From NCBI GenBank assembly GCA_958295955.1, contig OY282420.1, positions 1,812,435 to 1,876,434 on the forward strand: DNA of 64,000 nt, read 5' to 3'. The notes beneath the pieces were generated by a model. The model was not told the origin of the DNA. It ran no database searches and worked only from the letters and a program-made list of their open reading frames with translations. Source of the stretch: an uncultured Bryobacterales bacterium (lineage in GTDB: Bacteria; Acidobacteriota; Terriglobia; Bryobacterales; UBA6623). A program made the translations under genes and the position numbers. Shown in pieces: positions 1 through 64,000 of the stretch. The first letter of the stretch is position 1. Each line of letters opens with the position of its first letter.

Positions 1-2
1 TG

Positions 3-692
3 TACTGTTTCCGCTGCTTGATTGCAGAAGATGCGCCGTACAATGCCGGCCTGATGCGGCCGGTTACGGTGGTGACGCGCGCAGGCACGGTGTGCGCTGC
101 ACGTTTGCCGGCAAGCGTGGCGGCGGGCAACGTCGAAACCTCGCAGCGGATCGCGGATGTCGTCATGGGAGCGCTGCAGCAAGCCGACCCCGCAAGCGTG
201 CCCGCGGCCTCCTCGGGAACCATGAACAACGTCAGTCTGGGCGGCATCGATCCCCTTTCGGGAGCGCCGTTCGCCTATTACGAGACGATCGCCGGCGGGA
301 TGGGCGCGCGGCCGACGGCCGACGGCCTGGACGCCGTCCACACCAACATGACGAATAGCCTGAATACTCCGATCGAGGCCCTTGAGCACCAGTATCCGCT
401 GCGGGTCACCCGCTATTCGAAGCGGCCGGGCAGCGGTGGGACGGGGAAGCACCGCGGCGGGCACGGCGTGATCCGCGAAATCGAGTTTTTGGCCGGCGCC
501 GAGGTTACGCTGCTCTCCGAAAGGCGCGAGCGCCGGCCCTACGGCGTTGCCGGCGGAGGACCGGGAAAGCCCGGCCGCAATACCCTGAACGGTTCCGTCG
601 TCGCCGCGAAGGGCAGCTTCCAGGTCAAGCCCGGAGACCGCATGAAAATCGAAACGCCGGGCGGGGGCGGTTACTTTTCGAGCAAAAAGTGA
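3..692 (+). CDS. Hydantoinase B / 5-oxoprolinase family protein, C-terminal part
   Basis: The reading frame is open to the left edge, so the gene starts outside the window and only the last ~229 codons are present. The visible protein has the hydantoinase-B signature: a segment reading RCLIAEDAPYNAGLMRP, an NNVSLGG stretch, THNT-type residues (TNMTNSLNTPIEALE), and the glycine-rich GGTGKHRGGHG and TPGGGGY ends. Family members (HyuB, acetone carboxylase and oxoprolinase subunits) carry out ATP-dependent ring opening or carboxylation together with a HyuA partner. No HyuA is visible here, so the substrate cannot be named. The 3' end overlaps the convergent carbamoyltransferase gene by 22 bp. Confidence 0.88.
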   Translation, partial: YCFRCLIAEDAPYNAGLMRPVTVVTRAGTVCAARLPASVAAGNVETSQRIADVVMGALQQADPASVPAASSGTMNNVSLGGIDPLSGAPFAYYETIAGGMGARPTADGLDAVHTNMTNSLNTPIEALEHQYPLRVTRYSKRPGSGGTGKHRGGHGVIREIEFLAGAEVTLLSERRERRPYGVAGGGPGKPGRNTLNGSVVAAKGSFQVKPGDRMKIETPGGGGYFSSKK

Positions 693-2248
693 CCGACGAA
701 CATCGCGTCGATGCCCGAGGCGTAGAAGCTGCGCACGGCCGCGCGGGGATCGTTGACCAGCGGTTCGCCGAAAAGGTTGAACGAAGTGTTGTAGAGCACC
801 GGCAGTCCGCTGACGCGGCCGGCTTGCTGCAGCAACTCCCAATAGAGCCGGTTGTCCGCTTTGCGCACGACGTGAACGCGAATGCGCTCGCCGTCGAGCA
901 ACGCCGCCTCGAATGTTTTCTTGTGGTTCGGTTTCACGCGGCTCACGGTAGCCAGATACCGCGCGGCAGGGCTGGTGTGGAAATATTCGTCCGCGGCCTC
1001 TTCCGGCACGGACGCTGCAAATTTGCGGAACTGCTCGCGCCGTTTGATATAGACGTTCAGGTTCTCGGTCGAGTACGGATTCAGCGGCGAGGCCAGGATG
1101 CTGCGGTTGCCGAGCGCGCGCGGCCCGAACTCGGTGCGGCCCTGAAACCAGGCCAGAATCTGATTGTCGGCCAAACGCCGGACCGCATCGTCGACGAGTT
1201 CCGTGTCGGTCATCAGGTAGCGCAGCCGGAGCTTGCAATTTTCCAATACCTGCTTGATCTCCTCGCTGTTGAAACTCGGCCCCAGGAAAAGGTTCTCCAG
1301 CGGGGCGCGCTCGCTGCGCTTGAGCACCTTGTGCCAGGCGTGGTAGGCGCTGCCGACGGCCGTGCCCGCGTTGCCCGCGGCCGGCTGCACGAATACCTCG
1401 CCGAAACGTCCGCTCGTTTCCAACGCTTCGATCAGCATGGCGTTCATCGCCAGGCCGCCGGCGAGGCAAAGCCGCTCGGCCTCGCCGGCCAGTCGGATCA
1501 CGGCGTCCGCGACCGCGGCCTGAACGCCGGCGGCCAAGTCGCGCTGCAGCTTGGCGTCGATATTCCGGCCGGGCTCGACCCCGACCGCGCGGTAGAATTT
1601 TTCGCTGAAGCCGCCTTGCGTCGGCCGCGCGGTGTCGAAATAGCTTCGATCGAGCCTGGGCAGCGCCGCTTCCGCGCCGCCGAGAATCTCGGAGAACAGG
1701 CCGGCAAACCGCGGCTCGCCGGATAGCGACAGCCACTGCAGCTTTTGCTCTTCGCCGTCTGCCGCGAATCCCGCCAACTCGGTCACCCGGCTGTAAAGGG
1801 CGGCGGGGGAGTCCGGCGCGTAAAGCTCTTCCACGACGTCGAGTTGCGCTCCGTTGCCTGCCCATACCGCGCCGCAGCGCATATCGCCGCGGCGGTCGAT
1901 GGTCAGTACGCGGGCGCTTTCGTATGGCGAGGCAAAAAATGCGCTGGCGGCGTGCGCGTCGTGATGATCGATGACGACCATGCGCGCTTTCGGAAAAAGC
2001 GATTTCAGATGGAAATGAAACGAGTTGTCCGCGCCGGCCGCCAGCGGCCGCGAGAGGGCCGCGATATCGACGTCGGCGGCGGTCGCCGAACCTGCCGCCA
2101 GGCAAGAGCCGATCGCCCGTTCGGGCAATCCGCCGCGGTGCGCCTGGCGCGCGAGCTTCTCTTCCTCGACCGCCGCTATCAGGCGTCCGTCGCGCATGAG
2201 CGCAGCGGCTCCGTCGTGCAGCCAGCCGCCAATTCCGAGTATCAGCAT
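671..2248 (-). CDS. Carbamoyltransferase (NodU/CmcH family)
   Basis: The 525-residue protein begins with the family N-terminus ILGIGGWLHDGAAALMRDG and continues with AAVEEEKLARQAHRGG, the DHHDAHAASAFFASP metal-binding motif, a GGLAMNA segment and the C-terminal WFQGRTEFGPRALGNRSIL motif. NodU/CmcH/TobZ enzymes transfer a carbamoyl group from carbamoyl phosphate through a carbamoyl-adenylate to a hydroxyl group of a sugar or antibiotic. At 525 residues it is somewhat shorter than many members. It lies 20 bp downstream of gltX and is probably co-transcribed with it. The acceptor is unknown. The carAB genes at 53-57 kb could supply carbamoyl phosphate. Confidence 0.9.
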   Translation of the reverse strand: MLILGIGGWLHDGAAALMRDGRLIAAVEEEKLARQAHRGGLPERAIGSCLAAGSATAADVDIAALSRPLAAGADNSFHFHLKSLFPKARMVVIDHHDAHAASAFFASPYESARVLTIDRRGDMRCGAVWAGNGAQLDVVEELYAPDSPAALYSRVTELAGFAADGEEQKLQWLSLSGEPRFAGLFSEILGGAEAALPRLDRSYFDTARPTQGGFSEKFYRAVGVEPGRNIDAKLQRDLAAGVQAAVADAVIRLAGEAERLCLAGGLAMNAMLIEALETSGRFGEVFVQPAAGNAGTAVGSAYHAWHKVLKRSERAPLENLFLGPSFNSEEIKQVLENCKLRLRYLMTDTELVDDAVRRLADNQILAWFQGRTEFGPRALGNRSILASPLNPYSTENLNVYIKRREQFRKFAASVPEEAADEYFHTSPAARYLATVSRVKPNHKKTFEAALLDGERIRVHVVRKADNRLYWELLQQAGRVSGLPVLYNTSFNLFGEPLVNDPRAAVRSFYASGIDAMFVGHFLLEK

Positions 2249-2268
2249 GTTTTGTCCGAATCGAAAAT

Positions 2269-3714
2269 TTACACGCCCGCGAGGCGCTCCAGAACCCGTT
2301 CTCTACCGATCAGCGTAAAAACCTTGAAAGCGCTCGGTCCGACGGACTGTCCGGTCAGCGCGGCGCGGGCGCCGTTGATCAACAGTCCCGGCTTGACTCC
2401 GCGTTCCGCGGCGAGCGAGCGGAGCGCCGCTTCGACCGATTGCTCAGAGAAATCGTCGACTGCTTCCAGACGCTTGCCTAACTCGCGCAAGCCTTCGCGG
2501 GCGCCTTGCTTGTCGAGATTGGCTGCGGCTTTCGCTTCCAGATCGAAAGCGTCCATGAAGTAGGCTTTGCCGCGCAGCGCAAAGTCGGTCGTCAGCGTGA
2601 AGCGGGAACGGAGCGCATCCACGACGGCGGTCAGCCGGTCCCGCCTGCCGGCCTCGTATTCGGGCGTCCACCAACCGCAGCGCTTGATCTCGGTCTCGAC
2701 GCGGGGCAACAGTTGTTCGACGGGCATGGAGCGCAGGTGCTGCGCATTCAGCCAAAGAGCTTTGGGGTCGGCCCAATTTTGCGCGGACGATTCGTCGAAC
2801 TGCACGACGGCATTGGCGCGCAGAACCCCGTCCGTCTTGAAAAGCGAGACCAGCTCGTCCACCGACAGCACTTCGCGGTTGTCCTTGGGAGACCACCCCA
2901 ACAGGCTGAGGTAGTTGACGAACGCGGACGGCAGAAAGCCTTTGTCCCGATAGGTCGTGACGCTGACTATGGGGCCGTGCTTGCGCTTGGAGAGCTTCGA
3001 CCCGTCGGGACCGAGCAACAGCGGAAGATGGCCGAACCGCGGCAACTCGCGGCCCAGCGCCTCGAAAATCAGGACGTGCTTGTAAGTGTTCGACAAATGA
3101 TCCTGGCCGCGGATCACGTGGGTGATCCCCAAGTCGCAGTCGTCGACCGTGGACGCCAGATGATAGGTCGGGTCGCCGTTGGCGCGGGCCAGCGCGAAAT
3201 CCTCGATGTCGGCGAATTTCCGAAACTGCTTCTTGAAAATCGAATCCTTGAAGAAAACGCCGTTGCCGCGCTCGCGCGGCACGCGGAAACGCACGACGAA
3301 CCGCTCTCCGGAGGCGGCGCGGCGGTCGCTCTCTTCTTTTGAAAGCTCGCGCATTCCGGGGTTGCAGAGCCAAGCGGCGCGGGTTCCCGCGGAGCTTTCT
3401 TGCGGCGCGGCGTCCTGCGGAGTGAAGTCACGGTAAGCCGCGCCTTTGGCCAGCAAGGCCGCCGCCGCCTCGCGGTGCATGCGCTTCCGCCCGGACTGGT
3501 AGTGCCGCTCGTCCCAGGGCAACTCCAACCAGGCGAGGCCCTCGAGGATCGAGCGCAGCGATTCTTCGCTGCTGCGTTCGGCGTCGGTGTCGTCGATCCG
3601 CAGCACCGTCCGCCCGCCGGTGGAGCGCGCGAACAGCCAGTTGAAGATATAGGTGCGCGCGCCGCCTATGTGCAGAAATCCCGTTGGAGAAGGGGCGAAT
3701 CGAACGCGGTTCAT
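2269..3714 (-). CDS. gltX: Glutamyl-tRNA synthetase
   Basis: The 481-residue class I aminoacyl-tRNA synthetase attaches glutamate to tRNA-Glu. It begins RVRFAPSPTGFLHIGGART, which contains the HIGH-type motif (HIGG). The KMSKS-type motif appears as KLSKRKHG. The RGQDHLSNTYKH and FGHLPLLLGPDGSKLSK segments are typical of bacterial GltX, and the C-terminal helical anticodon-binding region is present. Length is normal for the family. It is followed by the carbamoyltransferase gene after 20 bp. An 86-bp gap upstream contains a GAGCCCG/CGGGCTC hairpin (loop GTACTT). Confidence 0.97.
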   Translation of the reverse strand: MNRVRFAPSPTGFLHIGGARTYIFNWLFARSTGGRTVLRIDDTDAERSSEESLRSILEGLAWLELPWDERHYQSGRKRMHREAAAALLAKGAAYRDFTPQDAAPQESSAGTRAAWLCNPGMRELSKEESDRRAASGERFVVRFRVPRERGNGVFFKDSIFKKQFRKFADIEDFALARANGDPTYHLASTVDDCDLGITHVIRGQDHLSNTYKHVLIFEALGRELPRFGHLPLLLGPDGSKLSKRKHGPIVSVTTYRDKGFLPSAFVNYLSLLGWSPKDNREVLSVDELVSLFKTDGVLRANAVVQFDESSAQNWADPKALWLNAQHLRSMPVEQLLPRVETEIKRCGWWTPEYEAGRRDRLTAVVDALRSRFTLTTDFALRGKAYFMDAFDLEAKAAANLDKQGAREGLRELGKRLEAVDDFSEQSVEAALRSLAAERGVKPGLLINGARAALTGQSVGPSAFKVFTLIGRERVLERLAGV

Positions 3715-3800
3715 GGGCGGTCGGGGGCCGAGCCCGGTACTTCGGGCTCAACGGCCAGTATAACGAGATCGGCCGGGGAAGGGCGGCGGGGCTGCGCCGG

Positions 3801-4832
3801 CTATTCCGGGACGATTACGATTTTGCCGAACTGCTTCTTGTCTTCGAGATACTCGTGAGCCCCGCGCACGTCGCTCAGCGGAAAGACGCGGTCGATGACG
3901 GGCCGCAGCAAACCGCGCTCGAAGAAGCGCAGCACCTCGTAGAGTTCGCCCATCGTGCCCATGAATGAGCCGTTCAGGCTGAGGTGCTTGGCGAAAAGCC
4001 GCCCCAGGTTGAGCGGCGTCTCGAAACCGGTTGTCGCCCCGCAGGTGACCAGCCGGCCGTGGTGCGCGAGCGAAGCGACGGAATGCTCGAACGTGGCCGC
4101 GCCGACGTGCTCGAACACGATGTCGACGCCGCGGCGTCCGGTGATCTTGCGCACCTCGTCTTTGATCGACTGCTTGTAGTGGTCGATCACGTGGTCGGCG
4201 CCGAGTTCCTTGGCTTTCGCCAGCTTCGCCTCGCCGCCGGCGGTGGCGATCACGCGGCAGTGAAAGAGCTTGGCGATCTGGATTGCCGCAATGCCGACGC
4301 CGCTGGACCCGCCGATGATCAAAACGTCTTCGAGCATCTTGACGTTGGCGATGCCGACGAGCATGTGCCACGCCGTCAGGAAAACCAAGGGCACGGACGC
4401 GGCTTGCGCATAGCCGAGACCGCCGGGGATGGGCAGCGCGTTCGCTTCCGGAATCGCTACGTATTCAGCGTTAAGTCCTTGGCAGCCGTAGCCGAAAAGC
4501 GCGTAATCGGGAGCCCAATTGTCGCGGCCGCACGCCGTCTCGTAGCTTGCGCTCAGCGTGCGCCCCGGGGCGACGAGAACCTTGTCGCCCACCTTCGCGC
4601 GCGTACACAAGTCGCCGACAGCAACAATCTCGCCGGCCGCGTCGCTGCCGAGCGCCCAAGGGAAATCGAGCTTCAAGCCGCGCAGTCCGCCGCGGACCCA
4701 CAAATCGAGGTGATTGAGCGAGCAGGCGCCTACGCGCAGCACAACCTCGTTGCCTTTCGGCTTCGGTTCGGGGGCATCCTCGTAACGCAGCACATCGGGG
4801 CCGCCGGTCTCGTAAATACGAGAGACTTTCAT
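3801..4832 (-). CDS. MDR-family NAD(P)H-dependent alcohol dehydrogenase/quinone reductase
   Basis: The 343-residue medium-chain dehydrogenase/reductase has an N-terminal GroES-like domain (YETGGPDVLRYEDAPEPKP) and a Rossmann domain with IGGSSGVGIAAIQIAK. The catalytic-zinc GHE motif is replaced by GSDAAGE, and the four-cysteine structural-zinc lobe is not evident. This favours a zinc-independent or zinc-poor quinone/enone reductase over a classical alcohol dehydrogenase. Substrate cannot be predicted. It is divergent from tatA with a ~157-bp gap and lies 86 bp upstream of gltX on the same strand. Confidence 0.88.
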   Translation of the reverse strand: MKVSRIYETGGPDVLRYEDAPEPKPKGNEVVLRVGACSLNHLDLWVRGGLRGLKLDFPWALGSDAAGEIVAVGDLCTRAKVGDKVLVAPGRTLSASYETACGRDNWAPDYALFGYGCQGLNAEYVAIPEANALPIPGGLGYAQAASVPLVFLTAWHMLVGIANVKMLEDVLIIGGSSGVGIAAIQIAKLFHCRVIATAGGEAKLAKAKELGADHVIDHYKQSIKDEVRKITGRRGVDIVFEHVGAATFEHSVASLAHHGRLVTCGATTGFETPLNLGRLFAKHLSLNGSFMGTMGELYEVLRFFERGLLRPVIDRVFPLSDVRGAHEYLEDKKQFGKIVIVPE

Positions 4833-4989
4833 GGATTCGCTGTCTCCTTCCTTGCAATCCCCGATTATAGTGTGTTCCGGCTTGCGTCGAGCGCTCGCTC
4901 GACTCGGTTGACCCTCGTTCCAAAGCGTAGCTATGATCAGATTAGCGGCTTCGCCGCCATGCGGGACCGTTGAAGGTAGGTGTCAAGGC

Positions 4990-5520
4990 ATGGGCCCTCT
5001 CGGAATGGGCGAAATCATCGTCATCTTCATCTTGGCCTTGTTGATTTTCGGGCCGAAGAAGCTGCCCGAGCTCGGGAAGACTTTCGGCAAGGGCATGGCC
5101 GAGTTCAAGCGCGCCTCGAATGAGTTGAAATCGACGTTTCAGCGCGAGATGGATACCATCGAGCGGGAGACCAAGGAAGTCAAAACCTTGGCAAGCGACG
5201 TGAGCAAGGACATCGACACGTCCTATTACGACGACGGCGAAGAAGATTACTATGACGCCTACGATTACGACGGCGGAAACGGCGCCAAGGCGTCAGGGAA
5301 CTCGGCTTCGGCGAACGGCGCCGCGGCTGAAACCGATGCGGCCGGCGAAGCATCCTCCGACCAAGCCTCCTCCAGCACGGAAGCTTCCGACAGCGCGGCG
5401 GCCGCCGCGGCTGAAACACCGAGCGAAGACAGCTCAAGCGCCGGCGACGCCGAAGCCGCCGAGGTCCCCGTTGCAGCGGTCGGCGCCGACGTCGGGGACT
5501 CGAAGCCGAAAACGGCGTAG
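4990..5520 (+). CDS. tatA: Sec-independent protein translocase TatA
   Basis: The ATG at 4990 gives a 176-residue protein that starts MGPLGMGEIIVIFILALLIF. This is one short membrane helix followed by the FGPKKLPELGKTFGKG hinge and amphipathic helix that define TatA/TatB. A possible purine-rich ribosome site (GAAGGTAGG) lies just upstream. The first ~75 residues are canonical. The remaining ~100 are an Ala/Ser/Asp/Glu-rich, low-complexity acidic tail with an Asp/Tyr cluster (YYDDGEEDYYDAYDYD), longer than usual. TatA forms the pore that exports folded proteins. Several Tat substrates are encoded in this window (32362..33654 and 58407..59351). tatC follows directly. No separate tatB is present. 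Confidence 0.94.
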   Translation: MGPLGMGEIIVIFILALLIFGPKKLPELGKTFGKGMAEFKRASNELKSTFQREMDTIERETKEVKTLASDVSKDIDTSYYDDGEEDYYDAYDYDGGNGAKASGNSASANGAAAETDAAGEASSDQASSSTEASDSAAAAAAETPSEDSSSAGDAEAAEVPVAAVGADVGDSKPKTA

Positions 5521-5587
5521 GAGCTTTCCCGGTCACGCCGCCCGGCCGATTGGCCGCCCGCAGCGGCCGTAAGAGTTGTATCGTTCG

Positions 5588-6769
5588 ATGAATCCTGAAG
5601 ACAAAGACCCGCAGGACGAGAATCCCAACGGCGAGCCCGGTCCGCGGCCGGACGGGGAGGAATCCCCCGCCGAAGCGCCGCGGCCGTCCGCCGGGGAATC
5701 GTCAGCGACCTACTACGACGATCCCTATCACGACGAATCCGACTACGAGCGCGACGATCCTTACGCCGCCGGGGAGCAGCCGGCGCAAAAGAGCGAGAAG
5801 CCGGCCGGCGATTCTCAGTCCGCAACGGCCGACCCGCCTCCGCCGCCGAAGCCGCCGGCCGAAGCGGATGAGGATGACGAAGAAGAGGGCATGGCGCGCA
5901 TGTCGTTCATGGACCACCTGGGCGAGTTGCGTACGCGCATCCTCCGCTCCCTGGGAGGGTTGCTTGTCGTTTATCTGCTCTGCCTGACCTTCGCCAAAGA
6001 TCTTTTGCAGTTCGTGCTCGTCCCTTTCTACGCGGCGACGGAGTCGATGAGGGGGCCGACCGGCGAAGCTCTCAGGATCGTCAACATACGGCCTCTGGAG
6101 CAGTTTCAGGTCATTTACATCAAAGTGCCGTTGATCGCAGCGGTTTTTCTGGCCGCGCCCTGGCTGATGTACCAGGCGTGGCGCTTCATCGCCCCGGGAC
6201 TCTACAAGCGCGAGCGGCGCTGGGCCGTGCCGTTCATCTTCTCGACCGCGGCGCTGTTCATCATGGGCGGCGCTTTCTGCTATTTCGTGGCGTTGCGCGT
6301 AACGCTTCAGTTTCTGCTGACCATCGGCATCGACCAGATCGAACCCTATATTTCAGTCAGCGAATACCTGGACACGTTCATCATCCTGGAGCTCGGACTG
6401 GCGTTGGTTTTCCAACTGCCGGTGCTGATCTTTTTCTTTACCCTGATGCGCTTGACCACGCCGCGGTTCCTGTTGCGCAACGTGCGCTACGCCATCCTGA
6501 TCATGTTCGTCATCGCGGCGATCATCACGCCCACGGGCGATCCGTTCACGATGACGCTCTTCGCCGGACCGATGATCCTGCTGTACTTCGTCGGCATCGG
6601 CGCAAGCTGGCTGCTGACTCTCAAACGCGAGGGGCAGGCGGTTCCGTGGTTCCGCATCGTCTTGGCGGTATTGGCGTTCTTCGGCGTTATTGGCGGAATC
6701 GTCTATTACATGTACGCCAACATGGGCTACCGGTTCGTTGCCGACTTCCCCTGGTTCGTCGGGCCGTAG
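5588..6769 (+). CDS. tatC: Sec-independent protein translocase TatC, with acidic N-terminal extension
   Basis: The ATG at 5588 is preferred over an in-frame TTG at 5576. The 393-residue protein has a ~100-residue hydrophilic, Pro/Glu/Asp-rich N-terminus. The conserved TatC start MSFMDHLGELRTRI and six membrane segments follow. TatC motifs are visible: the FxxPLxxxY-type region, FVALRVTLQFLL, YISVSEYLDTFIILELGLAL, VFQLPVLIFF and ITPTGDPFTMTLFAGPMILLY. TatC recognises twin-arginine signal peptides. The extension is unusual, since most TatC proteins start within a few residues of the DHL(G/R)ELR motif. It resembles the acidic tail of the adjacent TatA in composition. Confidence 0.95.
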   Translation: MNPEDKDPQDENPNGEPGPRPDGEESPAEAPRPSAGESSATYYDDPYHDESDYERDDPYAAGEQPAQKSEKPAGDSQSATADPPPPPKPPAEADEDDEEEGMARMSFMDHLGELRTRILRSLGGLLVVYLLCLTFAKDLLQFVLVPFYAATESMRGPTGEALRIVNIRPLEQFQVIYIKVPLIAAVFLAAPWLMYQAWRFIAPGLYKRERRWAVPFIFSTAALFIMGGAFCYFVALRVTLQFLLTIGIDQIEPYISVSEYLDTFIILELGLALVFQLPVLIFFFTLMRLTTPRFLLRNVRYAILIMFVIAAIITPTGDPFTMTLFAGPMILLYFVGIGASWLLTLKREGQAVPWFRIVLAVLAFFGVIGGIVYYMYANMGYRFVADFPWFVGP

Positions 6770-6792
6770 GAGCGGCGGCGCACAATCCGGCA

Positions 6793-7200
6793 ATGGCGGA
6801 ACTGAAAACAAAGCCGAACCGGGCCGACGTCGGCAAGTTCATCGACTCGATCGCAGACGCGGGGAAGCGCCGGGACAGCCGCGCCTTGCTCGCAATGATG
6901 CAGGAAATCACCGGGGCGAAGCCCAGGATGTGGGGAGCGAGCATCGTCGGCTTCGGGACCTACCGTTACCGCTATGCAAGCGGGCGCGAGGGGGATTGGT
7001 TCGTTACCGGGTTCTCACCGCGCAAGCAGGCTTTGACCGTTTACTTGATGTGCGACGTTTCCACGCAGCAGCCGCTGCTCGACAAGCTGGGGAAATACAA
7101 GATCGGCAAGTCATGCCTTTACATCAAGAAGTTGGCGGACATCGACGAGGCCGTTCTGCGCCAACTGATCGCGCGGCGCCGGGCCGAGCAAGCGCCCTGA
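6793..7200 (+). CDS. DUF1801 (YdhG-like) protein
   Basis: The ATG at 6793, 23 bp after tatC, gives a 135-residue soluble protein. It has the DUF1801 pattern: a helical N-terminus (VGKFIDSIADAGKRRDSRAL), then MMQEITGAKPRMWGASIVGFG, RYRYASGREGDWFVTGFSPR and KSCLYIKKLADIDEAVLRQL. Biochemical function of the family is not established. Its closeness to tatC suggests co-transcription, but a link to export is only inferred. Intergenic repeat copy A lies downstream. Confidence 0.85.
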   Translation: MAELKTKPNRADVGKFIDSIADAGKRRDSRALLAMMQEITGAKPRMWGASIVGFGTYRYRYASGREGDWFVTGFSPRKQALTVYLMCDVSTQQPLLDKLGKYKIGKSCLYIKKLADIDEAVLRQLIARRRAEQAP

Positions 7201-7283
7201 CCGTACGCGGACAGTTGGTTTGCGATCTTCGGTCTTTGGGTTTGGGCGCGGGGCTTGGCCGCTATGCACAGGACCGCGGCGGC

Positions 7284-7330
7284 GCGGTCTTGCTATCCGC
7301 CATTCACTATCCACCGGGCGCACAGCGGCC
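7284..7330 (+). repeat. Dispersed intergenic repeat, copy A
   Basis: This copy reads GCGGTCTTGCTATCCGCC, then a TTCACTATCCACC segment, then the GC-rich GCACAGCGGCC end. It matches four further copies at 10449, 19289, 20861 and 23151, either directly or as the reverse complement. Shared parts are the GGTCTTGCT(N)TCC block and a GC-rich hairpin end. It lies between the DUF1801 gene and a degenerate coiled-coil gene. Confidence 0.7.
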
Positions 7331-7349
7331 CCTCCCTCGCCGTGCTGCG

Positions 7350-7583
7350 CTGAAAGCCGCGCCCGACGACAAGCTGCTCTTCGACGCCTTGCGTGAAGCC
7401 GGGGTATCGGAGGACCGGTCATATGCCGCCGTGCAGGAGGCACGCATCATGGCCGGCCATAACGTCACCGCTGCGATCGACGCTTTGCGCGTCGAGTTGA
7501 ACGCCAAGATCGACGCCCGGAAAGACGCCGTCGGAAGCGAGCTTCGAACAACGCGTTGGATGCCGAGTCAATCTCGGCAGTAA
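7350..7583 (+). pseudogene. Remnant of a small DUF1640-like coiled-coil gene
   Basis: An open frame of ~77 codons reads KAAPDDKLLFDALREAGVSE followed by RSYAAVQEARIMAGHNVTAA and a heptad-rich stretch ending ELRTTRWM. This resembles the family of small bacterial coiled-coil proteins that carry a C-terminal membrane helix after an ELR-x-RWM-type segment (DUF1640-like). Here no ATG or ribosome site is visible at the 5' end, the frame simply starts after repeat copy A, and the expected membrane helix is missing because the frame ends in PSQSRQ. It is called a decayed fragment. A short expressed peptide cannot be excluded. Confidence 0.4.
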
Positions 7584-7645
7584 TCAATACGGCAGACCTT
7601 CATTGGAGAGCAAACCGCGGGCAAAACGCTACAATCGGCAAATCC

Positions 7646-10480
7646 ATGCTTCGCTTCATTCCGATTGTTCCCATACTGTTTCTCGCGGCCTGCGGCACGC
7701 AGTGGGACCCCGTCATCGAAGGTCCGTTCCAAGTTCCGCCGGGGTTCGTCGTGGAGCAGATCGCCGGCGACGACGAGGTCGGCTCGCTGATTCAACTCAC
7801 TTTCGACGCCGAGGGCCGGCTCGTCGTCTCGAAAGAGCGCAGCTATCCGACGCGGCTGCTCGACAACGACGGCGACGGCCTCTACGAGACGCAGCAGACG
7901 ATCAGTGAAGAAGTGGAGAATTGCCAGGGCATCTGGTTCGACGGCCCCGTGCTCTATGCCGACTGCTCGCATCCCGACGACGGCGAAGCCTATCTCTTCA
8001 AGCTAACCGACAGGGACGGCGACGGCGCCGCCGAGGAGCGTGAAGCGGTTGTGCGCTATCTGGGCCGCATCGGCGAGCACGGCCCGCACGACATCCGCCG
8101 TGGGCCGGACGGCATGCCTACCGTGATGCTGGGCAACCACACCTTCATTCCCGCCGAGCGCATCGCCGTCGACTCGCCGCTGAAAAATTACGGCGAAGCG
8201 CAGTTACTCGCGCGCTACATGGACGCGCGCGGCCATGCCGTGGGCCGCAGGGCGCCGGGCGGGGCGTTATTCCGCATCGAAAATGGGGGCGAAAGCTTTT
8301 CCCTGCTCTTCGGCGGATTCCGCAACCCCTACAACCATGCCTACAACTACGAAGGCGAGGTCTTTACCTTCGACTCCGATATGGAATGGGATATCGACCT
8401 GCCCTGGTACCGCGAGGTGCGCTCGGTACACGGCGTGCCCGGCGCGGACTACGGCTGGCGCACCGGCTCGGGCAAGTTTCCGCCCTATTATTTAGACTCA
8501 TTGCCGCCCGTGGACGACCTTGGCCGCGGCTCGCCGGTGGGCGTCGATTTCTACCACAGCTACGCCTACCCGGCCGCCTACTTCGACGGGTTCCTGCAGG
8601 GCGACTGGTCGCGGGGCCGCGTGGTGCTTTCGAAGTTCCGCCGCGCGGGAGCGACCTACGAGTTGGCCGAGCCGGCAACGGATTTCATCTACGGCGAGCC
8701 GCTCAACGTCACCGACCTGGAAGTCGGACCCGACGGCTTGGTCTATTTCACAATGGGCGGACGCGGCACGCAGGGCGGCGTCTTCCGCGTGGCCTACAAG
8801 GGTTACGGAGCGAACCGCGCGCGGCTGTCCGACAGCGGCATCCTGGCGGTCGCGCGCCGTGCGCAGCCGCTGTCGGCGTTCAGCCACGCCTATTTCCTCA
8901 AGACGCAGGCCGCGATGGGCGACGCCTGGGGCGCGAAGCTGACAGCGCTGGTCCGCGACGAGCAGGCGGGAACAGCCGACCGCGCGCAGGCGCTGCACCT
9001 CTTGCAGCGCTACGGGCCGAAGCCGAACGCGGAGTTGATCCGCGTTGCCTACGCCTCGCCGGACGCCTCGCTGCGCGCGGCGGCGATTTACGTTGTCGGA
9101 CAGCACGGCAGCGACCGCGCCAAGGCGATCGCCGCCGGAGGACTGCAAGACGCGGACCCGTTCGTGCGGCGGCGCGCGGCCGAGGCGTTGGCGCGCATGG
9201 GCGGCGCGGCGTTCGCCCCCACGGCCGACCTGTACCGCCTGTTGGCCGACGGCGACCGCTTCGTCCGTTGGGCCGGACGCGCGGCGTTGGAGGAAACCGA
9301 CCGCAATGAATGGCGAGACCTCGTCGTCGAGGAGCAAAACCCCGCGGCCGCGGCAACGGGGATGCTCGCCCTGGTGCGCACCGCCTCGCGGCCCATCGAA
9401 GTCGAAACGGTGTTCGAGAAATCGCTGTCGATGCTCAAGCAGCCCGGCCTGTCCGCCGCAGACGAGTTGGCTTTGCTGCGGGTCTTTCACCTCGCCTGCA
9501 TCGAAATTGAGGACGGCTGCCGCCAAAGCCTGCGCGATCAGATCTACGAAACGGTCGCCGCGCGCTTTCCGGCGGGCGACGAGCGCCTGAACCGCGAGTA
9601 CGCGCGGACGATGGCCTACAGCGGCCGCCCCGAGGCGATCGGCAAAATCCTGAGCCAAATCCCCGGCGGCGAAGAGAACCGGCAACTGCAAATCCACTAC
9701 GTTTACTGCCTGCGAGAGATCGCCGACGGCTGGAGCGCCGAGCAGAAGAAGACGCTGATCGCGTGGTTCCAGAAAGCGCGCAACTGGCGCGGCGGGGCGA
9801 GTTTCCCCGGTTTCATCAACCGTATGTTCGAGTCGTCTCTGGCGTTCTTCAGCGAGGAAGAGAAGCAAGCCGCCTATGCGGCGATCCCCGAGTACGCGCC
9901 GGTGGACGACGAAAAGCTGCTCGCGCAGTTGCGCCGCCGGGAAAACCACATGCAGCCGAACGTGTATGCGCGCAAGCGGGGCACGCAAGCCTACAGCAAG
10001 CAGGAAATCTTCGAGTACATGATGTACGACCCGATGACGACGATCGCCAAGGTTGAAACCGGAGTGAAGATTTTCAACGACGCCTGCGCCAAATGCCACA
10101 AGTACGGCGACCTGGGCAAGGACTACGGTCCGGATCTGACGACCGTCGCCAACCGCTTCAACCGCCGCGACATGCTCGAAGCGGTGCTCTACCCGTCGAA
10201 GACGATTTCCGACCAGTACGGTTCCTGGCGGATCGAAACGGCCGACGACATCTATTCGGCGATGATCCTGGAAGAGGACGAGGAAAAGATCACGGTGCTG
10301 ATTCCCGATCTCGACCGCCCGGTGGAGATCGCCCGCTCGAAGATCGTGGACCTGCGCGAGTCAGACGTGTCGATCATGCCCGAGGACCTGCTCGACGCCT
10401 ACGACATGCGCTCGGCTGCCGGGCTGTTCCGCCTGCTCGAAGACGGCAGGGCCGCTGCGCGGCCGATGGATAGCAGATAG
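7646..10480 (+). CDS. Heme-binding beta-propeller/HEAT lipoprotein with C-terminal cytochrome c domain
   Basis: The ATG at 7646 gives a 944-residue protein with a lipoprotein signal (LRFIPIVPILFLAACG, lipobox LAAC). The N-terminal half is a sorbosone-dehydrogenase-like propeller (PPGFVVEQIAGDDEVG, DNDGDGLYETQQ, FGGFRNPYNHAYNYEGEVFT, GADYGWRTGSGKFPP, PDGLVYFTMGGRGTQGG). The middle is helical and HEAT-repeat-like (DPFVRRRAAEALARMGG). The C-terminus has one CxxCH heme site (ACAKCHKYGDLGKDYGPDL) followed by AVLYPSKTISDQYGSW and a short beta domain. This is the architecture of Planctomycete/Acidobacteria-type heme-binding membrane-bound dehydrogenases. It probably acts in the periplasm as a sugar or alcohol oxidoreductase. 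The stop codon lies inside repeat copy B, so the last ~10 residues (RAAARPMDSR) come from the repeat. Confidence 0.88.
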   Translation: MLRFIPIVPILFLAACGTQWDPVIEGPFQVPPGFVVEQIAGDDEVGSLIQLTFDAEGRLVVSKERSYPTRLLDNDGDGLYETQQTISEEVENCQGIWFDGPVLYADCSHPDDGEAYLFKLTDRDGDGAAEEREAVVRYLGRIGEHGPHDIRRGPDGMPTVMLGNHTFIPAERIAVDSPLKNYGEAQLLARYMDARGHAVGRRAPGGALFRIENGGESFSLLFGGFRNPYNHAYNYEGEVFTFDSDMEWDIDLPWYREVRSVHGVPGADYGWRTGSGKFPPYYLDSLPPVDDLGRGSPVGVDFYHSYAYPAAYFDGFLQGDWSRGRVVLSKFRRAGATYELAEPATDFIYGEPLNVTDLEVGPDGLVYFTMGGRGTQGGVFRVAYKGYGANRARLSDSGILAVARRAQPLSAFSHAYFLKTQAAMGDAWGAKLTALVRDEQAGTADRAQALHLLQRYGPKPNAELIRVAYASPDASLRAAAIYVVGQHGSDRAKAIAAGGLQDADPFVRRRAAEALARMGGAAFAPTADLYRLLADGDRFVRWAGRAALEETDRNEWRDLVVEEQNPAAAATGMLALVRTASRPIEVETVFEKSLSMLKQPGLSAADELALLRVFHLACIEIEDGCRQSLRDQIYETVAARFPAGDERLNREYARTMAYSGRPEAIGKILSQIPGGEENRQLQIHYVYCLREIADGWSAEQKKTLIAWFQKARNWRGGASFPGFINRMFESSLAFFSEEEKQAAYAAIPEYAPVDDEKLLAQLRRRENHMQPNVYARKRGTQAYSKQEIFEYMMYDPMTTIAKVETGVKIFNDACAKCHKYGDLGKDYGPDLTTVANRFNRRDMLEAVLYPSKTISDQYGSWRIETADDIYSAMILEEDEEKITVLIPDLDRPVEIARSKIVDLRESDVSIMPEDLLDAYDMRSAAGLFRLLEDGRAAARPMDSR

Positions 10481-10497
10481 TGAACAGCAAGACCGCC
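10449..10497 (-). repeat. Dispersed intergenic repeat, copy B
   Basis: Read on the minus strand, this copy gives GCGGTCTTGCTGTTCACTAT, then CTGCTATCCATC, then the hairpin GGCCGC-GCA-GCGGCC. It overlaps the 3' end of the cytochrome lipoprotein gene and supplies its stop codon. The core block and the terminal hairpin match copies A, C, D and E. Confidence 0.7.
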
Positions 10498-10516
10498 GCA
10501 TGGGGCGGCGGCGCGC

Positions 10517-12310
10517 TTAGAAAACGTACTTCTCGGCGGCCAGCACGCGAGCCGCGATGCGGTCGCGGGCAGCCGGGAGGTTGGCGGGCGTGAAGCGTGT
10601 CAGCTTGGCCGACATCTTGGAGTATTGCTCGAGTTCGCCGCCCTCGGCGCAGGCGCCCGCGATCAGCGCCGCGCGGCCGCCGACGGCGCACATCATCGCT
10701 TGCGCCAGCACGGTAACGATGTCGCCGGTCGTTTCGCCGCGGCCGGCCGCGGACGCCTTTTCGGCGCGGAGCATGGCGGACTCGGCCGCGTAGGTCTCGA
10801 TCGCCATGTCGGCAATCGCCGCGGCGACTTCCTGCTGCTCTTCGAGCCGGGCTCCGAACTTGCGGTACGCCAAGCCCGCCATCGCCAGCGTTGCCTTTTT
10901 GGCGCGCCCGACCATATCGCGCTGCACGGGGAAGGGGCCGCCGGACGAGCGGGCGACGCGCCCGCCCGCAAGCTCGAACATGAGATTACGGATCGCGCCC
11001 TGCAAGTCCAAGCGTTCTTGACTCGCCCGCTTGAGCAACATGCCGGTGATGAGCAGACGGTTGATTTCGTTGGTGCCTTCGAATATGCGGTTGATGCGCG
11101 AGTCGCGGTAAGAGCGCTCGACCGCATAGTCCCGGTGGAATCCGTAGCCGCCGTGAATCTGTACGGCTTCGTCGGCGGCGAAATCGAGAATCTCAGAAAG
11201 ATATACTTTGGCGATCGAGCACTCGACCGCGTATTCCTCGATCGCCTTGAGCGCCGTCTTCGCGGCGCCGGGGGCATCCCAGGAAAAACCCTCCAGCCGG
11301 GCGTCGATCATCCCGGACGTGCGATAAACGAGCGACTCGCCGGCGAACGTCTTGGCCGTCATGTCGGCCAGCTTTTGCCGAATAGCTCCGAAGTCGGCGA
11401 TCGGCCGGCCGAACGCCTTACGCTGATTGGCGTAGCGCGCCGCGTCGGCGATGACGCTTTTCGCGCCGCCGGCGCAGGAGGAGCCGAGCTTCAAGCGGCC
11501 GAGATTCAAAACATTGAAGGCGATGACGTGGCCGCGTCCGACCTCGCCAAGCAGATTTTCGACGGGAACCTTGACGTTGTCGAGATACAGCGCCGTCGTC
11601 GAGCTGCCGTGGATGCCCATTTTGTGCTCTTCGGCGCCCGGACGGACGCCTTCCCAGGAGCGCTCGACGAGAAAGGCGCTGAATTTCTCGCCGTCGACTT
11701 TGGCGAACACCGTAAAAAGGTCTGCCCAGCCGCCGTTCGAGATCCACATCTTTTGCCCGTTGAGCAGGTAGTGCCGGCCGTCCGGGGCAAGCTCGGCGCG
11801 AGTCAGGGAGGCGAGCGCGTCGCTGCCGGCCTGTGGCTCGCTGAGGCAGTAGGCCCCCAGCAATTCGGCGGTCACGAGTTTGGGCAGGTACTTCCGCTTC
11901 TGCTCTTCCGTGCCGAAAAACACCAGCGGGAGCGTGCCGATGCCGGCATGCGCGCCGTAGGTGGTCGAAAACGATGCGTAGCGCCCGACGCTCTCGTTGA
12001 CCACCATCTGGGTGGTGACGTCCATTTCGAGGCCGTCGTATTGCTCGGGGACGAGCACCGCCGGCAGCCCGATCTCGGCGGCCTTCTCGACCAGGCCCCG
12101 CGCCACGCCGGGGGCTTTTCGCTCGTAATCGGGAATCACCGGGGCGACCTCTTCGCTCATGAAGCGGTCGGCCGTGGCGCCGGTCCGGCGCTGCTCTTCA
12201 CTGAAATCTTCGGGCGTGAAGATTTGCTCCGGCGACGGGTCGTCGATCAGAAAGCTGCCGCCGGAGGGCGCCGCAACGGAGGCTTCGAGGGGGGCGACGA
12301 TTGTGGACAT
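10517..12310 (-). CDS. Acyl-CoA dehydrogenase (very-long-chain type)
   Basis: The 597-residue FAD enzyme introduces the alpha-beta double bond in acyl-CoA during beta-oxidation. Visible family segments are AAEIGLPAVLVPEQYDGLEM, the FAD-binding AYCLSEPQAGSDALASLTRA, WISNGGWADLFTVFAKV, FGRPIADFGAIRQKLADM, the flavin-binding QIHGGYGFHRDYAVERSYRD and RINRIFEGTNEINRLLI. The extra ~170-residue C-terminal helical region after the dehydrogenase core is typical of the VLCAD subfamily. It is divergent from the sulfatase gene. The first ~40 residues are a less conserved extension. Confidence 0.93.
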   Translation of the reverse strand: MSTIVAPLEASVAAPSGGSFLIDDPSPEQIFTPEDFSEEQRRTGATADRFMSEEVAPVIPDYERKAPGVARGLVEKAAEIGLPAVLVPEQYDGLEMDVTTQMVVNESVGRYASFSTTYGAHAGIGTLPLVFFGTEEQKRKYLPKLVTAELLGAYCLSEPQAGSDALASLTRAELAPDGRHYLLNGQKMWISNGGWADLFTVFAKVDGEKFSAFLVERSWEGVRPGAEEHKMGIHGSSTTALYLDNVKVPVENLLGEVGRGHVIAFNVLNLGRLKLGSSCAGGAKSVIADAARYANQRKAFGRPIADFGAIRQKLADMTAKTFAGESLVYRTSGMIDARLEGFSWDAPGAAKTALKAIEEYAVECSIAKVYLSEILDFAADEAVQIHGGYGFHRDYAVERSYRDSRINRIFEGTNEINRLLITGMLLKRASQERLDLQGAIRNLMFELAGGRVARSSGGPFPVQRDMVGRAKKATLAMAGLAYRKFGARLEEQQEVAAAIADMAIETYAAESAMLRAEKASAAGRGETTGDIVTVLAQAMMCAVGGRAALIAGACAEGGELEQYSKMSAKLTRFTPANLPAARDRIAARVLAAEKYVF

Positions 12311-12381
12311 GCTGCAATCCTTCCTCTAAAAATTTTAGCAACAGCGCCTGCGACGAACCAGGCTACACTCTTGGACGCATC

Positions 12382-13746
12382 ATGCGACGCAAATCGTTTC
12401 TACCGGCGTTGGCGCTTGCGCTCTTGCCGGCGCCCGCCGCCGCGCAGACGCCGCGGCCTCCGAACATCGTCGTGGTTCTCGCGGACGACCTCGGCTACGG
12501 CGATCTCGGCTCTTACGGCCATCCGCTGATCCGCACTCCGCACCTCGACCGCATGGCTGCGCAGGGCCAGCGCTGGACTTCGTTCTACGCCGCCTCGAGC
12601 GTCTGCAACCCCAGCCGCGCGGCTTTGATGACCGGGCGGATGCCGATCCGCATTCACGGCGGCGGGCTGAACCGCTGGGCGAACGTTCCGGCGAGCGAGG
12701 CGACGATCGCCGAGATGCTGCGCGAAAAGGGCTACGCCACCGGCATGATCGGCAAATGGCACCTGGGCATGGACGAGGGAATGCACCCCAACGATCAGGG
12801 CTTCGACTATTTTTACGGCACGCCGGGCAGCAACGACGCGCCGCTCAAGCCGGGCATCGCGCGCACTTATCAGACCACCCGCGACGCGAAGAACGAGGAT
12901 TACGACATTCCGCTCCTGCGGCAACGGGAAACGCTGGAAAATCCGATCGATCAGCCGCTGCTGACCAAGCGCTACGGCAACGAGGCCGCGCAATGGATTC
13001 GCCGGCACAAGGACGAGCGGTTTTTCCTTTACCTTGCGCACAACATGCCGCATGTGCCGATCTTCCGTTCGCCCGACTTCGAGGGACACAGCGAAGCCGG
13101 TCTTTACGGCGACGTGATCGAGGAAATCGACTGGTCGGTGGGGCGCATCCTCGAAGCCGTCGAAGAAGCGGGAATCGGCGGGCGGACGCTGATCTTTTTT
13201 TCGAGCGACAACGGGCCGTGGCGCACCTACTACGACCTCGGAGGGTCGGCGGGGCCTTTGCGGGACGGCAAAATGACGGCCTGGGAAGGCGGGTTTCGCG
13301 TGCCCGGCATTTTCTACTGGCCGGGGACGATCGAGCCCGCCGTGATTACGGGCATCGGCGCGAACGTCGATTTGCCGGCGACTTTCGCGGCGCTGACGGG
13401 CGCGCGGCTCGCGGGCGGCCGCAAGTACGATTCGGTCGATCTGTCGCCGACGTTACTGCGCGGCGAGGCGAGTCCGCGGGACCGCTGGTTCTACTTCGGC
13501 CACCCGTCGGGCGAGCTCTGGGCGGCCCGAGTCGGGCCGTACAAGATGCACGTGGCAAGCTGGGAAACGATCGGCGACGAGCTTGTCGGCAAGCGCGGCT
13601 ACGGCAACGAACGCAAGCACGATCCACCGCTGCTCTTCGATCTGCGCACCGACATCGGCGAGCAGTTCGATATTGCCGCGAGGCGCCCCGAGCGGGTGAA
13701 TGAAATCCGGCAGGCGATCCGTTCCTTCCAAGCCTCGCTGCGTTAA
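12382..13746 (+). CDS. Secreted type I sulfatase (arylsulfatase family)
   Basis: The ATG at 12382 gives 454 residues with a Sec signal peptide (MRRKSFLPALALALLPAPAAA). The formylglycine motif C-x-P-S-R is present as SSVCNPSRAALMTGR, so the cysteine should be oxidised by a formylglycine-generating enzyme. Metal-site segments are present too: VLADDLGYGDLGSYG, MIGKWHLGM and FFSSDNGPW. The enzyme hydrolyses sulfate esters, probably of polysaccharides or steroids, in the periplasm. No dedicated formylglycine-generating gene is seen nearby. The EgtB-like protein at 63.2 kb is not a good candidate. The gene is convergent with holB. Confidence 0.93.
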   Translation: MRRKSFLPALALALLPAPAAAQTPRPPNIVVVLADDLGYGDLGSYGHPLIRTPHLDRMAAQGQRWTSFYAASSVCNPSRAALMTGRMPIRIHGGGLNRWANVPASEATIAEMLREKGYATGMIGKWHLGMDEGMHPNDQGFDYFYGTPGSNDAPLKPGIARTYQTTRDAKNEDYDIPLLRQRETLENPIDQPLLTKRYGNEAAQWIRRHKDERFFLYLAHNMPHVPIFRSPDFEGHSEAGLYGDVIEEIDWSVGRILEAVEEAGIGGRTLIFFSSDNGPWRTYYDLGGSAGPLRDGKMTAWEGGFRVPGIFYWPGTIEPAVITGIGANVDLPATFAALTGARLAGGRKYDSVDLSPTLLRGEASPRDRWFYFGHPSGELWAARVGPYKMHVASWETIGDELVGKRGYGNERKHDPPLLFDLRTDIGEQFDIAARRPERVNEIRQAIRSFQASLR

Positions 13747-13787
13747 ACGCCCTTTGAAACGTCGTTGAAACCCTCTTCAAGCCCCTT

Positions 13788-14867
13788 TCAAGCGCTTGCG
13801 CGCAGGTCGAGGGCCAGCGCTTCCAGCGCCATCTGTTTCTGGATATTCCGGCGCTGCAGCTTCTCCAACTCCGCGGTCTGCGCCCGGGCGCGCTCGACCC
13901 ACTCGAACGCCGCGCGTTCGGCGAGCGGCGCCAGGTCGGCGCGAATGTCCGCGTGCGTCAGGACGCCTCCGGCGCCGAGCTTGATGCGTAGCAAATCGCG
14001 CAGCAGCGAATAGAGCATCTCGGCCGCCGACTCAATGCTTCCGCCGCCTGCCCGAGTGAAAGATTGCATTTCCCCGGCCAGGCGGGCGAACTCGACCGCG
14101 CCGAGCGCAGTTTGCAGCAGCGTGAGCATGGCCTCGCGGCGGCGGATAAATTCTTCGATATCGAGCGCAACCGCCCGACCCGGACTGCCGCCCGACCAGG
14201 CCGCGGTCCGCCCGCGCTCTTCGGGCGGGATTTCTTCGCGCGTTGCCAGGAAGCGTTCGACCTCGTCGGAGGCGAGCGGCGCGAAGTAGAAGGGGATTGC
14301 CCGCGAACGGATCGTCGGCAGCAGCTCGTAAGGGTTCTCGGCAATGAGGATGATCGTCAGCGCGGGCGCGGGTTCTTCGAGGGTTTTGAGCAGGGCGTTC
14401 GCCGCCTCGGGGTTGGCGCGGTCGGCGCGGTCGATGACAAAGACGCGGCGGCGGCCTTCCGACGGGTTGTAGCGCGCGGCTTGGCGCAGGCGCCTGGCCT
14501 GCTCGATCTGGATCATGCGCAGCGGCCCATCGGGCGGAAAGATCAGGAAGTCAGGGTGCGTCGAAACGATCAGAGGGCTTTCGGAGCGTTTGGCCGCGGG
14601 AAGCTTGGCGCGTTCTTCGAGTTGCTTGCGGTATTCGGCGCGGAACAGGTCGGCGGCGAGGATGCGCAGGCAGGCCGAGCATTCGCCGCAGGGCCGGGCC
14701 GGGCCGCGGTCGCAATTGATGCCCGCGGCGAGCAAGCGGGCCAGCGTCGCCTTGCCGATTCCCGCCGGCCCGGCGAACAGCAGCGTCTGCGGCAGCCGGT
14801 TTGCGGCGGCCATGCGAAAGAGCGAGTCCGCGATGCCGCGGTTGCCGAAAAAGCGCGGGGCGGGCAT
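13788..14867 (-). CDS. holB: DNA polymerase III delta-prime subunit
   Basis: The 359-residue AAA+ clamp-loader subunit uses the ATG at 14867, 5 bp after the tmk stop. Key features are the Walker A LLFAGPAGIGKATLARLL, a zinc knuckle with cysteines in the CDRGPARPCGECSACLR segment, RRVFVIDRADRANPEAANAL (degenerate Walker B), LLKTLEEPAP and the TIRSRAIPFYF sensor segment. The protein opens and loads the beta clamp at replication forks. The tmk-holB order is a common bacterial arrangement and supports the assignment. The open frame extends upstream of the chosen start, but that part is the antisense shadow of tmk. Confidence 0.93.
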   Translation of the reverse strand: MPAPRFFGNRGIADSLFRMAAANRLPQTLLFAGPAGIGKATLARLLAAGINCDRGPARPCGECSACLRILAADLFRAEYRKQLEERAKLPAAKRSESPLIVSTHPDFLIFPPDGPLRMIQIEQARRLRQAARYNPSEGRRRVFVIDRADRANPEAANALLKTLEEPAPALTIILIAENPYELLPTIRSRAIPFYFAPLASDEVERFLATREEIPPEERGRTAAWSGGSPGRAVALDIEEFIRRREAMLTLLQTALGAVEFARLAGEMQSFTRAGGGSIESAAEMLYSLLRDLLRIKLGAGGVLTHADIRADLAPLAERAAFEWVERARAQTAELEKLQRRNIQKQMALEALALDLRASA

Positions 14868-14872
14868 CGGAA

Positions 14873-15535
14873 CTAGGCGCGCGCGAGGTGGCGCAAGGCC
14901 GGCAAGGAGGAAGCGGCTGCGTCGATGCGGCGGGCGACATCCTCGACCGATCCCGCGGCGTCGATGCGGCGCACGCGGCGCGGCTCCGCTTGGTGAATTG
15001 CAGTGTAGCCCTGCCGGACTTTCGCGTAAAACTCGATATCCTCCTGCTCCATGCGGTTCTCGTCGGCGCTGCATGCGCCGTTCCGGCGGCGGGCGCGGAC
15101 GACCCCGACCTCGGGATCGATGTCGAGCCAGAGCGTCAGATCGGGCTCGACGCCCCGGCAGGCGACCTCTTCGACCCGGCGAACGGCCTTCAGGCCGAGG
15201 CCGCGGCCGTAACCCTGGTAGGCCGCGGTGGCGTCGGTAAAGCGGTCGCAAAGGACGACGCGGCCGGCTTCCAGCGCGGGTTCGATCACCTCGGCGATAT
15301 TTTGCGCGCGGGAGGCGAAATAGAGCAGCAACTCGGGAATCGGCCGCAACTCGGCGTTGGCCGAATCGAGCAGCAGCGCCCGGATTTCACGGCCCAGCCG
15401 CGTGCCGCCGGGTTCCTGCGCGATCACCGGCTCGCAGCCGGCTTTGCGCAAACGGGACGCCATGCCTTGCAGTTGCGTGGTCTTGCCGCAACCGTCGATG
15501 CCCTCGAAGCTCAGAAAAATGCCGGGCGCGGCCAA
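14873..15535 (-). CDS. tmk: Thymidylate kinase
   Basis: The 220-residue enzyme phosphorylates dTMP to dTDP. It starts GIFLSFEGIDGCGKTTQLQ (P-loop GxxxxGKT) and contains the DR(Y/F) motif as VVLCDRFTDATAAYQGYGRG. PDLTLWLDIDPEVG corresponds to the Walker B region, and a lid with several arginines follows. Length is normal. It is the first gene of a tight tmk-holB pair. Confidence 0.96.
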   Translation of the reverse strand: MAAPGIFLSFEGIDGCGKTTQLQGMASRLRKAGCEPVIAQEPGGTRLGREIRALLLDSANAELRPIPELLLYFASRAQNIAEVIEPALEAGRVVLCDRFTDATAAYQGYGRGLGLKAVRRVEEVACRGVEPDLTLWLDIDPEVGVVRARRRNGACSADENRMEQEDIEFYAKVRQGYTAIHQAEPRRVRRIDAAGSVEDVARRIDAAASSLPALRHLARA

Positions 15536-15587
15536 GTGCCGATTATAGCTTCACGGCCCAGCCTTGAAAAGATCCGCGCAGCGCGCG

Positions 15588-16709
15588 CTATGCGGCCAGG
15601 ACGGCCCGCTCGACCATGACCGCTCCACCGGGATCCAGGCGAAATATCGTGAAGTCCGCGGCTTGGCCCGGCTCCAGGTATCCCTGACGCTCCCGGAGAC
15701 CGACGGCCGCGGCCGGATTCACGGTAGCCAGTCTGGTGGCGTCGAACAGCGAGACGCCGGCGAATCGCATTGCGTTGCCCACCCCGCAATCCATGCTGAG
15801 CGCCGAGCCCGCGAGCCGGCGCGTATCGGTGAGCTCGACGCGCCGGTCGGGCAGAAGCTCGACCTCCAGGCAGCCGAGGCGGTAGATGCCCGGCGGACAG
15901 CGCGCGGGCGCGACCGCATCGGTAACCAGGATCGCTTTTGCGACCCCCTTGGCGCGTAGGGCGACCTTCACCCAGGCAGGCGGCAAATGGATGCCGTCCA
16001 CGATCAGGCTTGCATAGAGCGCGTCGCAGGCGAGCTGGTGCGTGATGTAATTGTCGTGGCGCGGCACTTGGGCATGCGCGCCGTTACCCAGGTGCGTGCT
16101 GATCGTTGCGCCTGCCCGAACAGCGTCGGCGATCGCCTTCGCGCCGGCGTTGGTGTGCCCGATGGCGACGGCAACGCCGTCGTCGGCCATGCGCTCGATG
16201 ACTGGGCATGCTCCCTCGTGCTCGGGGCTCAAGGTGACGAGACGGACCTGCCCCTCCGCGGCATCCTGAAAACGCCGGTACTCGTCGATGCTTGGGGCGC
16301 GGACGTGCTCTTTGGGGTGCGCGCCGCGCGGGCCGTCGAACGGCGAAATCCACGGCCCCTCGACGTGAAAGCCCGGCATGGCGCGGCCGTCGTCGAGTGT
16401 CCGCTTCGCCTTGGCAAGGTTGCGCAGCGAGCCGAGCATGTTCTCCCGCGAACCGGTAATGACGGTCGGGTAAAAGCGCGTGACCCCGGTTTCACGCTGC
16501 GCCTCGATCGAGCGGGCGATCTCGTTGAGCGGCGTATCGGCCCGGTTGTAGTCGACGCCGGCGAAGCCGTTGACTTGAATGTCGATCCAACCCGGCGAGA
16601 TGTAGCGCTCAGCGGCCTCCGCCGCCGGTTCGACCCGCTCGATCGAACCGTTGCCGACGCGTACCGCGACCGATTCGCCGGTCGCGGGATGTCTGCCGCT
16701 GACTACCAT
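15588..16709 (-). CDS. nagA: N-acetylglucosamine-6-phosphate deacetylase-like amidohydrolase
   Basis: The 373-residue TIM-barrel amidohydrolase matches NagA through PGWIDIQVNGFAGVDYN, the metal-site FHVEGPWISPFDGPRGAHP, VAIGHTNAGAKAI, ISTHLGNGAHA, DGIHLPP and the catalytic aspartate region AILVTDAVAP. NagA removes acetyl from GlcNAc-6-phosphate so that the sugar can enter glycolysis or peptidoglycan recycling. The usual HLFNAM metal-site motif is HLGNGAHA here, so substrate preference may differ. The symbol is given by family and is not certain. nagB is absent. A PfkB sugar kinase lies ~0.5 kb away. Confidence 0.82.
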   Translation of the reverse strand: MVVSGRHPATGESVAVRVGNGSIERVEPAAEAAERYISPGWIDIQVNGFAGVDYNRADTPLNEIARSIEAQRETGVTRFYPTVITGSRENMLGSLRNLAKAKRTLDDGRAMPGFHVEGPWISPFDGPRGAHPKEHVRAPSIDEYRRFQDAAEGQVRLVTLSPEHEGACPVIERMADDGVAVAIGHTNAGAKAIADAVRAGATISTHLGNGAHAQVPRHDNYITHQLACDALYASLIVDGIHLPPAWVKVALRAKGVAKAILVTDAVAPARCPPGIYRLGCLEVELLPDRRVELTDTRRLAGSALSMDCGVGNAMRFAGVSLFDATRLATVNPAAAVGLRERQGYLEPGQAADFTIFRLDPGGAVMVERAVLAA

Positions 16710-16782
16710 CCGAGCAGCCCTTATTATCGCCCGGCCCGAAAATCGGCGTATTGGCTACAATCATTTGAAGCGCGGGAGCTTC

Positions 16783-17166
16783 ATGAGTCGTCTGCTCGGA
16801 TATTTCAGCATCGCTTTCCATCTTGCGTTGGGGCTGTTCTGCCTCGGTCTGGGCTTCGTCGGCCTGCTGGGCGGCGGCGGCATGGATATCGCTCTCTTGC
16901 CTTTCGAGCCGGAAAACACGGCGGGGGTTCTGGCCGGAGCCGGGCTGTTTGCGCTTGTTGCGGTCTTCACGGCGTTCGGCAGGAGCGGCTTGTCCCGGTC
17001 GCTGCTCGCGGTCTGGTCTCTGGCGGTTGTGGGAATCCTGATCGCCGCATTCTTCCGCGGCTCCTACCGCTTCGACGGCATGGAGGGATTCCAGATGTAC
17101 GCAGCCTGTCTGGGGGTAGCGCTGTTGGCGCTGCCGGGAAGCTTGGCGCGGCTGCGGGTTCGTTAA
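16783..17166 (+). CDS. Small membrane protein of unknown function
   Basis: The ATG at 16783 follows a CGGGAGC ribosome site and gives 127 residues. About four hydrophobic segments are visible: LLGYFSIAFHLALGLFCLGL, FVGLLGGGGMDIALL plus GVLAGAGLFALVAVFTAF, SLLAVWSLAVVGILIAAFF, and MYAACLGVALLALPGSLA. No known domain is recognised. It is divergent from nagA, and its TAA overlaps the stop codon of the convergent PfkB gene on the other strand in a shared TTAA. Confidence 0.7.
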   Translation: MSRLLGYFSIAFHLALGLFCLGLGFVGLLGGGGMDIALLPFEPENTAGVLAGAGLFALVAVFTAFGRSGLSRSLLAVWSLAVVGILIAAFFRGSYRFDGMEGFQMYAACLGVALLALPGSLARLRVR

Positions 17167-18092
17167 AGCCAGGCAGCGACTTCGGCGTAAGGCGCCAGGC
17201 CGTCGGTGTTGCCCACGGCCCGGACGGTATGCGCGGCCACCGCGTTGGCGAGCCGCGCCGCGTCCTCCAGCCCTGCGCCGCGCGCCAGACCGGCCAGGAA
17301 TCCGCCGCAAAAACAGTCCCCGGCGCCCGTGGTGTCAACGACGGGCGCATCGAACGCCGGCGAGCGGAAGCTGCCCCCCTCGTGGAAGACGGCGCAGCCG
17401 CGGCGGCCGGTCTTGACGATAACGGCGCCGGCGCCGCGGCCGCGCAAATGCTCGGCGATACCCCGCGGGTCGCTTGAGCCGGTCAGGCGCCGGCCTTCCA
17501 GAGTGTTGACGAAGAAGTAATCGATCAGGCCGCAGAGCGGGTCGATAAGCTCGGCCCACTGCCCTTCGGTGTCCCAATCGGTATCGAGGCTGACGATCAG
17601 ACCGGCCTCGCGCGCCCGCCGGAGTATCTCCGCGGCGTGCTTGCGCATGGCCGGCAGGCAGAAGACGGACCCGTAGTGGAAAAATGCGCAGCCCTCGACC
17701 GCCGTCCGCTCGAACGAGATGTCGGCAGGCGAAAAGACGCCGCAGGCGCCGGAAACGTGGAAGAACAGCCGCTCGCCGCCGGAGTGGATCAGTCCGACGG
17801 TCGCGGCGGTCGGCTGCCGCGGATGGACCGCCAGCCGCGTCGTGTCCACCCCGCACTCTTCGAGCCGGGCGCGGGCGTATGCGCCTTGGGCGTCGGCGCC
17901 CACCATGCCGGCGATGCGCGCGGGGACGCCCATCATCGCGGCGGCGCAGGCCGCGCCGGAAGCGTTGCCGCCCAGCCGCATGGCGATCGCATCGACACAG
18001 GTCGTGCTGCCCCATTCCGGCAGGCGGTCTGCCGGCCGCACCAACGTATCCACCACGACGTTGCCGGTGACGTAGATTCCAGGGAAACTCAC
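17163..18092 (-). CDS. PfkB-family carbohydrate or nucleoside kinase
   Basis: The 309-residue ribokinase-fold enzyme starts with GTG at 18092. Family signatures are the N-terminal AMRLGGNASGAACAAAMMG, the sugar-binding GDAG-like segment AGMVGADAQGAYARARLEE and the ATP/anion-hole motif DTTGAGDCFCGGFLAGLARG with its catalytic aspartate. The phosphate acceptor cannot be told from sequence. The neighbouring nagA suggests an amino-sugar or other sugar. Only 23 bp separate its start from the divergent gene at 18116, and a perfect palindrome fills that gap. Confidence 0.9.
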   Translation of the reverse strand: MSFPGIYVTGNVVVDTLVRPADRLPEWGSTTCVDAIAMRLGGNASGAACAAAMMGVPARIAGMVGADAQGAYARARLEECGVDTTRLAVHPRQPTAATVGLIHSGGERLFFHVSGACGVFSPADISFERTAVEGCAFFHYGSVFCLPAMRKHAAEILRRAREAGLIVSLDTDWDTEGQWAELIDPLCGLIDYFFVNTLEGRRLTGSSDPRGIAEHLRGRGAGAVIVKTGRRGCAVFHEGGSFRSPAFDAPVVDTTGAGDCFCGGFLAGLARGAGLEDAARLANAVAAHTVRAVGNTDGLAPYAEVAAWL

Positions 18093-18100
18093 CGTAGTAT

Positions 18101-18113
18101 CGTAAGACTTACG
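18101..18113. promoter_or_regulatory. Perfect palindrome in a 23-bp divergent gap
   Basis: CGTAAGACTTACG has 6-bp arms around a single central base. It is embedded in a second inverted pair (ACCGTA ... TACGGT). It lies between the GTG start of the PfkB kinase and the ATG of the divergent unknown gene. The position suits an operator read by a dimeric regulator, but no binding protein is known and the site could be chance. Confidence 0.35.
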
Positions 18114-18115
18114 GT

Positions 18116-19255
18116 ATGGAAGTGTTCGAGCAAGTTCAAAATGCCTTGCAGTCGGGAGACGCCGATTCGGGATTCGATCTGCTGATCGAGCGGTTTCAAA
18201 AAGAGAAGACTTATCCGTTGATTTTCGAAGCCCGGCTGATGAAGAAACGGAACGAGTTGGGTCTGCCCTTGATCCAGACCGATTCGTTGCGCGATCTCGA
18301 CGAAGGCGTCCGCTCCCGTTATGAGCAGGCCACGATCGAAGCCGCCAAGGAAGTAGGCGGGCTGTTCCTCGCCGCCGGCGACGTGCAACGGGCCTGGCCT
18401 TATTTCCGCGCGATCGGCGAGAAGGAAGCGGTGCGCGCGGCGATCGACGGCTTCGCGGCGGACGAGGGGGACGAAACGCTCGACGGCGTGGTCGAAGTTG
18501 CCTATCACGAACAGGTGCATCCCCGAAAAGGGTTCGAGTTGATCCTCAAGCACTACGGCATCTGCCGCGCGATCACGAATTTTTCGCAGTATCCGGCCGA
18601 CGAGGGGCGCGCGGACTGCGCGCACCTGCTGGCCGCAACGTTGTCTTCCGAGTTGGCGGCCAATCTCAAGTACGCGATCGAGCAGCAGGAGGGCGCCGCG
18701 CCCGCGAGCAGCGATCCGGCCGAGCTCGTGCGCGGCCGCGAGTGGCTGTTCGAGGGCAACGCCTACTACATCGACACTTCGCACGTGTCTTCGCTGGTGC
18801 AGATGGCGCACTCCATCGAGCGGCCCGCGACGCTCGAATTGCTGCTCGGCCTGACCGAATACGGCAAGCAACTGGGCGAGATGTACCAATTTCCCGGCAA
18901 CGCCCCGTTCGAGAACGTCTTCGAGGATTTCGGCATTTACATCCGCGCGTTGTTGGGGCGGGACGTCGATGCCGGCATCGCTCATTTCCGCCGCAAGATC
19001 GAGACCTGCGACCCGCAAACGGCCGGCACGGCGCCGGCGCAGACCCTGGTCAATCTCCTGCTGCGCGTTCAGCGGCCGGCCGCGGCGATCGACGTTGCGG
19101 CCGAGCATCTCAAGGATGCCGACCCGCAGTTTCTGGCTTGCCCGAACGTCTTGCAGTTATGCTGGATCGCGGGCGATTACCAGCGGCTGGCGGAACTGGC
19201 GCGGGAACGCAACGACTTGCTGAGCTTCGCGGCGGCGACTCTGCAACCGGCCTGA
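18116..19255 (+). CDS. Conserved-looking helical protein of unknown function
   Basis: The 379-residue soluble protein is not recognised. It is rich in helical, TPR-like segments (RYEQATIEAAKEVGGLFLAA, GDVQRAWPYFRAIGEKEAVR, near the C-terminus LLLRVQRPAAAIDVAAEHL and LQLCWIAGDYQRLAELARE). No signal peptide or membrane segment is seen. A YHEQVHP and a YIDTSHVSS segment contain histidines that could be functional, but no HExxH protease motif exists. It is expected to be cytoplasmic. The start at 18116 lacks an obvious ribosome site. Repeat copy C follows the gene. Confidence 0.72.
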   Translation: MEVFEQVQNALQSGDADSGFDLLIERFQKEKTYPLIFEARLMKKRNELGLPLIQTDSLRDLDEGVRSRYEQATIEAAKEVGGLFLAAGDVQRAWPYFRAIGEKEAVRAAIDGFAADEGDETLDGVVEVAYHEQVHPRKGFELILKHYGICRAITNFSQYPADEGRADCAHLLAATLSSELAANLKYAIEQQEGAAPASSDPAELVRGREWLFEGNAYYIDTSHVSSLVQMAHSIERPATLELLLGLTEYGKQLGEMYQFPGNAPFENVFEDFGIYIRALLGRDVDAGIAHFRRKIETCDPQTAGTAPAQTLVNLLLRVQRPAAAIDVAAEHLKDADPQFLACPNVLQLCWIAGDYQRLAELARERNDLLSFAAATLQPA

Positions 19256-19288
19256 CAACCCGCGGCGCCGGGGCCGCGGAAAACGCGC

Positions 19289-19335
19289 CGGCCTTGCTCT
19301 CCGCCATTCACGATCCGCCGGCCGCGCAAGCGGCT
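19289..19335 (+). repeat. Dispersed intergenic repeat, copy C
   Basis: CGGCCTTGCTCTCCGCCATT is followed by CACGATCCGCC and the hairpin GCCGC-GCAA-GCGGC, which has a GNRA-type loop sequence. It matches copy A in orientation and lies just before glpK. Confidence 0.65.
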
Positions 19336-19378
19336 CTGGTTGCCCGGCGAAGCGAGAATCGCCGAAGATGGAACGCAG

Positions 19379-20857
19379 ATGCCCGATCACATCCTTGCCC
19401 TCGACGAGGGCACGACCAGCGCCCGCGCGATTGTCTTCGACCGCGAAGCCCGCGAGACGGCCGTCGATCAACGTCCTTTCGCCAGCCGCTTCCCGCGCGG
19501 CGGCTGGGTCGAGCAGGATCCCGAGGAAATCTGGTTGACGCAACTCGCGGCCGCGAGAAACGCGGTCGAGAAGTCCGGCGTCGGTTGGGACGGGATCGCC
19601 GCGATCGGCATCACCAACCAGCGCGAGACCACCATCGTCTGGGACCGCGCGACCGGCGAGCCCATAGCGCCCGCGATCGTCTGGCAATGCCGCCGCACGG
19701 CCGGCGCCTGCCGCAAAATGACGCGCGCCGGACATGCAGCGCGCATTGCCGAACGGACCGGGTTGGTGCTCGATGCCTATTTTTCCGGCAGCAAGATCGC
19801 CTGGATACTGGAAAACGTCCCCGACGCCCGCGCCCGCGCCGAAGCGGGCGAGTTGGCTTTCGGCACGGTCGATACCTGGCTGATCTACCGCTTGACCGGC
19901 GGGCGGGCATTTGTGATCGACCGCACGAACGCCTCGCGCACGCTGCTGATGAACCTGCGCGCGGGGGAATGGGACGACGACATGCTCTCGCTCTTCGGCG
20001 TGCCGCGGGCCATGCTGCCCGAGATCGTCCCTTCAAGCGGCGTGGCGGCGGTCACCGATGCGCAGGCGCTCGGCGCGGAGATTCCCGTGGCGGGCATTGC
20101 CGGCGATCAGCAGGCCGCCTTGTTCGGCCAGGCGTGCTTCCGCCCCGGCTTGGTGAAAAACACCTACGGCACGGGCTGTTTCGCCTTGATGCATACCGGC
20201 GGCCAAGCCGCGGTTTCGCGCAACCGCCTGCTGGCGACGACCGCGGCGGCGGAATCGGCGGCGCCGCGCTTCGCCATGGAAGGCGCCGTTTTCGTTGCCG
20301 GCGCGGTCGTCCAATGGCTGCGCGACGAGATGGGGCTGATCGCCACCGCCGCAGAGTCGCGGCAAGCCGCGGAATCGGTGGAAGATACGGCGGGGGTTTA
20401 TTTCGTTCCGGCATTCGTCGGCCTCGGAGCGCCGCACTGGAACGCGGATGCCCGCGGGCTGCTCAGCGGATTGACCCGCGGCGCGAACCGCGCGCACATC
20501 GTCAGGGCCGCGCTGGAATCCATCGCCTACCAGACCCGGGAGCTGACGGAGGCGATGGAAGCCGACTCGGGAGACGCTCTCACCGAGTTGCGCGTGGACG
20601 GCGGCGCCGCGGCGAACGATTTTCTGATGCAATTCCAGGCGGATATTCTGGGCGCGCCCGTCGCGCGGCCTGCTTATCTGGAGACTACGGCCCTGGGCGC
20701 AGCCTATCTGGCGGGGCTTGCCGCTGGCGTTTGGAGCGGCACGGACGAGCTCGAGCGGTTCCGGCAAGTCGATCGGATTTTCGAGCCGGCAATGGACGCC
20801 GCGCGTAGGGAAGAACTCTACGCCGGCTGGAAAGCGGCCGTCGCCAGAGCGCTTTAA
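19379..20857 (+). CDS. glpK: Glycerol kinase
   Basis: The ATG at 19379 gives 492 residues starting MPDHILALDEGTTSARAIVF, the FGGY kinase phosphate-binding start. Other diagnostic segments are GGWVEQDPEEIW, IGITNQRETTIVWDRATGEP, WQCRRTAG, YFSGSKIAWILENV, GDQQAALFGQACFRPGLVKN, TYGTGCF and LRVDGGAAANDFLMQFQADI. The enzyme makes glycerol-3-phosphate for lipid synthesis or glycerol use. No glpF or glpD lies adjacent. An in-frame upstream start at 19340 is possible but would add a poorly conserved leader that overlaps the repeat. Confidence 0.95.
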   Translation: MPDHILALDEGTTSARAIVFDREARETAVDQRPFASRFPRGGWVEQDPEEIWLTQLAAARNAVEKSGVGWDGIAAIGITNQRETTIVWDRATGEPIAPAIVWQCRRTAGACRKMTRAGHAARIAERTGLVLDAYFSGSKIAWILENVPDARARAEAGELAFGTVDTWLIYRLTGGRAFVIDRTNASRTLLMNLRAGEWDDDMLSLFGVPRAMLPEIVPSSGVAAVTDAQALGAEIPVAGIAGDQQAALFGQACFRPGLVKNTYGTGCFALMHTGGQAAVSRNRLLATTAAAESAAPRFAMEGAVFVAGAVVQWLRDEMGLIATAAESRQAAESVEDTAGVYFVPAFVGLGAPHWNADARGLLSGLTRGANRAHIVRAALESIAYQTRELTEAMEADSGDALTELRVDGGAAANDFLMQFQADILGAPVARPAYLETTALGAAYLAGLAAGVWSGTDELERFRQVDRIFEPAMDAARREELYAGWKAAVARAL

Positions 20858-20860
20858 CAG

Positions 20861-20896
20861 CCCGCTTGCGCGGGCAGTGGATAGCAAGACCGCCGG
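20861..20896 (-). repeat. Dispersed intergenic repeat, copy D
   Basis: This shortest copy starts 3 bp after the glpK stop. Plus-strand order is the hairpin CCCGC-TTGC-GCGGG, then AGTGGATAGCAAGACCGCC. On the minus strand this reads GGCGGTCTTGCTATCCACT, the same core as copies A and B. The hairpin lacks a following T-tract, so it is not a classic intrinsic terminator. Confidence 0.65.
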
Positions 20897-20906
20897 CCCG
20901 CGGGGA

Positions 20907-22043
20907 TCAGCCTGCGGCGAGGTAGTCCGCGAAAAGCTCCGGGCGGGGGGTTACGCCCAGGCCGGGCGTCTCCGGCAGGAACCAGCGGCCGCTCTCGAAA
21001 CGGATCGGCTTGTCCACGATCTTCGTCCGAAACGGATTCTCGGTGCGGTCGCATTCGATCAGCTTGCGTTCCGGCGTGAGCGTGAACGGTTGCCTCGGCC
21101 GGGCCGCGTAAAAGTGCAGGGCGGCGGCCTGGCCGACCGCCGAGCCCCAGGCATGCGGCGTGACGTGGATGCTCGTCAACGACGCCAAGGCCGCGATCTT
21201 CATCGCTTCGGTGATTCCCCCGCAGGAGCAGATATCCGGCTGGGCGTAGTCCAAGGCCCGCTTGCGAAACCATTTCTCGAATCCGAACCGCGTGTATTCG
21301 CACTCGCCGCCCGCGAGCGGGACGGACACAGCCCGCTTGACTTCCAGATAGGCGTCCGGATCGAGCGGCGAAACGGGCTCCTCGAACCAGTGGATATCGT
21401 ACGGCTCAACCTTGCGCGCCAGCCTGACCGCCTCGACCGGCGTGTAGGCGTGGTTGGCGTCGATGGCCAGCTTGATGTCGGGACCGATGACGCCGCGCAG
21501 CGCCGCCGTCAACTCGGCGTCGCGTTCGATTCCCTGGCCGACCTTCATTTTCATCGCCCGGAACCCGGCTTCGAGATAGCCGCGGGCTTCGCGTTCCCAG
21601 CGCTGCTCCAGCGGCTCGCCGCCGCCGAAATAAAAGCCGGTGGCGTAGCACTCGATCGACTCGGCCGCCGCGCCGCCGAGCAGCCGGTAGAGCGGGGTTC
21701 CGGCCGCTTGCGCCTTGATGTCCCACAGGGCGATGTCGATTGCCGAAAGCGCGGCGATCAAGGCGCCTTTGCGCCCGTAGTCGATCGAGCGCGCATAGAG
21801 CAGCGCCCACAACGCCTCGGTATCGCGCGGGTCGCGTCCGATCAGCAGCGGCCCAAAAAAATCTCTCACGGCCGCGAGCGTGAGCGCGGCGGGACCGTAC
21901 GCCTCTCCCCAGCCTGCGAGTCCCGCATCGGCGGAAACCCGCACGAGCATGGCTTCGCGTTGACTGTAGTCGAACTGCGAGAAACCGAACGGCCGTTCGA
22001 GCGGCGCGCGCAAGTGGAAGGCGTCAATCGCAGAAATGCGCAT
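20907..22043 (-). CDS. Mandelate racemase/muconate lactonizing-type enzyme (enolase superfamily)
   Basis: The ATG at 22043 is preferred over TTG at 22052 and gives 378 residues. The enolase-superfamily active site is complete: KMKVG with the K-x-K acid/base lysines, metal ligands in LAIDANHAYTP, HWFEEPVSP and LAGGECEYTRFGF, and a general-base histidine in HVTPHAWGS. Such enzymes abstract the proton alpha to a carboxylate, as in sugar-acid dehydratases, racemases and cycloisomerases. The K-x-K plus late histidine pattern fits the mandelate-racemase subgroup, often sugar-acid dehydratases. The exact substrate is unknown. Confidence 0.88.
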   Translation of the reverse strand: MRISAIDAFHLRAPLERPFGFSQFDYSQREAMLVRVSADAGLAGWGEAYGPAALTLAAVRDFFGPLLIGRDPRDTEALWALLYARSIDYGRKGALIAALSAIDIALWDIKAQAAGTPLYRLLGGAAAESIECYATGFYFGGGEPLEQRWEREARGYLEAGFRAMKMKVGQGIERDAELTAALRGVIGPDIKLAIDANHAYTPVEAVRLARKVEPYDIHWFEEPVSPLDPDAYLEVKRAVSVPLAGGECEYTRFGFEKWFRKRALDYAQPDICSCGGITEAMKIAALASLTSIHVTPHAWGSAVGQAAALHFYAARPRQPFTLTPERKLIECDRTENPFRTKIVDKPIRFESGRWFLPETPGLGVTPRPELFADYLAAG

Positions 22044-22140
22044 GGTTTGCAATAAAGACCAATTCCGATATATTACGATTCAGCGGGTAGAAAGGGCGGG
22101 CGATGAAACTCGGACCTTTGTTCCCGCCTTTGGGTGAATT

Positions 22141-22168
22141 TTTGCATTGGGAAGCCCGCTTGTAGAAT
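22141..22168 (+). promoter_or_regulatory. Possible sigma-70 promoter for the quinone reductase gene
   Basis: TTTGCA at 22141 and TAGAAT at 22163 are separated by 16 bp in an otherwise A/T-richer gap. Transcription would start around 22174-22176, only ~5 nt before the ATG at 22180, and no Shine-Dalgarno sequence is visible. The transcript would be nearly leaderless. The promoter match is moderate. Confidence 0.3.
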
Positions 22169-22179
22169 GGTAGATCGTC

Positions 22180-23148
22180 ATGAAAGCTATCCGCATCCAC
22201 GAGCACGGCGGGCCGGAAGTCCTGCAGTACGCCGACATTCTCGATCCGACTCCGCAAGCGCATGAGGCGGTGGTCAAGATCGACGCCGCCGGAATCAACT
22301 TCATCGATATCTATTTCCGCACGGGATTGTATCCGACCAAGCTGCCCTTTACCAACGGACAAGAAGGGGCGGGCACGGTCGTCGCCGTCGGCGCGGACGC
22401 CGGCGATGTCAAGGTGGGCGACCGCGTGGCCTACACCGGCGTCCAGGGCTCTTACGCCGAGTACGCCGCCGTCCCCGCCGACCGGTTGGTTCCAGTCCCC
22501 GAGGGTCTCGATACGAAGACGGCGGCGGCGGTCATGCTGCAAGGAATGACGGTCCATTACCTGACGCACTCGACTTTCAAGCTGAGGCCGGGGCACACTA
22601 TCTTGACTCATGCCGCCGCCGGGGGCGTGGGGCTTTTTTTGGTGCAAGTGGCGAAAATGCTGGGGGCGCGGGTGATCGGTACCTGCTCGACCGAGGAAAA
22701 AGCGGCGCGGGCGCGCGCCGCCGGCGCCGACGCGGTCATTCTCTACACCGAGCAAGACTTCGCAGCCGAAACGAAGCGGCTGACCGGCGGACGGGGCGTC
22801 GACGCGGTCTATGACTCGGTAGGCAAGACGACTTGGGAAGGCAGCCTCAACTCGCTCAAGCCGCGGGGCACGATGGTTTCCTTCGGCAACGCCGGCGGCC
22901 CCGTGGCGCCGTTCAGCCCGCTGGAGTTGACCAAGCGCGGATCGCTTTTCCTAACCAGACCCTCGCTCTTCCACTACATCGCGAGCCGCGAAGATCTCGT
23001 CCGGCGGGCCGGGGACGTGCTGGATTGGGTGCAATCCGGCAAGGTCAAGGTGCATATCGGCGAGGAATTCGCCCTTGCGCAAGCGGCCGAGGCGCAGACC
23101 AAGCTGGCTGCGCGGCAAACCAGCGGCAAGCTGCTGCTGACGCCTTGA
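22180..23148 (+). CDS. qor: NADPH:quinone reductase (Qor/zeta-crystallin type)
   Basis: The 322-residue MDR protein begins MKAIRIHEHGGPEVLQYADI, a near-canonical quinone oxidoreductase start. It contains NFIDIYFRTGLYPTKLPF, QEGAGTVVAVGADAGDVKVG, AYTGVQGSYAEYA, the nucleotide-binding ILTHAAAGGVGLFLVQVAK and FFNA-type C-terminal segments (VSFGNAGGPVAPFSPLEL). It reduces quinones or enones with NADPH in the cytosol and needs no zinc. It is divergent from the enolase-superfamily gene. Repeat copy E follows its stop. Confidence 0.92.
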   Translation: MKAIRIHEHGGPEVLQYADILDPTPQAHEAVVKIDAAGINFIDIYFRTGLYPTKLPFTNGQEGAGTVVAVGADAGDVKVGDRVAYTGVQGSYAEYAAVPADRLVPVPEGLDTKTAAAVMLQGMTVHYLTHSTFKLRPGHTILTHAAAGGVGLFLVQVAKMLGARVIGTCSTEEKAARARAAGADAVILYTEQDFAAETKRLTGGRGVDAVYDSVGKTTWEGSLNSLKPRGTMVSFGNAGGPVAPFSPLELTKRGSLFLTRPSLFHYIASREDLVRRAGDVLDWVQSGKVKVHIGEEFALAQAAEAQTKLAARQTSGKLLLTP

Positions 23149-23150
23149 AC

Positions 23151-23190
23151 GACCGCTACGCGGGCCGCTGGATAGCGGACAGCAAGACCG
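23151..23190 (-). repeat. Dispersed intergenic repeat, copy E
   Basis: On the plus strand it reads GACCGCTACGCGGGCCGCTG then GATAGCGGACAGCAAGACCG. Its reverse complement starts CGGTCTTGCTGTCCGCTATC, matching copies A to D. It starts 2 bp after the quinone reductase stop. Confidence 0.65.
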
Positions 23191-23224
23191 TTGGCGCGAG
23201 CCTTGATTGGCGCGTGGATACCGC

Positions 23225-24271
23225 CTACGGCTTCAGGATGACCTTCGTCAAATTAGGCTCGCGGTTATAAAGCCGGTCGAACATCTCGGGGCCGCGTTCG
23301 AGCGGCGCCGAGACGCTCAGGATGGGCGCAACGCGGATGCTTCCCCGCGCCATCAATTGCAGGCACGCGGGGTAGTCGTTGGAGGACGCGCACGAGCCGA
23401 GCACGGCGATCTCGCGCGTGACCACGCTTTGCAGCCCGAAGCTTACGGTCGGGGCGACGTTGCCGATCAACGTCACCGTGCCGCCTTTGCGCACGCTCTC
23501 GACCGCCGTCGTCACGGTCGCCTCGACGCCGACGGCTTCCAGGACGACATCGGCGCCCAGGCCGCCCGTTTTCTCGCGGATCAGCGCGGGAACGTCCGTA
23601 TCCGCCGCCGCTTCGATAGTCTCGTCCGCGCCGAGCTCGGCGGCCAACTCGAGCCGGTCGGCGGCCAGATCGACGGCGATGATTTTGCCGCAGCCGGCCG
23701 CGCGCAGCGCCTGAATCGTCAACAGCCCGATCATGCCGGCGCCGACGACCGCGGCCGTATCGCCCAGCCTGACGGCGGTGCGGTTCACCGCATGCACGGC
23801 GACGGAAACGGGCTCGACCATGGCCGCTTCGTCGTAAGGCAGCGCGTCCGGCACGGGGAAAACAATGGATTCCGGCACCGCCACGTATTCGGCGAATGCG
23901 CCGTGGCGGCGGTAGTCGCCGCAGGAAACGCCCAGAACCCTGCGATCCGCGCACAAGTTGGGGCGGCCGCGGCGGCAGAACGAGCAGCGCCCGCACGAAA
24001 TCATCGAATCGAAAGTGACCCGCCGGCCGGGTTGGAAACGGACGGCGCTCTTGCCGGCCGCGGCGATTTCGCCCGAGGCTTCATGGCCCATAATCAGCGG
24101 CGGGATGCGCCGCCCGGAACTGCCGTCGAACCCGTGGACGTCGCTGCCGCAGATGCCGCAGGAACGCACGCGGACAAGAACTTCGTCCGCGGCGATTTCC
24201 GGCAGCGGAACGTCGTCGATAACGAGCTTCTTGTAATCTTCCAGGACGAGGGCTTTCATGGCGTTCGGCAT
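23225..24271 (-). CDS. Zinc-dependent alcohol dehydrogenase, in the hopanoid operon
   Basis: The 348-residue zinc MDR enzyme resembles polyol/threonine dehydrogenases (GatD/TDH type). Catalytic zinc ligands lie in RSCGICGSDVHGFDG and MGHEASGE. The structural-zinc cysteines lie in SCGRCSFCRRGRPNLC. The Rossmann segment is VGAGMIGLLTIQALRAAGCG. An internal ATG at 24259 (MKALVLEDYKK) is an equally likely start. The gene begins 11 bp after the hpnH stop on the same strand, so co-transcription is likely. That context suggests, but does not prove, a role in reducing a polyol side chain such as ribosylhopane. Confidence 0.88.
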   Translation of the reverse strand: MPNAMKALVLEDYKKLVIDDVPLPEIAADEVLVRVRSCGICGSDVHGFDGSSGRRIPPLIMGHEASGEIAAAGKSAVRFQPGRRVTFDSMISCGRCSFCRRGRPNLCADRRVLGVSCGDYRRHGAFAEYVAVPESIVFPVPDALPYDEAAMVEPVSVAVHAVNRTAVRLGDTAAVVGAGMIGLLTIQALRAAGCGKIIAVDLAADRLELAAELGADETIEAAADTDVPALIREKTGGLGADVVLEAVGVEATVTTAVESVRKGGTVTLIGNVAPTVSFGLQSVVTREIAVLGSCASSNDYPACLQLMARGSIRVAPILSVSAPLERGPEMFDRLYNREPNLTKVILKP

Positions 24272-24282
24272 ATCGCTAATTG

Positions 24283-25398
24283 CTACGACAGCGCCCAGCG
24301 GATCGTGCGCAGGCTGTCGCCCAGGCGGGCGTTGACGCCCAGCGCCGCCGACGGCTCATAGCCGCAGTGGACCATGCAGTGCTCGCAGCGCTTATCGTTG
24401 CCGCGGCCGTATTGCCGCCAGGGGGTCTCGTTCATCAGGTCTTCGAAACGCTCCCAATGCGCATCGGTGAGCAGATAGCAAGGGCCTTTCCAGCCGCGCA
24501 CGTTGTAGGTTGGGTTGCCCCACGCCGTACACGGCAAATCGCGGTTTCCCTTGAGAAATTCGACGTAGGCGGGGGTCGCGTTCAACTTGAAGCGCCGGAA
24601 GAGCTCGTCGATGCCGCGGAATTTCTCGTGGATTTCCTCGCGGGTCAGGAAAATTTCGCGGTCGTCCACGGCCGAATAGCCGTATGCGGGCGAGAGCATG
24701 TGGCCGTCCACGTCGAACTGCCGTAGATAAGCGAACAACTCTTCGATCTCGCGCATATCCGTTTCGCGGTACACGGTGGTGTTGGTGCATACCATGTGGC
24801 CCGCGGCCTTGGCGGCGCGGATGCCTTCCACCGCTTCCTCGAAAACCCCCTCCCGCTCGACCGCCATGTCGTGCGTTTCTTTCATGCCGTCGAGATGGAC
24901 GTTGAAGAAAAAGTGCGGGTCGGGCTTGAACCCGCGCAGCCGGTCGGGAATGAACATCCCGTTCGTACACAGATAGACGTGGCGTTTGCGGGCGAGCGCC
25001 CCCGCGGCGAGCTCGGCGATCCGGGGATACATCAGCGGCTCTCCGCCGCAGATGGAAACAACCGGGGCGCCGCACTCGTCCATCGCCGCCAGGCATTTTT
25101 CGAGCGGAAGGCGTTCGGCGATGGTCTCTTCGTACTCGCGAATGCGGCCGCAGCCGGTGCAGGTCAGGTTGCAGGCGTGCAGCGGCTCGAGCATCAGCAC
25201 CAGCGGGAAGCGCCGTTTGAGCATGGGGTGGGGCGGCCCGCTTGCGGCCGGCGGTTGCGCCGCGTCGTTCCAGATCGGGAACGGCGTATCGTTGGAGCGG
25301 ACCGGTTGAGGCTCGCGCTGCCATTCCGGCCGGGGAAAGAGCTTGTTTTTGGCGATATACGCGCCCATGCGCAGGGCGCTGTGGAGCGGAAACCGCAT
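24283..25398 (-). CDS. hpnH: Adenosyl-hopene transferase, radical SAM
   Basis: The ATG at 25398 gives 371 residues. The radical SAM cluster is LHACNLTCTGCG (C-x3-C-x2-C). It is preceded by the HpnH-typical FPLHSALRMGAYIAKNKLF and RRFPLVLMLEPLHACN, and followed by CLAAMDECGAPVVSICGGEP. The C-terminal region has further cysteines (PCTAWGNPTYN, RCEHCMVHCGYEPSA). HpnH joins the 5'-deoxyadenosyl group of SAM to diploptene to make adenosylhopane, the first extended hopanoid. Its start overlaps the shc stop by one base (TGATG), which indicates translational coupling. Confidence 0.95.
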   Translation of the reverse strand: MRFPLHSALRMGAYIAKNKLFPRPEWQREPQPVRSNDTPFPIWNDAAQPPAASGPPHPMLKRRFPLVLMLEPLHACNLTCTGCGRIREYEETIAERLPLEKCLAAMDECGAPVVSICGGEPLMYPRIAELAAGALARKRHVYLCTNGMFIPDRLRGFKPDPHFFFNVHLDGMKETHDMAVEREGVFEEAVEGIRAAKAAGHMVCTNTTVYRETDMREIEELFAYLRQFDVDGHMLSPAYGYSAVDDREIFLTREEIHEKFRGIDELFRRFKLNATPAYVEFLKGNRDLPCTAWGNPTYNVRGWKGPCYLLTDAHWERFEDLMNETPWRQYGRGNDKRCEHCMVHCGYEPSAALGVNARLGDSLRTIRWALS

Positions 25399-27368
25399 CA
25401 CGCCCCCCGCAGACAGCGGCGGCGGTACTCGCCGAGCGCCATTAACGGGAAGTACAAGGGGTACAGATGGTAGCGCAGATAAAACACGCGGGGGAAGCCG
25501 GTACCCGTGAAAAACGGCTCGCGCCACGAACCGTTTTCGTGCTGATGCTCGATCAGGTAGCGGATGCCGGACTCGACCGAGTCCGTCTCGTAGTCGTCCG
25601 CGGCAAAGAGCGCCAGCAGCGCCCAGGCCGTTTGCGAAGCCGTCGAGGGGCCTTCCGCCTTGCGCGCCGGGTCGTCGTAGCTTGCGGCGCTCTCCCCCCA
25701 GCCGCCATCCCGGTTTTGCACCGAACGGACCCACTCTCCGGCGCGGACCACGTGGGCTTCGCGCGGGTCTTCGCCCGCCGCGCGCAACCCGCGCAAGGCG
25801 AAGCAAGTTCCGTAGAGATAATTCACGCCCCAGCGCCCGTACCAACTCCCGTCTTCTTCCTGATTGCGGCGCAGGTAATCGACGCCGCGGCGGATTGCGG
25901 CGCGGCAGCGGTCCGGCGCGCGCAGGGAAAGCGCCTCAACCACCCGCCCGGTAATGTCGGCGCAGGTCGGGTCTAGCATCGCGTTGTGATCGGCGAAAGG
26001 CACGTGGGTCAGAATCTCGGCGTTGTTGTCCGCGTCGAAAGCCGCCCAGCCCCCGTCGGCAGATTGCATCGCGGCCAGCCAATCGACGGCGCGCCGCTCC
26101 GCGCTGCGCTGCCGCTCGGCATCGTTGCTCTCGACGAGAGCGAGCGCCAGCAGCGCCTTCGCCGTATCGTCGGTGTCGGGATAGAACTCGTTCGCGTGCT
26201 CGAAATACCAGCCTCCGGGTTCCGCCCGCGGTCTTTTCACCGACCAGTCGCCCTTTTTGCGGACTTGCTTACGCACAAGCCAATCCGCCGCGCGGGCAAG
26301 CGCCCAGCGGTCGGGTTCTTCGAGGTCGTCCGTGGCCGACGCGATGGCGAAAACCGTCATCGCCGTATCCCAAACGGGCGAGTGGCACGGCTGCACCCGA
26401 AACCCCTCTTCGTCTTCGAGAATCAGCGCGTCGAAGCGCTCGATTTCTCTTTGCAGCCTGGGGTCGCCGCGGTCGAGACCGAGCTCGGTCAGGGCCATGA
26501 TCGAGTTCATCATGGCCGGATAGATGGCCCCCAGGCCGTCGGAATCTTCCAGACGGGCGAACATCCACTCCGCCGCCGCATCGATCGCTTTGCGCCGGTC
26601 CGCTCGAATGCCCGAAGCTTCCCATAGTTTCAGTCCCTTGTCGACCAGCAGGAAGAACTGTTTCCAACTCAGCCGTTCCGCCGGCTCGGGCTCGACGCCG
26701 GAAAAGATCTCCTCGAGGTGAAAACCGCGCGGCACGGCCCTGAGCGCTTTCTTCGCGCTGAGGATCGACAGCGGCGCGAGGATGGCGCGGCTCCACGAAG
26801 ACATGCCGTAAACCCCGAAGCGATTGTTTTCAGGCAGCAAAAAAATTTCGGGCGGAATCGAGGGAATCTTCGAGCGCGGATACAGACCGAAATAGCTCAG
26901 GTAAATTTTCGTGTAGCTGTTGGCCGCCTCGACGCCGCCGAGACCGCGGATGCGGTCCCGCGCGCGGCGCATTCTCTCGTCGCGTGGGTGGAAGCCGGCG
27001 AGCTTCAGCGCGAAGTACGCCTTGACCGAAGCGCTGACATTGGCCGGACCGCCCGCATAAATGTTCCAGCCGCCGGCGGGCAATTGGCGTTCGAGGATGC
27101 GGCAGCAGGCGGCGTCCACGCGCCCGCGGGTGGGCGGGTTCCAGGAGCCGTCCGCCGCGGGCGGATAGAGCCACAGTTGCAGCGCGACATAATCGGACTC
27201 CAGAGTGGTGTCGGCCTCAAGCTCGCCGACCCAGTAGCCGGCGACGTTCTGGCGGTTGAAGAGATAGCGGCAGGCGCGGTCCGCCGCCTGTTCGCCGGCG
27301 GCTGCGAGATCGACCGTGCGGGTTCGCGCGATGGCGTGCGCCCCGCTCCATCGTTGGACCGTGCTCAT
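25398..27368 (-). CDS. shc: Squalene-hopene cyclase
   Basis: The 656-residue membrane-associated terpene cyclase turns squalene into hopene/diplopterol. The protonating DxDD motif is present as FYPDTDDTAKALLAL. Several QW-type motifs are visible (QSADGGWAAFDADNN, QEEDGSWYGRWGVNYLYGT, QNRDGGWGESAASY, HENGSWREPFFTGTGFPRVF). The N-terminal domain starts RACRYLFNRQNVAGYWVGEL. Length fits the family. Its ATG overlaps the ispH stop (ATGA) and its stop overlaps the hpnH ATG, so three genes are translationally chained. Confidence 0.97.
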   Translation of the reverse strand: MSTVQRWSGAHAIARTRTVDLAAAGEQAADRACRYLFNRQNVAGYWVGELEADTTLESDYVALQLWLYPPAADGSWNPPTRGRVDAACCRILERQLPAGGWNIYAGGPANVSASVKAYFALKLAGFHPRDERMRRARDRIRGLGGVEAANSYTKIYLSYFGLYPRSKIPSIPPEIFLLPENNRFGVYGMSSWSRAILAPLSILSAKKALRAVPRGFHLEEIFSGVEPEPAERLSWKQFFLLVDKGLKLWEASGIRADRRKAIDAAAEWMFARLEDSDGLGAIYPAMMNSIMALTELGLDRGDPRLQREIERFDALILEDEEGFRVQPCHSPVWDTAMTVFAIASATDDLEEPDRWALARAADWLVRKQVRKKGDWSVKRPRAEPGGWYFEHANEFYPDTDDTAKALLALALVESNDAERQRSAERRAVDWLAAMQSADGGWAAFDADNNAEILTHVPFADHNAMLDPTCADITGRVVEALSLRAPDRCRAAIRRGVDYLRRNQEEDGSWYGRWGVNYLYGTCFALRGLRAAGEDPREAHVVRAGEWVRSVQNRDGGWGESAASYDDPARKAEGPSTASQTAWALLALFAADDYETDSVESGIRYLIEHQHENGSWREPFFTGTGFPRVFYLRYHLYPLYFPLMALGEYRRRCLRGA

Positions 27369-28339
27369 GAAACCGTGGAAATTTGCGTCAACCGCCGATG
27401 AGCCGCCAACTGAGGAGGCAACGGAAACCTTACGTCTTCTTCAATGACTTCGACCTCGCGGACGTTTTCGAAGCGGAAATCCCGCAGGCGGTCGATTACG
27501 CGCCGGACCAGGACTTCCGGCGCCGAGGCGCCGGCGGTAACCGCCACGTTGCGCGCCCCTGCGAGCCAGGCTTCGTCGATATCGCGCTCATCGTCGATCA
27601 GGTAGCCCGGAACGCCGCCGTTGCGGCCGACCTCGACCAGCCGTTTCGAATTCGAGCTGTTCCGCGAACCCACGACCAACAGCAAATCCGCCCTCGCGGA
27701 CGTGCGCTTGACCGCTTGCTGGCGGTTCTCGGTCGCATAGCAGATGTCCTGCGCCGGCGGCGCTTGAATCTTGGGAAAGCGGCTGCGCAGAATGGCGATG
27801 ATCGCCTCGGCTTCGTCGAGGCTCAGCGTGGTTTGGGTCAGGTAAGCAACGCTGTCGGGATCGGGGACTTCCACCGTCTGCGCTTCTTGCGGGGACGAGA
27901 CGACGATTGTCCGCTCGGGCGCCTCGCCCAAGGTGCCGATGACTTCGTCGTGGTCGCGGTGCCCGATCAGCAGGATCGTATTGTGCGCCCGGGCGAACTT
28001 GACCGCCTCCATATGAACCTTCGTCACCAGCGGACAAGTCGCGTCAATCGCCTTCAGGCCGCGCCGCGCCGCGTCCTCGCGCACCGCGGGGGCGACTCCG
28101 TGCGCGCTATAGACGACGCGCCCGTTTGCCGGAACCTCGTCGAGCTCTTCCACGAACACGGCGCCGCGGTTTGCCAAATCGTCGACTACGTGACGGTTAT
28201 GGACGATTTCCTTGCGCACATAGATCGGCGGTCCATAAGCATCGAGCGCCAACTCAACAATATCGATCGCGCGGACCACCCCGGCGCAAAAGCCTCGAGG
28301 CTTGAGCAGCAGAACCGATTTTGCGTTGCCGCCGGACAT
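27365..28339 (-). CDS. ispH: 4-hydroxy-3-methylbut-2-enyl diphosphate reductase
   Basis: The 324-residue iron-sulfur enzyme catalyses the last step of the MEP pathway, giving IPP and DMAPP. The three cluster cysteines lie in LKPRGFCAGVVRAIDIV, AIDATCPLVTKVHMEA and QDICYATENRQQAVK. Conserved VGSRNSSNSKRLVEV, SAHGVAP and AGASAPEVLV segments are present. The ATG at 28339 (MSGGNAKSVLLLKPRG) is chosen because upstream residues are not conserved. Being inside the hopanoid operon, it probably raises precursor supply for squalene. Confidence 0.96.
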   Translation of the reverse strand: MSGGNAKSVLLLKPRGFCAGVVRAIDIVELALDAYGPPIYVRKEIVHNRHVVDDLANRGAVFVEELDEVPANGRVVYSAHGVAPAVREDAARRGLKAIDATCPLVTKVHMEAVKFARAHNTILLIGHRDHDEVIGTLGEAPERTIVVSSPQEAQTVEVPDPDSVAYLTQTTLSLDEAEAIIAILRSRFPKIQAPPAQDICYATENRQQAVKRTSARADLLLVVGSRNSSNSKRLVEVGRNGGVPGYLIDDERDIDEAWLAGARNVAVTAGASAPEVLVRRVIDRLRDFRFENVREVEVIEEDVRFPLPPQLAAHRRLTQISTVS

Positions 28340-28394
28340 CGGAAATTCCAAGTATAGCCGATCTCTCGGGGCCGAATCGGGACGCCCGAGCCGC

Positions 28395-29525
28395 TCAGGA
28401 TACGATGCGGCCCTTCCGGCCGAGCCGAAATTGCCTGCCCGCCCAGGTGACGTTTCGGCTTGCAAAGCTGCCGAGCCAAGCCAGCAAGGCGCAGCAATCG
28501 ACGACCGGAAGCAACAGGAGATGGACCGCGGAGAGCCGCCGCCCCACGGTCCGGGCCGAAGAGCTTGCAGCGAATCCCCGCAGCGCCAGCGCGGCCGAAG
28601 CGGCGGGCCAAAGCTCCGCCGGCGCCGCGGCCAAAGCGGCGAGCGCCCAGACGGCGCCGAAGGTGAGGCACAATCCGCAATGACCCGTCGGGCGCTGCGC
28701 TCGGATCGTGCGCGCCCAACGGAGTCGATGCGCCCATGCCGCGGCGAGGCCGTAACGGGGAAGATGCGTCGTCACCGCGGCGCCGCTCAGCAACACGCGG
28801 AACCCTGCTTGCCAAAACTTTTCCCCAAGAATGTAGTCGTCGCCGAGGAATTGCTTGAGCGCGCCGCACCCGCCGACTTTCTCGAAATCGTCCCGGCGAA
28901 AAGCCATCGCGGCGCCCAACGCGAATCTCAGGCCCTGAGCGGCCCGGGCAAGCAAGACCTGGCCGGCAAACTCGGCGTCGATCCAGAGGGCTTCGAGCAG
29001 CGAAGCCGGTCCCGGCCCCCGCTCGGCGCCGTAAAGACACGTCACCAGCCCGACCCCGGGGCATTCGAGCTCCGCCGCCAGCGCGGCAAGCCAGCCCGGC
29101 GGCGCTTCGATGTCGGCATCGCTGACGACCCAGACCCGATGCGCGGCGCGCTTCCCCAATACTTCCAGCACGGCTATCTTGGGATTGACGCCGGCATCGG
29201 GTTTTGGGCAGACGACGGCTGCGATGCGGCGCTCCGGAAATTCGCGCCGCAGTTGGAGAACCGCGTCCCGCGCCGGCGCATCCTGCGCATCGACACCGAC
29301 CAGAATCTCGAACTCGGGGTAATCCTGCGCGGCGTGGCTGCGCAGGTTTTCGACGAAATCCGGCCCTGCGCCGTAGGCGGGCTTCAAGATCGAGACGGCC
29401 TCGCGCCCGCCTGCTGCCGCCGCCGCGCCGCCGCCGGCCGCTGCACGGCGGTAACGCCGGCAAACGGCGATTACCGCAAGGAAATAGCCGCACGAGGCGG
29501 CAAGCAGCGCGGCTAGGACGATCAC
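28395..29525 (-). CDS. hpnI: Hopanoid glycosyltransferase HpnI (GT2/GT21-like)
   Basis: The 376-residue protein has an N-terminal membrane helix (IVLAALLAASCGYFLAVIAV), then the ceramide-glucosyltransferase-like catalytic domain with VSILKPAYGAGPDFVENLRS, the metal-site SDADIEAPPGWL, GLRFALGAAMAFRRDDFEKV and FLGDDYILGEKFWQAGFRV. The QxxRW-like end is HRLRWARTIR. C-terminal helices follow. HpnI adds N-acetylglucosamine to bacteriohopanetetrol. The location, 55 bp upstream of ispH and in line with shc and hpnH, supports HpnI over a generic glycosyltransferase. hpnJ and hpnK are not in the window. Confidence 0.87.
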   Translation of the reverse strand: MIVLAALLAASCGYFLAVIAVCRRYRRAAAGGGAAAAAGGREAVSILKPAYGAGPDFVENLRSHAAQDYPEFEILVGVDAQDAPARDAVLQLRREFPERRIAAVVCPKPDAGVNPKIAVLEVLGKRAAHRVWVVSDADIEAPPGWLAALAAELECPGVGLVTCLYGAERGPGPASLLEALWIDAEFAGQVLLARAAQGLRFALGAAMAFRRDDFEKVGGCGALKQFLGDDYILGEKFWQAGFRVLLSGAAVTTHLPRYGLAAAWAHRLRWARTIRAQRPTGHCGLCLTFGAVWALAALAAAPAELWPAASAALALRGFAASSSARTVGRRLSAVHLLLLPVVDCCALLAWLGSFASRNVTWAGRQFRLGRKGRIVS

Positions 29526-29535
29526 CCGACGTGCG

Positions 29536-30609
29536 CTATTCGACTTTCACGGCGTCGCGCTGCGCGATCAGGCACAATTCAGCCGCCTTGAAGACGTGTT
29601 CCTGCGTCATCGCGTTTTCGGTCCCATGCAAACAGTCCAAAATCAATTGTCCGAAGTAAGGGAAGCCCACCGTGCCGCGCGTGCGGATGCGCCGCTCGCC
29701 CTTGTGGTTGACGAGATAGAGCTGATCCGACTCGTTTTCGCGGCCGATATCGAGGTATTTGCGCAGCTCCATGTAGCCGTCAGTGCCCAGAATAAAGGCG
29801 CGCCCGTCTCCCCAGGCGCTCAGGCCGTCGGGCGTAAACCAGTCCACGCGGAAATAGTTGGCGGCCCCGTTGTCGGCCGTGAGCGATGCCTCGCCGAAAT
29901 CTTCGAGTTCAGGGAATGCCTTGTTGTTGTAGTTGGCCACCCGGCTCGAGGTCACCGCGGCGTCTTTCGCCCCTGCATAGAACAGAAACTGCTCGATCTG
30001 GTGACAGCCGATATCGCAGAGAATGCCTCCGTACTGCTCGAGCCTGAAGAACCAGTCGGGGCGCGACGCAGCGTTGAGGCGGTGCGGACCCAGACCGATG
30101 ACCTGGATGACGCGGCCGACCGCCCCATCGGCAATGAGGTTTCCGGCATAGACGGAGCACTCGCTGTGCAAGCGCTCGCTGTAGTACACGGCGTATTTCT
30201 TGCCCGTCGCCGCGGCTGTTTTCTTCGCTTGGTCGAGTTGGTCGAGCGTGGTCATGGGCGTTTTGTCGGTGAAGTAGTGCTTGCCATGCCGCATTGCCTC
30301 GCAGCCGAGGCCGCAGCGCAGATTCGGCGCCGCGGCGGCGGCGATCAGTTGCACCTCGGGGTCGTCGAGCACTTCCTGCTTGCTGCGGGCGGCCTTCGCC
30401 TGCGGGTAGGCGGCAACGAACTTCCTCACCCTCTCGGGGTCGGGGTCGTACACCCACTTGAGCGTTGCGCCGGCCTCGATGAGGCCGTTCGACATGCCGT
30501 AGATATGCCCGTGATCCAGAGCTACCGCCGCGAAGCGGAACTCGCCGGGCGAGACGACCGGCCTCGATTTGCCCCTGGGCGCATAGTGCATGCCGTCGGA
30601 TTTCTGCAT
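29536..30609 (-). CDS. Gfo/Idh/MocA-family oxidoreductase
   Basis: The ATG at 30609 is preferred over TTG at 30627 and gives 357 residues. The N-terminal Rossmann domain starts late (FRFAAVALDHGHIYGMSNGL). The dinucleotide and substrate lysine segment is KHYFTDKTPMTTLDQLDQ, an unusual variant of the EKP motif (DKT). GGILCDIGCHQIEQFLFYAG matches the catalytic D-x-x-x-H region. There is no signal peptide. Members oxidise or reduce sugars and cyclitols with NAD(P). It ends 10 bp before hpnI, so it is probably the first gene of the hopanoid operon, although it might act on an unrelated sugar. Confidence 0.85.
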   Translation of the reverse strand: MQKSDGMHYAPRGKSRPVVSPGEFRFAAVALDHGHIYGMSNGLIEAGATLKWVYDPDPERVRKFVAAYPQAKAARSKQEVLDDPEVQLIAAAAAPNLRCGLGCEAMRHGKHYFTDKTPMTTLDQLDQAKKTAAATGKKYAVYYSERLHSECSVYAGNLIADGAVGRVIQVIGLGPHRLNAASRPDWFFRLEQYGGILCDIGCHQIEQFLFYAGAKDAAVTSSRVANYNNKAFPELEDFGEASLTADNGAANYFRVDWFTPDGLSAWGDGRAFILGTDGYMELRKYLDIGRENESDQLYLVNHKGERRIRTRGTVGFPYFGQLILDCLHGTENAMTQEHVFKAAELCLIAQRDAVKVE

Positions 30610-30687
30610 CGCTTTCGATTGTCGCAAACCGGGCGCGTATAGTAGTTTGGAGACTTACCGAACGAGTCTTCGGGCGTCTATCCGATT

Positions 30688-31587
30688 ATGCAAGAAACCG
30701 TTCCGCAAGAGGCCGCCTGGAAGTCGTGGGTCGGCTGGGCGGCGGCCGCTGCGATGGCCTTTCTCTGGTTCGCCGCCGGCCTTTGGAAACTGAGCGACAT
30801 CTCGGGCTGGCAGCTCAAGCTGACCCAATTGCTCGTGCCGGTCGAGTGGAGCCTGGCCGGCACGATGGCCGTCGCGGTTGCCGAGGTGGCCGCCGGCGTC
30901 CTGCTGCTGCGGCCCGCGTGGCGGCGCTGGGGCGGGTATCTCTCGGCCGCCCTGCTGGTTGCCTTCATGGCCCATATGGCCGTTAATTACCAGACGCTGC
31001 GCGGCGAGGACTGTTCCTGCTTCCCCTGGCTGGAGCGCGCGGTCGGACCGGCGTTTTTCTGGAGCGACGCCGCCATGCTGGCGCTCGCGGCTCTGGCGGC
31101 CTGGTTCGCGCCCAAACCGGCGGCGCTGAAGAGCGCGGCCGGCGCCCTGTGCGGCATCGTTCTTTTCGCCGGCGCCATGCTGGCCATAGACCGCCTCGGG
31201 CCGCAGCCGGGCGGCGCCGTTCCGGCAACGATCACGGCGGACGGCGAGACCTACGGCCTGCGCGATGGAAAGATATTCCTGTATTTCTTCAACCCCAGTT
31301 GTCTGCACTGCCTCGATGCCGGGCAAACGATGGCGCAGTACGCCTGGAACTCCGAGTTCGTCGGCATACCGACGCAGGACTTCGATTGGGGTCCCGGTTT
31401 CGTCGAGGACGCCGGCCTCAAGAACGTGAGGCTCTCGCCCGATTTGAAGATGCTGAAGGAAACGTTCCCGTTCGAGGACGTGCCCTACGGCGCGGTCATC
31501 GAAGACGGGGAAGTCCTGGAGCGCATCGTTTTCTGGGAAGAACCCGAGTTGAGCGAAACACTGCGGGGCCACGGCTTCATCGACTGA
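30688..31587 (+). CDS. MauE/DoxX-like membrane protein fused to a thioredoxin-like domain
   Basis: The 299-residue protein starts with a four-helix membrane domain (WAAAAAMAFLWFAAGLWKLS, VAVAEVAAGVLLLRP, LSAALLVAFMAHMAVNYQTL, ALAALAAWF). It carries a GEDCSCFPWLERAVGP loop with paired cysteines, typical of MauE/DoxX proteins. After another helix the C-terminal domain has a thioredoxin-type CxxC (FFNPSCLHCLDAG). This fits a membrane dithiol/electron-transfer protein that works on periplasmic thiols. The redox partner is unknown. It is divergent from the Gfo/Idh gene by ~78 bp. Confidence 0.8.
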   Translation: MQETVPQEAAWKSWVGWAAAAAMAFLWFAAGLWKLSDISGWQLKLTQLLVPVEWSLAGTMAVAVAEVAAGVLLLRPAWRRWGGYLSAALLVAFMAHMAVNYQTLRGEDCSCFPWLERAVGPAFFWSDAAMLALAALAAWFAPKPAALKSAAGALCGIVLFAGAMLAIDRLGPQPGGAVPATITADGETYGLRDGKIFLYFFNPSCLHCLDAGQTMAQYAWNSEFVGIPTQDFDWGPGFVEDAGLKNVRLSPDLKMLKETFPFEDVPYGAVIEDGEVLERIVFWEEPELSETLRGHGFID

Positions 31588-31633
31588 TTTTCGTCCGCGC
31601 GGCAGCGGGGCGGCGATCCGCTAACATTGCGGC

Positions 31634-32227
31634 TTGGCTCTTCCCGGCGTCATTCCCTGCAAAGTCAGCGACGAGGCCGCGGGCTACCTCAGCACGGCGC
31701 CCGTGAACCGGGTCGATCTGACGTCCGCTGAATTGGTGGGGAAGATCGTGGGCGTATGCGGCAAAAATCCCGAGCGGGTCGCCCGCATCCTGGCCCGCGG
31801 ATCGCTGGTCAACGGGGATTTGCGCTTCCGCTGGGTCGGAGTGGGCGCCGCTGCCGGGGAGATCGCGGAATTTTTGAAAGAATTTCCCGAAGACGATCCA
31901 AGCCGGACGTTCGACCCGCAGCAATGCCTGCGCATCGTCTTTCACGGGCCGCGAGGCCGGACCGAGTTGACCCGCGAGGCCGGCAGACAAACCCGCGCGC
32001 TAAGGCGCAGGAATTTCTGGGACGAGGCGCTGCCGCTGCTCGCGCGATTGCCTCTGCGCTACGAACGCTACTCCTATTCCGACGGCTGCGACGTCTTTGC
32101 GGCGGACCTCTCCCGCGAAGCGGCCGCCGGCCTGCGCGACAGCGCGCGCTTGCTGCGCTACACGATTCTCGAAGCTCAGATAAAAAACCTGGACGCGGCG
32201 AGCGTCTCTTTCTATCAACCCCGCTGA
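31634..32227 (+). CDS. Hypothetical protein
   Basis: A TTG at 31634 is the best available start and gives 197 residues, with no ATG nearby. The protein is soluble and arginine-rich. It includes VGKIVGVCGKNPERVARILA, RGSLVNGDLRFRWVGVG and ALPLLARLPLRYERYSYSDG. It is not recognised. It follows the MauE-like gene by 46 bp in the same direction, so the two may form an operon. Start choice is uncertain. Confidence 0.55.
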   Translation: MALPGVIPCKVSDEAAGYLSTAPVNRVDLTSAELVGKIVGVCGKNPERVARILARGSLVNGDLRFRWVGVGAAAGEIAEFLKEFPEDDPSRTFDPQQCLRIVFHGPRGRTELTREAGRQTRALRRRNFWDEALPLLARLPLRYERYSYSDGCDVFAADLSREAAAGLRDSARLLRYTILEAQIKNLDAASVSFYQPR

Positions 32228-32361
32228 CACAGCGCACCCGCGCGGACAACCGATTCGTTGCGCAAAGCGGATAAATGGCCGGGCGCGGCGCTTTTTTCGG
32301 CTGTGGAGCTATTCGCCACCGTGCGGCATCGGTTAAGATAAGCAGCGGGAGGAGTTCATCC

Positions 32362-33654
32362 ATGAAACGTAGAACATTTGTGAAGAGCGCGGCCGCGGCC
32401 GCAACGGCTCCGGCAGCCGCGTTTGCCGCCCCCGGCAGCGTGCTCGGCGCCAACGACCGCATCCGCGCCGCCGTGTTGGGCGTGAACGGCCGCGGCCAGA
32501 GCCACATGTACGGCCTGCAGCCGCTCAAGAACGTCGAGGTCACGACTTTCGTCGACCCCGATCTCAGCATCGCCGCAAAACGCGCGGGCGAGTTCGAGGC
32601 CAAGCACGGCCACCGGCCGAAGCTCGTTCAGGATTTGCGCGAGGCGCTCAACGACAAGGACATCGACGTCGTCACCATCGCCACGCCGAATCACTGGCAC
32701 ACTTTGGCCGCCATTTGGGCCTGCCAGGCGGGCAAGGACGTTTACGTCGAAAAGCCGGCGACGCATGTTTACAACGAAGGCCTGAGCCTCATCGCCGCGG
32801 CGCGCAAGTACAACCGCATCGTCCAGCACGGCGTGCAACTGCGCAGTTCGGAAGCGATTCGCGAGGCTGTCGGCAAACTGCGCGACGGCGCGATCGGCGA
32901 CGTTTACATGGGCCGCGTGAACATCTTCAAGTGGCGTCCGCCGCTCGAGGCTGCGCCGGACGAAAACCCGCCCAACGATCTCGATTACAACCTGTGGGTC
33001 GGCCCCGGAAAATGGCGCGCGTATTCGCGGCGCCACGTGCATTACAACTGGCACTGGACCTGGGATTTCGGCAACGGCGAAATCGGCAACCAGGGCATTC
33101 ACGAGACCGACATGCTGCAGTGGGGCCTGGGCGTGACGTTTCCGACACAGATCGCCTCAATGGGCGGCAAGTACCTGTGGGACGATCACCGCGAGACGCC
33201 CGAGGCGCTCAGCACCACGATGAAGTTCGGCAACGAGAACAAGCTCGCCGAAGTTTCCGTGCGTTTTTGGCACTCCAACCACGAAACCCGCTCGGCCAAC
33301 GGCAACCTGTTCTACGGCTCGGACGGCTACATGGCGATTTCCGGCTACACCAAATGGGAAATTTTCCGCGGCCGCAAGCCGGAGCTGGTCGAAAGCGGAG
33401 AAGCTCCGACGCGGCACTACGAAAACTTCATCAAGGCGGTCCGCAGCCGCAAGACCGAGGACCAGAACGGTCCGGTCGAGACGGCGCACTACGCGGCCGG
33501 CCTTGCCCACCTGGGCAACATCGCCTTCCAGCGCGGCAAGACGCTCGACTTCGACCCGCGCGCGCAACAATTCACCAATGACGAGCGGGCGAACAAAATG
33601 CTCGGCAAAACCTACCGCAAAGGCTTCGAGGCTCCCTCTCCCGACAAGGTCTAG
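32362..33654 (+). CDS. Tat-exported Gfo/Idh/MocA-family oxidoreductase
   Basis: A strong ribosome site (GGGAGGAG at 32347-32354) precedes the ATG at 32362. The 430-residue protein begins with a twin-arginine signal (MKRRTFVKSAAAAATAPAAA), then a Rossmann fold (IRAAVLGVNGRGQSHMYGL), the substrate motif CQAGKDVYVEKPATH (EKP present) and NQGIHETDMLQWGLGV. Planctomycetes and Acidobacteria carry many such secreted Gfo/Idh proteins, some related to family 109 glycosidases, so it may process sugars with bound NAD in the periplasm. A strong hairpin terminator follows. Confidence 0.92.
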   Translation: MKRRTFVKSAAAAATAPAAAFAAPGSVLGANDRIRAAVLGVNGRGQSHMYGLQPLKNVEVTTFVDPDLSIAAKRAGEFEAKHGHRPKLVQDLREALNDKDIDVVTIATPNHWHTLAAIWACQAGKDVYVEKPATHVYNEGLSLIAAARKYNRIVQHGVQLRSSEAIREAVGKLRDGAIGDVYMGRVNIFKWRPPLEAAPDENPPNDLDYNLWVGPGKWRAYSRRHVHYNWHWTWDFGNGEIGNQGIHETDMLQWGLGVTFPTQIASMGGKYLWDDHRETPEALSTTMKFGNENKLAEVSVRFWHSNHETRSANGNLFYGSDGYMAISGYTKWEIFRGRKPELVESGEAPTRHYENFIKAVRSRKTEDQNGPVETAHYAAGLAHLGNIAFQRGKTLDFDPRAQQFTNDERANKMLGKTYRKGFEAPSPDKV

Positions 33655-33682
33655 CAGTCGGCGCCGCGCAATCGCAGCAAAC

Positions 33683-33720
33683 AAAAACGGGCCGCTCGGC
33701 CGGGCGGCCCGTTTTTCTTT
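33683..33720. terminator. Strong bidirectional intrinsic terminator
   Basis: A 13-bp arm pair (AAAAACGGGCCGC / GCGGCCCGTTTTT) with an 8-nt loop is followed by T-rich sequence. The A-tract on the left gives a U-tract for the minus strand. It sits between the convergent Gfo/Idh gene and the MerR-type regulator and can serve both. Confidence 0.9.
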
Positions 33721-33745
33721 TCCTTTGAGCGGCCGCGCGGGCGCC

Positions 33746-34261
33746 CTACGAAACCTTGCGGACACGCGCGGGCGTAGCCGTCTTCGTCTCGCGCTTGACT
33801 TGTTTGCGCAGACCGGCCCGCGAGTTCAACCGGGCGATCTGATCCGTGATGCAGACTGCGATGATCGGCTGATTCGATTCCTTCACGATGCGCACGATGC
33901 CGCGGTCGGAATCCTCCAGGAAGACATTGTCGCCGTCGGTCAGCAAATACAGTTCCAAGCCGGCCTTGCGCGGCGCATAGAACGAGTCTCCGTGCATCTT
34001 TTGCAGATGCGAAAGAACTTTGCGGGTTTTCTGCAGTGAAATCCCCTTGCGGCGCAATTCGGTAATCAGGACGACCTCGATGACTTCGCGCATGCGGTAG
34101 AGGCGCCGGTGACCCTTTTGCATCGGCGTGACAATGCCTTGCTCATCCCACCACTGGAGCTGCCGCAAGCTGACGCCCGTAATGACCGCAACTTCCATGC
34201 TGCTGAATACTTCAGGAGGGGGCGGAAGCGCTACGGTAACGTTTCTTCTCGGCATCGGCAT
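33746..34261 (-). CDS. MerR-type transcriptional regulator
   Basis: The 171-residue protein has a MerR winged-helix domain at about residues 20-85: MEVAVITGVSLRQLQWWDEQ, GIVTPMQKGHRRLYRMREVI and EVVLITELRRKGISLQKTRK. The C-terminal half (GDSFYAPRKAGLELYLLTDG) is not a known ligand domain and ends in a basic tail. Cysteine-rich metal sites are absent, so it is not a metal sensor of the classic type. The regulated gene is not known. thiS lies upstream on the same strand. Confidence 0.85.
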   Translation of the reverse strand: MPMPRRNVTVALPPPPEVFSSMEVAVITGVSLRQLQWWDEQGIVTPMQKGHRRLYRMREVIEVVLITELRRKGISLQKTRKVLSHLQKMHGDSFYAPRKAGLELYLLTDGDNVFLEDSDRGIVRIVKESNQPIIAVCITDQIARLNSRAGLRKQVKRETKTATPARVRKVS

Positions 34262-34352
34262 TGCGAACGCTTTATCGAAATGAACCCAAGGACAAACTCA
34301 AGGATTATATACGACATCCCCGCGGACGAACGGGAAAGAAAAAAATCGGGAG

Positions 34353-34580
34353 CTAACCGCCTCCGACGAAGTGGACAATTTCAATTGTATCGCCGTCTTC
34401 GAGGATGCGGCAATCCCAATCGCTGCGTTTGACGATTTCGCGGTTGCGCTCGACGGCGACCGCTTCGGCGTCCAGTCCGAGTTCAAAAATCAGGGACTGT
34501 ACCGTTGCGCCGGCCGCCGCCGGGCGCGCCGCGCCGTTGACGGCGATCGTGACGGCGAGCGGAGTTGACGAGCGTTCCAT
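34353..34580 (-). CDS. thiS: Sulfur carrier protein ThiS
   Basis: The ATG at 34580 gives 75 residues of the ubiquitin-like fold. It reads VTIAVNGAARPAAAGATVQS, then VAVERNREIVKRSDWDCRIL, and ends EDGDTIEIVHFVGGG. The C-terminal glycines are adenylylated and then thiocarboxylated to deliver sulfur for the thiazole of thiamin. No thiG, thiF or thiO lies nearby, so the gene is an orphan at this locus. A related sulfur-carrier role is possible. Confidence 0.85.
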   Translation of the reverse strand: MERSSTPLAVTIAVNGAARPAAAGATVQSLIFELGLDAEAVAVERNREIVKRSDWDCRILEDGDTIEIVHFVGGG

Positions 34581-34842
34581 CGCGGCAGGCACAACTCGGA
34601 TTATAGAAGAACAACGAAGTCCGCGCGCGCTCTTCGCCCGGCGCTGCAGCCAATGGCGGCCGGCTCCGTAAGGGGCTACAATGAAAAGTCAGGGCAGGCA
34701 GTTCGGGAATTCCAAGCAATGTCTTGCGTGGTTGCCTGTAGCCCCCATTCTCGAGGAGCTTTTACCCCGCCACGTCGGCAGCCCGGAGCGGCGTCAGGTC
34801 GATCCCCCGAAATCAACCGCAACTCGAAAAACAAACGGATTC

Positions 34843-36216
34843 ATGGGGCTTCACAAAATCGACAAGGGGCTTGACTTGCCAATCACAGGCGAGCCGCAAC
34901 AGACGATCGACTCGGGCGCCGCTCCCAGCCATGCAGCCTTGCTGGCTGCGGACTATGTCGGCATGAAGCCGACCATGCTCGTCTCCGTAGGCGATGACGT
35001 GCGCCGGGGCCAACCGGTATTCGAAGACAAAAAAACGCCGGGCGTGATTTACACGGCCCCAGCCGGCGGCAGGGTCGCCGCGATCAACCGCGGAGAGCGG
35101 CGGGCGTTTCAATCGCTGGTGATCGAGCTCGACCGCAGCGAGCTCGCCGGGGGGCGCGATAGCGTCGCCTTCGACGCCTACAGCGGCAAGCATCCCGCGG
35201 AACTATCGGGCGGCGCAGTCCGCAATCTGCTGGTGGAGTCGGGCCTTTGGACGGCATTGCGCACCCGGCCTTTCGGCAAGGTTCCGGAGATCGCCGCCAA
35301 GCCCCACTCGATCTTCGTCACGGCCATCGACACCAATCCGCTGGCGCCCTCCGTTGACGTGGCGCTGCGCGGACGCGAGGAATACTTCGCCCAGGGATTG
35401 GCGGCTGTCGGCAAGGTTGCCGAGCCTGCCGTCGTTTACGTTTGCAAGGCTCCCGGCAGCGCGGTCGGCGCGCCCGCGGAGGGCAATTTCAGCGAAGAAA
35501 CATTCAGCGGGCCGCACCCCAGCGGAACCGCGGGCGTCCACATTCATCTGTTGGACCCGGTGGACCTCAACAAGCAGGTCTGGCATGTCGATTATCAGGA
35601 CGTCATCGCGATAGGCAGGCTGTTCGCCGGCGGCGCGCTCGACGTGGAGCGCATCGTATCGCTGGCCGGCCCCGCCGTCGAGCGGCCGCGGCTGCTGCGG
35701 ACGCGCCTCGGCGCCTCGACCGCGTCGCTCACGAACCGCGAACTCAAAAACGGAGAAGCGCGCATCGTCTCCGGTTCGGTGCTCTCCGGCCGGACGGCCT
35801 CGGGCGACGTCTTCGGCTACCTGGGGCGCTACCATTCGCAGATCTCGGTGCTTGCCGAGGCGCGCGGCCGGGATTTCCTGGGCTGGCTCTCGCCCGGCGC
35901 CGGCGCCTATTCGATCGCCAATGTATTTCTCTCGAAACTGATGCCCGGCAAGAAATTCGACTTCACCACCTCGGCGAACGGCTCTCTCCGGGCAATGACG
36001 CCCATCGGCTTGTACGAAAAGGTGATGCCGATGGACATCCTGCCCGCTCCCTTGCTGCGGGCATTGCTCGTTGCCGACGAAGAGCGGGCGCAGGAGCTCG
36101 GCGCGCTGGAGCTCTGCGAGGAAGACGTAGCTCTGTGCTCGTTCGTCTCGCCCGGCAAGGCCGACTACGGGCCGCTGCTGCGCCAAGTCCTGACCAAAAT
36201 CGAGAAGGAAGGCTGA
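34843..36216 (+). CDS. nqrA: Na+-translocating NADH:quinone reductase subunit A
   Basis: The ATG at 34843 ([18 protein letters not shown]) matches NqrA. The 457-residue protein has the RnfC-like barrel-sandwich start and NqrA segments [73 protein letters not shown] and KMPG-like [20 protein letters not shown]. NqrA is the cytoplasmic, quinone-associated subunit of the Na+-NQR pump. It is the first of eight collinear genes. The frame stays open upstream to 34681 but lacks conservation there. Confidence 0.95.
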
Positions 36217-36251
36217 CTCGATAACCCGCCGCACTCAGAAACCGCAATCTC

Positions 36252-37469
36252 ATGCGCGCATTTCTCGATTCCATAGGCAAAAAATTCGAAGCGGGCGGCC
36301 CCTTCGAAAAACTCTATCCGCTGTACGAGGCGGCCGACACGTTTCTCTACACGCCCGGCACGGTCACGCGCGGCGCGGCGCACGTCCGCGACGGCCTCGA
36401 CCTCAAGCGGGTCATGTTTACGGTCGCTTTCGCCCTGCTGCCCTGCGCGTTCATGGCCATGTACAACACCGGCTACCAAGCGCACCTGGCGATCGCGGGC
36501 GGCGCCCTGCCGCTCGACGCCTGGCAGACCGGCGCGATGCAAGCGCTCGGACTGGGCGCGTTCGACCCCAACGATCCGCTTGCCTGCATGCTTCATGGGG
36601 CGCTCTACTACCTGCCCGTGCTACTCGTGACGTTCGCCGTCGGCGGCAATTGCGAGGCGCTGTTCGCAGTCGTTCGCAAGCACGAAATCAACGAGGGCTT
36701 CCTGGTGACCGGGATGCTCTTCCCGCTGGTGTTGCCGCCCACGATTCCACTCTGGCAGGCGGCGCTCGGCATTGCCTTCGGCGTGATTATCGGCAAGGAA
36801 ATTTTCGGCGGCACCGGGATGAACATCCTCAACCCGGCGCTGACCTCGCGGGCGTTCCTCTTCTTCGGTTATCCGGCTTACATTTCGGGCGACCGCGTCT
36901 GGGTCGCGGCGGACACTTCCGTGGACGGCGCGAGCGGCGCGACCTGGCTGGCCAATGCCGCAGTCTCGGGGCCCGAGGCGTTGGCCTCCGCGGCAATTAC
37001 CTGGCGGGATGCGTTTCTCGGCTTCATCCCCGGATCGATGGGCGAAACCTCGACGCTCGCCTGCCTGATCGGCGCGGCGGTGCTGATCGTTTCGGGCATC
37101 GGCTCCTGGCGCATCATGCTCAGCGCCGCCGCCGGGTCGTTTCTGATGGTTCAGGTCTTGAACGCCGCCGGCTCGACGACCAACCCGTTGATGAACGTGC
37201 CCTTCGAATGGCACGTCGTCCTGGGCGGCTGGGCGTTCGGATTGGTGTTCATGGCCACCGACCCGGTTACGGCGGCGCACACCGACACCGGCCGCTACAT
37301 CTACGGCTTCTCGATCGGCGTCCTGGCAATTTTGATCCGCGTAATCAACCCGGCGTACCCTGAAGGAATGATGCTCGCCATTCTATTCATGAATCTTTTT
37401 GCGGCGTTCATCGATCATCTCGTCGTGCGCGCCAACATCAAGCGCAGGAAGGCGCGGTATGCGGCATAG
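36252..37469 (+). CDS. nqrB: Na+-NQR subunit B (FMN-carrying membrane subunit)
   Basis: The 405-residue protein has many membrane helices and the NqrB/RnfD signature. It includes PFEKLYPLYEAADTFLYTPG, RDGLDLKRVMFTVAFALLPC, GFLVTGMLFPLVLPPTIPLW, FGGTGMNILNPALTSRAFLF and the covalent-FMN site DGASGATWLAN (S-G-A-T). HVVLGGWAFGLVFMATDPVT also fits. NqrB holds covalent FMN and riboflavin and forms part of the Na+ path. The nqrC start lies inside its last codons. Confidence 0.96.
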   Translation: MRAFLDSIGKKFEAGGPFEKLYPLYEAADTFLYTPGTVTRGAAHVRDGLDLKRVMFTVAFALLPCAFMAMYNTGYQAHLAIAGGALPLDAWQTGAMQALGLGAFDPNDPLACMLHGALYYLPVLLVTFAVGGNCEALFAVVRKHEINEGFLVTGMLFPLVLPPTIPLWQAALGIAFGVIIGKEIFGGTGMNILNPALTSRAFLFFGYPAYISGDRVWVAADTSVDGASGATWLANAAVSGPEALASAAITWRDAFLGFIPGSMGETSTLACLIGAAVLIVSGIGSWRIMLSAAAGSFLMVQVLNAAGSTTNPLMNVPFEWHVVLGGWAFGLVFMATDPVTAAHTDTGRYIYGFSIGVLAILIRVINPAYPEGMMLAILFMNLFAAFIDHLVVRANIKRRKARYAA

Positions 37470-38229
37470 CGCTGCCTATACCGTCTTTTTCGCCGGCGCG
37501 GTGTGCATCGTTTGCGCGGTGCTGGTTTCGAGCTCGGCGGTTTCGTTGAGCGAGCGCCAGGAGCTCAACGCGCTACTCGACAAGCAGAAAAACGTGCTCT
37601 ACGCAGCCGGCCTGGCCCAGTCGGGCGAACCGCTCGGCCGCGATGAAATTCTGAAGCGCTTCGCAAACGTGCGGGCGGTCGTGATCGATCTTGCGACAGG
37701 GGAAGAGACGGATATCGATCCGACGACATTCGATCAAGCGAAAGCCGCCGCCGATCCGGCGACGAGCCGCGAAGCTCCGGCGAACCGCTCGGCGATCAAG
37801 CGGGTCCCCCATCACGCTCTGGTCTATCACGTGCTGGAGAACGGCGAAACGTCGATGTGCGTCATACCCATCGAAGGCTACGGCCTGTGGTCGACTCTCT
37901 ACGGTTTTCTGGCAATCGGACGCGACGGCAACACGATTCGGGGTTTGACTTTCTACCAGCACGGCGAAACACCCGGCCTGGGCGGCGAGGTCGACAACCC
38001 CAAATGGAAAGCCCTGTGGCCCGGCCGCAGCGCCTATGACGACGCGGGCAACCCGGCGATTCGAGTGGTCAAGGGCAACGCGGGGAATGCGCAAGAGACG
38101 CCGCACCAGGTGGACGGGCTGTCCGGAGCGACGATCACCAGCAACGGCGTCAGCACGATGCTGGAGTTCTGGCTCGGCGAGCAGGGCTTCCGCAAATATC
38201 TTCAGAGATTTCAAGAGGGACAGGTCTGA
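37459..38229 (+). CDS. nqrC: Na+-NQR subunit C (covalent FMN)
   Basis: The ATG at 37459 overlaps nqrB by 11 bp and gives 256 residues. One N-terminal membrane helix ([20 protein letters not shown]) is followed by the periplasmic FMN domain. Diagnostic segments are [40 protein letters not shown] and the flavinylation site [17 protein letters not shown], where threonine carries FMN. Attachment is done by the ApbE encoded downstream. The stop overlaps the nqrD ATG (TGATG). Confidence 0.96.
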
Positions 38230-38855
38230 TGGCATCCGCGGCAAGAACCACGTTCGTCGATCCGCTCTTCGAAAACAATCCGATCGCGCTGCAGGTGCTG
38301 GGCATCTGCTCGGCGCTGGCGGTAACCACAAAGCTCGAGACCGCCGCGGTGATGTGTCTGGCGGTGATCAGCGTCCTGGCGCTGTCGAATCTGTCGATCA
38401 GCCTGCTGCGCAACTTCATCCCCGGCAACATCCGCATCATCGTGCAGTTGACGATCATCGCCTCGCTGGTGATCGTCACCGACCAGATCTTGAAGGCGTA
38501 CCTTTTCGAGATCAGCAAGCAGCTTTCGGTGTTTGTCGGGCTGATTATCACCAACTGCATCATCATGGGCCGGGCGGAAGCCTTCGCCATGCAGAACGGG
38601 CCGATCATGAGCCTGCTCGACGGCCTCGGCAACGGGCTCGGATACAGCGTCATTCTGATGGCGACGGCGTTTCTCCGCGAGTTGTTCAGCCAGGGCAAGC
38701 TCTTCGGGACCACCGTTCTGACCACGGCCAACGACGGCGGCTGGTACGTTCCCAACGGATTGCTCGGCCTGTCCGCCGGCGCGTTCTTCATCATCGGGCT
38801 GTTTATCTGGGCGTTGCGCACCTGGAAGTCCGATCAGGTCGAGGAAGAGGGGTAG
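38229..38855 (+). CDS. nqrD: Na+-NQR subunit D
   Basis: The 208-residue, mostly hydrophobic protein has about six helices. NqrD/RnfE segments are [60 protein letters not shown] and [20 protein letters not shown]. With NqrE it forms the inverted membrane pair that binds an iron centre through conserved cysteines. Translation is coupled to nqrC by a one-base overlap. Confidence 0.96.
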
Positions 38856-38859
38856 AACG

Positions 38860-39474
38860 ATGGAACAGTATCTGAATCTCGCGGTCAGGGCCGTTTTTGT
38901 CGAGAACATGGCGCTGGCGCTCTTTCTCGGCATGTGCTCGTTTCTGGCCTGCTCGAAGAAGGTGGCCACGGGCATCGGGCTCGGCGCCGCGGTCGTTTTC
39001 GTGCAGTCCGTAACCGTGCCGATGAACAATCTGATCCACCACTATCTGCTGAACGACGGCGCGCTGGCCTGGATCAGCCCCGAGTTGGCGCAATACGACC
39101 TGTCGTTCCTCGGGTTTCTGTGCTACATCGGCACAATCGCCGCGATGGTGCAAATCGTCGAGATGACGCTGGACCGCTACTTCCCCGCGTTGTATGCGGC
39201 GCTTGGCGTGTTCCTGCCGCTCATCGCGGTCAACTGCGCCATTCTGGGCGGCTCGCTGCTGATGGTCCAGCGCGACTATACCTTGGCCGAGAGCGCCGTG
39301 TTCGGGTTCGGCTCGGGCGTCGGCTGGGCGCTGGCGGTCATCGCCCTGGCTTCGATCCGCGAGCGGATGCGCTACAGCAACGTTCCCCAGGGCCTGCGGG
39401 GGCTGGGCATGACGTTTATCCTGACCGGCCTGATGGCCATTGGCTTCATGGCCTTCGGCGGGATTCAACTATAG
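38860..39474 (+). CDS. nqrE: Na+-NQR subunit E
   Basis: The 204-residue six-helix protein starts 4 bp after nqrD. It shows [77 protein letters not shown] and the C-terminal [19 protein letters not shown]. It is the partner of NqrD, and the cysteines in the SFLACSKK and AVNCAILGG segments help hold the membrane iron centre. Confidence 0.96.
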
Positions 39475-39498
39475 ACCGAGGCGCCGGGTTCAACAATC

Positions 39499-40728
39499 AT
39501 GGACACCATTTTTCTCGGAGTCTTCATGTTCACGATCGTCATCCTGACGCTTGTGGCCGTGCTGATGGCCGCGAAGAACAAGCTTGTGGACGGCGGGGAC
39601 GTCAACATCGCCATCAACGGCGACCCGGCTCATACGCTGACCGTGCCTTCCGGCGGCACGCTGCTCGGCGTCCTGGCCAACAACAAAATCTTTATCCCCT
39701 CGGCCTGCGGCGGCAAAGGGAGTTGCGGGGTCTGCAAGCTGGACGTGGTTTCCGGCGGCGGGGCGATACTGCCCACCGAGACGAACCACATCACGCGCGG
39801 CGAGGCGCGCCGGGGCTGCCGCCTGTCCTGCCAAGTGAAAGTCAAGGGGGACATGGATATCCGCGTCCCCGCCGAAGTGTTCTCGGTCAAACGCTGGATG
39901 TGCGTCGTCCGCTCCAACGACAACGTCGCCACGTTCATCAAGGAATTGATCCTCGAACTGCCCCCGGGCGAAGCGGTTCCCTTCCGCGCGGGCGGCTACA
40001 TCCAGATCGCCTGCCCGCCGCACGTCGTCCGCTACAAGGACATGGACATCGGCGAGCAATACCGCGCGGACTGGGACAAGTTCAACTTATGGCAGTACGT
40101 CTCGCAGGTGGACGCGCCCGTGGAGCGGGCCTACTCGATGGCCAACTACCCCGAAGAGCGCGGCGTCATCATGTTGAACGTCCGCGTCGCCTCGCCGCCG
40201 CCGCGGGCGCTCAAGGGGACGCCTCCGGGCAAAATGTCGTCGTTCATCTTCAACCTGAAGCCCGGCGACAAGGTTGAGATTGCCGGTCCGTTCGGCGAGT
40301 TTTTCGCTCGAGACACCGATGCCGAGATGGTTTTCATCGGGGGCGGCGCGGGCATGGCGCCGATGCGCTCGCACATCTTCGATCAATTCAGGCGGCTGGC
40401 CACGAAACGCAAGGTGACGTTCTGGTACGGCGCGCGCAGCCTGCGCGAGGCTTTCTACATCGATCACTTCGACGCCCTCGCCGCGGAAAACGAAAACTTC
40501 GAATGGCGCCTGGCGTTGTCTGACCCGTTGCCCGAGGACAATTGGCAGGGCTACACCGGCTTCATCCACCAGGTTCTGCTCGACAACTACCTGCAAGATC
40601 ACCCCGCGCCGGAAGACTGCGAATACTACATCTGCGGGCCGCCGCCGATGATGACGGCCTGCTTCAACATGCTCGACAGCCTGGGCGTCGAGCCCCAAAA
40701 CATCCTCTTCGACGACTTCGGCGGGTAA
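39499..40728 (+). CDS. nqrF: Na+-NQR subunit F (NADH dehydrogenase, FAD and 2Fe-2S)
   Basis: The 409-residue subunit takes electrons from NADH. It has an N-terminal helix ([20 protein letters not shown]). The plant-type 2Fe-2S domain has cysteines in [20 protein letters not shown] and [12 protein letters not shown]. The FAD site is [13 protein letters not shown], and the NADH domain contains [36 protein letters not shown] and [20 protein letters not shown]. All catalytic parts are present. It follows nqrE after 24 bp. Confidence 0.97.
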
Positions 40729-40736
40729 CCGCTCCC

Positions 40737-41771
40737 ATGCCGATTCGCCGACGGCTGCGCGCGGCGCTTGCCTTGAGCGCGATGCTGTGGACGGCCTGCG
40801 GCCAAGCGCCGCCCGCCGCGCTGCACGTGTTTCAAGGCAGCGCGATGGGGACGCGCTACAACGTCTCCGTCGTTGCCGCCAAGCCTCTCGACGGAGAACG
40901 CCTGCGGGCAGCCGTCGAAGGCGAGCTCAACCGCGTGGACCGCGCGATGTCCACTTATCGGGACGACTCGGAGTTGTCCCGTTTCAACCGGCACGCATCG
41001 ACCGAGCCGTTTCTGCTGAGCGCCGAGACTTTCGCCGTATTCGCCGCCGCGCAGGCGGTCAGCGAGGCTTCCGGCGGCGCATTCGATATCACCGTCGGGC
41101 CGCTGGTCAGAGCGTGGGGCTTCGGCCCCGCAAAGCCTGCGGCGCCCCCCGACCCGGAAACGATCGCGTCGCTGCCGGCGAGCGCCGGCTGGGAGCATCT
41201 CGTGCTGGACCCCGAACAACGGTCCGCGCGCAAGATGCTGCCCGGCATCGAATGCGATCTGTCGGCAATCGCCAAGGGCCGCGCGGTGGACCTCGCAGCG
41301 GAAGCCCTGTCCCGTCTCGGCCACGACAACCACCTGGTCGAGGTCGGCGGGGAAGTCCGCGCAAGCGGGCTGAACGGCGCCGGAAAACCGTGGCGCATCG
41401 GCATCGAAAGGCCGGACGGCAAGGGCCGCGGCGTTCAGCGCATCCTGCCGCTCAGCGGCAACGCGATGGCGACTTCCGGCGACTACCGCAACTTCCGCGA
41501 GATCGACGGCAAGCGTTACGCGCACGTAATCGACCCGCGCAGCGGACTGCCGGCGGCACACCGCGCGGCTTCGGTCACGGTGCTCCATCGCAGCGCCATG
41601 TGGGCCGACGCCTACGCCACCGCCCTGCTGACGCTCGGCGCAACCGCCGGGCTCGAGCTCGCCGAGCGCGAGGGGCTGGCCGCGCTCTTTCTGCTGCGCC
41701 GCGCAGACGGAGGCTTCGACGAACTTGCTTCTCCGGCCTTCGATGCGACAATAAGAGCGGAGCGGCCGTAA
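40737..41771 (+). CDS. apbE: FAD:protein FMN transferase lipoprotein
   Basis: The ATG at 40737 gives 344 residues with a lipoprotein signal (LRAALALSAMLWTACG, lipobox-like WTAC). ApbE motifs are GSAMGTRYNVSVV, NRVDRAMSTYRDDSELSRFN, GGAFDITVGPLVRAWGFGP, DLSAIAKGRAVDLAAEAL, NHLVEVGGEVRASGLN and SGDYRNFREIDGKRYAHVID. ApbE transfers FMN from FAD to the SGAT threonines of NqrB and NqrC on the periplasmic side. It starts 8 bp after nqrF. Confidence 0.95.
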   Translation: MPIRRRLRAALALSAMLWTACGQAPPAALHVFQGSAMGTRYNVSVVAAKPLDGERLRAAVEGELNRVDRAMSTYRDDSELSRFNRHASTEPFLLSAETFAVFAAAQAVSEASGGAFDITVGPLVRAWGFGPAKPAAPPDPETIASLPASAGWEHLVLDPEQRSARKMLPGIECDLSAIAKGRAVDLAAEALSRLGHDNHLVEVGGEVRASGLNGAGKPWRIGIERPDGKGRGVQRILPLSGNAMATSGDYRNFREIDGKRYAHVIDPRSGLPAAHRAASVTVLHRSAMWADAYATALLTLGATAGLELAEREGLAALFLLRRADGGFDELASPAFDATIRAERP

Positions 41772-41956
41772 TGCTGTTGGTCCTCAGCATCGCACTCATT
41801 GCCGGCGCGATGGCCGTCATGGCCGTGGGCCTGATCTTCAAGAACCGCTGCCTGCGCGGTTCCTGCGGCGGCGCCGAAGTTTTCGACGCCGAAGGCGAGC
41901 CGCTGACCTGCGGCGCCTGCCCCAAGCGCAAGGAACGCGAACGCCTCCCCGCGTAA
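41771..41956 (+). CDS. nqrM: Na+-NQR maturation protein NqrM
   Basis: The 61-residue protein overlaps the apbE stop by one base (TAATG). An N-terminal helix (LLVLSIALIAGAMAVMAVGL) precedes a cysteine-rich tail: CLRGSCGG and LTCGACPKRK, four cysteines in the DUF539/NqrM pattern. NqrM is needed to deliver iron to the NqrD/E cysteine site. It completes a full nqrABCDEF-apbE-nqrM operon. Confidence 0.9.
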   Translation: MLLVLSIALIAGAMAVMAVGLIFKNRCLRGSCGGAEVFDAEGEPLTCGACPKRKERERLPA

Positions 41957-42005
41957 AAATACCCGGCCTCCGGCCGCGCTTGCCGCAGCCGAAGACCGGG
42001 TTTTC
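41955..42005. terminator. Probable bidirectional terminator
   Basis: ACCCGG (41961-41966) pairs with CCGGGT (41996-42001), the 3' arm running into TTTT. The 5' arm is preceded by AAAAAT, and inner GC pairing is possible. It sits between the convergent nqrM and amtB genes, so either strand could use it. The stem is short and interrupted. Confidence 0.5.
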
Positions 42006-42035
42006 TCCAAATAGGCGCTCGGTTCCGAACGCGAA

Positions 42036-43436
42036 TCAGTCGTTGGGGCCGGTATATGCGCCGCCCGATACGACGAAGTCGGGATACGCGCTCGAGCCGT
42101 GCTCGCTGTAGTCGAGACCCGCGCGTTCTGCTTCTTCGCTGACCCGCAGGCCAACCGTCGCCTTCACGATCTTGAACAGAATGAAGGCCGTGCCGAACGT
42201 CCAGACGAAGCAGGCCACGATGCCGGTCAACTGAATCCCGAGCTGGCTTATCAAGCTGTACTCCGGATCGCCGGTGAACAGCGCCTCGTTCAAGAGGGCG
42301 CAAGCCAACGTTCCCCACACGCCGCAAAGGCCGTGTACCGAGATGGCGCCCACCGGATCGTCAACCTTCATCCGGTCGAAGAACAGCACGCCGCAGACCA
42401 CCAGGCAGCCCGCGACCAAGCCGACGATGATTGCGCCCAACGGCGTCACGATGTCGCAGGGAGCAGTAATGCCGACCAAGCCGGCCAGCACGCCGTTGAG
42501 CGTCATGCCGATATCGGGTTTCTCGAATTTTCTCCAGGAAACGAACATCGCGGCAACGGCGCCGGCGCAAGCGGCGAGGAAGGTGTTGACGGCGATGCGC
42601 GCGATCGTGCCGTCCGCGGTCGTCGTCGAGCCGGCGTTGAATCCGAACCAGCCGAGAAACAGGATGAAGACGCCCAGAGCGGCCATCGTCATGCTGTGGC
42701 CCGGGATCGGACGCGCCCGGCCTTTCGCATCGAACTTGCCGATGCGCGGACCGACCACGATGGCTCCCGCCAACGCCGCCCAGGCGCCCACCGAGTGAAC
42801 GACCGTCGAGCCGGCGAAATCGAGAAATCCCATGTTCGCCAACCAGGCGCCCGATTGATCGCTGAGCAGCAGCGTACCCCAGGCCCAGTGACCGAAAACG
42901 GGATAAATGACCGCCGAGATCACGACGGAATAAATCAAGTAGCCCCTGAACTTGGTGCGCTCGGCCATCGCGCCGGAAACGATCGTCGCGGCGGTCGCGG
43001 CGAACACCACCTGGAACATCCAGAACGTGTATTCCCACTGCCCGTCGGCGGTTCCGTTGTCCGGCGAGAGAAAGAAGTGGTCGCCGCCGACATAGACCGC
43101 CGTGCTGGCGCCGAACATCAGCCCGAACCCGAGCGCCCAGTAACTCAAGGCGCCGAGCGACATGTCGAGCATGTTCTTCATCATGATGTGCGCGGCGCTC
43201 TTCGCCCGCGTGAATCCCGATTCGACAAAAGCAAAGCCGGCCTGCATCCAAAACACCAGGCAAGCGGCCAGCAGCGTCCACAAAATATTGGCGTGCGTCT
43301 GCACCATCTCGATCGCGGCCTGCAAATCCTCGGTCGACGCCTCCTGCGCGCACAGCGCCGGCGCGGCCAAAACCGCCGTCGCGGCCGCTTGAGCCGGTTT
43401 TCCGAATGCCGCCCGCTTCATCAATCCCTTTAACAT
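42036..43436 (-). CDS. amtB: Ammonium transporter (Amt family)
   Basis: The ATG at 43436 follows a GGAG ribosome site and gives 466 residues. An N-terminal signal-like segment (AQAAATAVLAAPALC) precedes eleven or so membrane helices. Amt hallmarks are FWMQAGFAFVESGFTRAKSA, FQVVFAATAATIVSGAMAER, DFAGSTVVHSVGAWAALAGA, FGFNAGSTTTADG and ISVHGLCGVWGTLACALLNE, including the twin pore histidines. It imports ammonium. No glnK lies beside it. The upstream region carries two palindrome-bearing direct repeats. Confidence 0.96.
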   Translation of the reverse strand: MLKGLMKRAAFGKPAQAAATAVLAAPALCAQEASTEDLQAAIEMVQTHANILWTLLAACLVFWMQAGFAFVESGFTRAKSAAHIMMKNMLDMSLGALSYWALGFGLMFGASTAVYVGGDHFFLSPDNGTADGQWEYTFWMFQVVFAATAATIVSGAMAERTKFRGYLIYSVVISAVIYPVFGHWAWGTLLLSDQSGAWLANMGFLDFAGSTVVHSVGAWAALAGAIVVGPRIGKFDAKGRARPIPGHSMTMAALGVFILFLGWFGFNAGSTTTADGTIARIAVNTFLAACAGAVAAMFVSWRKFEKPDIGMTLNGVLAGLVGITAPCDIVTPLGAIIVGLVAGCLVVCGVLFFDRMKVDDPVGAISVHGLCGVWGTLACALLNEALFTGDPEYSLISQLGIQLTGIVACFVWTFGTAFILFKIVKATVGLRVSEEAERAGLDYSEHGSSAYPDFVVSGGAYTGPND

Positions 43437-43529
43437 GCTTGGACTCCTAACCCTTCGCGCGAATGCGGCAACGCCGCCTCCCGCTTTCGCCTGCGATGAG
43501 CCGGCGGGGGCGCGCGAATCCACAATCGA

Positions 43530-43632
43530 AATTTCTTACGAAAACCCGACATCCCGGTCGGGGACGAAACGGCGGGCCGCCGACTGCGGCGGCGACCGAA
43601 TTCCCTGCGAGAACCCGACATCCGGGTCGGGA
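43530..43632 (-). repeat. Two 34-bp direct repeats with internal palindromes, upstream of amtB
   Basis: Units at 43530-43563 and 43599-43632 agree at 28 of 34 positions. Each holds CCCGAC-ATCC(C/G)G-GTCGGG, a 6-bp inverted repeat with a 6-bp centre. They lie 95-205 bp upstream of the amtB ATG, in the 410-bp amtB/mnmA divergent gap, and are separated by a GC-rich spacer. They could be paired regulator sites, RNA hairpins in the amtB leader, or a small palindromic element. Nothing else recognisable, including a gene, was seen in this gap. Confidence 0.6.
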
Positions 43633-43846
43633 GGCAAGGCTGCGAAAAGCGGCGGCCGGCAAAGCTCGGTCGAGCTTCGCCGATCCATTCGAACTCCGTT
43701 GAACGGGGCCGCCACTCTGCCCGTTATTGAAAATCAATATATCGAAAGCGCGGCGCGGCGCGGAAGCAAATAGTTTCTATAGGGCCTATAAACGGATTAG
43801 GGGCGATGCCGGCGGGCGCGCTAGGCTGAAGGAAGGGTAGGGAAAA

Positions 43847-44956
43847 ATGTCCGGGCCGCTCATCGCCGTCGCCATGAGCGGAGGAGTCGATTCCTCCGCC
43901 GCTGCCGGATTGCTCCGGCGGCAGGGCGCAGCCGTGGTCGGCATGACGATGCAGTTGTGGAACCAGCAGCGCATGCCCGATCTGATTCCCGAGGGCGGCG
44001 CCTCGGGCCGCTGCTGCTCGCTTGACGACGTTTACGACGCCCGCTGGGCCGCACAGCACATGGGGATTCCCTATTACGTGGTCAATTTCGAAGACCGCTT
44101 CGAGCAAGAGGTCGTCAAGCCGTTCGTGGACGATTACGTTTCCGGCCGCACGCCGATCCCCTGCACCCTCTGCAACAACTTCATCAAGTTCGACCGCTTC
44201 CTGGAGACGGCCGAGCGGGTCGGCGCGGAGACGATCGCCACGGGTCACTACGCGCGCATTGCCTACGACGAGGACTCCGGCCGTTACCTGCTGCTGCGCG
44301 GAGTCGACCGCTCGCGCGATCAGTCGTATTTCTTGTTCGGACTGACTCAGGAGCAGTTGGCGCGGTCGCTGTTTCCGCTCGGCGGAATGCAGAAGAGCGA
44401 AGTGCGCAAGCTGGCCGCGGAGTTGGGGCTGGGCATGGCCGACAAGCCGGAGAGCCGCGAGATCTGCTTTGTTCCGAACGGCGACTACGCCGCGTTCATC
44501 GACCGTTATCTCGAAGAGCGGGGCGCCGGGCGGGCGGACATCGGGGGCGAGATCGTGACGGCCGACGGCAAGGTCGTGGGCGAGCACAAGGGCATCCATC
44601 GTTACACCGTCGGCCAGCGCCGCGGCTTGGGAGTCGCCGCGGGCAAGCCGGTTTACGTCACCGAAATCCTGCCCGCGGAGCGCCGCGTGGTCGTCGGCGC
44701 GGACGCCCGGTTGCTGCGCAAGGAGTTCGCCGTGCGCGAGGCCAACTGGATTGCGTTCGACGATCTCCGCGAGCCGGTCCGCGCCCAAATCAAGATCCGC
44801 CACCAGTTCGCCCCCGCCTGGGGCGAGGCGCGCCCCGGCAGCGCCCCCGGCGAGGCTGTGATCGCGTTCGACGAGCCGCAGCGCGCCGTCACGCCCGGCC
44901 AAGCCGCCGTCCTGTACCGCGGCGAGCAAACGCTCGGCGGCGGCTGGATCGTCTGA
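43847..44956 (+). CDS. mnmA: tRNA-uridine 2-sulfurtransferase
   Basis: The 369-residue enzyme thiolates U34 of tRNA Lys, Glu and Gln. It has the PP-loop [29 protein letters not shown], the first catalytic cysteine in [28 protein letters not shown], the second in [15 protein letters not shown], and [21 protein letters not shown] purine-rich ribosome site (GAAGGAAGGG) lies upstream. It is the last ordinary high-GC gene before the lower-GC island. Confidence 0.97.
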
Positions 44957-45044
44957 AGGTAATAAAGCACAGCACTAATACAGATAGTACAGGTGTGTGA
45001 GCTATGCAATAACGGGTTGCTGCCGCTGTGCCGCCGGCGTTCCC

Positions 45045-46586
45045 TTATGTAGTATCCTCGGTCGGCGTTGACTCGTCGCTGTGCGATTCCATCTCAATCG
45101 GAACGCGGAGAAGACCATCTTTCAGAAGTTTGATCGTATCGGGGTCTATCCCTGAAGTTTTCGCACGGGCGTGCCACTCCGCCACAGAGTCATAAATACA
45201 CTGGCGCAGATAGTCCCGCAAGCTCTCGGGCCCGGCAAGTTGAGTGCAAAAGTACGGATGGCTACGGTTGACGATGACTATAATCTCATCTCTCTTTGTC
45301 GAATCACTCACGACATAGGGATCGTTCGGGGACATTTCCTGCAGGAATATCTTCCAAGAGATCGGCGGCCTGCTGTTTATCGTGCCCTGAAGAGTTGGCG
45401 TCCATGTAGTAACAATGGAATTTATGGTCCTTTCTTTGTTCGCGCCGATTACCTCAGGAGGCGGGATTGTGCTGATTTGGATTCGGTCAACCATCTCCGG
45501 AGACGTGAGATCTTTCTCGATATCGTCAAGGGCAATCCTAATAGCCGCTTCATTCGGACCTCTTTGATCGTCGCCGGCCTTGCGACGTTTCTTTGCGAAG
45601 TCTCGGTAATCGGTACAATGCTCCTTTAGGCCAGTCTCAACGTCTTCCTCCTGGCTGTCACGCCAAAGGATGTTATCCTTTGTGTGGCTCACATCAAAGC
45701 CGTCCAGGTGAATTTCGCCGACAAGCCGCTGGTTGACTAAATCGTTGGAGCCCTGGAGCTGACCATAGAGACGTGACGGTCGCCAAGCGTCCGGCCAGCC
45801 CTTAACGACTCGGTTGGCCTGCAAAATCGAAAAGCCCGCATCGGCCCGACTACCCTTATCAAGGACGCCAACCCATCCCCGCACTTTCTTTCCGTCCACA
45901 TCGAACTCAAAGTCCTTGCGATACTTCTTGCCATTGGCGGCAACCAAGAGTCGCTCATCGAACGAATCCCATGTCAGAATCCCGTCCTGCCACCGCAGGC
46001 TGAGGATTCCCTTGCGTAAGTCTGAGCGGTACATCGAGCGAAGAAAGTCGGCGATCTTGCCGAGAGTTCTGCCATGGAACTTCCGGTTCATGGATACGAC
46101 CGTGACGATCGTGTAGTGCCGTTCCTCGGGTTTCAGCGTGTGCTTATGTACAACTCCATCCTGATGATCCTCCGCGACTTTATTCACGTCAACCACCACA
46201 TAATGCTCATACTTCTCTCCCAGCTTCTTCGTCGTGATGGTCCACTGGTCGCCCATCCAGCACGCGGCAGTCTTCATGCCCATGCCGTACTTCGAACGGC
46301 CAGTGGTATTGACAGGTGGGCGCGCGACATGAAGCGCATGTTCGAGATCGTCTCCGGACATCCCCATTGCGTTATCGGTAATACGCAACATCCCGGCTTG
46401 CCTGTCGTAGACGATTGAGACAGTCAGGATTTTGTCCTCTTCGTCTTTCATGTGTTCATCAAGCACGGCTTGATTGTCGAAGTACGACTGCGTCGAATTG
46501 TCGACAAACTCGGCAATGGCGTGCCACGGAGAGTAAGCGAGCCTCCGGTACGAAGTGATGGCGTCTGGCCCGATGATCATCTTCAT
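45045..46586 (-). CDS. MORC/MutL-like GHKL ATPase of a restriction-modification operon
   Basis: The 513-residue protein has a Bergerat-fold ATPase at its N-terminus. The N box is HAIAEFVDNSTQ (residues 23-33), with the metal-binding asparagine in FVDNS. The G1 box is RITDNAMGMS (68-77) and the G2 box is GRSKYGMGMKTAACWMG (96-112), close to the YGxGxKS lid of MORC proteins. An S5-like second domain (YTIVTVVSMNRKFHGRT) and a region with DGFDVSHTKDNILW follow. There is no histidine-kinase H box and no MutL endonuclease domain. Prokaryotic MORC-like ATPases are known to sit with SF2 helicases and nucleases in restriction systems. It may change DNA or complex topology using ATP. A GGGGGA ribosome site precedes it, 16 bp after the nuclease gene. 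Confidence 0.82.
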   Translation of the reverse strand: MKMIIGPDAITSYRRLAYSPWHAIAEFVDNSTQSYFDNQAVLDEHMKDEEDKILTVSIVYDRQAGMLRITDNAMGMSGDDLEHALHVARPPVNTTGRSKYGMGMKTAACWMGDQWTITTKKLGEKYEHYVVVDVNKVAEDHQDGVVHKHTLKPEERHYTIVTVVSMNRKFHGRTLGKIADFLRSMYRSDLRKGILSLRWQDGILTWDSFDERLLVAANGKKYRKDFEFDVDGKKVRGWVGVLDKGSRADAGFSILQANRVVKGWPDAWRPSRLYGQLQGSNDLVNQRLVGEIHLDGFDVSHTKDNILWRDSQEEDVETGLKEHCTDYRDFAKKRRKAGDDQRGPNEAAIRIALDDIEKDLTSPEMVDRIQISTIPPPEVIGANKERTINSIVTTWTPTLQGTINSRPPISWKIFLQEMSPNDPYVVSDSTKRDEIIVIVNRSHPYFCTQLAGPESLRDYLRQCIYDSVAEWHARAKTSGIDPDTIKLLKDGLLRVPIEMESHSDESTPTEDTT

Positions 46587-46602
46587 TGGTATTGCGTCCC
46601 CC

Positions 46603-47397
46603 TTATTTTTTGGTCCTGGGTCTGATGGCGAGTGCCTCGTTACCTTGTCGCACGATCTCGTAGGATTTACCTGGTGTCAGGTTGTGACCGCGTAGAGCAT
46701 GCAGATATACTGCGCCGCCTGTCTCGATTCTCTCCCACTCCGAAGCCCTTCCTTCATGATACAACAAGACCGTCTGATCCTGCTGCAAGGGGAGGTTGGC
46801 CGGCGAATGAATCGCTAAAAGCCGGTGAAGAAGCTGTTCACACTGGCAGCTTGTAATGATTTCTTCACTTTCCGACGGATAGTCGCCGTTGAGCCGGAGC
46901 AAGTATTTGTTCAGACGGCTTCTGAACATCTGGCAGATCATGACCCTTGCGCCCAATGAGTGGAGCGGCTCCGCCCATCCATCAACCGGCGAGTTTACAA
47001 TCACGAGAACCCGAGGCTGTTCGCCCTTGAACATTTCGAAGATTTTGTCCCTGCGAAGAGAAGCTTTGTGGAGACACAGATAGTCTGCCTGCTCACGACC
47101 GTAGTTGGCATGAGACAAGGTCCGCACCTGAGGTAGAACATGTCCTCTAAATGAGTGGTGTCCGAGTTCGACTTCGACAACCCACCAACCGCGATAATTC
47201 TTGTGGACAAGCGCAAAATCGGGCTTGCGAACGTCGCCGTCAACATCCGATGCGACAGGAGTTTTGAATGGAACCAAGAAATAATCGTCAAATAGCCGCC
47301 CTGCTTCTTGTTGGAGTATCTTTTCGAATTCCGCCTCGTAGTGGCCGCGACTGGCAATCTCCTCGAACCATTCGTCGTTGTAGAGAATACGAGCCAT
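46603..47397 (-). CDS. Putative PD-(D/E)XK-fold nuclease
   Basis: The ATG at 47397 overlaps the helicase stop by one base (TGATG) and gives 264 residues. The N-terminal part has helix YEAEFEKILQQEAG (residues 20-33), then KPDFALVHKNYRGWWVVEVE (58-77), which places P59-D60 and E75-V-E77 as in PD-(D/E)XK enzymes but with Glu in place of the final Lys. A later QVRTLSHANYG may be the supporting glutamine motif. The C-terminal ~80 residues form a beta-rich region (VYLHALRGHNLTPGKSYEIV). Position between helicase and MORC-like ATPase suggests it is the cutting subunit. The fold call rests on motif reading alone. Confidence 0.65.
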   Translation of the reverse strand: MARILYNDEWFEEIASRGHYEAEFEKILQQEAGRLFDDYFLVPFKTPVASDVDGDVRKPDFALVHKNYRGWWVVEVELGHHSFRGHVLPQVRTLSHANYGREQADYLCLHKASLRRDKIFEMFKGEQPRVLVIVNSPVDGWAEPLHSLGARVMICQMFRSRLNKYLLRLNGDYPSESEEIITSCQCEQLLHRLLAIHSPANLPLQQDQTVLLYHEGRASEWERIETGGAVYLHALRGHNLTPGKSYEIVRQGNEALAIRPRTKK

Positions 47398-48650
47398 CAA
47401 GATTCTCCGCACACTTGTTGCCGAGTGCCGGCAACCCATTCAACACGCGCCACATCTTCGAGGCGAACCGCTTCCTTGTAGAGGCGTTCGCTCTCTTGCT
47501 TGCTGGCATAGAGCGTATATATAAGCGCCTTGTCTTTCTTCTTCGCAGGCCGGAGAACACGCCCCAAGCGTTGAATCCTCTGGCGTCGGCTGGCGGTTGA
47601 ACTGGCGATGATCGCAACGGTCGTCTCTGGAACATTCATCCCTTCATCCAGAGCACGGCAGGAGATCAGAACATCGAACACGCCGCGGCGAAAAAGACGA
47701 AGGTTATCTCGTCTGACTTCAGGAGGGATTTTTGAATGATAAAGACAAACGCTGTGGTTACGCTTCTTGAGCGTCTTAAAGAGCATTTCAGCAGATCTGA
47801 CGCGTTCGTGAAATACAATGGCCCGCGCGCCGCGATTGTCCTCGATCAAACGCGCCGCGACCGGGAGCCTCATCGTCGCGCTAGCAGAAACAGCCGCACG
47901 CATCTGCAACACACGCTTCAGATGATCTTCCGAGCCGCGGCTATGGTCGGAGCGCATCCGGCTCAGAAGCGTTGCCGCGCGTTTGGTGAGACGGTCGTAT
48001 TTCTCTTTCTCATGGGGCAGCATCGCCACCTGAACGTTGATCAAATCGAAATGCGTAACAACGCCGTCTTTGTGAGCACTTGTGTATGTGTATTCGAAAA
48101 TGACCGGCCCGAGGGACGGCACAACGTATTCCTCAAAGCCGCTGTCGTATTCACGCTTCGGCGTAGCCGAAAGGCCCAGCGCCGCCGCGAATTTTCCCTG
48201 GATCGCTTTCGCGTTTTCCGGACTTCCGGCACGGTGGCATTCATCGACAATGAGGAAAGTCTTTGGAGTAACGAGTTCCCGAACCTTACGTCGAGCAGTG
48301 TTGATCACCAGAACATTGACGGCGCGAGCACGGCGCGCCTTTTCCTGGCTCGAGAAGCAGGCGATATCCTCAGGCGGTACGCAAAACTCTTCCTGGAGGC
48401 CGACATGCCATTGGTCAAGCAATGTCATCGTGGGCACCAAGACAATGACTCGCCCGTCAGGATGCCGTTTACGAAACTCGTGCATGCACAGGAATGCGAA
48501 CACCGTCTTTCCGCCTCCGGTAACGACACTTACGACACCGCGCATGTTGCCAAGCAGCCAATCCTGCAGTGCCTGTTCCTGCCAAGCACGGGCCGCGAGG
48601 CGCAACGACCACGGAGACGGCGACGCTGCGTCATCAACAAGGACTGTCAT
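47397..48650 (-). CDS. Superfamily 2 DNA helicase (XPB/type III restriction-like)
   Basis: The 417-residue helicase starts with ATG overlapping the methyltransferase stop (ATGA). The order of motifs is a Q-like RAWQEQALQDWL, motif I VVTGGGKTVFAFL, motif Ia LVPTMTLLDQW, motif II FLIVDECHRAG, motif III LGLSATPKRE, motif IV AIVFHERVRSAEMLF, motif V LISCRALDEGMNVPE and motif VI RRQRIQRLGRVLRPAKK. The DECH box and compact size fit translocases of the XPB/UvsW group. It lacks a fused nuclease, which is encoded by the next gene. It probably translocates on DNA during restriction. Confidence 0.9.
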   Translation of the reverse strand: MTVLVDDAASPSPWSLRLAARAWQEQALQDWLLGNMRGVVSVVTGGGKTVFAFLCMHEFRKRHPDGRVIVLVPTMTLLDQWHVGLQEEFCVPPEDIACFSSQEKARRARAVNVLVINTARRKVRELVTPKTFLIVDECHRAGSPENAKAIQGKFAAALGLSATPKREYDSGFEEYVVPSLGPVIFEYTYTSAHKDGVVTHFDLINVQVAMLPHEKEKYDRLTKRAATLLSRMRSDHSRGSEDHLKRVLQMRAAVSASATMRLPVAARLIEDNRGARAIVFHERVRSAEMLFKTLKKRNHSVCLYHSKIPPEVRRDNLRLFRRGVFDVLISCRALDEGMNVPETTVAIIASSTASRRQRIQRLGRVLRPAKKKDKALIYTLYASKQESERLYKEAVRLEDVARVEWVAGTRQQVCGES

Positions 48651-49600
48651 TGAGCTTTGGGAAATCTTCCTTTGGAGCCTTGAACATAGTCTTCGGTTGG
48701 TTCGATCGAAAACCAGCGGCGGCCGAGAGCTTCCGCCGCCGCGCCCGTCGTGTTGCTCCCCGCGAAAGGATCGAGAACCAGCATCCCGGGTTCTGTCAGA
48801 AATTTGATGAAGAACTCTGCTAGTCCCATAGGCATCCTGGCGGGATGCGGTTGAAGATCGTTAGCACGGCAGTAGTTCAGATAACTGGAGTTAGATTGTG
48901 TGTTCGCGAGCGTGATCATGTTCGATGGAATCGCACCGGCGTTGTTTTTCAGGAAGGATTTTTTTCCGATATTATGTTCGGATGGCCGTTTTCCATTGTT
49001 ATAGCTCCGGCGTACGAGAAGTTTTTCCATCGAATCACTGTATTTCTTGAGGACTTGGCGATTATCGGCGTGAGGCCTATCCGTTGATGCCATCCACCAG
49101 AGGTGCGTGTATGAGTCCTTTACGCGAATACGCTCTACGTTAACCCATTGTGCAGGACTAGGCAACCGTGCCGGATTGTGCCACACGAACTGCTGACACA
49201 AGAAAAAGTCACCTTTTTTTCGAAATTCCAAGAGGGCTTCGAGGGCTAGGGTAGACATAACAGGCAGCCCGTGCTCCCACGCATTGCCAAGTTCGAGCAC
49301 AATAGAACCCTTGGGTTTGAGCAATGTCCTGAACAATGATGCAAATCCCACCAGCCACTTAACATATTCCTCACCTTGCTTATTCCCGTACTTTTTTCTC
49401 TTGTTGAGAGGAAATGGGGGTGATGTAAAGATGAGGTCAACCTTGTGTTCCAAATCCTTCTTGTACTTGGGCCGCTTAAGAACGTGCTCAGCTTCACCGA
49501 TAATAGAGCTGCCGAGCGCGGTCTTGAACGCAACAGGCGGGCTATATATCTGGCGGGAGGGGGCGCCGCGAGACGCATTCTGGTTGCCGGAGGTCGACAT
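48647..49600 (-). CDS. M.PvuII-like DNA methyltransferase (probably N4-cytosine)
   Basis: The ATG at 49600 gives 317 residues. The catalytic motif IV is DLIFTSPPFPLNKRKKYGN (TSPPF near residues 59-63). The SAM-binding motif I comes later, as LVLDPFAGSNTTGAAAEALG, the beta-class order. Segments between (GEEYVKWLVGFASLFRTLLK, WHNPARLPSPAQWVNVERIR, VKDSYTHLWWM, KRPSEHNIGKKSFLKNNAGA) follow M.PvuII closely from memory. TSPP(Y/F) with this layout indicates N4-cytosine methylation, but N6-adenine cannot be ruled out. It presumably protects the host sites cut by the linked nuclease. The target sequence is unknown, though a CAGCTG-like site is a testable guess. Confidence 0.9.
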   Translation of the reverse strand: MSTSGNQNASRGAPSRQIYSPPVAFKTALGSSIIGEAEHVLKRPKYKKDLEHKVDLIFTSPPFPLNKRKKYGNKQGEEYVKWLVGFASLFRTLLKPKGSIVLELGNAWEHGLPVMSTLALEALLEFRKKGDFFLCQQFVWHNPARLPSPAQWVNVERIRVKDSYTHLWWMASTDRPHADNRQVLKKYSDSMEKLLVRRSYNNGKRPSEHNIGKKSFLKNNAGAIPSNMITLANTQSNSSYLNYCRANDLQPHPARMPMGLAEFFIKFLTEPGMLVLDPFAGSNTTGAAAEALGRRWFSIEPTEDYVQGSKGRFPKAQ

Positions 49601-49602
49601 TC

Positions 49603-49785
49603 TTATTCGCTGAGGGTTTGGTGACGCGTGGGCAGGCTCTCGTATCCGACGTCGTCTGCGGTACATCGGCAGAACAAATCTTGACCAAGAGCAGTCCAGG
49701 TTGGAATCCGATGGTCCACGTCTTCTCGATGTTCATGATACTTGATGTTGCCTGCCGTTTCCCGAGCAAGCTCGCAATTTTCCAT
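49603..49785 (-). CDS. Possible small gene before the methyltransferase
   Basis: An open frame of 60 codons from ATG at 49785 ends in TAA three bases before the methyltransferase ATG. It reads MENCELARETAGNIKYHEHR, then EDVDHRIPTWTALGQDLF, and ends ESLPTRHQTLSE. The abutting stop suggests co-translation. No helix-turn-helix is visible, so it does not look like a restriction control (C) protein. Overlapping frames are also open, and the call is weak. Confidence 0.3.
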   Translation of the reverse strand: MENCELARETAGNIKYHEHREDVDHRIPTWTALGQDLFCRCTADDVGYESLPTRHQTLSE

Positions 49786-49945
49786 CGGTGGGAGCCCCGT
49801 GCCTTGGATACCCGCAAACCGGCGTCCGCCCAAGCGAAACCGAAAGCTGCCTTACCTCTCCCAGGGTTCGCCTGCTCCTACGGGACTCCTTGACGCTTGC
49901 CATATCGTCGCTCTCCAAGCGATAGAGCGCCGCTGCCTGGTTTCC

Positions 49946-50341
49946 TCACTGTTGCCGGCGGACGGCGAGGAACGGCCCTCGGGGAGTGGAAACGCCGCGC
50001 ACCGTTGCCATGACCGCCGCATTGCCGTCGGAGACGACGGTCGGCAGGCGCACGGCGAACTGGTAGAGTCCCGCGCAGCACGGGGCCGCTCCCTTATAGA
50101 GCACGTCCCGGGAGGGAACGGCAATGCCGCCGAAGGTAAACGAAACTTCGTTCGCGAGTCCGGCTGCGCCGCCGGGAATCTGACCCGTTGCCAACAGCGG
50201 GTCGGTCGCGCCGAAGCCGGTCCCGTACAGCGTGATGACCTCGCCCGGCTCGGCCGGGGTAAGCGTGACGCCGGGAATCAGTCCGGGCGGTCCGACCAGG
50301 GCGGGACCGCCGCCGTGCAGCGCCACGACCGGATTGCGGCC
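49946..50341 (-). pseudogene. Downstream half of the protease's TIGR03437-like domain, separated by an in-frame TAA
   Basis: Directly after the TAA at 50342-50344 the same frame continues for 131 codons. It starts GRNPVVALHGGGPALVGPPG, includes PGEVITLYGTGFGATDP, GLANEVSFTFGGIAVPSRDV and AGLYQFAVRLP, and ends VSTPRGPFLAVRRQQ. This is the expected second half of the Solibacter-type C-terminal domain whose first half ends the upstream protein. A single change (CAA to TAA, giving FPVDPQGRNPVV) would explain the break. It may be a real truncation, a sequencing error or readthrough. Confidence 0.75.
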
Positions 50342-53074
50342 TTAGGGGTCGACCGGGAAGTTGAAGAACGCCGGCGAGACGGCGGCAACCGCAACCGTCT
50401 GCTCCGGACTGCGCTGCTCGCTGCTCGTCCCGCAGCCGAAGATGACCGTTGCCCGGGACTGCCCCGGCGGCAACTCGCGCGGGACCTGAGCGTTGATCTG
50501 ATTCTCGGTCACCGTGAACAGTGGCGCGCGCCTGCCGCCGATCTCCAGGCAAGCACCGGCGAGATTGGCGGCAACTCTGCCCGCGGCGTCCAGCACGGGG
50601 CTCAGCACGCGCGTTCCTCGCGGCGCGAACCCCTGCCCGTAAACGGAAATCAGGGCGTTTGGGGAGATGCTGCTCACAACGGGGGCGCCGGTAGCCAATA
50701 CGACGCCGCCCGAGGAGATGCGGGGTTCGCTTGGCGGTGCGTCGATGAACTGCCGGATATGCGGGTAGAACGCCGAAAGGCTGGTGTAACCGGCACGCTG
50801 TCCTATCGGGCACGTATTTTCCTCGTTCCTTTCTATGTAGCTGGCCGCTCCAACCAAAACCTTCCCGGAAGCGGTGAAAAGGCCGCTCCCGGAAGAACCG
50901 CCCTCGAGGAGACCCCGGGTCCAGGAAACGACAGCGTAAACATCGTCGGAAGTTCCTCCGGAACCCGCGCGAACGGTGCGGCCAAAGGAAATCCTCTTGA
51001 AAATGCCGAAGTCTTCGCTCCCCGGATGATGGATGCCGGCAACTTGCAAATCGGGAGACTGAGGTCTCGCGTCCCAGCCCGAGAACCGGACGCCGTCGGG
51101 CAAATCGCCTTCGAGTTGCAGCAGCGTCATGTCGCCGTCGGGCTCGTCGAAGCCGCCCAATGTCGCCAGCAGGCGCGCCCCCGCGGTCCTCGGCGCGCTG
51201 CGTATATCGGGCGGCTCTCCGTTACAGGTTTGCGTCTGATAAAGCCAGAGCGCGGTCACGCTCCGCGCTGTCTCTCGGGTATTCACGCAATGGGCGGCGG
51301 TGAGGAAATAAGGCGTAAGGTCCTCTCGCTGGTTGTTCAGCAGCGTGCCCGAGCAGATACGAGTGCTTCCGTCCCTCTCGTATATAATCAGCGCCACGCT
51401 CGACGCGGTTTCCGACCATTCGGGGTAGCAGGTCGCGTCGAGGTGACAGTTCCTAGCCGTCTCCACTTGCGCCGTGAGCGTGCCCTCGGCGACGACGCCC
51501 GTGTCGATGAGCGCCAACGAGATGAAGTAGGTTCCGGCTCGGAGCGGCGGGCTGGAAGAGCGGGTAATGACGACTTCCTCGTTGCCGAATGCGCCTGTAG
51601 AGGAATAATCCGAGACAACATCTCCCGACCGGATTTCGTTGTCCCGCTCGAAACGGACGTACAAGTCCACGTCCACTAAGCGGTCGGCATTCAAAGTGAA
51701 GGTTACGCGGGAGGCGTTGGCCGGGACCTGCAAGCGGAACGAGAAGTCGCCGCGGAAAAGCGTCGGGGCGTCAACCGGCCCCAAGCGGAAGCCGCCGGGC
51801 CGGCCGGGCGTGAGCAGGCCGCCGCTGCGGTTGGGCTCCGCTGTCTCCACTTGCGCCGTGAGCGTGCCCGATGCGGTGACGCCCGTGTCGAAGAGCGCGA
51901 ACGAGACGTAGTAGGTTCCGGCTCGAAGCGGCGGACTGGAGGAGCGTGTAATGACGATTTCCTCGTTGCCGGATTCGTTGCGCGCGGAATAGTCCGAGAC
52001 AACTCCTCCCCCCTCCCGAAGAGCGTTGTCCTCTCCGAAACGAACAAGCAGGGCCACGTCCACCAAGCCAGCATCCAAAGTGAAGGTTACGCGGGAGGCG
52101 TTTTCGGGGACCTCCAAGCGGAACGAGTTATCGCCGGTGAAAAGCGTCGGGCTGTCAACCGGCCCGAAGCGGAAATTGACAGGCTCGCCGGGCGTGAGCG
52201 GGACGGCTGCCTTCCTCGGCGGTCCGTCGGACAAGCGCCGCGCCACGACCGATGCGAACTTCGCGTCTGCCCCCCCGGCGCCGGCGGCCGGCGGCTCTGC
52301 CGCTTCCCGCACTGCAACGCCGACCAGGGCGGTCCACGGTTTTGCCGCAGGCTGCGCGCCCGCGGCCGGCGCAGGCAGGCGTGCATCGCCCATAAACCCG
52401 GGGCCGCCCCAGATATGGCTGACGGCGGCAATCCGAAACGGAACGGCCTCTTCCGCCGCCGCCGTCGGACCGGGCAGATACTCGATCGTCGCGCTGCCGC
52501 CGAAAACGATGCCGCTCCAGAAGTCTCCGTCGCCGTACATGCCCCGGCCGCCGTAAGGCCCGGCAACCTGCCCGTCCGCCCCATGGACCCAGACATTCCC
52601 CGTGCCCACGTCGAAATCCTGAAAATGAATGCGCAGCGCGCGGGCGGCGGGTGAGGTTATCCGCAGGCGCCAGAGCCGCCCGACAACGGTCGCCTGCCAC
52701 GCTCCCGCAACAGTCGTTTTGGCTGTCCCGCCGGAAAAGCTCAGCGCCGCCGCACCCTGCGGCAAGGAACGATGGACGCCGACGGGCGTCAGCCCCTCTT
52801 GCGGCTGCAAGCGATCCAGATCGTCGGGACCCAATGGCGGCAGGGCAACCGCGGCGGGGGCCGGCAGGCTCAGCCCCAAACTGGGCGGCTGCGCCGCCGC
52901 CGCGCGCTCAGCCGACGCCTTCGGCTGCCGCCGTCCCTCGAAAAGCGCCGGCCCGACCGCTTGCCCCCAAGCCGACTGCGCCGACAGCGCCAACGCCGCG
53001 AAAAAGAGAATCCGCGGCGGCGCACAGAGAAGATACCGTACGATTCCCAAAGGTTTCAGCGCAAGCCGGTTCAT
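50342..53074 (-). CDS. Secreted trypsin-like serine protease with two PPC-type domains and a truncated C-terminal domain
   Basis: The 910-residue protein has a signal peptide (ILFFAALALSAQSAWGQ). After a ~250-residue beta-rich N-terminal region come two similar pre-peptidase (PPC)-like domains, about residues 290-411 and 420-538 (repeated GPVD(S/A)PTLF, SRVTFTL, SGNEE or FGNEE, ITRSSSPPLRAGTY). Then a trypsin-like domain has the triad His in YFLTAAHCVN (~595), Asp in EPDGDMTLLQLEG (~649) and Ser in LEGGSSGSGLF (~728). The C-terminus is the first half of a TIGR03437-like domain (SPNALISVYGQGFAPRGTRV). The frame stops at TAA inside this domain and continues in frame beyond it. Likely an outer-surface or extracellular protease. 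Confidence 0.85.
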   Translation of the reverse strand: MNRLALKPLGIVRYLLCAPPRILFFAALALSAQSAWGQAVGPALFEGRRQPKASAERAAAAQPPSLGLSLPAPAAVALPPLGPDDLDRLQPQEGLTPVGVHRSLPQGAAALSFSGGTAKTTVAGAWQATVVGRLWRLRITSPAARALRIHFQDFDVGTGNVWVHGADGQVAGPYGGRGMYGDGDFWSGIVFGGSATIEYLPGPTAAAEEAVPFRIAAVSHIWGGPGFMGDARLPAPAAGAQPAAKPWTALVGVAVREAAEPPAAGAGGADAKFASVVARRLSDGPPRKAAVPLTPGEPVNFRFGPVDSPTLFTGDNSFRLEVPENASRVTFTLDAGLVDVALLVRFGEDNALREGGGVVSDYSARNESGNEEIVITRSSSPPLRAGTYYVSFALFDTGVTASGTLTAQVETAEPNRSGGLLTPGRPGGFRLGPVDAPTLFRGDFSFRLQVPANASRVTFTLNADRLVDVDLYVRFERDNEIRSGDVVSDYSSTGAFGNEEVVITRSSSPPLRAGTYFISLALIDTGVVAEGTLTAQVETARNCHLDATCYPEWSETASSVALIIYERDGSTRICSGTLLNNQREDLTPYFLTAAHCVNTRETARSVTALWLYQTQTCNGEPPDIRSAPRTAGARLLATLGGFDEPDGDMTLLQLEGDLPDGVRFSGWDARPQSPDLQVAGIHHPGSEDFGIFKRISFGRTVRAGSGGTSDDVYAVVSWTRGLLEGGSSGSGLFTASGKVLVGAASYIERNEENTCPIGQRAGYTSLSAFYPHIRQFIDAPPSEPRISSGGVVLATGAPVVSSISPNALISVYGQGFAPRGTRVLSPVLDAAGRVAANLAGACLEIGGRRAPLFTVTENQINAQVPRELPPGQSRATVIFGCGTSSEQRSPEQTVAVAAVSPAFFNFPVDP

Positions 53075-53089
53075 CCGATATCCCTGAAG

Positions 53090-53111
53090 CCGGCATTATT
53101 GCAGATGCCGG
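53090..53111 (-). promoter_or_regulatory. Hairpin in the protease 5' leader
   Basis: CCGGCAT (53090-53096) and ATGCCGG (53105-53111) form a 7-bp perfect stem with an 8-nt loop. It lies 16 bp upstream of the protease ATG, next to its AGGG ribosome site. It could modulate translation or be a leftover terminator. Evidence is structural only. The rest of the 176-bp gap to carB shows no gene. Confidence 0.3.
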
Positions 53112-53250
53112 TTTCTACTTTTCGATTGATTTTTCTTATTTGTTCGTTCAGGCAGTCGAGCCCTTCGTATTGGCTCTCCCTGCTTTCTTGCCTGCTCTTC
53201 TCGAAACCCGACAAGAATGCCGGGCCATTGCGAACATCCGCCCGCGCCGC

Positions 53251-56200
53251 TTACGCTTCAGCCATCGCCGCCGGGGCGTGCAGGTCTTGCAAGGAGCGGA
53301 CCCGGGCGGCTTGCTCGCGCCGGGCCGCAATGCCGTTGGCGGCCGCGCGGGCGGCGCTCAGCGTCGTCATGCCGGGCACGCCGTGCTGAATCGCCGCGCT
53401 GCGGATCTTCTTTTCGTCCTCGAACGCATGCGGACCCGCCGGCGTGTTGACGATCAGGTCGATCTTGCGGTCGGCGAGCAGGTCGATCGCATTGGGACGG
53501 CCTTCGTTCACCTTGAACACGGTCTTGCAGCGCAAACCGGCGGCGCGCAGCGAAGACGCCGTGCCGCGGGTGGCGAAAAGCTCGAAGCCCAACTCGGCGA
53601 ATTTACGGGCGACCTCGATACCCTGCTCGATCCAGCGGGAATTGACGCTGACGAATACCGCCCCCGCGTCGGGCAACGCCTGTCCGGCGCTCAACTGCGC
53701 CTTGGCGAACGCCTCGCCGAACGTCGAGCCGATGCCCATCACCTCGCCGGTCGAACGCATCTCGGGGCCCAGCAGCGGATCGACGCCGGCGAACTTGTTG
53801 AAGGGGAACACGGGAGACTTGACGCAGGTCTCGCGCACCGGCAACACGCCTTCCCGCAGGCCGCAATCGGCGAGCTTGCGGCCCATCATCAGCCCGGCGG
53901 CAATTTTCGCCAGCGGCACGCCGGTCGCCTTGCTGACAAACGGCACGGTCCGCGAGGCGCGCGGGTTGACCTCGATCACGAAGACCTTGCCGCGGTGGAT
54001 GGCATACTGCGCGTTCATCAGTCCGATCACGTTCAGCGCCCGGGCCAGCCGCACCGTGTAGTTGCGGATCGTCGCCAGTTGCTCGGCGGCGATCGATTGC
54101 GCCGGCAGCACGCAGGAACTGTCGCCGGAATGCACGCCGGCTTCCTCGATGTGCTCCATGATGCCGCCGACTACGACGCGCTCGCCGTCCGACAGCGCGT
54201 CGACGTCGACTTCCACGGCGTTCTCGAGGTAGCGGTCGATCAAGATCGGCCGGTCTTGCGAATAGAGCACGGCGTCGCGCATGTACGCCTCGATGGTCGC
54301 GGCTTCGTAGGCGATGACCATCGCCCGGCCGCCGAGCACGTAGCTCGGCCGCAAGAGCACGGGATAGCCGATATTCCTCGCGGCTTCGAGCGCGCCCGCA
54401 AGAGTCGTCGCAGTCGCGCCTTCCGGCTGCGGAATGTCAAGCTCTTCAAGCAATTTCCCGAACCGGTCGCGGTCTTCCGCCAGGTCGATCGACTCGGGAT
54501 CGGTGCCGACGATGGGCACGCCGTGCGTCTTCAGCGGAAGCGCCAGGGTCAGCGGCGTCTGTCCGCCGAACTGCACGATGACGCCGTCGGGTTTCTCGGT
54601 ATCGAAAATGTTGAGCACGTTTTCGAGCGTCAAGGGCTCGAAATACAGCCTGTCGCTCGTGTCGTAGTCCGTCGAGACCGTTTCCGGGTTGCAATTGACC
54701 ATGATCGACTCGCAACCCATCTCCTGCAGCGCGAACGAGGCGTGGCAGCAGCAGTAGTCGAACTCGATGCCCTGTCCGATGCGGTTCGGGCCGGAACCGA
54801 GGATCATCACTTTTTTGCCGTCGCCGGGGTCGGCCTCGCACTCTTCTTCGTAAACCGCATAGAGGTAGGGGGTGAAACTCTCGAATTCCGCCGCGCAGGT
54901 ATCGACCCGCTTGAACGCCGCCCGGATGCCCAGCTCCTTCCGCCGCTTGCGCACCGCCGTCTCGGTCACTGCCCACAAGCGGGCGAGCCGGTTGTCTGAA
55001 AGTCCGTACCGCTTGGCCCGCAACAGATCGGCGGCGGCCACGGTTTCGAGGTCCGCCGCGGCGAGTTGCGCTTGCTCGTCCACAACCGTTTTGACCTGCT
55101 CCAGGAACCAACGGTCGATGCGGGTCAACTCCCAGGCTTCCTCGACCGCAAGCCCTTGGGAAAAGGCAAAGCGAAGGTAGTTGAGGCGGTCCGGATTGGG
55201 GGTAATCAGGCGTTTCGGAATCAGCTCGGGGTCGTAAACTTCCGCGCCCGACTTCTTGCCGGTTTCGAGCGAGCGGATCGCTTTCCACAGCGCATGCTTG
55301 AACGTCGAGCCGATCGCCATGACCTCGCCGATCGACTTCATCTGCACGCCCAGAACCGGCTCCGAGCCGGGGAACTTCTCGAACTGCCACTTGGGCGCCT
55401 TGACCACCACGTAGTCGATCGACGGCTCGAAGCAGGCCGGCGTCTTGCGGGTGATATCGTTGGGTATCTCGTCCAGCCGCAGGCCCACGGCTAGCTTGGC
55501 GGCGATCTTGGCGATCGGAAAACCGGTAGCCTTCGAGGCCAGCGCCGAACTGCGCGAAACGCGCGGATTCATCTCGATGACGATCATGCGCCCCGTGTCG
55601 GGATCGACGGCGAATTGCACGTTCGAGCCGCCGGTATCGACGCCGATCTCCCGCAGGCAGGCGAGCGAGGCGTCGCGCATCGTCTGGTATTCCCGGTCGG
55701 TGAGCGTTTGCGCCGGGGCGACGGTGATCGAGTCGCCGGTGTGGACGCCCATGGGGTCGAAATTCTCGATCGAGCAGATGACGATGGCGTTTCCCGCCAG
55801 ATCGCGCATCACCTCCATCTCGAACTCTTTCCAGCCGAGAACGCTCTCTTCGACCAGCACCTCGCGAACCGGCGAGATATCCAGCCCGCGGCTCAACAGG
55901 ACGTGCATTTCCTCTGAGTTGTAGGCCAGCCCGCCGCCGGCGCCGCCCAGAGTGAAGCTGGGCCGCAGCACCACGGGATAGCCGACCTGCGCGGCAAACG
56001 CGGCGCCGTCCTCCACGTTGTCCACCAGCCGCGAGCGGGGAACGTCGAGGCCGATGCCGGTCATCGCCGCCTTGAACGCCTGGCGGTCCTCGGCTTTCTT
56101 GATTGCCGCCAGATTCGCCCCGATCAACTCGACGCCGTACTTTTCGAGAATCCCCGCCTCGGCCAACTCCACCGAAGCATTGAGGCCGGTCTGGCCGCCG

Positions 56201-56469
56201 ACCGTCGATAACAATGCCTGCGGGCGTTCCGCGGCGATAATTCTTTCCAGGTATTCGCTGCTGAGCGGCTCGATGTAGGTGCGCTCGGCCAACTCCGGGT
56301 CGGTCATGATCGTCGCCGGATTGGAGTTGACCAGGACCGTCTCGTAACCCTCGTCGCGGAGCGCCTTGCAGGCTTGCGTCCCCGAGTAATCGAACTCGCA
56401 AGCCTGACCGATGACGATCGGCCCGGAGCCGATAATCATGATCTTGCGGATGTCGGCGCGCTTGGGCAT
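53251..56469 (-). CDS. carB: Carbamoyl phosphate synthase, large subunit
   Basis: The 1072-residue enzyme makes carbamoyl phosphate from bicarbonate, ammonia and two ATP for pyrimidine and arginine synthesis. Two ATP-grasp halves are clear. The first starts [20 protein letters not shown], with [11 protein letters not shown]. The second starts [20 protein letters not shown], with [15 protein letters not shown]. The C-terminal MGS-like allosteric domain contains [15 protein letters not shown] and [18 protein letters not shown]. Length is standard. It is the last gene of lepB-carA-carB. Confidence 0.98.
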
Positions 56470-56516
56470 GAGCTACCTCGTGCGGACGTCCCGGCGGCGC
56501 GGCTGGAAGCGGCCCG

Positions 56517-57644
56517 TCACGCCCTCTCCATCAGGCCGCGGAACTCGGCGAACAGATACCGCGAATCGTGCGGTCCCGGCGCGGCTTCCGGATGGTACTG
56601 CACGCAAAACAGCGGGTCCTTGCGGCTGCGGAAACCCTCGACCGTGCGGTCGTTGAGATTCACGTGCGTCAACTCGATCTCCGCGGCGTCGAGCGAATCG
56701 GGGTCCAGCGCGAAGCCGTGGTTCTGCGAAGTGATCTCGACCTTGTTCGTCAGCGTGTTCAGCACCGGATGGTTGCAGCCGTGGTGGCCGAACTTCAGCT
56801 TGTAAGTCTTGCCGCCGAGCGCCTGCCCGAGCACTTGCAGGCCGAGGCAAATGCCGAAAATCGGCGTCCGGCCGACGAGCTTGCGAATCTCGGCGGTCGG
56901 TCCGCGCAAGGGTTGCGGATCGCCCGGCCCGTTGGAAACGAATACCCCGTCAGGCTTCAGCGCCAGCACGTCTGCGGCCGAAGTCCCGGCGGGAACCACC
57001 GTAACCCGCGCCCCGAAGGCGGCGAGTCGCCGCAGGATATTGCGCTTGATGCCGAAGTCGTAAGCGGCCACGTGGTATTTGCCCGGCGTTTCGGGCGCCG
57101 GAGTCCCCGCCGGCGGGCACGGCTCGACCCCGTCGCTCCATGAGTAGGCTTGCGCGGTCGAGACGCCCGTGGCGAGGTCTTGCCCGGCCATTTTGGGGAT
57201 TCGGCGCGCCCGCTCGACGAGCTTCCGCGGGTCGCTTTCGCGCGACGAGATCACGCCGCGCAACGAGCCCTGCTCGCGGATATGCCGCACCAGCGCCCGC
57301 GTGTCGATCTCGGCGATAATCGGGATGCCGCGCTTGGCGAGAAAGTCGTCGGCGCGTTCGTCGGACCGCCAGTTGCTGGCGACCTGCGAAAATTCCCTGA
57401 CCACCAGCCCTTCGATGTACGGCTGCGTCGATTCGCTGTCTTCGGCATTCGTCCCGTAGTTGCCGATGTGCGGGTAGGTCAGCACTACGATCTGCCCGCT
57501 GTACGACGGATCGGTGAAGATCTCCTGATAGCCGGTCAATCCGGTGTTGAAGACGACTTCGCCCGAGGCTTCCGCGCGGGCGCCGGCGCCCCGCCCCCGA
57601 AAATAACGCCCGTCTTCGAGCGCCAGGATAGTTTCGAAACTCAT
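56517..57644 (-). CDS. carA: Carbamoyl phosphate synthase, small (glutaminase) subunit
   Basis: The 375-residue subunit releases ammonia from glutamine for CarB. The N-terminal domain has GEVVFNTGLTGYQEIFTDPS, YSGQIVVLTYPHIGNYGTN and HIREQGSLRGVISS. The class I amidotransferase triad is complete: Cys in IFGICLGLQVLGQALGG, and His and Glu in CVQYHPEAAPGPHDSRYLF. It lies 47 bp upstream of carB and 16 bp downstream of lepB. Confidence 0.98.
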   Translation of the reverse strand: MSFETILALEDGRYFRGRGAGARAEASGEVVFNTGLTGYQEIFTDPSYSGQIVVLTYPHIGNYGTNAEDSESTQPYIEGLVVREFSQVASNWRSDERADDFLAKRGIPIIAEIDTRALVRHIREQGSLRGVISSRESDPRKLVERARRIPKMAGQDLATGVSTAQAYSWSDGVEPCPPAGTPAPETPGKYHVAAYDFGIKRNILRRLAAFGARVTVVPAGTSAADVLALKPDGVFVSNGPGDPQPLRGPTAEIRKLVGRTPIFGICLGLQVLGQALGGKTYKLKFGHHGCNHPVLNTLTNKVEITSQNHGFALDPDSLDAAEIELTHVNLNDRTVEGFRSRKDPLFCVQYHPEAAPGPHDSRYLFAEFRGLMERA

Positions 57645-57660
57645 CGACTGCCGGCCCTGC

Positions 57661-58278
57661 CTACTCCAGCACCCCGAAACGCTCGGGAGGCCAATAGGAG
57701 AATACGGCTTTGCCCGTCACGTACTCTTGCGCGACCGTGCCCCAGGTGCGGCTGTCGTTGGATGTATTGCGGTGGTCGCCGAGGACGTAGTATTCGCCGG
57801 CGGGGACTACGACCTTGGGGTAGGAGCCGCGGTCGCGGTAGCGCGGCAGCACGTACGGCTCGCGGTAGGCCGCTCCGTTGAGATACACTTCGCCGCCGAC
57901 AATTTCAACCGCGTCGCCCGGCAAGCCGACCACGCGCTTGATGTACGACTTCGAAGGGTCGATCGGGAACCTGAAAACCACCACGTCGCCGCGGTCGATG
58001 GCGTCGAAGTTGTAGAGAAACTTGTTGACGAAGATGCGTTCCTTATCCGCCAGGTGAGGCAACATGCTGGTGCCTTCCACCTTGACCGGCTGGTACAGGA
58101 AGACGATGACGACCGCGGCGATCGCGAGCGAAACGAAGATATCGCGCAGCCAGGCCTGCAAGTCGCGCCAGAACGGGCGGCGCGCCGCGCGCCGGGAGGC
58201 GTCAGGCGGCGCAAGCGGCTCGGAGGCGGCGTCATGCGCGGACGCCGGATCCGGTTCACGGCTCGAAACAGGCTCCAT
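57661..58278 (-). CDS. lepB: Signal peptidase I
   Basis: The 205-residue membrane protease cleaves Sec and Tat signal peptides. A proline- and arginine-rich cytoplasmic start is followed by one helix (IFVSLAIAAVVIVFLYQPVK). The catalytic Ser lies in VEGTSMLPHLADKERIFVNK and the catalytic Lys in DPSKSYIKRVVGLPGDAVEI. The box E motif is YYVLGDHRNTSNDSRTWG. It precedes carA in the same direction, so the three genes may be co-transcribed. Confidence 0.96.
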   Translation of the reverse strand: MEPVSSREPDPASAHDAASEPLAPPDASRRAARRPFWRDLQAWLRDIFVSLAIAAVVIVFLYQPVKVEGTSMLPHLADKERIFVNKFLYNFDAIDRGDVVVFRFPIDPSKSYIKRVVGLPGDAVEIVGGEVYLNGAAYREPYVLPRYRDRGSYPKVVVPAGEYYVLGDHRNTSNDSRTWGTVAQEYVTGKAVFSYWPPERFGVLE

Positions 58279-58406
58279 TTACGGCTTCGACAAAAGGCGG
58301 CGCGCGGCGGCCCTCTCAGTATTTGTAACACGCAGCCGACAACCGCGACAAGCTTGAGACCCCGCCGGACGCAAGCGTTTCGCTACACTGATCCCCGGAG
58401 GCTTTT

Positions 58407-59351
58407 ATGCAAGAGATGACGCGCCGCCAATTGGGCAAGACCGCCGCTCTGGCCGGAGCGCTGCAAGCGAGCTCCGCGCTGCGGGCCGCATCGGGGCTGG
58501 AAATGCGCTTGCTGGGCAAGACCGGCATGAAGGTTTCCGTGCTGGGTATCGGCACGGCGCCGCTCGGAGCTCCCAACGTGAGCGGGAAAGAGGCGCATCG
58601 CGTCGTCGATGCCGCGATCGACCACGGCATCAACTACCTCGACACCGCTCCGATCTACCGTCAGGCGGAACGCCGCCTCGGTCCCGCGTTGAAGGGCAAG
58701 CGCAGCAAGTTCGTGCTGGTCACCAAAGTCGAGGCGACCTCGAGCCAGGATGCTATCTGGCAGGTGCGCGAAAGCTTGCAGAAATGTCAGACCGACTACT
58801 TCGACCTCGTCCACGTTCACAACGTCGGGCGCACCGACCGTTTCCCCAGCCTCGATATCCTGCTGGGCGAAGACGGCGCCTTGGCGGGTCTCGAGAAGCT
58901 CAAAACAGACGGCGCGGTGCGCCATATCGGCATGACCTGCCACCTGCGCCCCAAGCGCGCCCTGCCCGTGATGCGTTCCGGCCGCGTCGAGGCCGTCATG
59001 TCGGCCGTGAACTACATCGACCGCCACATCTACAACTTCGAGGAGACCGTGTTCGCCGAAGCCGCCGAGCGCGGCATGGGCATCGTGGCGATGAAGATAT
59101 TGGGCGGCGCCAAGGGCGACGGCGCGATTCTGTCAGACCCGCGGCACTACGAGCGCGCCGTGCGCTACGCCCTGGGCATTCCCGGCCTGTCCGTAGCGAT
59201 CATGGGCATGAAATCGGTTGCCGAGTTGGAGCAAGCCGTTGCAACCGTAAAGGCGTACCAACCGCTCGGGCCGCAGGAGCTTTCCGAAGCCCTCGCCGAC
59301 GGCAAGTCGATGGCCGCCGATCTCGGCGAGCACCGCGGCCCGGCGGTTTAG
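58407..59351 (+). CDS. Aldo/keto reductase with twin-arginine signal
   Basis: The 314-residue protein begins with a Tat signal (MTRRQLGKTAALAGALQASS, starting at residue 4). It continues as an AKR barrel: MRLLGKTGMKVSVLGIGTAP, AIDHGINYLDTAPIYRQAER (catalytic Asp and Tyr), FVLVTKVEATSS (Lys) and YFDLVHVHNVG (His). The C-terminus has LGIPGLSVAIMGMKSVAELE. Tat export would carry a folded, cofactor-loaded enzyme to the periplasm. Substrate is unknown. A ribosome site (GGAGG at 58397-58401) is present. Confidence 0.92.
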   Translation: MQEMTRRQLGKTAALAGALQASSALRAASGLEMRLLGKTGMKVSVLGIGTAPLGAPNVSGKEAHRVVDAAIDHGINYLDTAPIYRQAERRLGPALKGKRSKFVLVTKVEATSSQDAIWQVRESLQKCQTDYFDLVHVHNVGRTDRFPSLDILLGEDGALAGLEKLKTDGAVRHIGMTCHLRPKRALPVMRSGRVEAVMSAVNYIDRHIYNFEETVFAEAAERGMGIVAMKILGGAKGDGAILSDPRHYERAVRYALGIPGLSVAIMGMKSVAELEQAVATVKAYQPLGPQELSEALADGKSMAADLGEHRGPAV

Positions 59352-59465
59352 CGCGCGAGCCGCAAGGAGTCCGGCCAAAGACCGGCCGCGGCTGCGGGAC
59401 TGCGACAAGTCGATGACCGGCGAAGGCCGCTGAAAAAATCGGGAATACGCCGCGGGCGGCGCCGC

Positions 59466-62400
59466 TCATTCGACGGCTATCGTGACGCCGGATTGGCTGC
59501 TGCCGCCGCCTATGGCGACGAGCACCTCCGCCGCAGCGGACGGCGCGATCCCTGCGGGAACTTCCACTACCACCATGTCCACCGCCGCCAGCGTCGGCGC
59601 CAAGCCCGAAAACAGCACGCCGTCCGCAGCGACCGCCACGCCGCCGATGCTTACCCGCGGGCGCTCCGTCGTATGCCGCAGCACTACGTTCGACCCGTCC
59701 GCCAGACAGACGCCCGCCGGCGCGCACGAGTTCTCCCCGTCGGCCACCGGCGGCTCCACCGCCCCCAGCCCCGTCGCGTAAATCTCCAGCACGTCTCCCG
59801 CCCGCGCCGGACGGCTGCCCTCGCCCGCGCCCCGCGGAGCGGCCAGCGCCGTCGTACCGGCGAACAACACGATCGCCTGGCCGCTGCCGGCGCCCGACGC
59901 CGTGAACACGCCCGGCCCGTGCGGCCCCACCCAGAACCGCCGCGGATAGCTGCTCTTGCCCCCCGCCTCCACGACCACCTCCGCCACGGTCGCGCCGCCC
60001 GCTTCCAAAGCCTCCCGACCCAACGCCCGGGGCAACTGCGCCTCGATGCGCTGCGGCTCTACCGCAAACAGCGGCGCCTCCAGACCGTCGAACAGCACGC
60101 GCACTCCCTCCAGGCTCGTCGGCAGCGGAAAATCAGCGGCCGCAAGCCGTTCGCCCGCGAGGAAGTTCACCCCCTGCACCACCACCAGCGATCCCGGCGT
60201 CAACGCCAGCGCCGGCGGCCCGAACAGCCCCGCCTCGCCGTAGGCGCTCATCCGCGCCGCGTTGAGCACCCCCCCGCTCTCGGTCACGTCCGGGCCCGTC
60301 GGCGGCGCCACCTCCAACACGATGCGCACCCGCGACACGCTCCCCCCGGAACGGATATACACATAGCCGCGGTGCGTTCCCGGACGCAGCCCCAGAGGAT
60401 TCACCGTAACCCGCAGCGTTACCGTCTCGCCCGCAGCCAAGCGCCCCTTCCACGATGCGCTCCCGCTACTGCGCGAGACCTCGATCCAGCGCGCGCTGGT
60501 CAGCACCTCGAACTCCGCCGCCTCGCCTTCGGCGCGCAGCGTGAGCGGCTGCGACATCGGCGCGGACGGGTCGGCGCCCGCCGCCGGCGCGAACGTCAAC
60601 TCGGAAACGCCCACCGGCTTCACCGTCGGCTCCGGCTCGCGGGGCGGCGCGACCGGTCCGGGAACGGAATCCGCTGCGCCGCACGCCCCGGGCGCGCTGC
60701 CCGCCGGCGCCGGGCCGATCTTGCGGATACGGTTGTTGTCCCCATCGGCGATGTACACATTGCCCGAGCCGTCCACCGCCACGCCATAGGGGCTGCTGAG
60801 CTGCGCCGTCGTTGCCCTGCATCCGTCCCCGTTGTAGCCGGGAGTCCCGGTTCCCGCCACCGTAGAGATGTTGCCCGAGGCGTCCACCTTGCGGATGCGC
60901 TCGTTGAGTAGATCGGTGATGTAAATGTTGCCCGAGCCGTCCACCGCCACGCCAATGGGGGCGTTGAGCCACGCCGCCGTCGCCGCGCCGCCGTCCCCGT
61001 TGTAGCCGCTTATTCTGCTCTCGGTTCCCGCCACCCTGGAGATCGTCCACGGCGTCGCCGAGGTGTCCACCTTGCGGACGCGGTGGTTGTTGTACTCGGC
61101 GATGTAGATGTTGTTATCGCTGTCCACCGCCACGCCATAGGGGGCGTCGAGCTTCGCCGACGTCGCCGCGCCGCCGTCCCCGCTTGAGCCCTTGGTCCCG
61201 TCGCCCACCACCGTGGTGATCATTCCCGCAGTGTCCACCTTGCGGATGCGGTTGTTGCTGGTATCGGCGATGTAGAGATTGCCGGCGCTGTCCACCGCCA
61301 CGCCTCGGGGGGAGCTGAGCTGCGCCGACGTCGCCGGGCCGTTGTCCCCTAATGCTGATCCTCCTCCCGCCACCGTGGAGATGAAGCCCGTGGAAGCAGT
61401 CACCTTGCGGATGCGGTTGTTCCTCCCATCGGCGATGTAGAGATTGTTGTCGCTGTCCAGCGCCAGGCCATAGGGGGTGCTGAGTTGGGCCAACGTCGCC
61501 GCGGCCCCGTCCCCGCCGGCGCCGTGCGCGCCGCTGCCCGCCACCGTGGTGATGACGCCCGTTGTCGCATCCACCTTGCGGACGCGATTGTTGCCGGCGT
61601 CGGAGAGGTACAGATTGTCGTTGCTATCCACTGCCACGCCATAGGGGATGTTGAGTTGAGCCGCCGTCGCCGCGCCGCCGTCCCCGCTTGGGTCGGATTT
61701 CAATCTTCCCGCGAAGGTGGAGATGTTGCCCGAGGTGTCCACCTTGCGGACGCGGCCGTTCAAAGTATCGGCGATGTAGAGGTTGCCGCTGCTGTCCACC
61801 GCCACGCTGCCCTGGGGGTAGTACATCGTCGCCGCCGTCGCCAAGCCTCCGTCCCCGCTGTCGCCGGGAGTCCCCGAGCTGCCCGCCACCGTGGAGATGA
61901 CGCCCGTGGAAGCAGTCACCTTGCGGATGCGATTGTTGAGAGTATCGGCGATGTAGATGTTGTTCGAGCTGTCCACCGCCACGCCAAAAGGGAATCTGAG
62001 CGTCGCCGCCGTCGCCTGGCCGCCGTCCCCGGTGTAGCTGTGCGCCCCGGTTCCCGCCGCCAGGGAGATCATGCCCGTGGAAACAGTCACCTTGAAGACG
62101 CGGCTTTGTTGCATGGCGATGTAGATGTTGCCGGCGCTGTCCACCGCCACGCCGGTGAGGATTCCGATATTCGCCGACGTCGCCGCGCCGCCGGTGGCGT
62201 AGGCGCCCGTCCCGCCTCCCGCCACCGTGGAGATGACGCCCGTGGAAACAGTCACCTTGCGGACGCGCTTGTTGATTCGATCGGCGATGTAAATGTTGCC
62301 GTCGCCGTCCAGCGCCACGTCCCAGGGGGTGTTGAGTTGCGCCTCCGTCGCCGGGCCGCCGTCCCCGCCGTAGCCGCTCGTCCCGTCGCCCGCCACCGTG

Positions 62401-62831
62401 GTGATGACGCCCGTGGAAGCAGTCACCTTGCGGACGCGCTGGTTGTTGACATCGGCGATGTAGATGTTGCCGTCGCCGTCCACCGCCACGCCCCGGGGGG
62501 CGTTGAGCTGCGCCGACGTCGCCGGGCCGCCGTCCCCGCCGTAACCGGAAGCCCCGTCGCCCGCCACCGTGGTGATGTTGCCCGTTGTCGCGTCCACCCT
62601 GCGGATGCGGTGGTTGTTGGCATCGGCGATGTAGATGTTGTTATCGCTGTCCACCGCCACGCTTGCGGGGGAACTCAGTTGCGCCGCGGTCGCCGCGCCG
62701 CCGTCGGCTACGTCCGAGTTTCCCGCGACCGTTTCGATAATCCAGTCGGTTTGCGCCCAAGCGGGGGCGGCCGCCGCCAGAACGGCGGCGATCGTTAGTA
62801 AAGAACAGCGAGCGGCGAGCGCGTGAAGCAC
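59466..62831 (-). CDS. Secreted 12-repeat NHL beta-propeller protein with Solibacter-type C-terminal domain
   Basis: Starting at GTG 62831 gives 1121 residues with a signal peptide (ARCSLLTIAAVLAAAAPAWA). Twelve NHL repeats of about 56 residues follow, each with a core like GVAVDSDNNIYIAD and a R(I/V)RKV end separated by TVAG turns. They could fold as one large or two six-bladed propellers. Next come a Pro-rich linker, a BACON/Ig-like domain (FEVLTSARWIEVSRSSGSAS) and the TIGR03437-like domain (GGVLNAARMSAYGEAGLFGP to the end). NHL propellers bind proteins or glycans. An alternative ATG at 63023 would place a 7-residue repeat tract (QSSVVSR) before the signal peptide, which is implausible. 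No good ribosome site is visible for either start. Confidence 0.85.
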   Translation of the reverse strand: MLHALAARCSLLTIAAVLAAAAPAWAQTDWIIETVAGNSDVADGGAATAAQLSSPASVAVDSDNNIYIADANNHRIRRVDATTGNITTVAGDGASGYGGDGGPATSAQLNAPRGVAVDGDGNIYIADVNNQRVRKVTASTGVITTVAGDGTSGYGGDGGPATEAQLNTPWDVALDGDGNIYIADRINKRVRKVTVSTGVISTVAGGGTGAYATGGAATSANIGILTGVAVDSAGNIYIAMQQSRVFKVTVSTGMISLAAGTGAHSYTGDGGQATAATLRFPFGVAVDSSNNIYIADTLNNRIRKVTASTGVISTVAGSSGTPGDSGDGGLATAATMYYPQGSVAVDSSGNLYIADTLNGRVRKVDTSGNISTFAGRLKSDPSGDGGAATAAQLNIPYGVAVDSNDNLYLSDAGNNRVRKVDATTGVITTVAGSGAHGAGGDGAAATLAQLSTPYGLALDSDNNLYIADGRNNRIRKVTASTGFISTVAGGGSALGDNGPATSAQLSSPRGVAVDSAGNLYIADTSNNRIRKVDTAGMITTVVGDGTKGSSGDGGAATSAKLDAPYGVAVDSDNNIYIAEYNNHRVRKVDTSATPWTISRVAGTESRISGYNGDGGAATAAWLNAPIGVAVDGSGNIYITDLLNERIRKVDASGNISTVAGTGTPGYNGDGCRATTAQLSSPYGVAVDGSGNVYIADGDNNRIRKIGPAPAGSAPGACGAADSVPGPVAPPREPEPTVKPVGVSELTFAPAAGADPSAPMSQPLTLRAEGEAAEFEVLTSARWIEVSRSSGSASWKGRLAAGETVTLRVTVNPLGLRPGTHRGYVYIRSGGSVSRVRIVLEVAPPTGPDVTESGGVLNAARMSAYGEAGLFGPPALALTPGSLVVVQGVNFLAGERLAAADFPLPTSLEGVRVLFDGLEAPLFAVEPQRIEAQLPRALGREALEAGGATVAEVVVEAGGKSSYPRRFWVGPHGPGVFTASGAGSGQAIVLFAGTTALAAPRGAGEGSRPARAGDVLEIYATGLGAVEPPVADGENSCAPAGVCLADGSNVVLRHTTERPRVSIGGVAVAADGVLFSGLAPTLAAVDMVVVEVPAGIAPSAAAEVLVAIGGGSSQSGVTIAVE
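60716..62760 (-). repeat. Tandem NHL-repeat DNA, ~168-bp period
   Basis: The coding DNA of the propeller repeats is itself strongly repetitive. Blocks such as GCGATGTAGATGTTG and GTCCACCGCCACGCC recur roughly every 150-185 bp on the plus strand across ~2 kb. This suggests growth by unequal recombination, with some blades nearly identical and others diverged. Blade number may vary between strains, and the tract may be hard to assemble correctly. Confidence 0.8.
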
Positions 62832-62860
62832 ACGAGCGCCGCGCCTGCGCTTGTCCTTAT

Positions 62861-62985
62861 CTGACGACTGACGACTGACGACTGACGACTGACGACTGAC
62901 GACTGACGACTGACGACTGACGACTGACGACTGACGACTGACGACTGACGACTGACGACTGACGACTGACGACTGACGGACTGAC
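62861..62985. repeat. Heptanucleotide tandem repeat (CTGACGA)n
   Basis: Sixteen perfect head-to-tail copies of CTGACGA run from 62861 to 62972, then a variant with one inserted base and a partial copy. The array lies 30 bp upstream of the preferred start of the NHL protein gene. Because 7 bp is not a multiple of 3, all three frames read the same heptapeptide set, so the array stays open as QSSVVSR repeats on the minus strand. It resembles the short tandemly repeated repetitive (STRR) heptamers of cyanobacteria. The rest of the gap to 63183 holds no gene I can recognise. Confidence 0.95.
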
Positions 62986-63183
62986 CTTTTTTCATCGTAC
63001 AACCTTTTGCTCCCATGCTGCAATAAGAACCCATCTTACCGCTTCGGTCCGTCAAGAGCAAATTTACGGAAGACAAGCATGCGCGCCGCCGGCCTCAAGC
63101 GGGTATCCGGGGCGTTCCGCCGGGGGCGGGCGGGCGTTCTGCTAGGCTCGAAGGGTTGGATGGCCAGGGAAGGGGAATCCGCC

Positions 63184-64000
63184 ATGCCCGCTCCGCTGCA
63201 GGCCGGCGCAGACGTCATCGATCGCCGGCAGGTCATGCGGGCCTACCGCGCGAACCGAGCCCGGACGCAGGCGCTCTTCGAGATGCTCGCGCCGGACGCC
63301 TATTATGAGCGCCCGATCCCGCTCAGGCATCCCGTGGTGTTCTACGACGGCCACATGCCCGCGTTCGCCGTCAATACCTTGCTCAAGAAGGGGCTGGGGC
63401 ATGCGGGGGTCGACGACGGTCTCGATGCGCTGTTCGAGCGCGGCATCGATCCGGCCGACCGGGCGGCCGCCGCGGCGGCGGACAGGGGGGCATGGCCGGC
63501 GCGCGACGTTGTCCGCCGTTATGCGCAGCGGGCCGACGAAGCCATCCTGACGGCGCTCGCATCCGCCGACATCGAGAGCGGCCGGAACGCCGTGCTGCGC
63601 CGCGGGCAAGGGGTCTTCACGATACTCGAGCACGAGGCGATGCATCACGAGACGCTGCTCTACATGTGGCGCCGGCTCGCCCCGGAGCGGAAGAAGCGCC
63701 CGCGGGGATACGCGCCGGCCGGCGTGACCGCGGCGGCGCCGGCGGCGCGGGCGCCGGTGGCGATCCCCGCGGGAGAGGCCGTGCTCGGCGCCCAAGTCGA
63801 AGACATCCCGTTCGGTTGGGACAACGAATTCCCGGCCCACGTCGTCCACGTTCCCGCGTTCGCGATCGACGTCCACAACGTCACGAACGCCGCGTTCCTC
63901 GCGTTCGTCGAGGCCGGAGGCTATGAAAACGCCGCCTTGTGGACTGCCGCGGCGTGGCGCCGCAAGAACGAGGCCGGCCGCTCGCATCCGCTGTTCTGGG
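63184..64000 (+). CDS. egtB: EgtB-like non-heme iron sulfoxide synthase, N-terminal part
   Basis: The frame is open to the right edge, so only the first ~272 codons are seen. The start at 63184 follows AGGGAAGGGG (63166-63175). An in-frame ATG at 63160 is an alternative. The N-terminal DinB-like domain has the iron-binding H-x3-H-x-E motif in ILEHEAMHHETLLYMWRRL. The FGE-sulfatase-type domain then begins with FGWDNEFPAHVVHVPAFAID and VTNAAFLAFVEAGGYENAAL. This two-domain layout is that of EgtB, which joins a thiol (gamma-glutamylcysteine or cysteine) to hercynine in ergothioneine synthesis. Related sulfoxide synthases are possible. egtD is not visible. Confidence 0.8.
   Translation, partial: MPAPLQAGADVIDRRQVMRAYRANRARTQALFEMLAPDAYYERPIPLRHPVVFYDGHMPAFAVNTLLKKGLGHAGVDDGLDALFERGIDPADRAAAAAADRGAWPARDVVRRYAQRADEAILTALASADIESGRNAVLRRGQGVFTILEHEAMHHETLLYMWRRLAPERKKRPRGYAPAGVTAAAPAARAPVAIPAGEAVLGAQVEDIPFGWDNEFPAHVVHVPAFAIDVHNVTNAAFLAFVEAGGYENAALWTAAAWRRKNEAGRSHPLFW

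Follow-up and report, generated by a model that had tools for sequence, protein, structure and literature searches.

The four-gene cluster at positions 45045 to 49600 of the window, the whole 64,000-nucleotide stretch of DNA analysed here, is probably a horizontally acquired, ATP-dependent restriction-modification system of the prokaryotic MORC kind. In this system a methyltransferase, a helicase-type motor, a nuclease-like protein and a MORC-type GHKL ATPase would divide the labour between them. The four families, their linkage and their conserved active-site residues can be read from the sequence, and a structural model shows which domains the nuclease is built from.

All four genes are intact and lie on the minus strand, with transcription running from 49600 to 45045 (ORF list and sequence of the window). 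The methyltransferase and helicase genes share an ATGA overlap (CAATGACAG), and the helicase and nuclease genes a TGATG overlap (CTTGATGGC). The nuclease and GHKL genes are separated by a 16-nt intergenic gap (46587..46602, minus strand; TAA-GGGGGACGCAATACCA-ATG), in which GGGGGA resembles a ribosome-binding site for the GHKL gene. The collinear arrangement and the three junctions had been described in an earlier, sequence-only reading and are confirmed from the sequence. The methyltransferase start is taken at ATG 49600, and an alternative in-frame start with a longer product lies upstream at 49666. For the nuclease-like gene the ATG at 47397 yields 264 aa; the ORF list holds a longer version of 278 aa.

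The GC content of the operon is 53.4%, versus 65.3% in the remaining window sequence. Of all 4.5-kb stretches in the window, the one with the lowest GC begins at the operon border. This dip indicates transfer, and the cluster was apparently acquired horizontally. No convincing direct repeats were found at the operon ends. The neighboring gene mnmA shows no conserved synteny with other window genes in genomes of the same family, so that an empty insertion site is not readable. Promoter and terminator candidates were not clearly above shuffled sequences.

The first gene (48647..49600, minus strand, 317 aa) encodes a beta-class methyltransferase of the M.PvuII family with predicted N4-cytosine specificity. 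It matches Pfam N6_N4_Mtase (1.6e-36), and its family profile matches M.PvuII (1boo) over the whole length (profile positions 18-314) at 3.4e-113. Motif IV (TSPPF, residue 59) precedes motif I (DPFAGSNTT, residue 277), which is the beta-class order. PADLOC scores the protein as MTase_II (7e-88) versus only 4.8e-10 for MTase_III. A type III system, with Mod and a Res in which helicase and nuclease are fused, was rejected on this score and because helicase and nuclease are separate genes here.

The PvuII site CAGCTG was considered as a pointer to the recognition site. It is absent from the window (0 versus 5.9 expected) and rare in the genome (37 versus 1500 for the reversed control). Near-equal depletion is found, however, in four relatives in which no PvuII-like methyltransferase is matched (196/4948, 130/2710, 89/1965 and 41/939), and there is none in two relatives with such a methyltransferase or in two carriers of the operon. 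The avoidance does not track the operon, being shared by relatives that have none, and was rejected as a pointer to the target site.

The second gene (47397..48650, minus strand, 417 aa) encodes a stand-alone SF2 motor of the XPB/Rad25 type, as judged from Pfam matches (ResIII 5e-21, Helicase_C 5e-20, ERCC3_RAD25_C 1.4e-10) and from the motifs GGGKT (residue 45), DECH (136) and QRIQRLGRVLR (357). Its closest solved structures are archaeal XPB/RAD25 proteins (1e-46), among them the XPB from the complex with Bax1. Neither a Z1 nor a nuclease domain was found in the 417 residues.

The third protein (46603..47397, minus strand, 264 aa) has no sequence match in Pfam, PDB sequences, PADLOC or NCBIfam and was therefore assigned by its fold. 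The AlphaFold2 model, built on four sequences, reaches a mean pLDDT of 85. In the model a PD-(D/E)XK-type core (about residues 20-175) is followed by a B3-like DNA-binding domain (about 176-264). VIA-align places the core near NucS (Z 8.9), EndoMS (8.7), Bax1 (7.7) and SduA (7.4), and residues 175-264 near plant B3 domains (Z 8.2-8.7); Foldseek alone returned nothing below E 0.03. As these matches are middling (Z 7-9), the restriction-endonuclease fold is assigned at the fold level only. The absence of BamHI, EcoRII and BfiI among the fold matches listed proves nothing. Within the protein, conservation is lowest in the B3-like domain (9-52% versus 22-69% identity), as expected for a specificity domain.

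An alignment of 7 homologues shows E21, E25, D60, E75-V-E77, H86 and Q90 to be invariant. The catalytic lysine of the (D/E)-x-K motif is absent, every homologue having E75-V-E77 instead, so cleavage could be lost or require a partner. Restriction enzymes with an E-x-E motif do exist, BamHI being an example. The replaced lysine would also suit a non-cutting silencing system. There MORC would compact or trap unmethylated DNA on entry, in line with the compaction of DNA by eukaryotic MORC1/2, and the E-x-E protein would serve only as an adaptor that binds DNA to mark the target; MORC2 is indeed an ATP-driven DNA clamp and compaction machine in vitro (PMC12216690). We consider silencing unlikely. 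The E, D and E-x-E residues are strictly kept down to a homologue with only 18-27% identity, suggesting a catalysis that depends on metal. Moreover, the nuclease is present in 7/7 complete four-gene loci, and relatives have a C5-MTase/Z1 operon in which MORC stands beside a different PD-(D/E)XK protein, DUF4420.

The last gene (45045..46586, minus strand, 513 aa) encodes a GHKL ATPase (Pfam HATPase_c_3, 2e-19) with the N-box EFVDN at residue 26, DNAMGM at 71, GMGMK at 101 and HTKD at 301. The key ATP-binding residues, including E26, D29 and N30, are invariant in an alignment of 9 homologues. At residue 251 the sequence GFSILQANRVV fits the S5-region motif GhXhhpXXRhl, which is used to define MORC in Iyer et al. 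2008 (PMC2292703). The motif occurs in 12/14 homologues, in 0.5% of shuffles and in 1/214 other ORFs. By this published motif the protein is a prokaryotic MORC-type GHKL ATPase, which supports the sequence-only reading in this respect. As to the C-terminal S5-fold domain of MORC proteins, Pfam Morc6_S5 does not match the protein, and its AlphaFold2 model is poor (pLDDT 41).

The four genes had been expected to occur together in other genomes. A neighborhood comparison found all four families side by side in 7 genomes that span at least two named phyla besides the window's own, with identical order in 6/7 loci and a permuted order in 1/7; the operon is thus more than a chance grouping. In an eighth genome the nuclease abuts a helicase end on a fragmentary 3.9-kb contig. 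The nuclease is a gene apart from the helicase in all loci. Clear counterparts of the set exist in the named bacteria Nitrospirillum amazonense and Mesorhizobium caraganae. Among the neighbors of the restriction-modification or defence kind, genes for Mrr_cat and MTaX1-HNH_2 lie inside the Mesorhizobium cluster, and an integrase and SIR2_2/HerA lie beside the permuted locus. No copy of the system was found in phages and viral contigs searched with the GHKL protein, or in viral contigs and plasmids searched with the nuclease; GHKL matches on plasmids were rejected as copies since they belong to other operons. Overall, the description as a restriction/defence operon stands as a conserved restriction-modification-like operon, although the PvuII family of the methyltransferase, the XPB/Bax1-like pair of motor and nuclease and the B3-like specificity domain had been missed.

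Over the 7 loci available, the pairwise distances of GHKL ATPase, nuclease and helicase are strongly correlated (Spearman 0.86-0.91), while those of the methyltransferase follow the other three more weakly (0.33-0.56). Such a pattern is expected if the parts of a restriction complex co-evolve and its modification enzyme is exchanged more readily. The weak correlation could also point to two independent adjacent units, a plain type II PvuII-like methyltransferase and a helicase-nuclease-MORC module that is, for example, modification-dependent (type IV-like), and relatives do carry the PvuII-like methyltransferase family away from the operon, without the trio. This division is nevertheless very unlikely, as the methyltransferase adjoins the trio in all seven complete loci and across those phyla, even when the genes are reordered, and in the window the ATGA overlap points to translational coupling.

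For a single ATP-dependent restriction-modification system the following sequence of events is proposed. The M.PvuII-like enzyme would place N4-methylcytosine in a specific site and in this way protect self DNA. Through its B3-like domain the 264-aa protein would read the unmethylated site, and it would also hold the putative cutting centre (PD...E-x-E). The XPB-like protein would serve the nuclease as a double-strand DNA motor, comparable to archaeal XPB for Bax1 and H.CglI for R.CglI. The MORC protein may dimerise on ATP to form a clamp or bridge, which would allow cutting only once the motor or a second site is engaged. Tentatively, the ATP-closed MORC clamp or bridge might even couple the XPB-type translocase to the site-bound B3/PD-ExE nuclease, giving an ATP-gated cutting unlike types I, III and CglI, from which DNA trapping by eukaryotic MORC proteins would functionally descend. 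A sub-variant of the restriction-modification reading, whose probability overlaps with it, assigns restriction to the methyltransferase, the XPB-like motor and the B3-nuclease in the manner of CglI, with MORC as a mere regulator that cutting can do without, for example a sensor of DNA ends, stress or assembly. CglI and NgoAVII do restrict with a methyltransferase, a B3-containing nuclease and an SF2 motor alone, without GHKL. The sub-variant is rather doubtful, given that the GHKL gene is found in every complete locus and co-varies with motor and nuclease.

The window GHKL ATPase is related to the MORC proteins that silence genes in animals and plants, and a proposal of 2008 traces eukaryotic MORC proteins back to restriction operons of bacteria (PMC2292703). 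A compact 4.6-kb four-gene set with counterparts in named bacteria makes this origin directly testable, and one could equally ask with it what a motor-nuclease restriction complex gains from a MORC clamp. The sequence-only reading held that few if any such systems had been tested. In the papers searched, neither a biochemical nor a phage test turned up for any bacterial MORC or MORC-containing operon. The GHKL-containing VcSduA (Shedu type I-D / paraMORC3), however, has since been tested experimentally as a defence protein, and its GHKL part is thought to control a PD-(D/E)XK nuclease (PMC12137116). VcSduA differs in being a single fused protein without methyltransferase or helicase, and in being paraMORC3 rather than MORC. 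The window operon was rejected as Shedu type I-D, since GHKL and nuclease are separate genes and DUF4263 does not match.

Other known systems were compared as well. Dnd/Pbe phosphorothioate restriction was rejected because the match to PbeA, an HKD-helicase fusion, is confined to its helicase half (profile positions 250-635 of 672), and none of the four genes encodes DndE or an ABC ATPase such as the CxC one of that system; an MZA system was rejected because MzaB (NF041932) scores 21 bits versus a cut-off of 850. The PvuII type II system has the methyltransferase family in common with the operon (E 3e-113), but there a small R.PvuII homodimer cuts, whereas the cutting side here comprises three proteins and looks ATP-dependent. 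Archaeal XPB-Bax1 is a repair complex in which XPB provides the closest solved structures for the motor, and Bax1 is one of the proteins whose fold the nuclease core matches (Z 7.7). We know of no methyltransferase, B3 domain or MORC in that complex.

CglI and NgoAVII are characterised ATP-dependent three-gene systems unlike types I-III (PMC4267653, PMC5737866). They resemble the window operon in having a methyltransferase, a separate SF2 motor and a separate nuclease with a B3-like domain. They differ in their PLD nuclease (PD-ExE in the window), DEAD-Z1 motor and C5 methyltransferase, none of which was found in the window operon by Pfam or structure search, and in the absence of a GHKL ATPase. 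A same-family MORC stands by a methyltransferase and a motor-like protein in the C5-MTase + MORC + Z1 + PD-(D/E)XK (DUF4420) operons of the Rathayibacter plasmid NZ_CP047182, whose two MORC copies have 27-28% identity to the window GHKL protein; similar C5-MTase + MORC neighborhoods occur in three Pseudomonadota genomes. These operons differ in the C5 methyltransferase, the Z1-type protein in place of the XPB-like helicase and the unrelated nuclease.

The closest description is that of Iyer, Abhiman and Aravind 2008 (PMC2292703), of which portions of the text are compared here. It combines a MORC GHKL ATPase, a Rad25-type SF2 helicase, an RE-fold nuclease and a DNA methylase in one operon, and the window operon is alike in all four, including the S5-region motif. 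The text also reports a sporadic, mobile distribution and already proposes a looping mechanism. The loop or clamp idea is hence not new to the window locus, and ATP-dependent systems outside types I to III are already known in CglI and NgoAVII. In the Rad25-type (type 1) operons of that text the nuclease (RE-fold or HKD) is commonly fused to the helicase, while in the window it is encoded separately and its model includes a B3-like domain. The methylases named there are cytosine, rarely adenine, ones; that of the window is of the PvuII N4-cytosine family. The type 3 helicase C-terminal motif DThhQXuRhFG does not match the window helicase. Both the class and the looping idea thus go back to that 2008 paper. 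The component set is a variant that the portions of text compared do not describe, and its exact layout may be in Figure 2 of that paper.

Within the window, which spans 1812435-1876434 of contig C1 in a genome of 4.58 Mb, the operon occupies 49600-45045 on the minus strand, and all of its ORFs are intact. The start and stop sequences of the four genes agree with the sequence-only reading, as do its junctions: an ATGA overlap, a TGATG overlap and a 16-nt gap with GGGGGA. On one side the operon is flanked by the convergent mnmA (43847-44956), on the other by a trypsin-domain protein gene (50342-53074). Its GC content is 53.4%, whereas the remainder of the window has 65.3%; it forms the lowest-GC 4.5-kb stretch and was therefore probably acquired.

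The helicase is a compact SF2 protein of 417 aa with intact motifs I, II and VI. Among solved structures, those of archaeal XPB/RAD25 come closest (1e-46), one of them an XPB co-solved with the nuclease Bax1. PbeA and TIGR04095 also score well, but over the helicase part only. For the 264-aa protein, Pfam, PADLOC, NCBIfam and PDB-sequence searches yielded no family match. Its AlphaFold2 model (pLDDT 85) displays two domains. Residues 20-175 of the model resemble PD-(D/E)XK nucleases (Z-scores: NucS 8.9, EndoMS 8.7, Bax1 7.7, SduA 7.4), and residues 175-264 resemble B3 DNA-binding domains (Z 8.2-8.7). Conservation is lowest in this B3-like half. In an alignment of seven homologues E21, E25, D60, E75, E77, H86 and Q90 are invariant, an invariant glutamate taking the place of the usual PD-(D/E)XK lysine. 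An eighth homologue, from genome G1487, keeps the D60/E75/E77/H86/Q90 block.

The sequence of the 513-aa protein identifies it as a GHKL ATPase (HATPase_c_3, 2e-19), and its ATP motifs are all intact. According to the text of Iyer et al. (PMC2292703), the motif GhXhhpXXRhl is shared by MORCs and sets them apart from other GHKL proteins. This motif was found at residue 251, which supports the earlier MORC-type call; it appears in 0.5% of shuffles and in 1 of 214 other ORFs. The structural model of this protein is of low confidence. More distant MORCs of the same family (27-28% identity in the two plasmid copies) instead neighbor C5-type methyltransferases and Z1-type proteins. On a Haladaptatus plasmid (L010 8875-14353) a distant GHKL ATPase, in which the MORC motif is absent, lies beside genes for a large helicase-related and a short hypothetical protein; this set may be a paraMORC operon.

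The distribution was surveyed by genome searches and one scan of named species genomes, with the GHKL protein and then the nuclease as baits (1,973 look-ups in total, methyltransferase and DNA-pattern ones included). As anticipated from the sequence, the four families also occur together elsewhere: in G108 (from the window's phylum), an Actinomycetes MAG, Nitrospirillum amazonense, Mesorhizobium caraganae, its genus-mate G1014 and the alphaproteobacterium G291. In G1487 the nuclease directly follows the helicase end on a 3.9-kb contig. The system is rare: counting bait genomes, it was found in 2/385 genomes of the Nitrospirillum class, 2/119 genus-mates of M. caraganae, 1/296 genomes of the actinomycete's phylum and 3/396 own-phylum genomes. 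The G108 copy shares 64-69% identity with the window in GHKL and methyltransferase and 53-56% in nuclease and helicase, the actinomycete copy 63-72%. As the actinomycete GHKL is nearer (70%) than that of the own phylum (64%), horizontal transfer would fit, although this contig comes from a MAG and may be mis-binned. Pairwise distances are tightly correlated among GHKL, nuclease and helicase and less so for the methyltransferase, which suggests that the first three evolve together as a restriction unit and that the modification enzyme can to some extent be exchanged.

The gene order is permuted in G291 (methyltransferase-GHKL-helicase-nuclease; L015 9414-15723). This locus, which has a phage-type integrase next to it as well as a HerA/SIR2_2 pair, likely belongs to a defence island. 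The M. caraganae cluster (L005) contains two additional genes: a Mrr_cat endonuclease-domain protein (2355-3854) ahead of the methyltransferase and a MTaX1-HNH_2 protein (4954-5946) between methyltransferase and helicase. A second restriction activity using the same methyltransferase is possible.

The methyltransferase matches Pfam family N6_N4_Mtase. Its family profile matches M.PvuII over the whole length (3e-113), adenine methyltransferases scoring far lower, and motif IV (TSPPF) precedes motif I (DPFAGSNTT); N4-methylcytosine is therefore the predicted product. The same-family relatives G1408 and G1411 carry PvuII-family methyltransferases (L065 4912-6198 and L066 8085-9110, both minus strand) without this system's helicase, nuclease or GHKL; in L066 a 521-aa ORF lies directly upstream. 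The PvuII site CAGCTG occurs only 37 times in the 4.58 Mb of the window genome (reversed control: 1500) and nowhere in the window. Its avoidance is lineage-patchy: several relatives without a PvuII-like methyltransferase match are almost equally depleted, and others hold about 2400 sites. In 65 other genomes depletion tracked neither operon nor methyltransferase, so the depletion, which had initially looked like a pointer to the target, was discarded as a guide to the recognition site.

The operon class is already known, as a prediction. The text of the 2008 paper (PMC2292703), its figure aside, does not describe the set of PvuII-like m4C methyltransferase, free-standing XPB-like motor, PD-ExE/B3 nuclease and MORC, and no PADLOC model matches the GHKL or nuclease protein; the component set would thus be a variant within the predicted class. 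In the most economical model, the B3-nuclease would recognize the site and cut, the XPB-like motor would translocate, m4C would confer self-protection and the MORC might perform ATP-gated clamping or bridging. The loop or clamp suggested in the sequence-only reading had been put forward, as DNA looping, in the 2008 text (PMC2292703) and so is not new to this operon. The model puts together established parallels from known systems. In CglI and NgoAVII, which lie outside types I-III, restriction requires ATP and relies on a methyltransferase, a nuclease that bears a B3 domain, and an SF2 motor (PMC4267653, PMC5737866). Archaeal XPB partnered by Bax1 parallels the motor-nuclease pair. MORC2 is an ATP-driven clamp that compacts DNA (PMC12216690), and in the anti-phage protein VcSduA a GHKL domain occurs together with a PD-(D/E)XK nuclease (PMC12137116).
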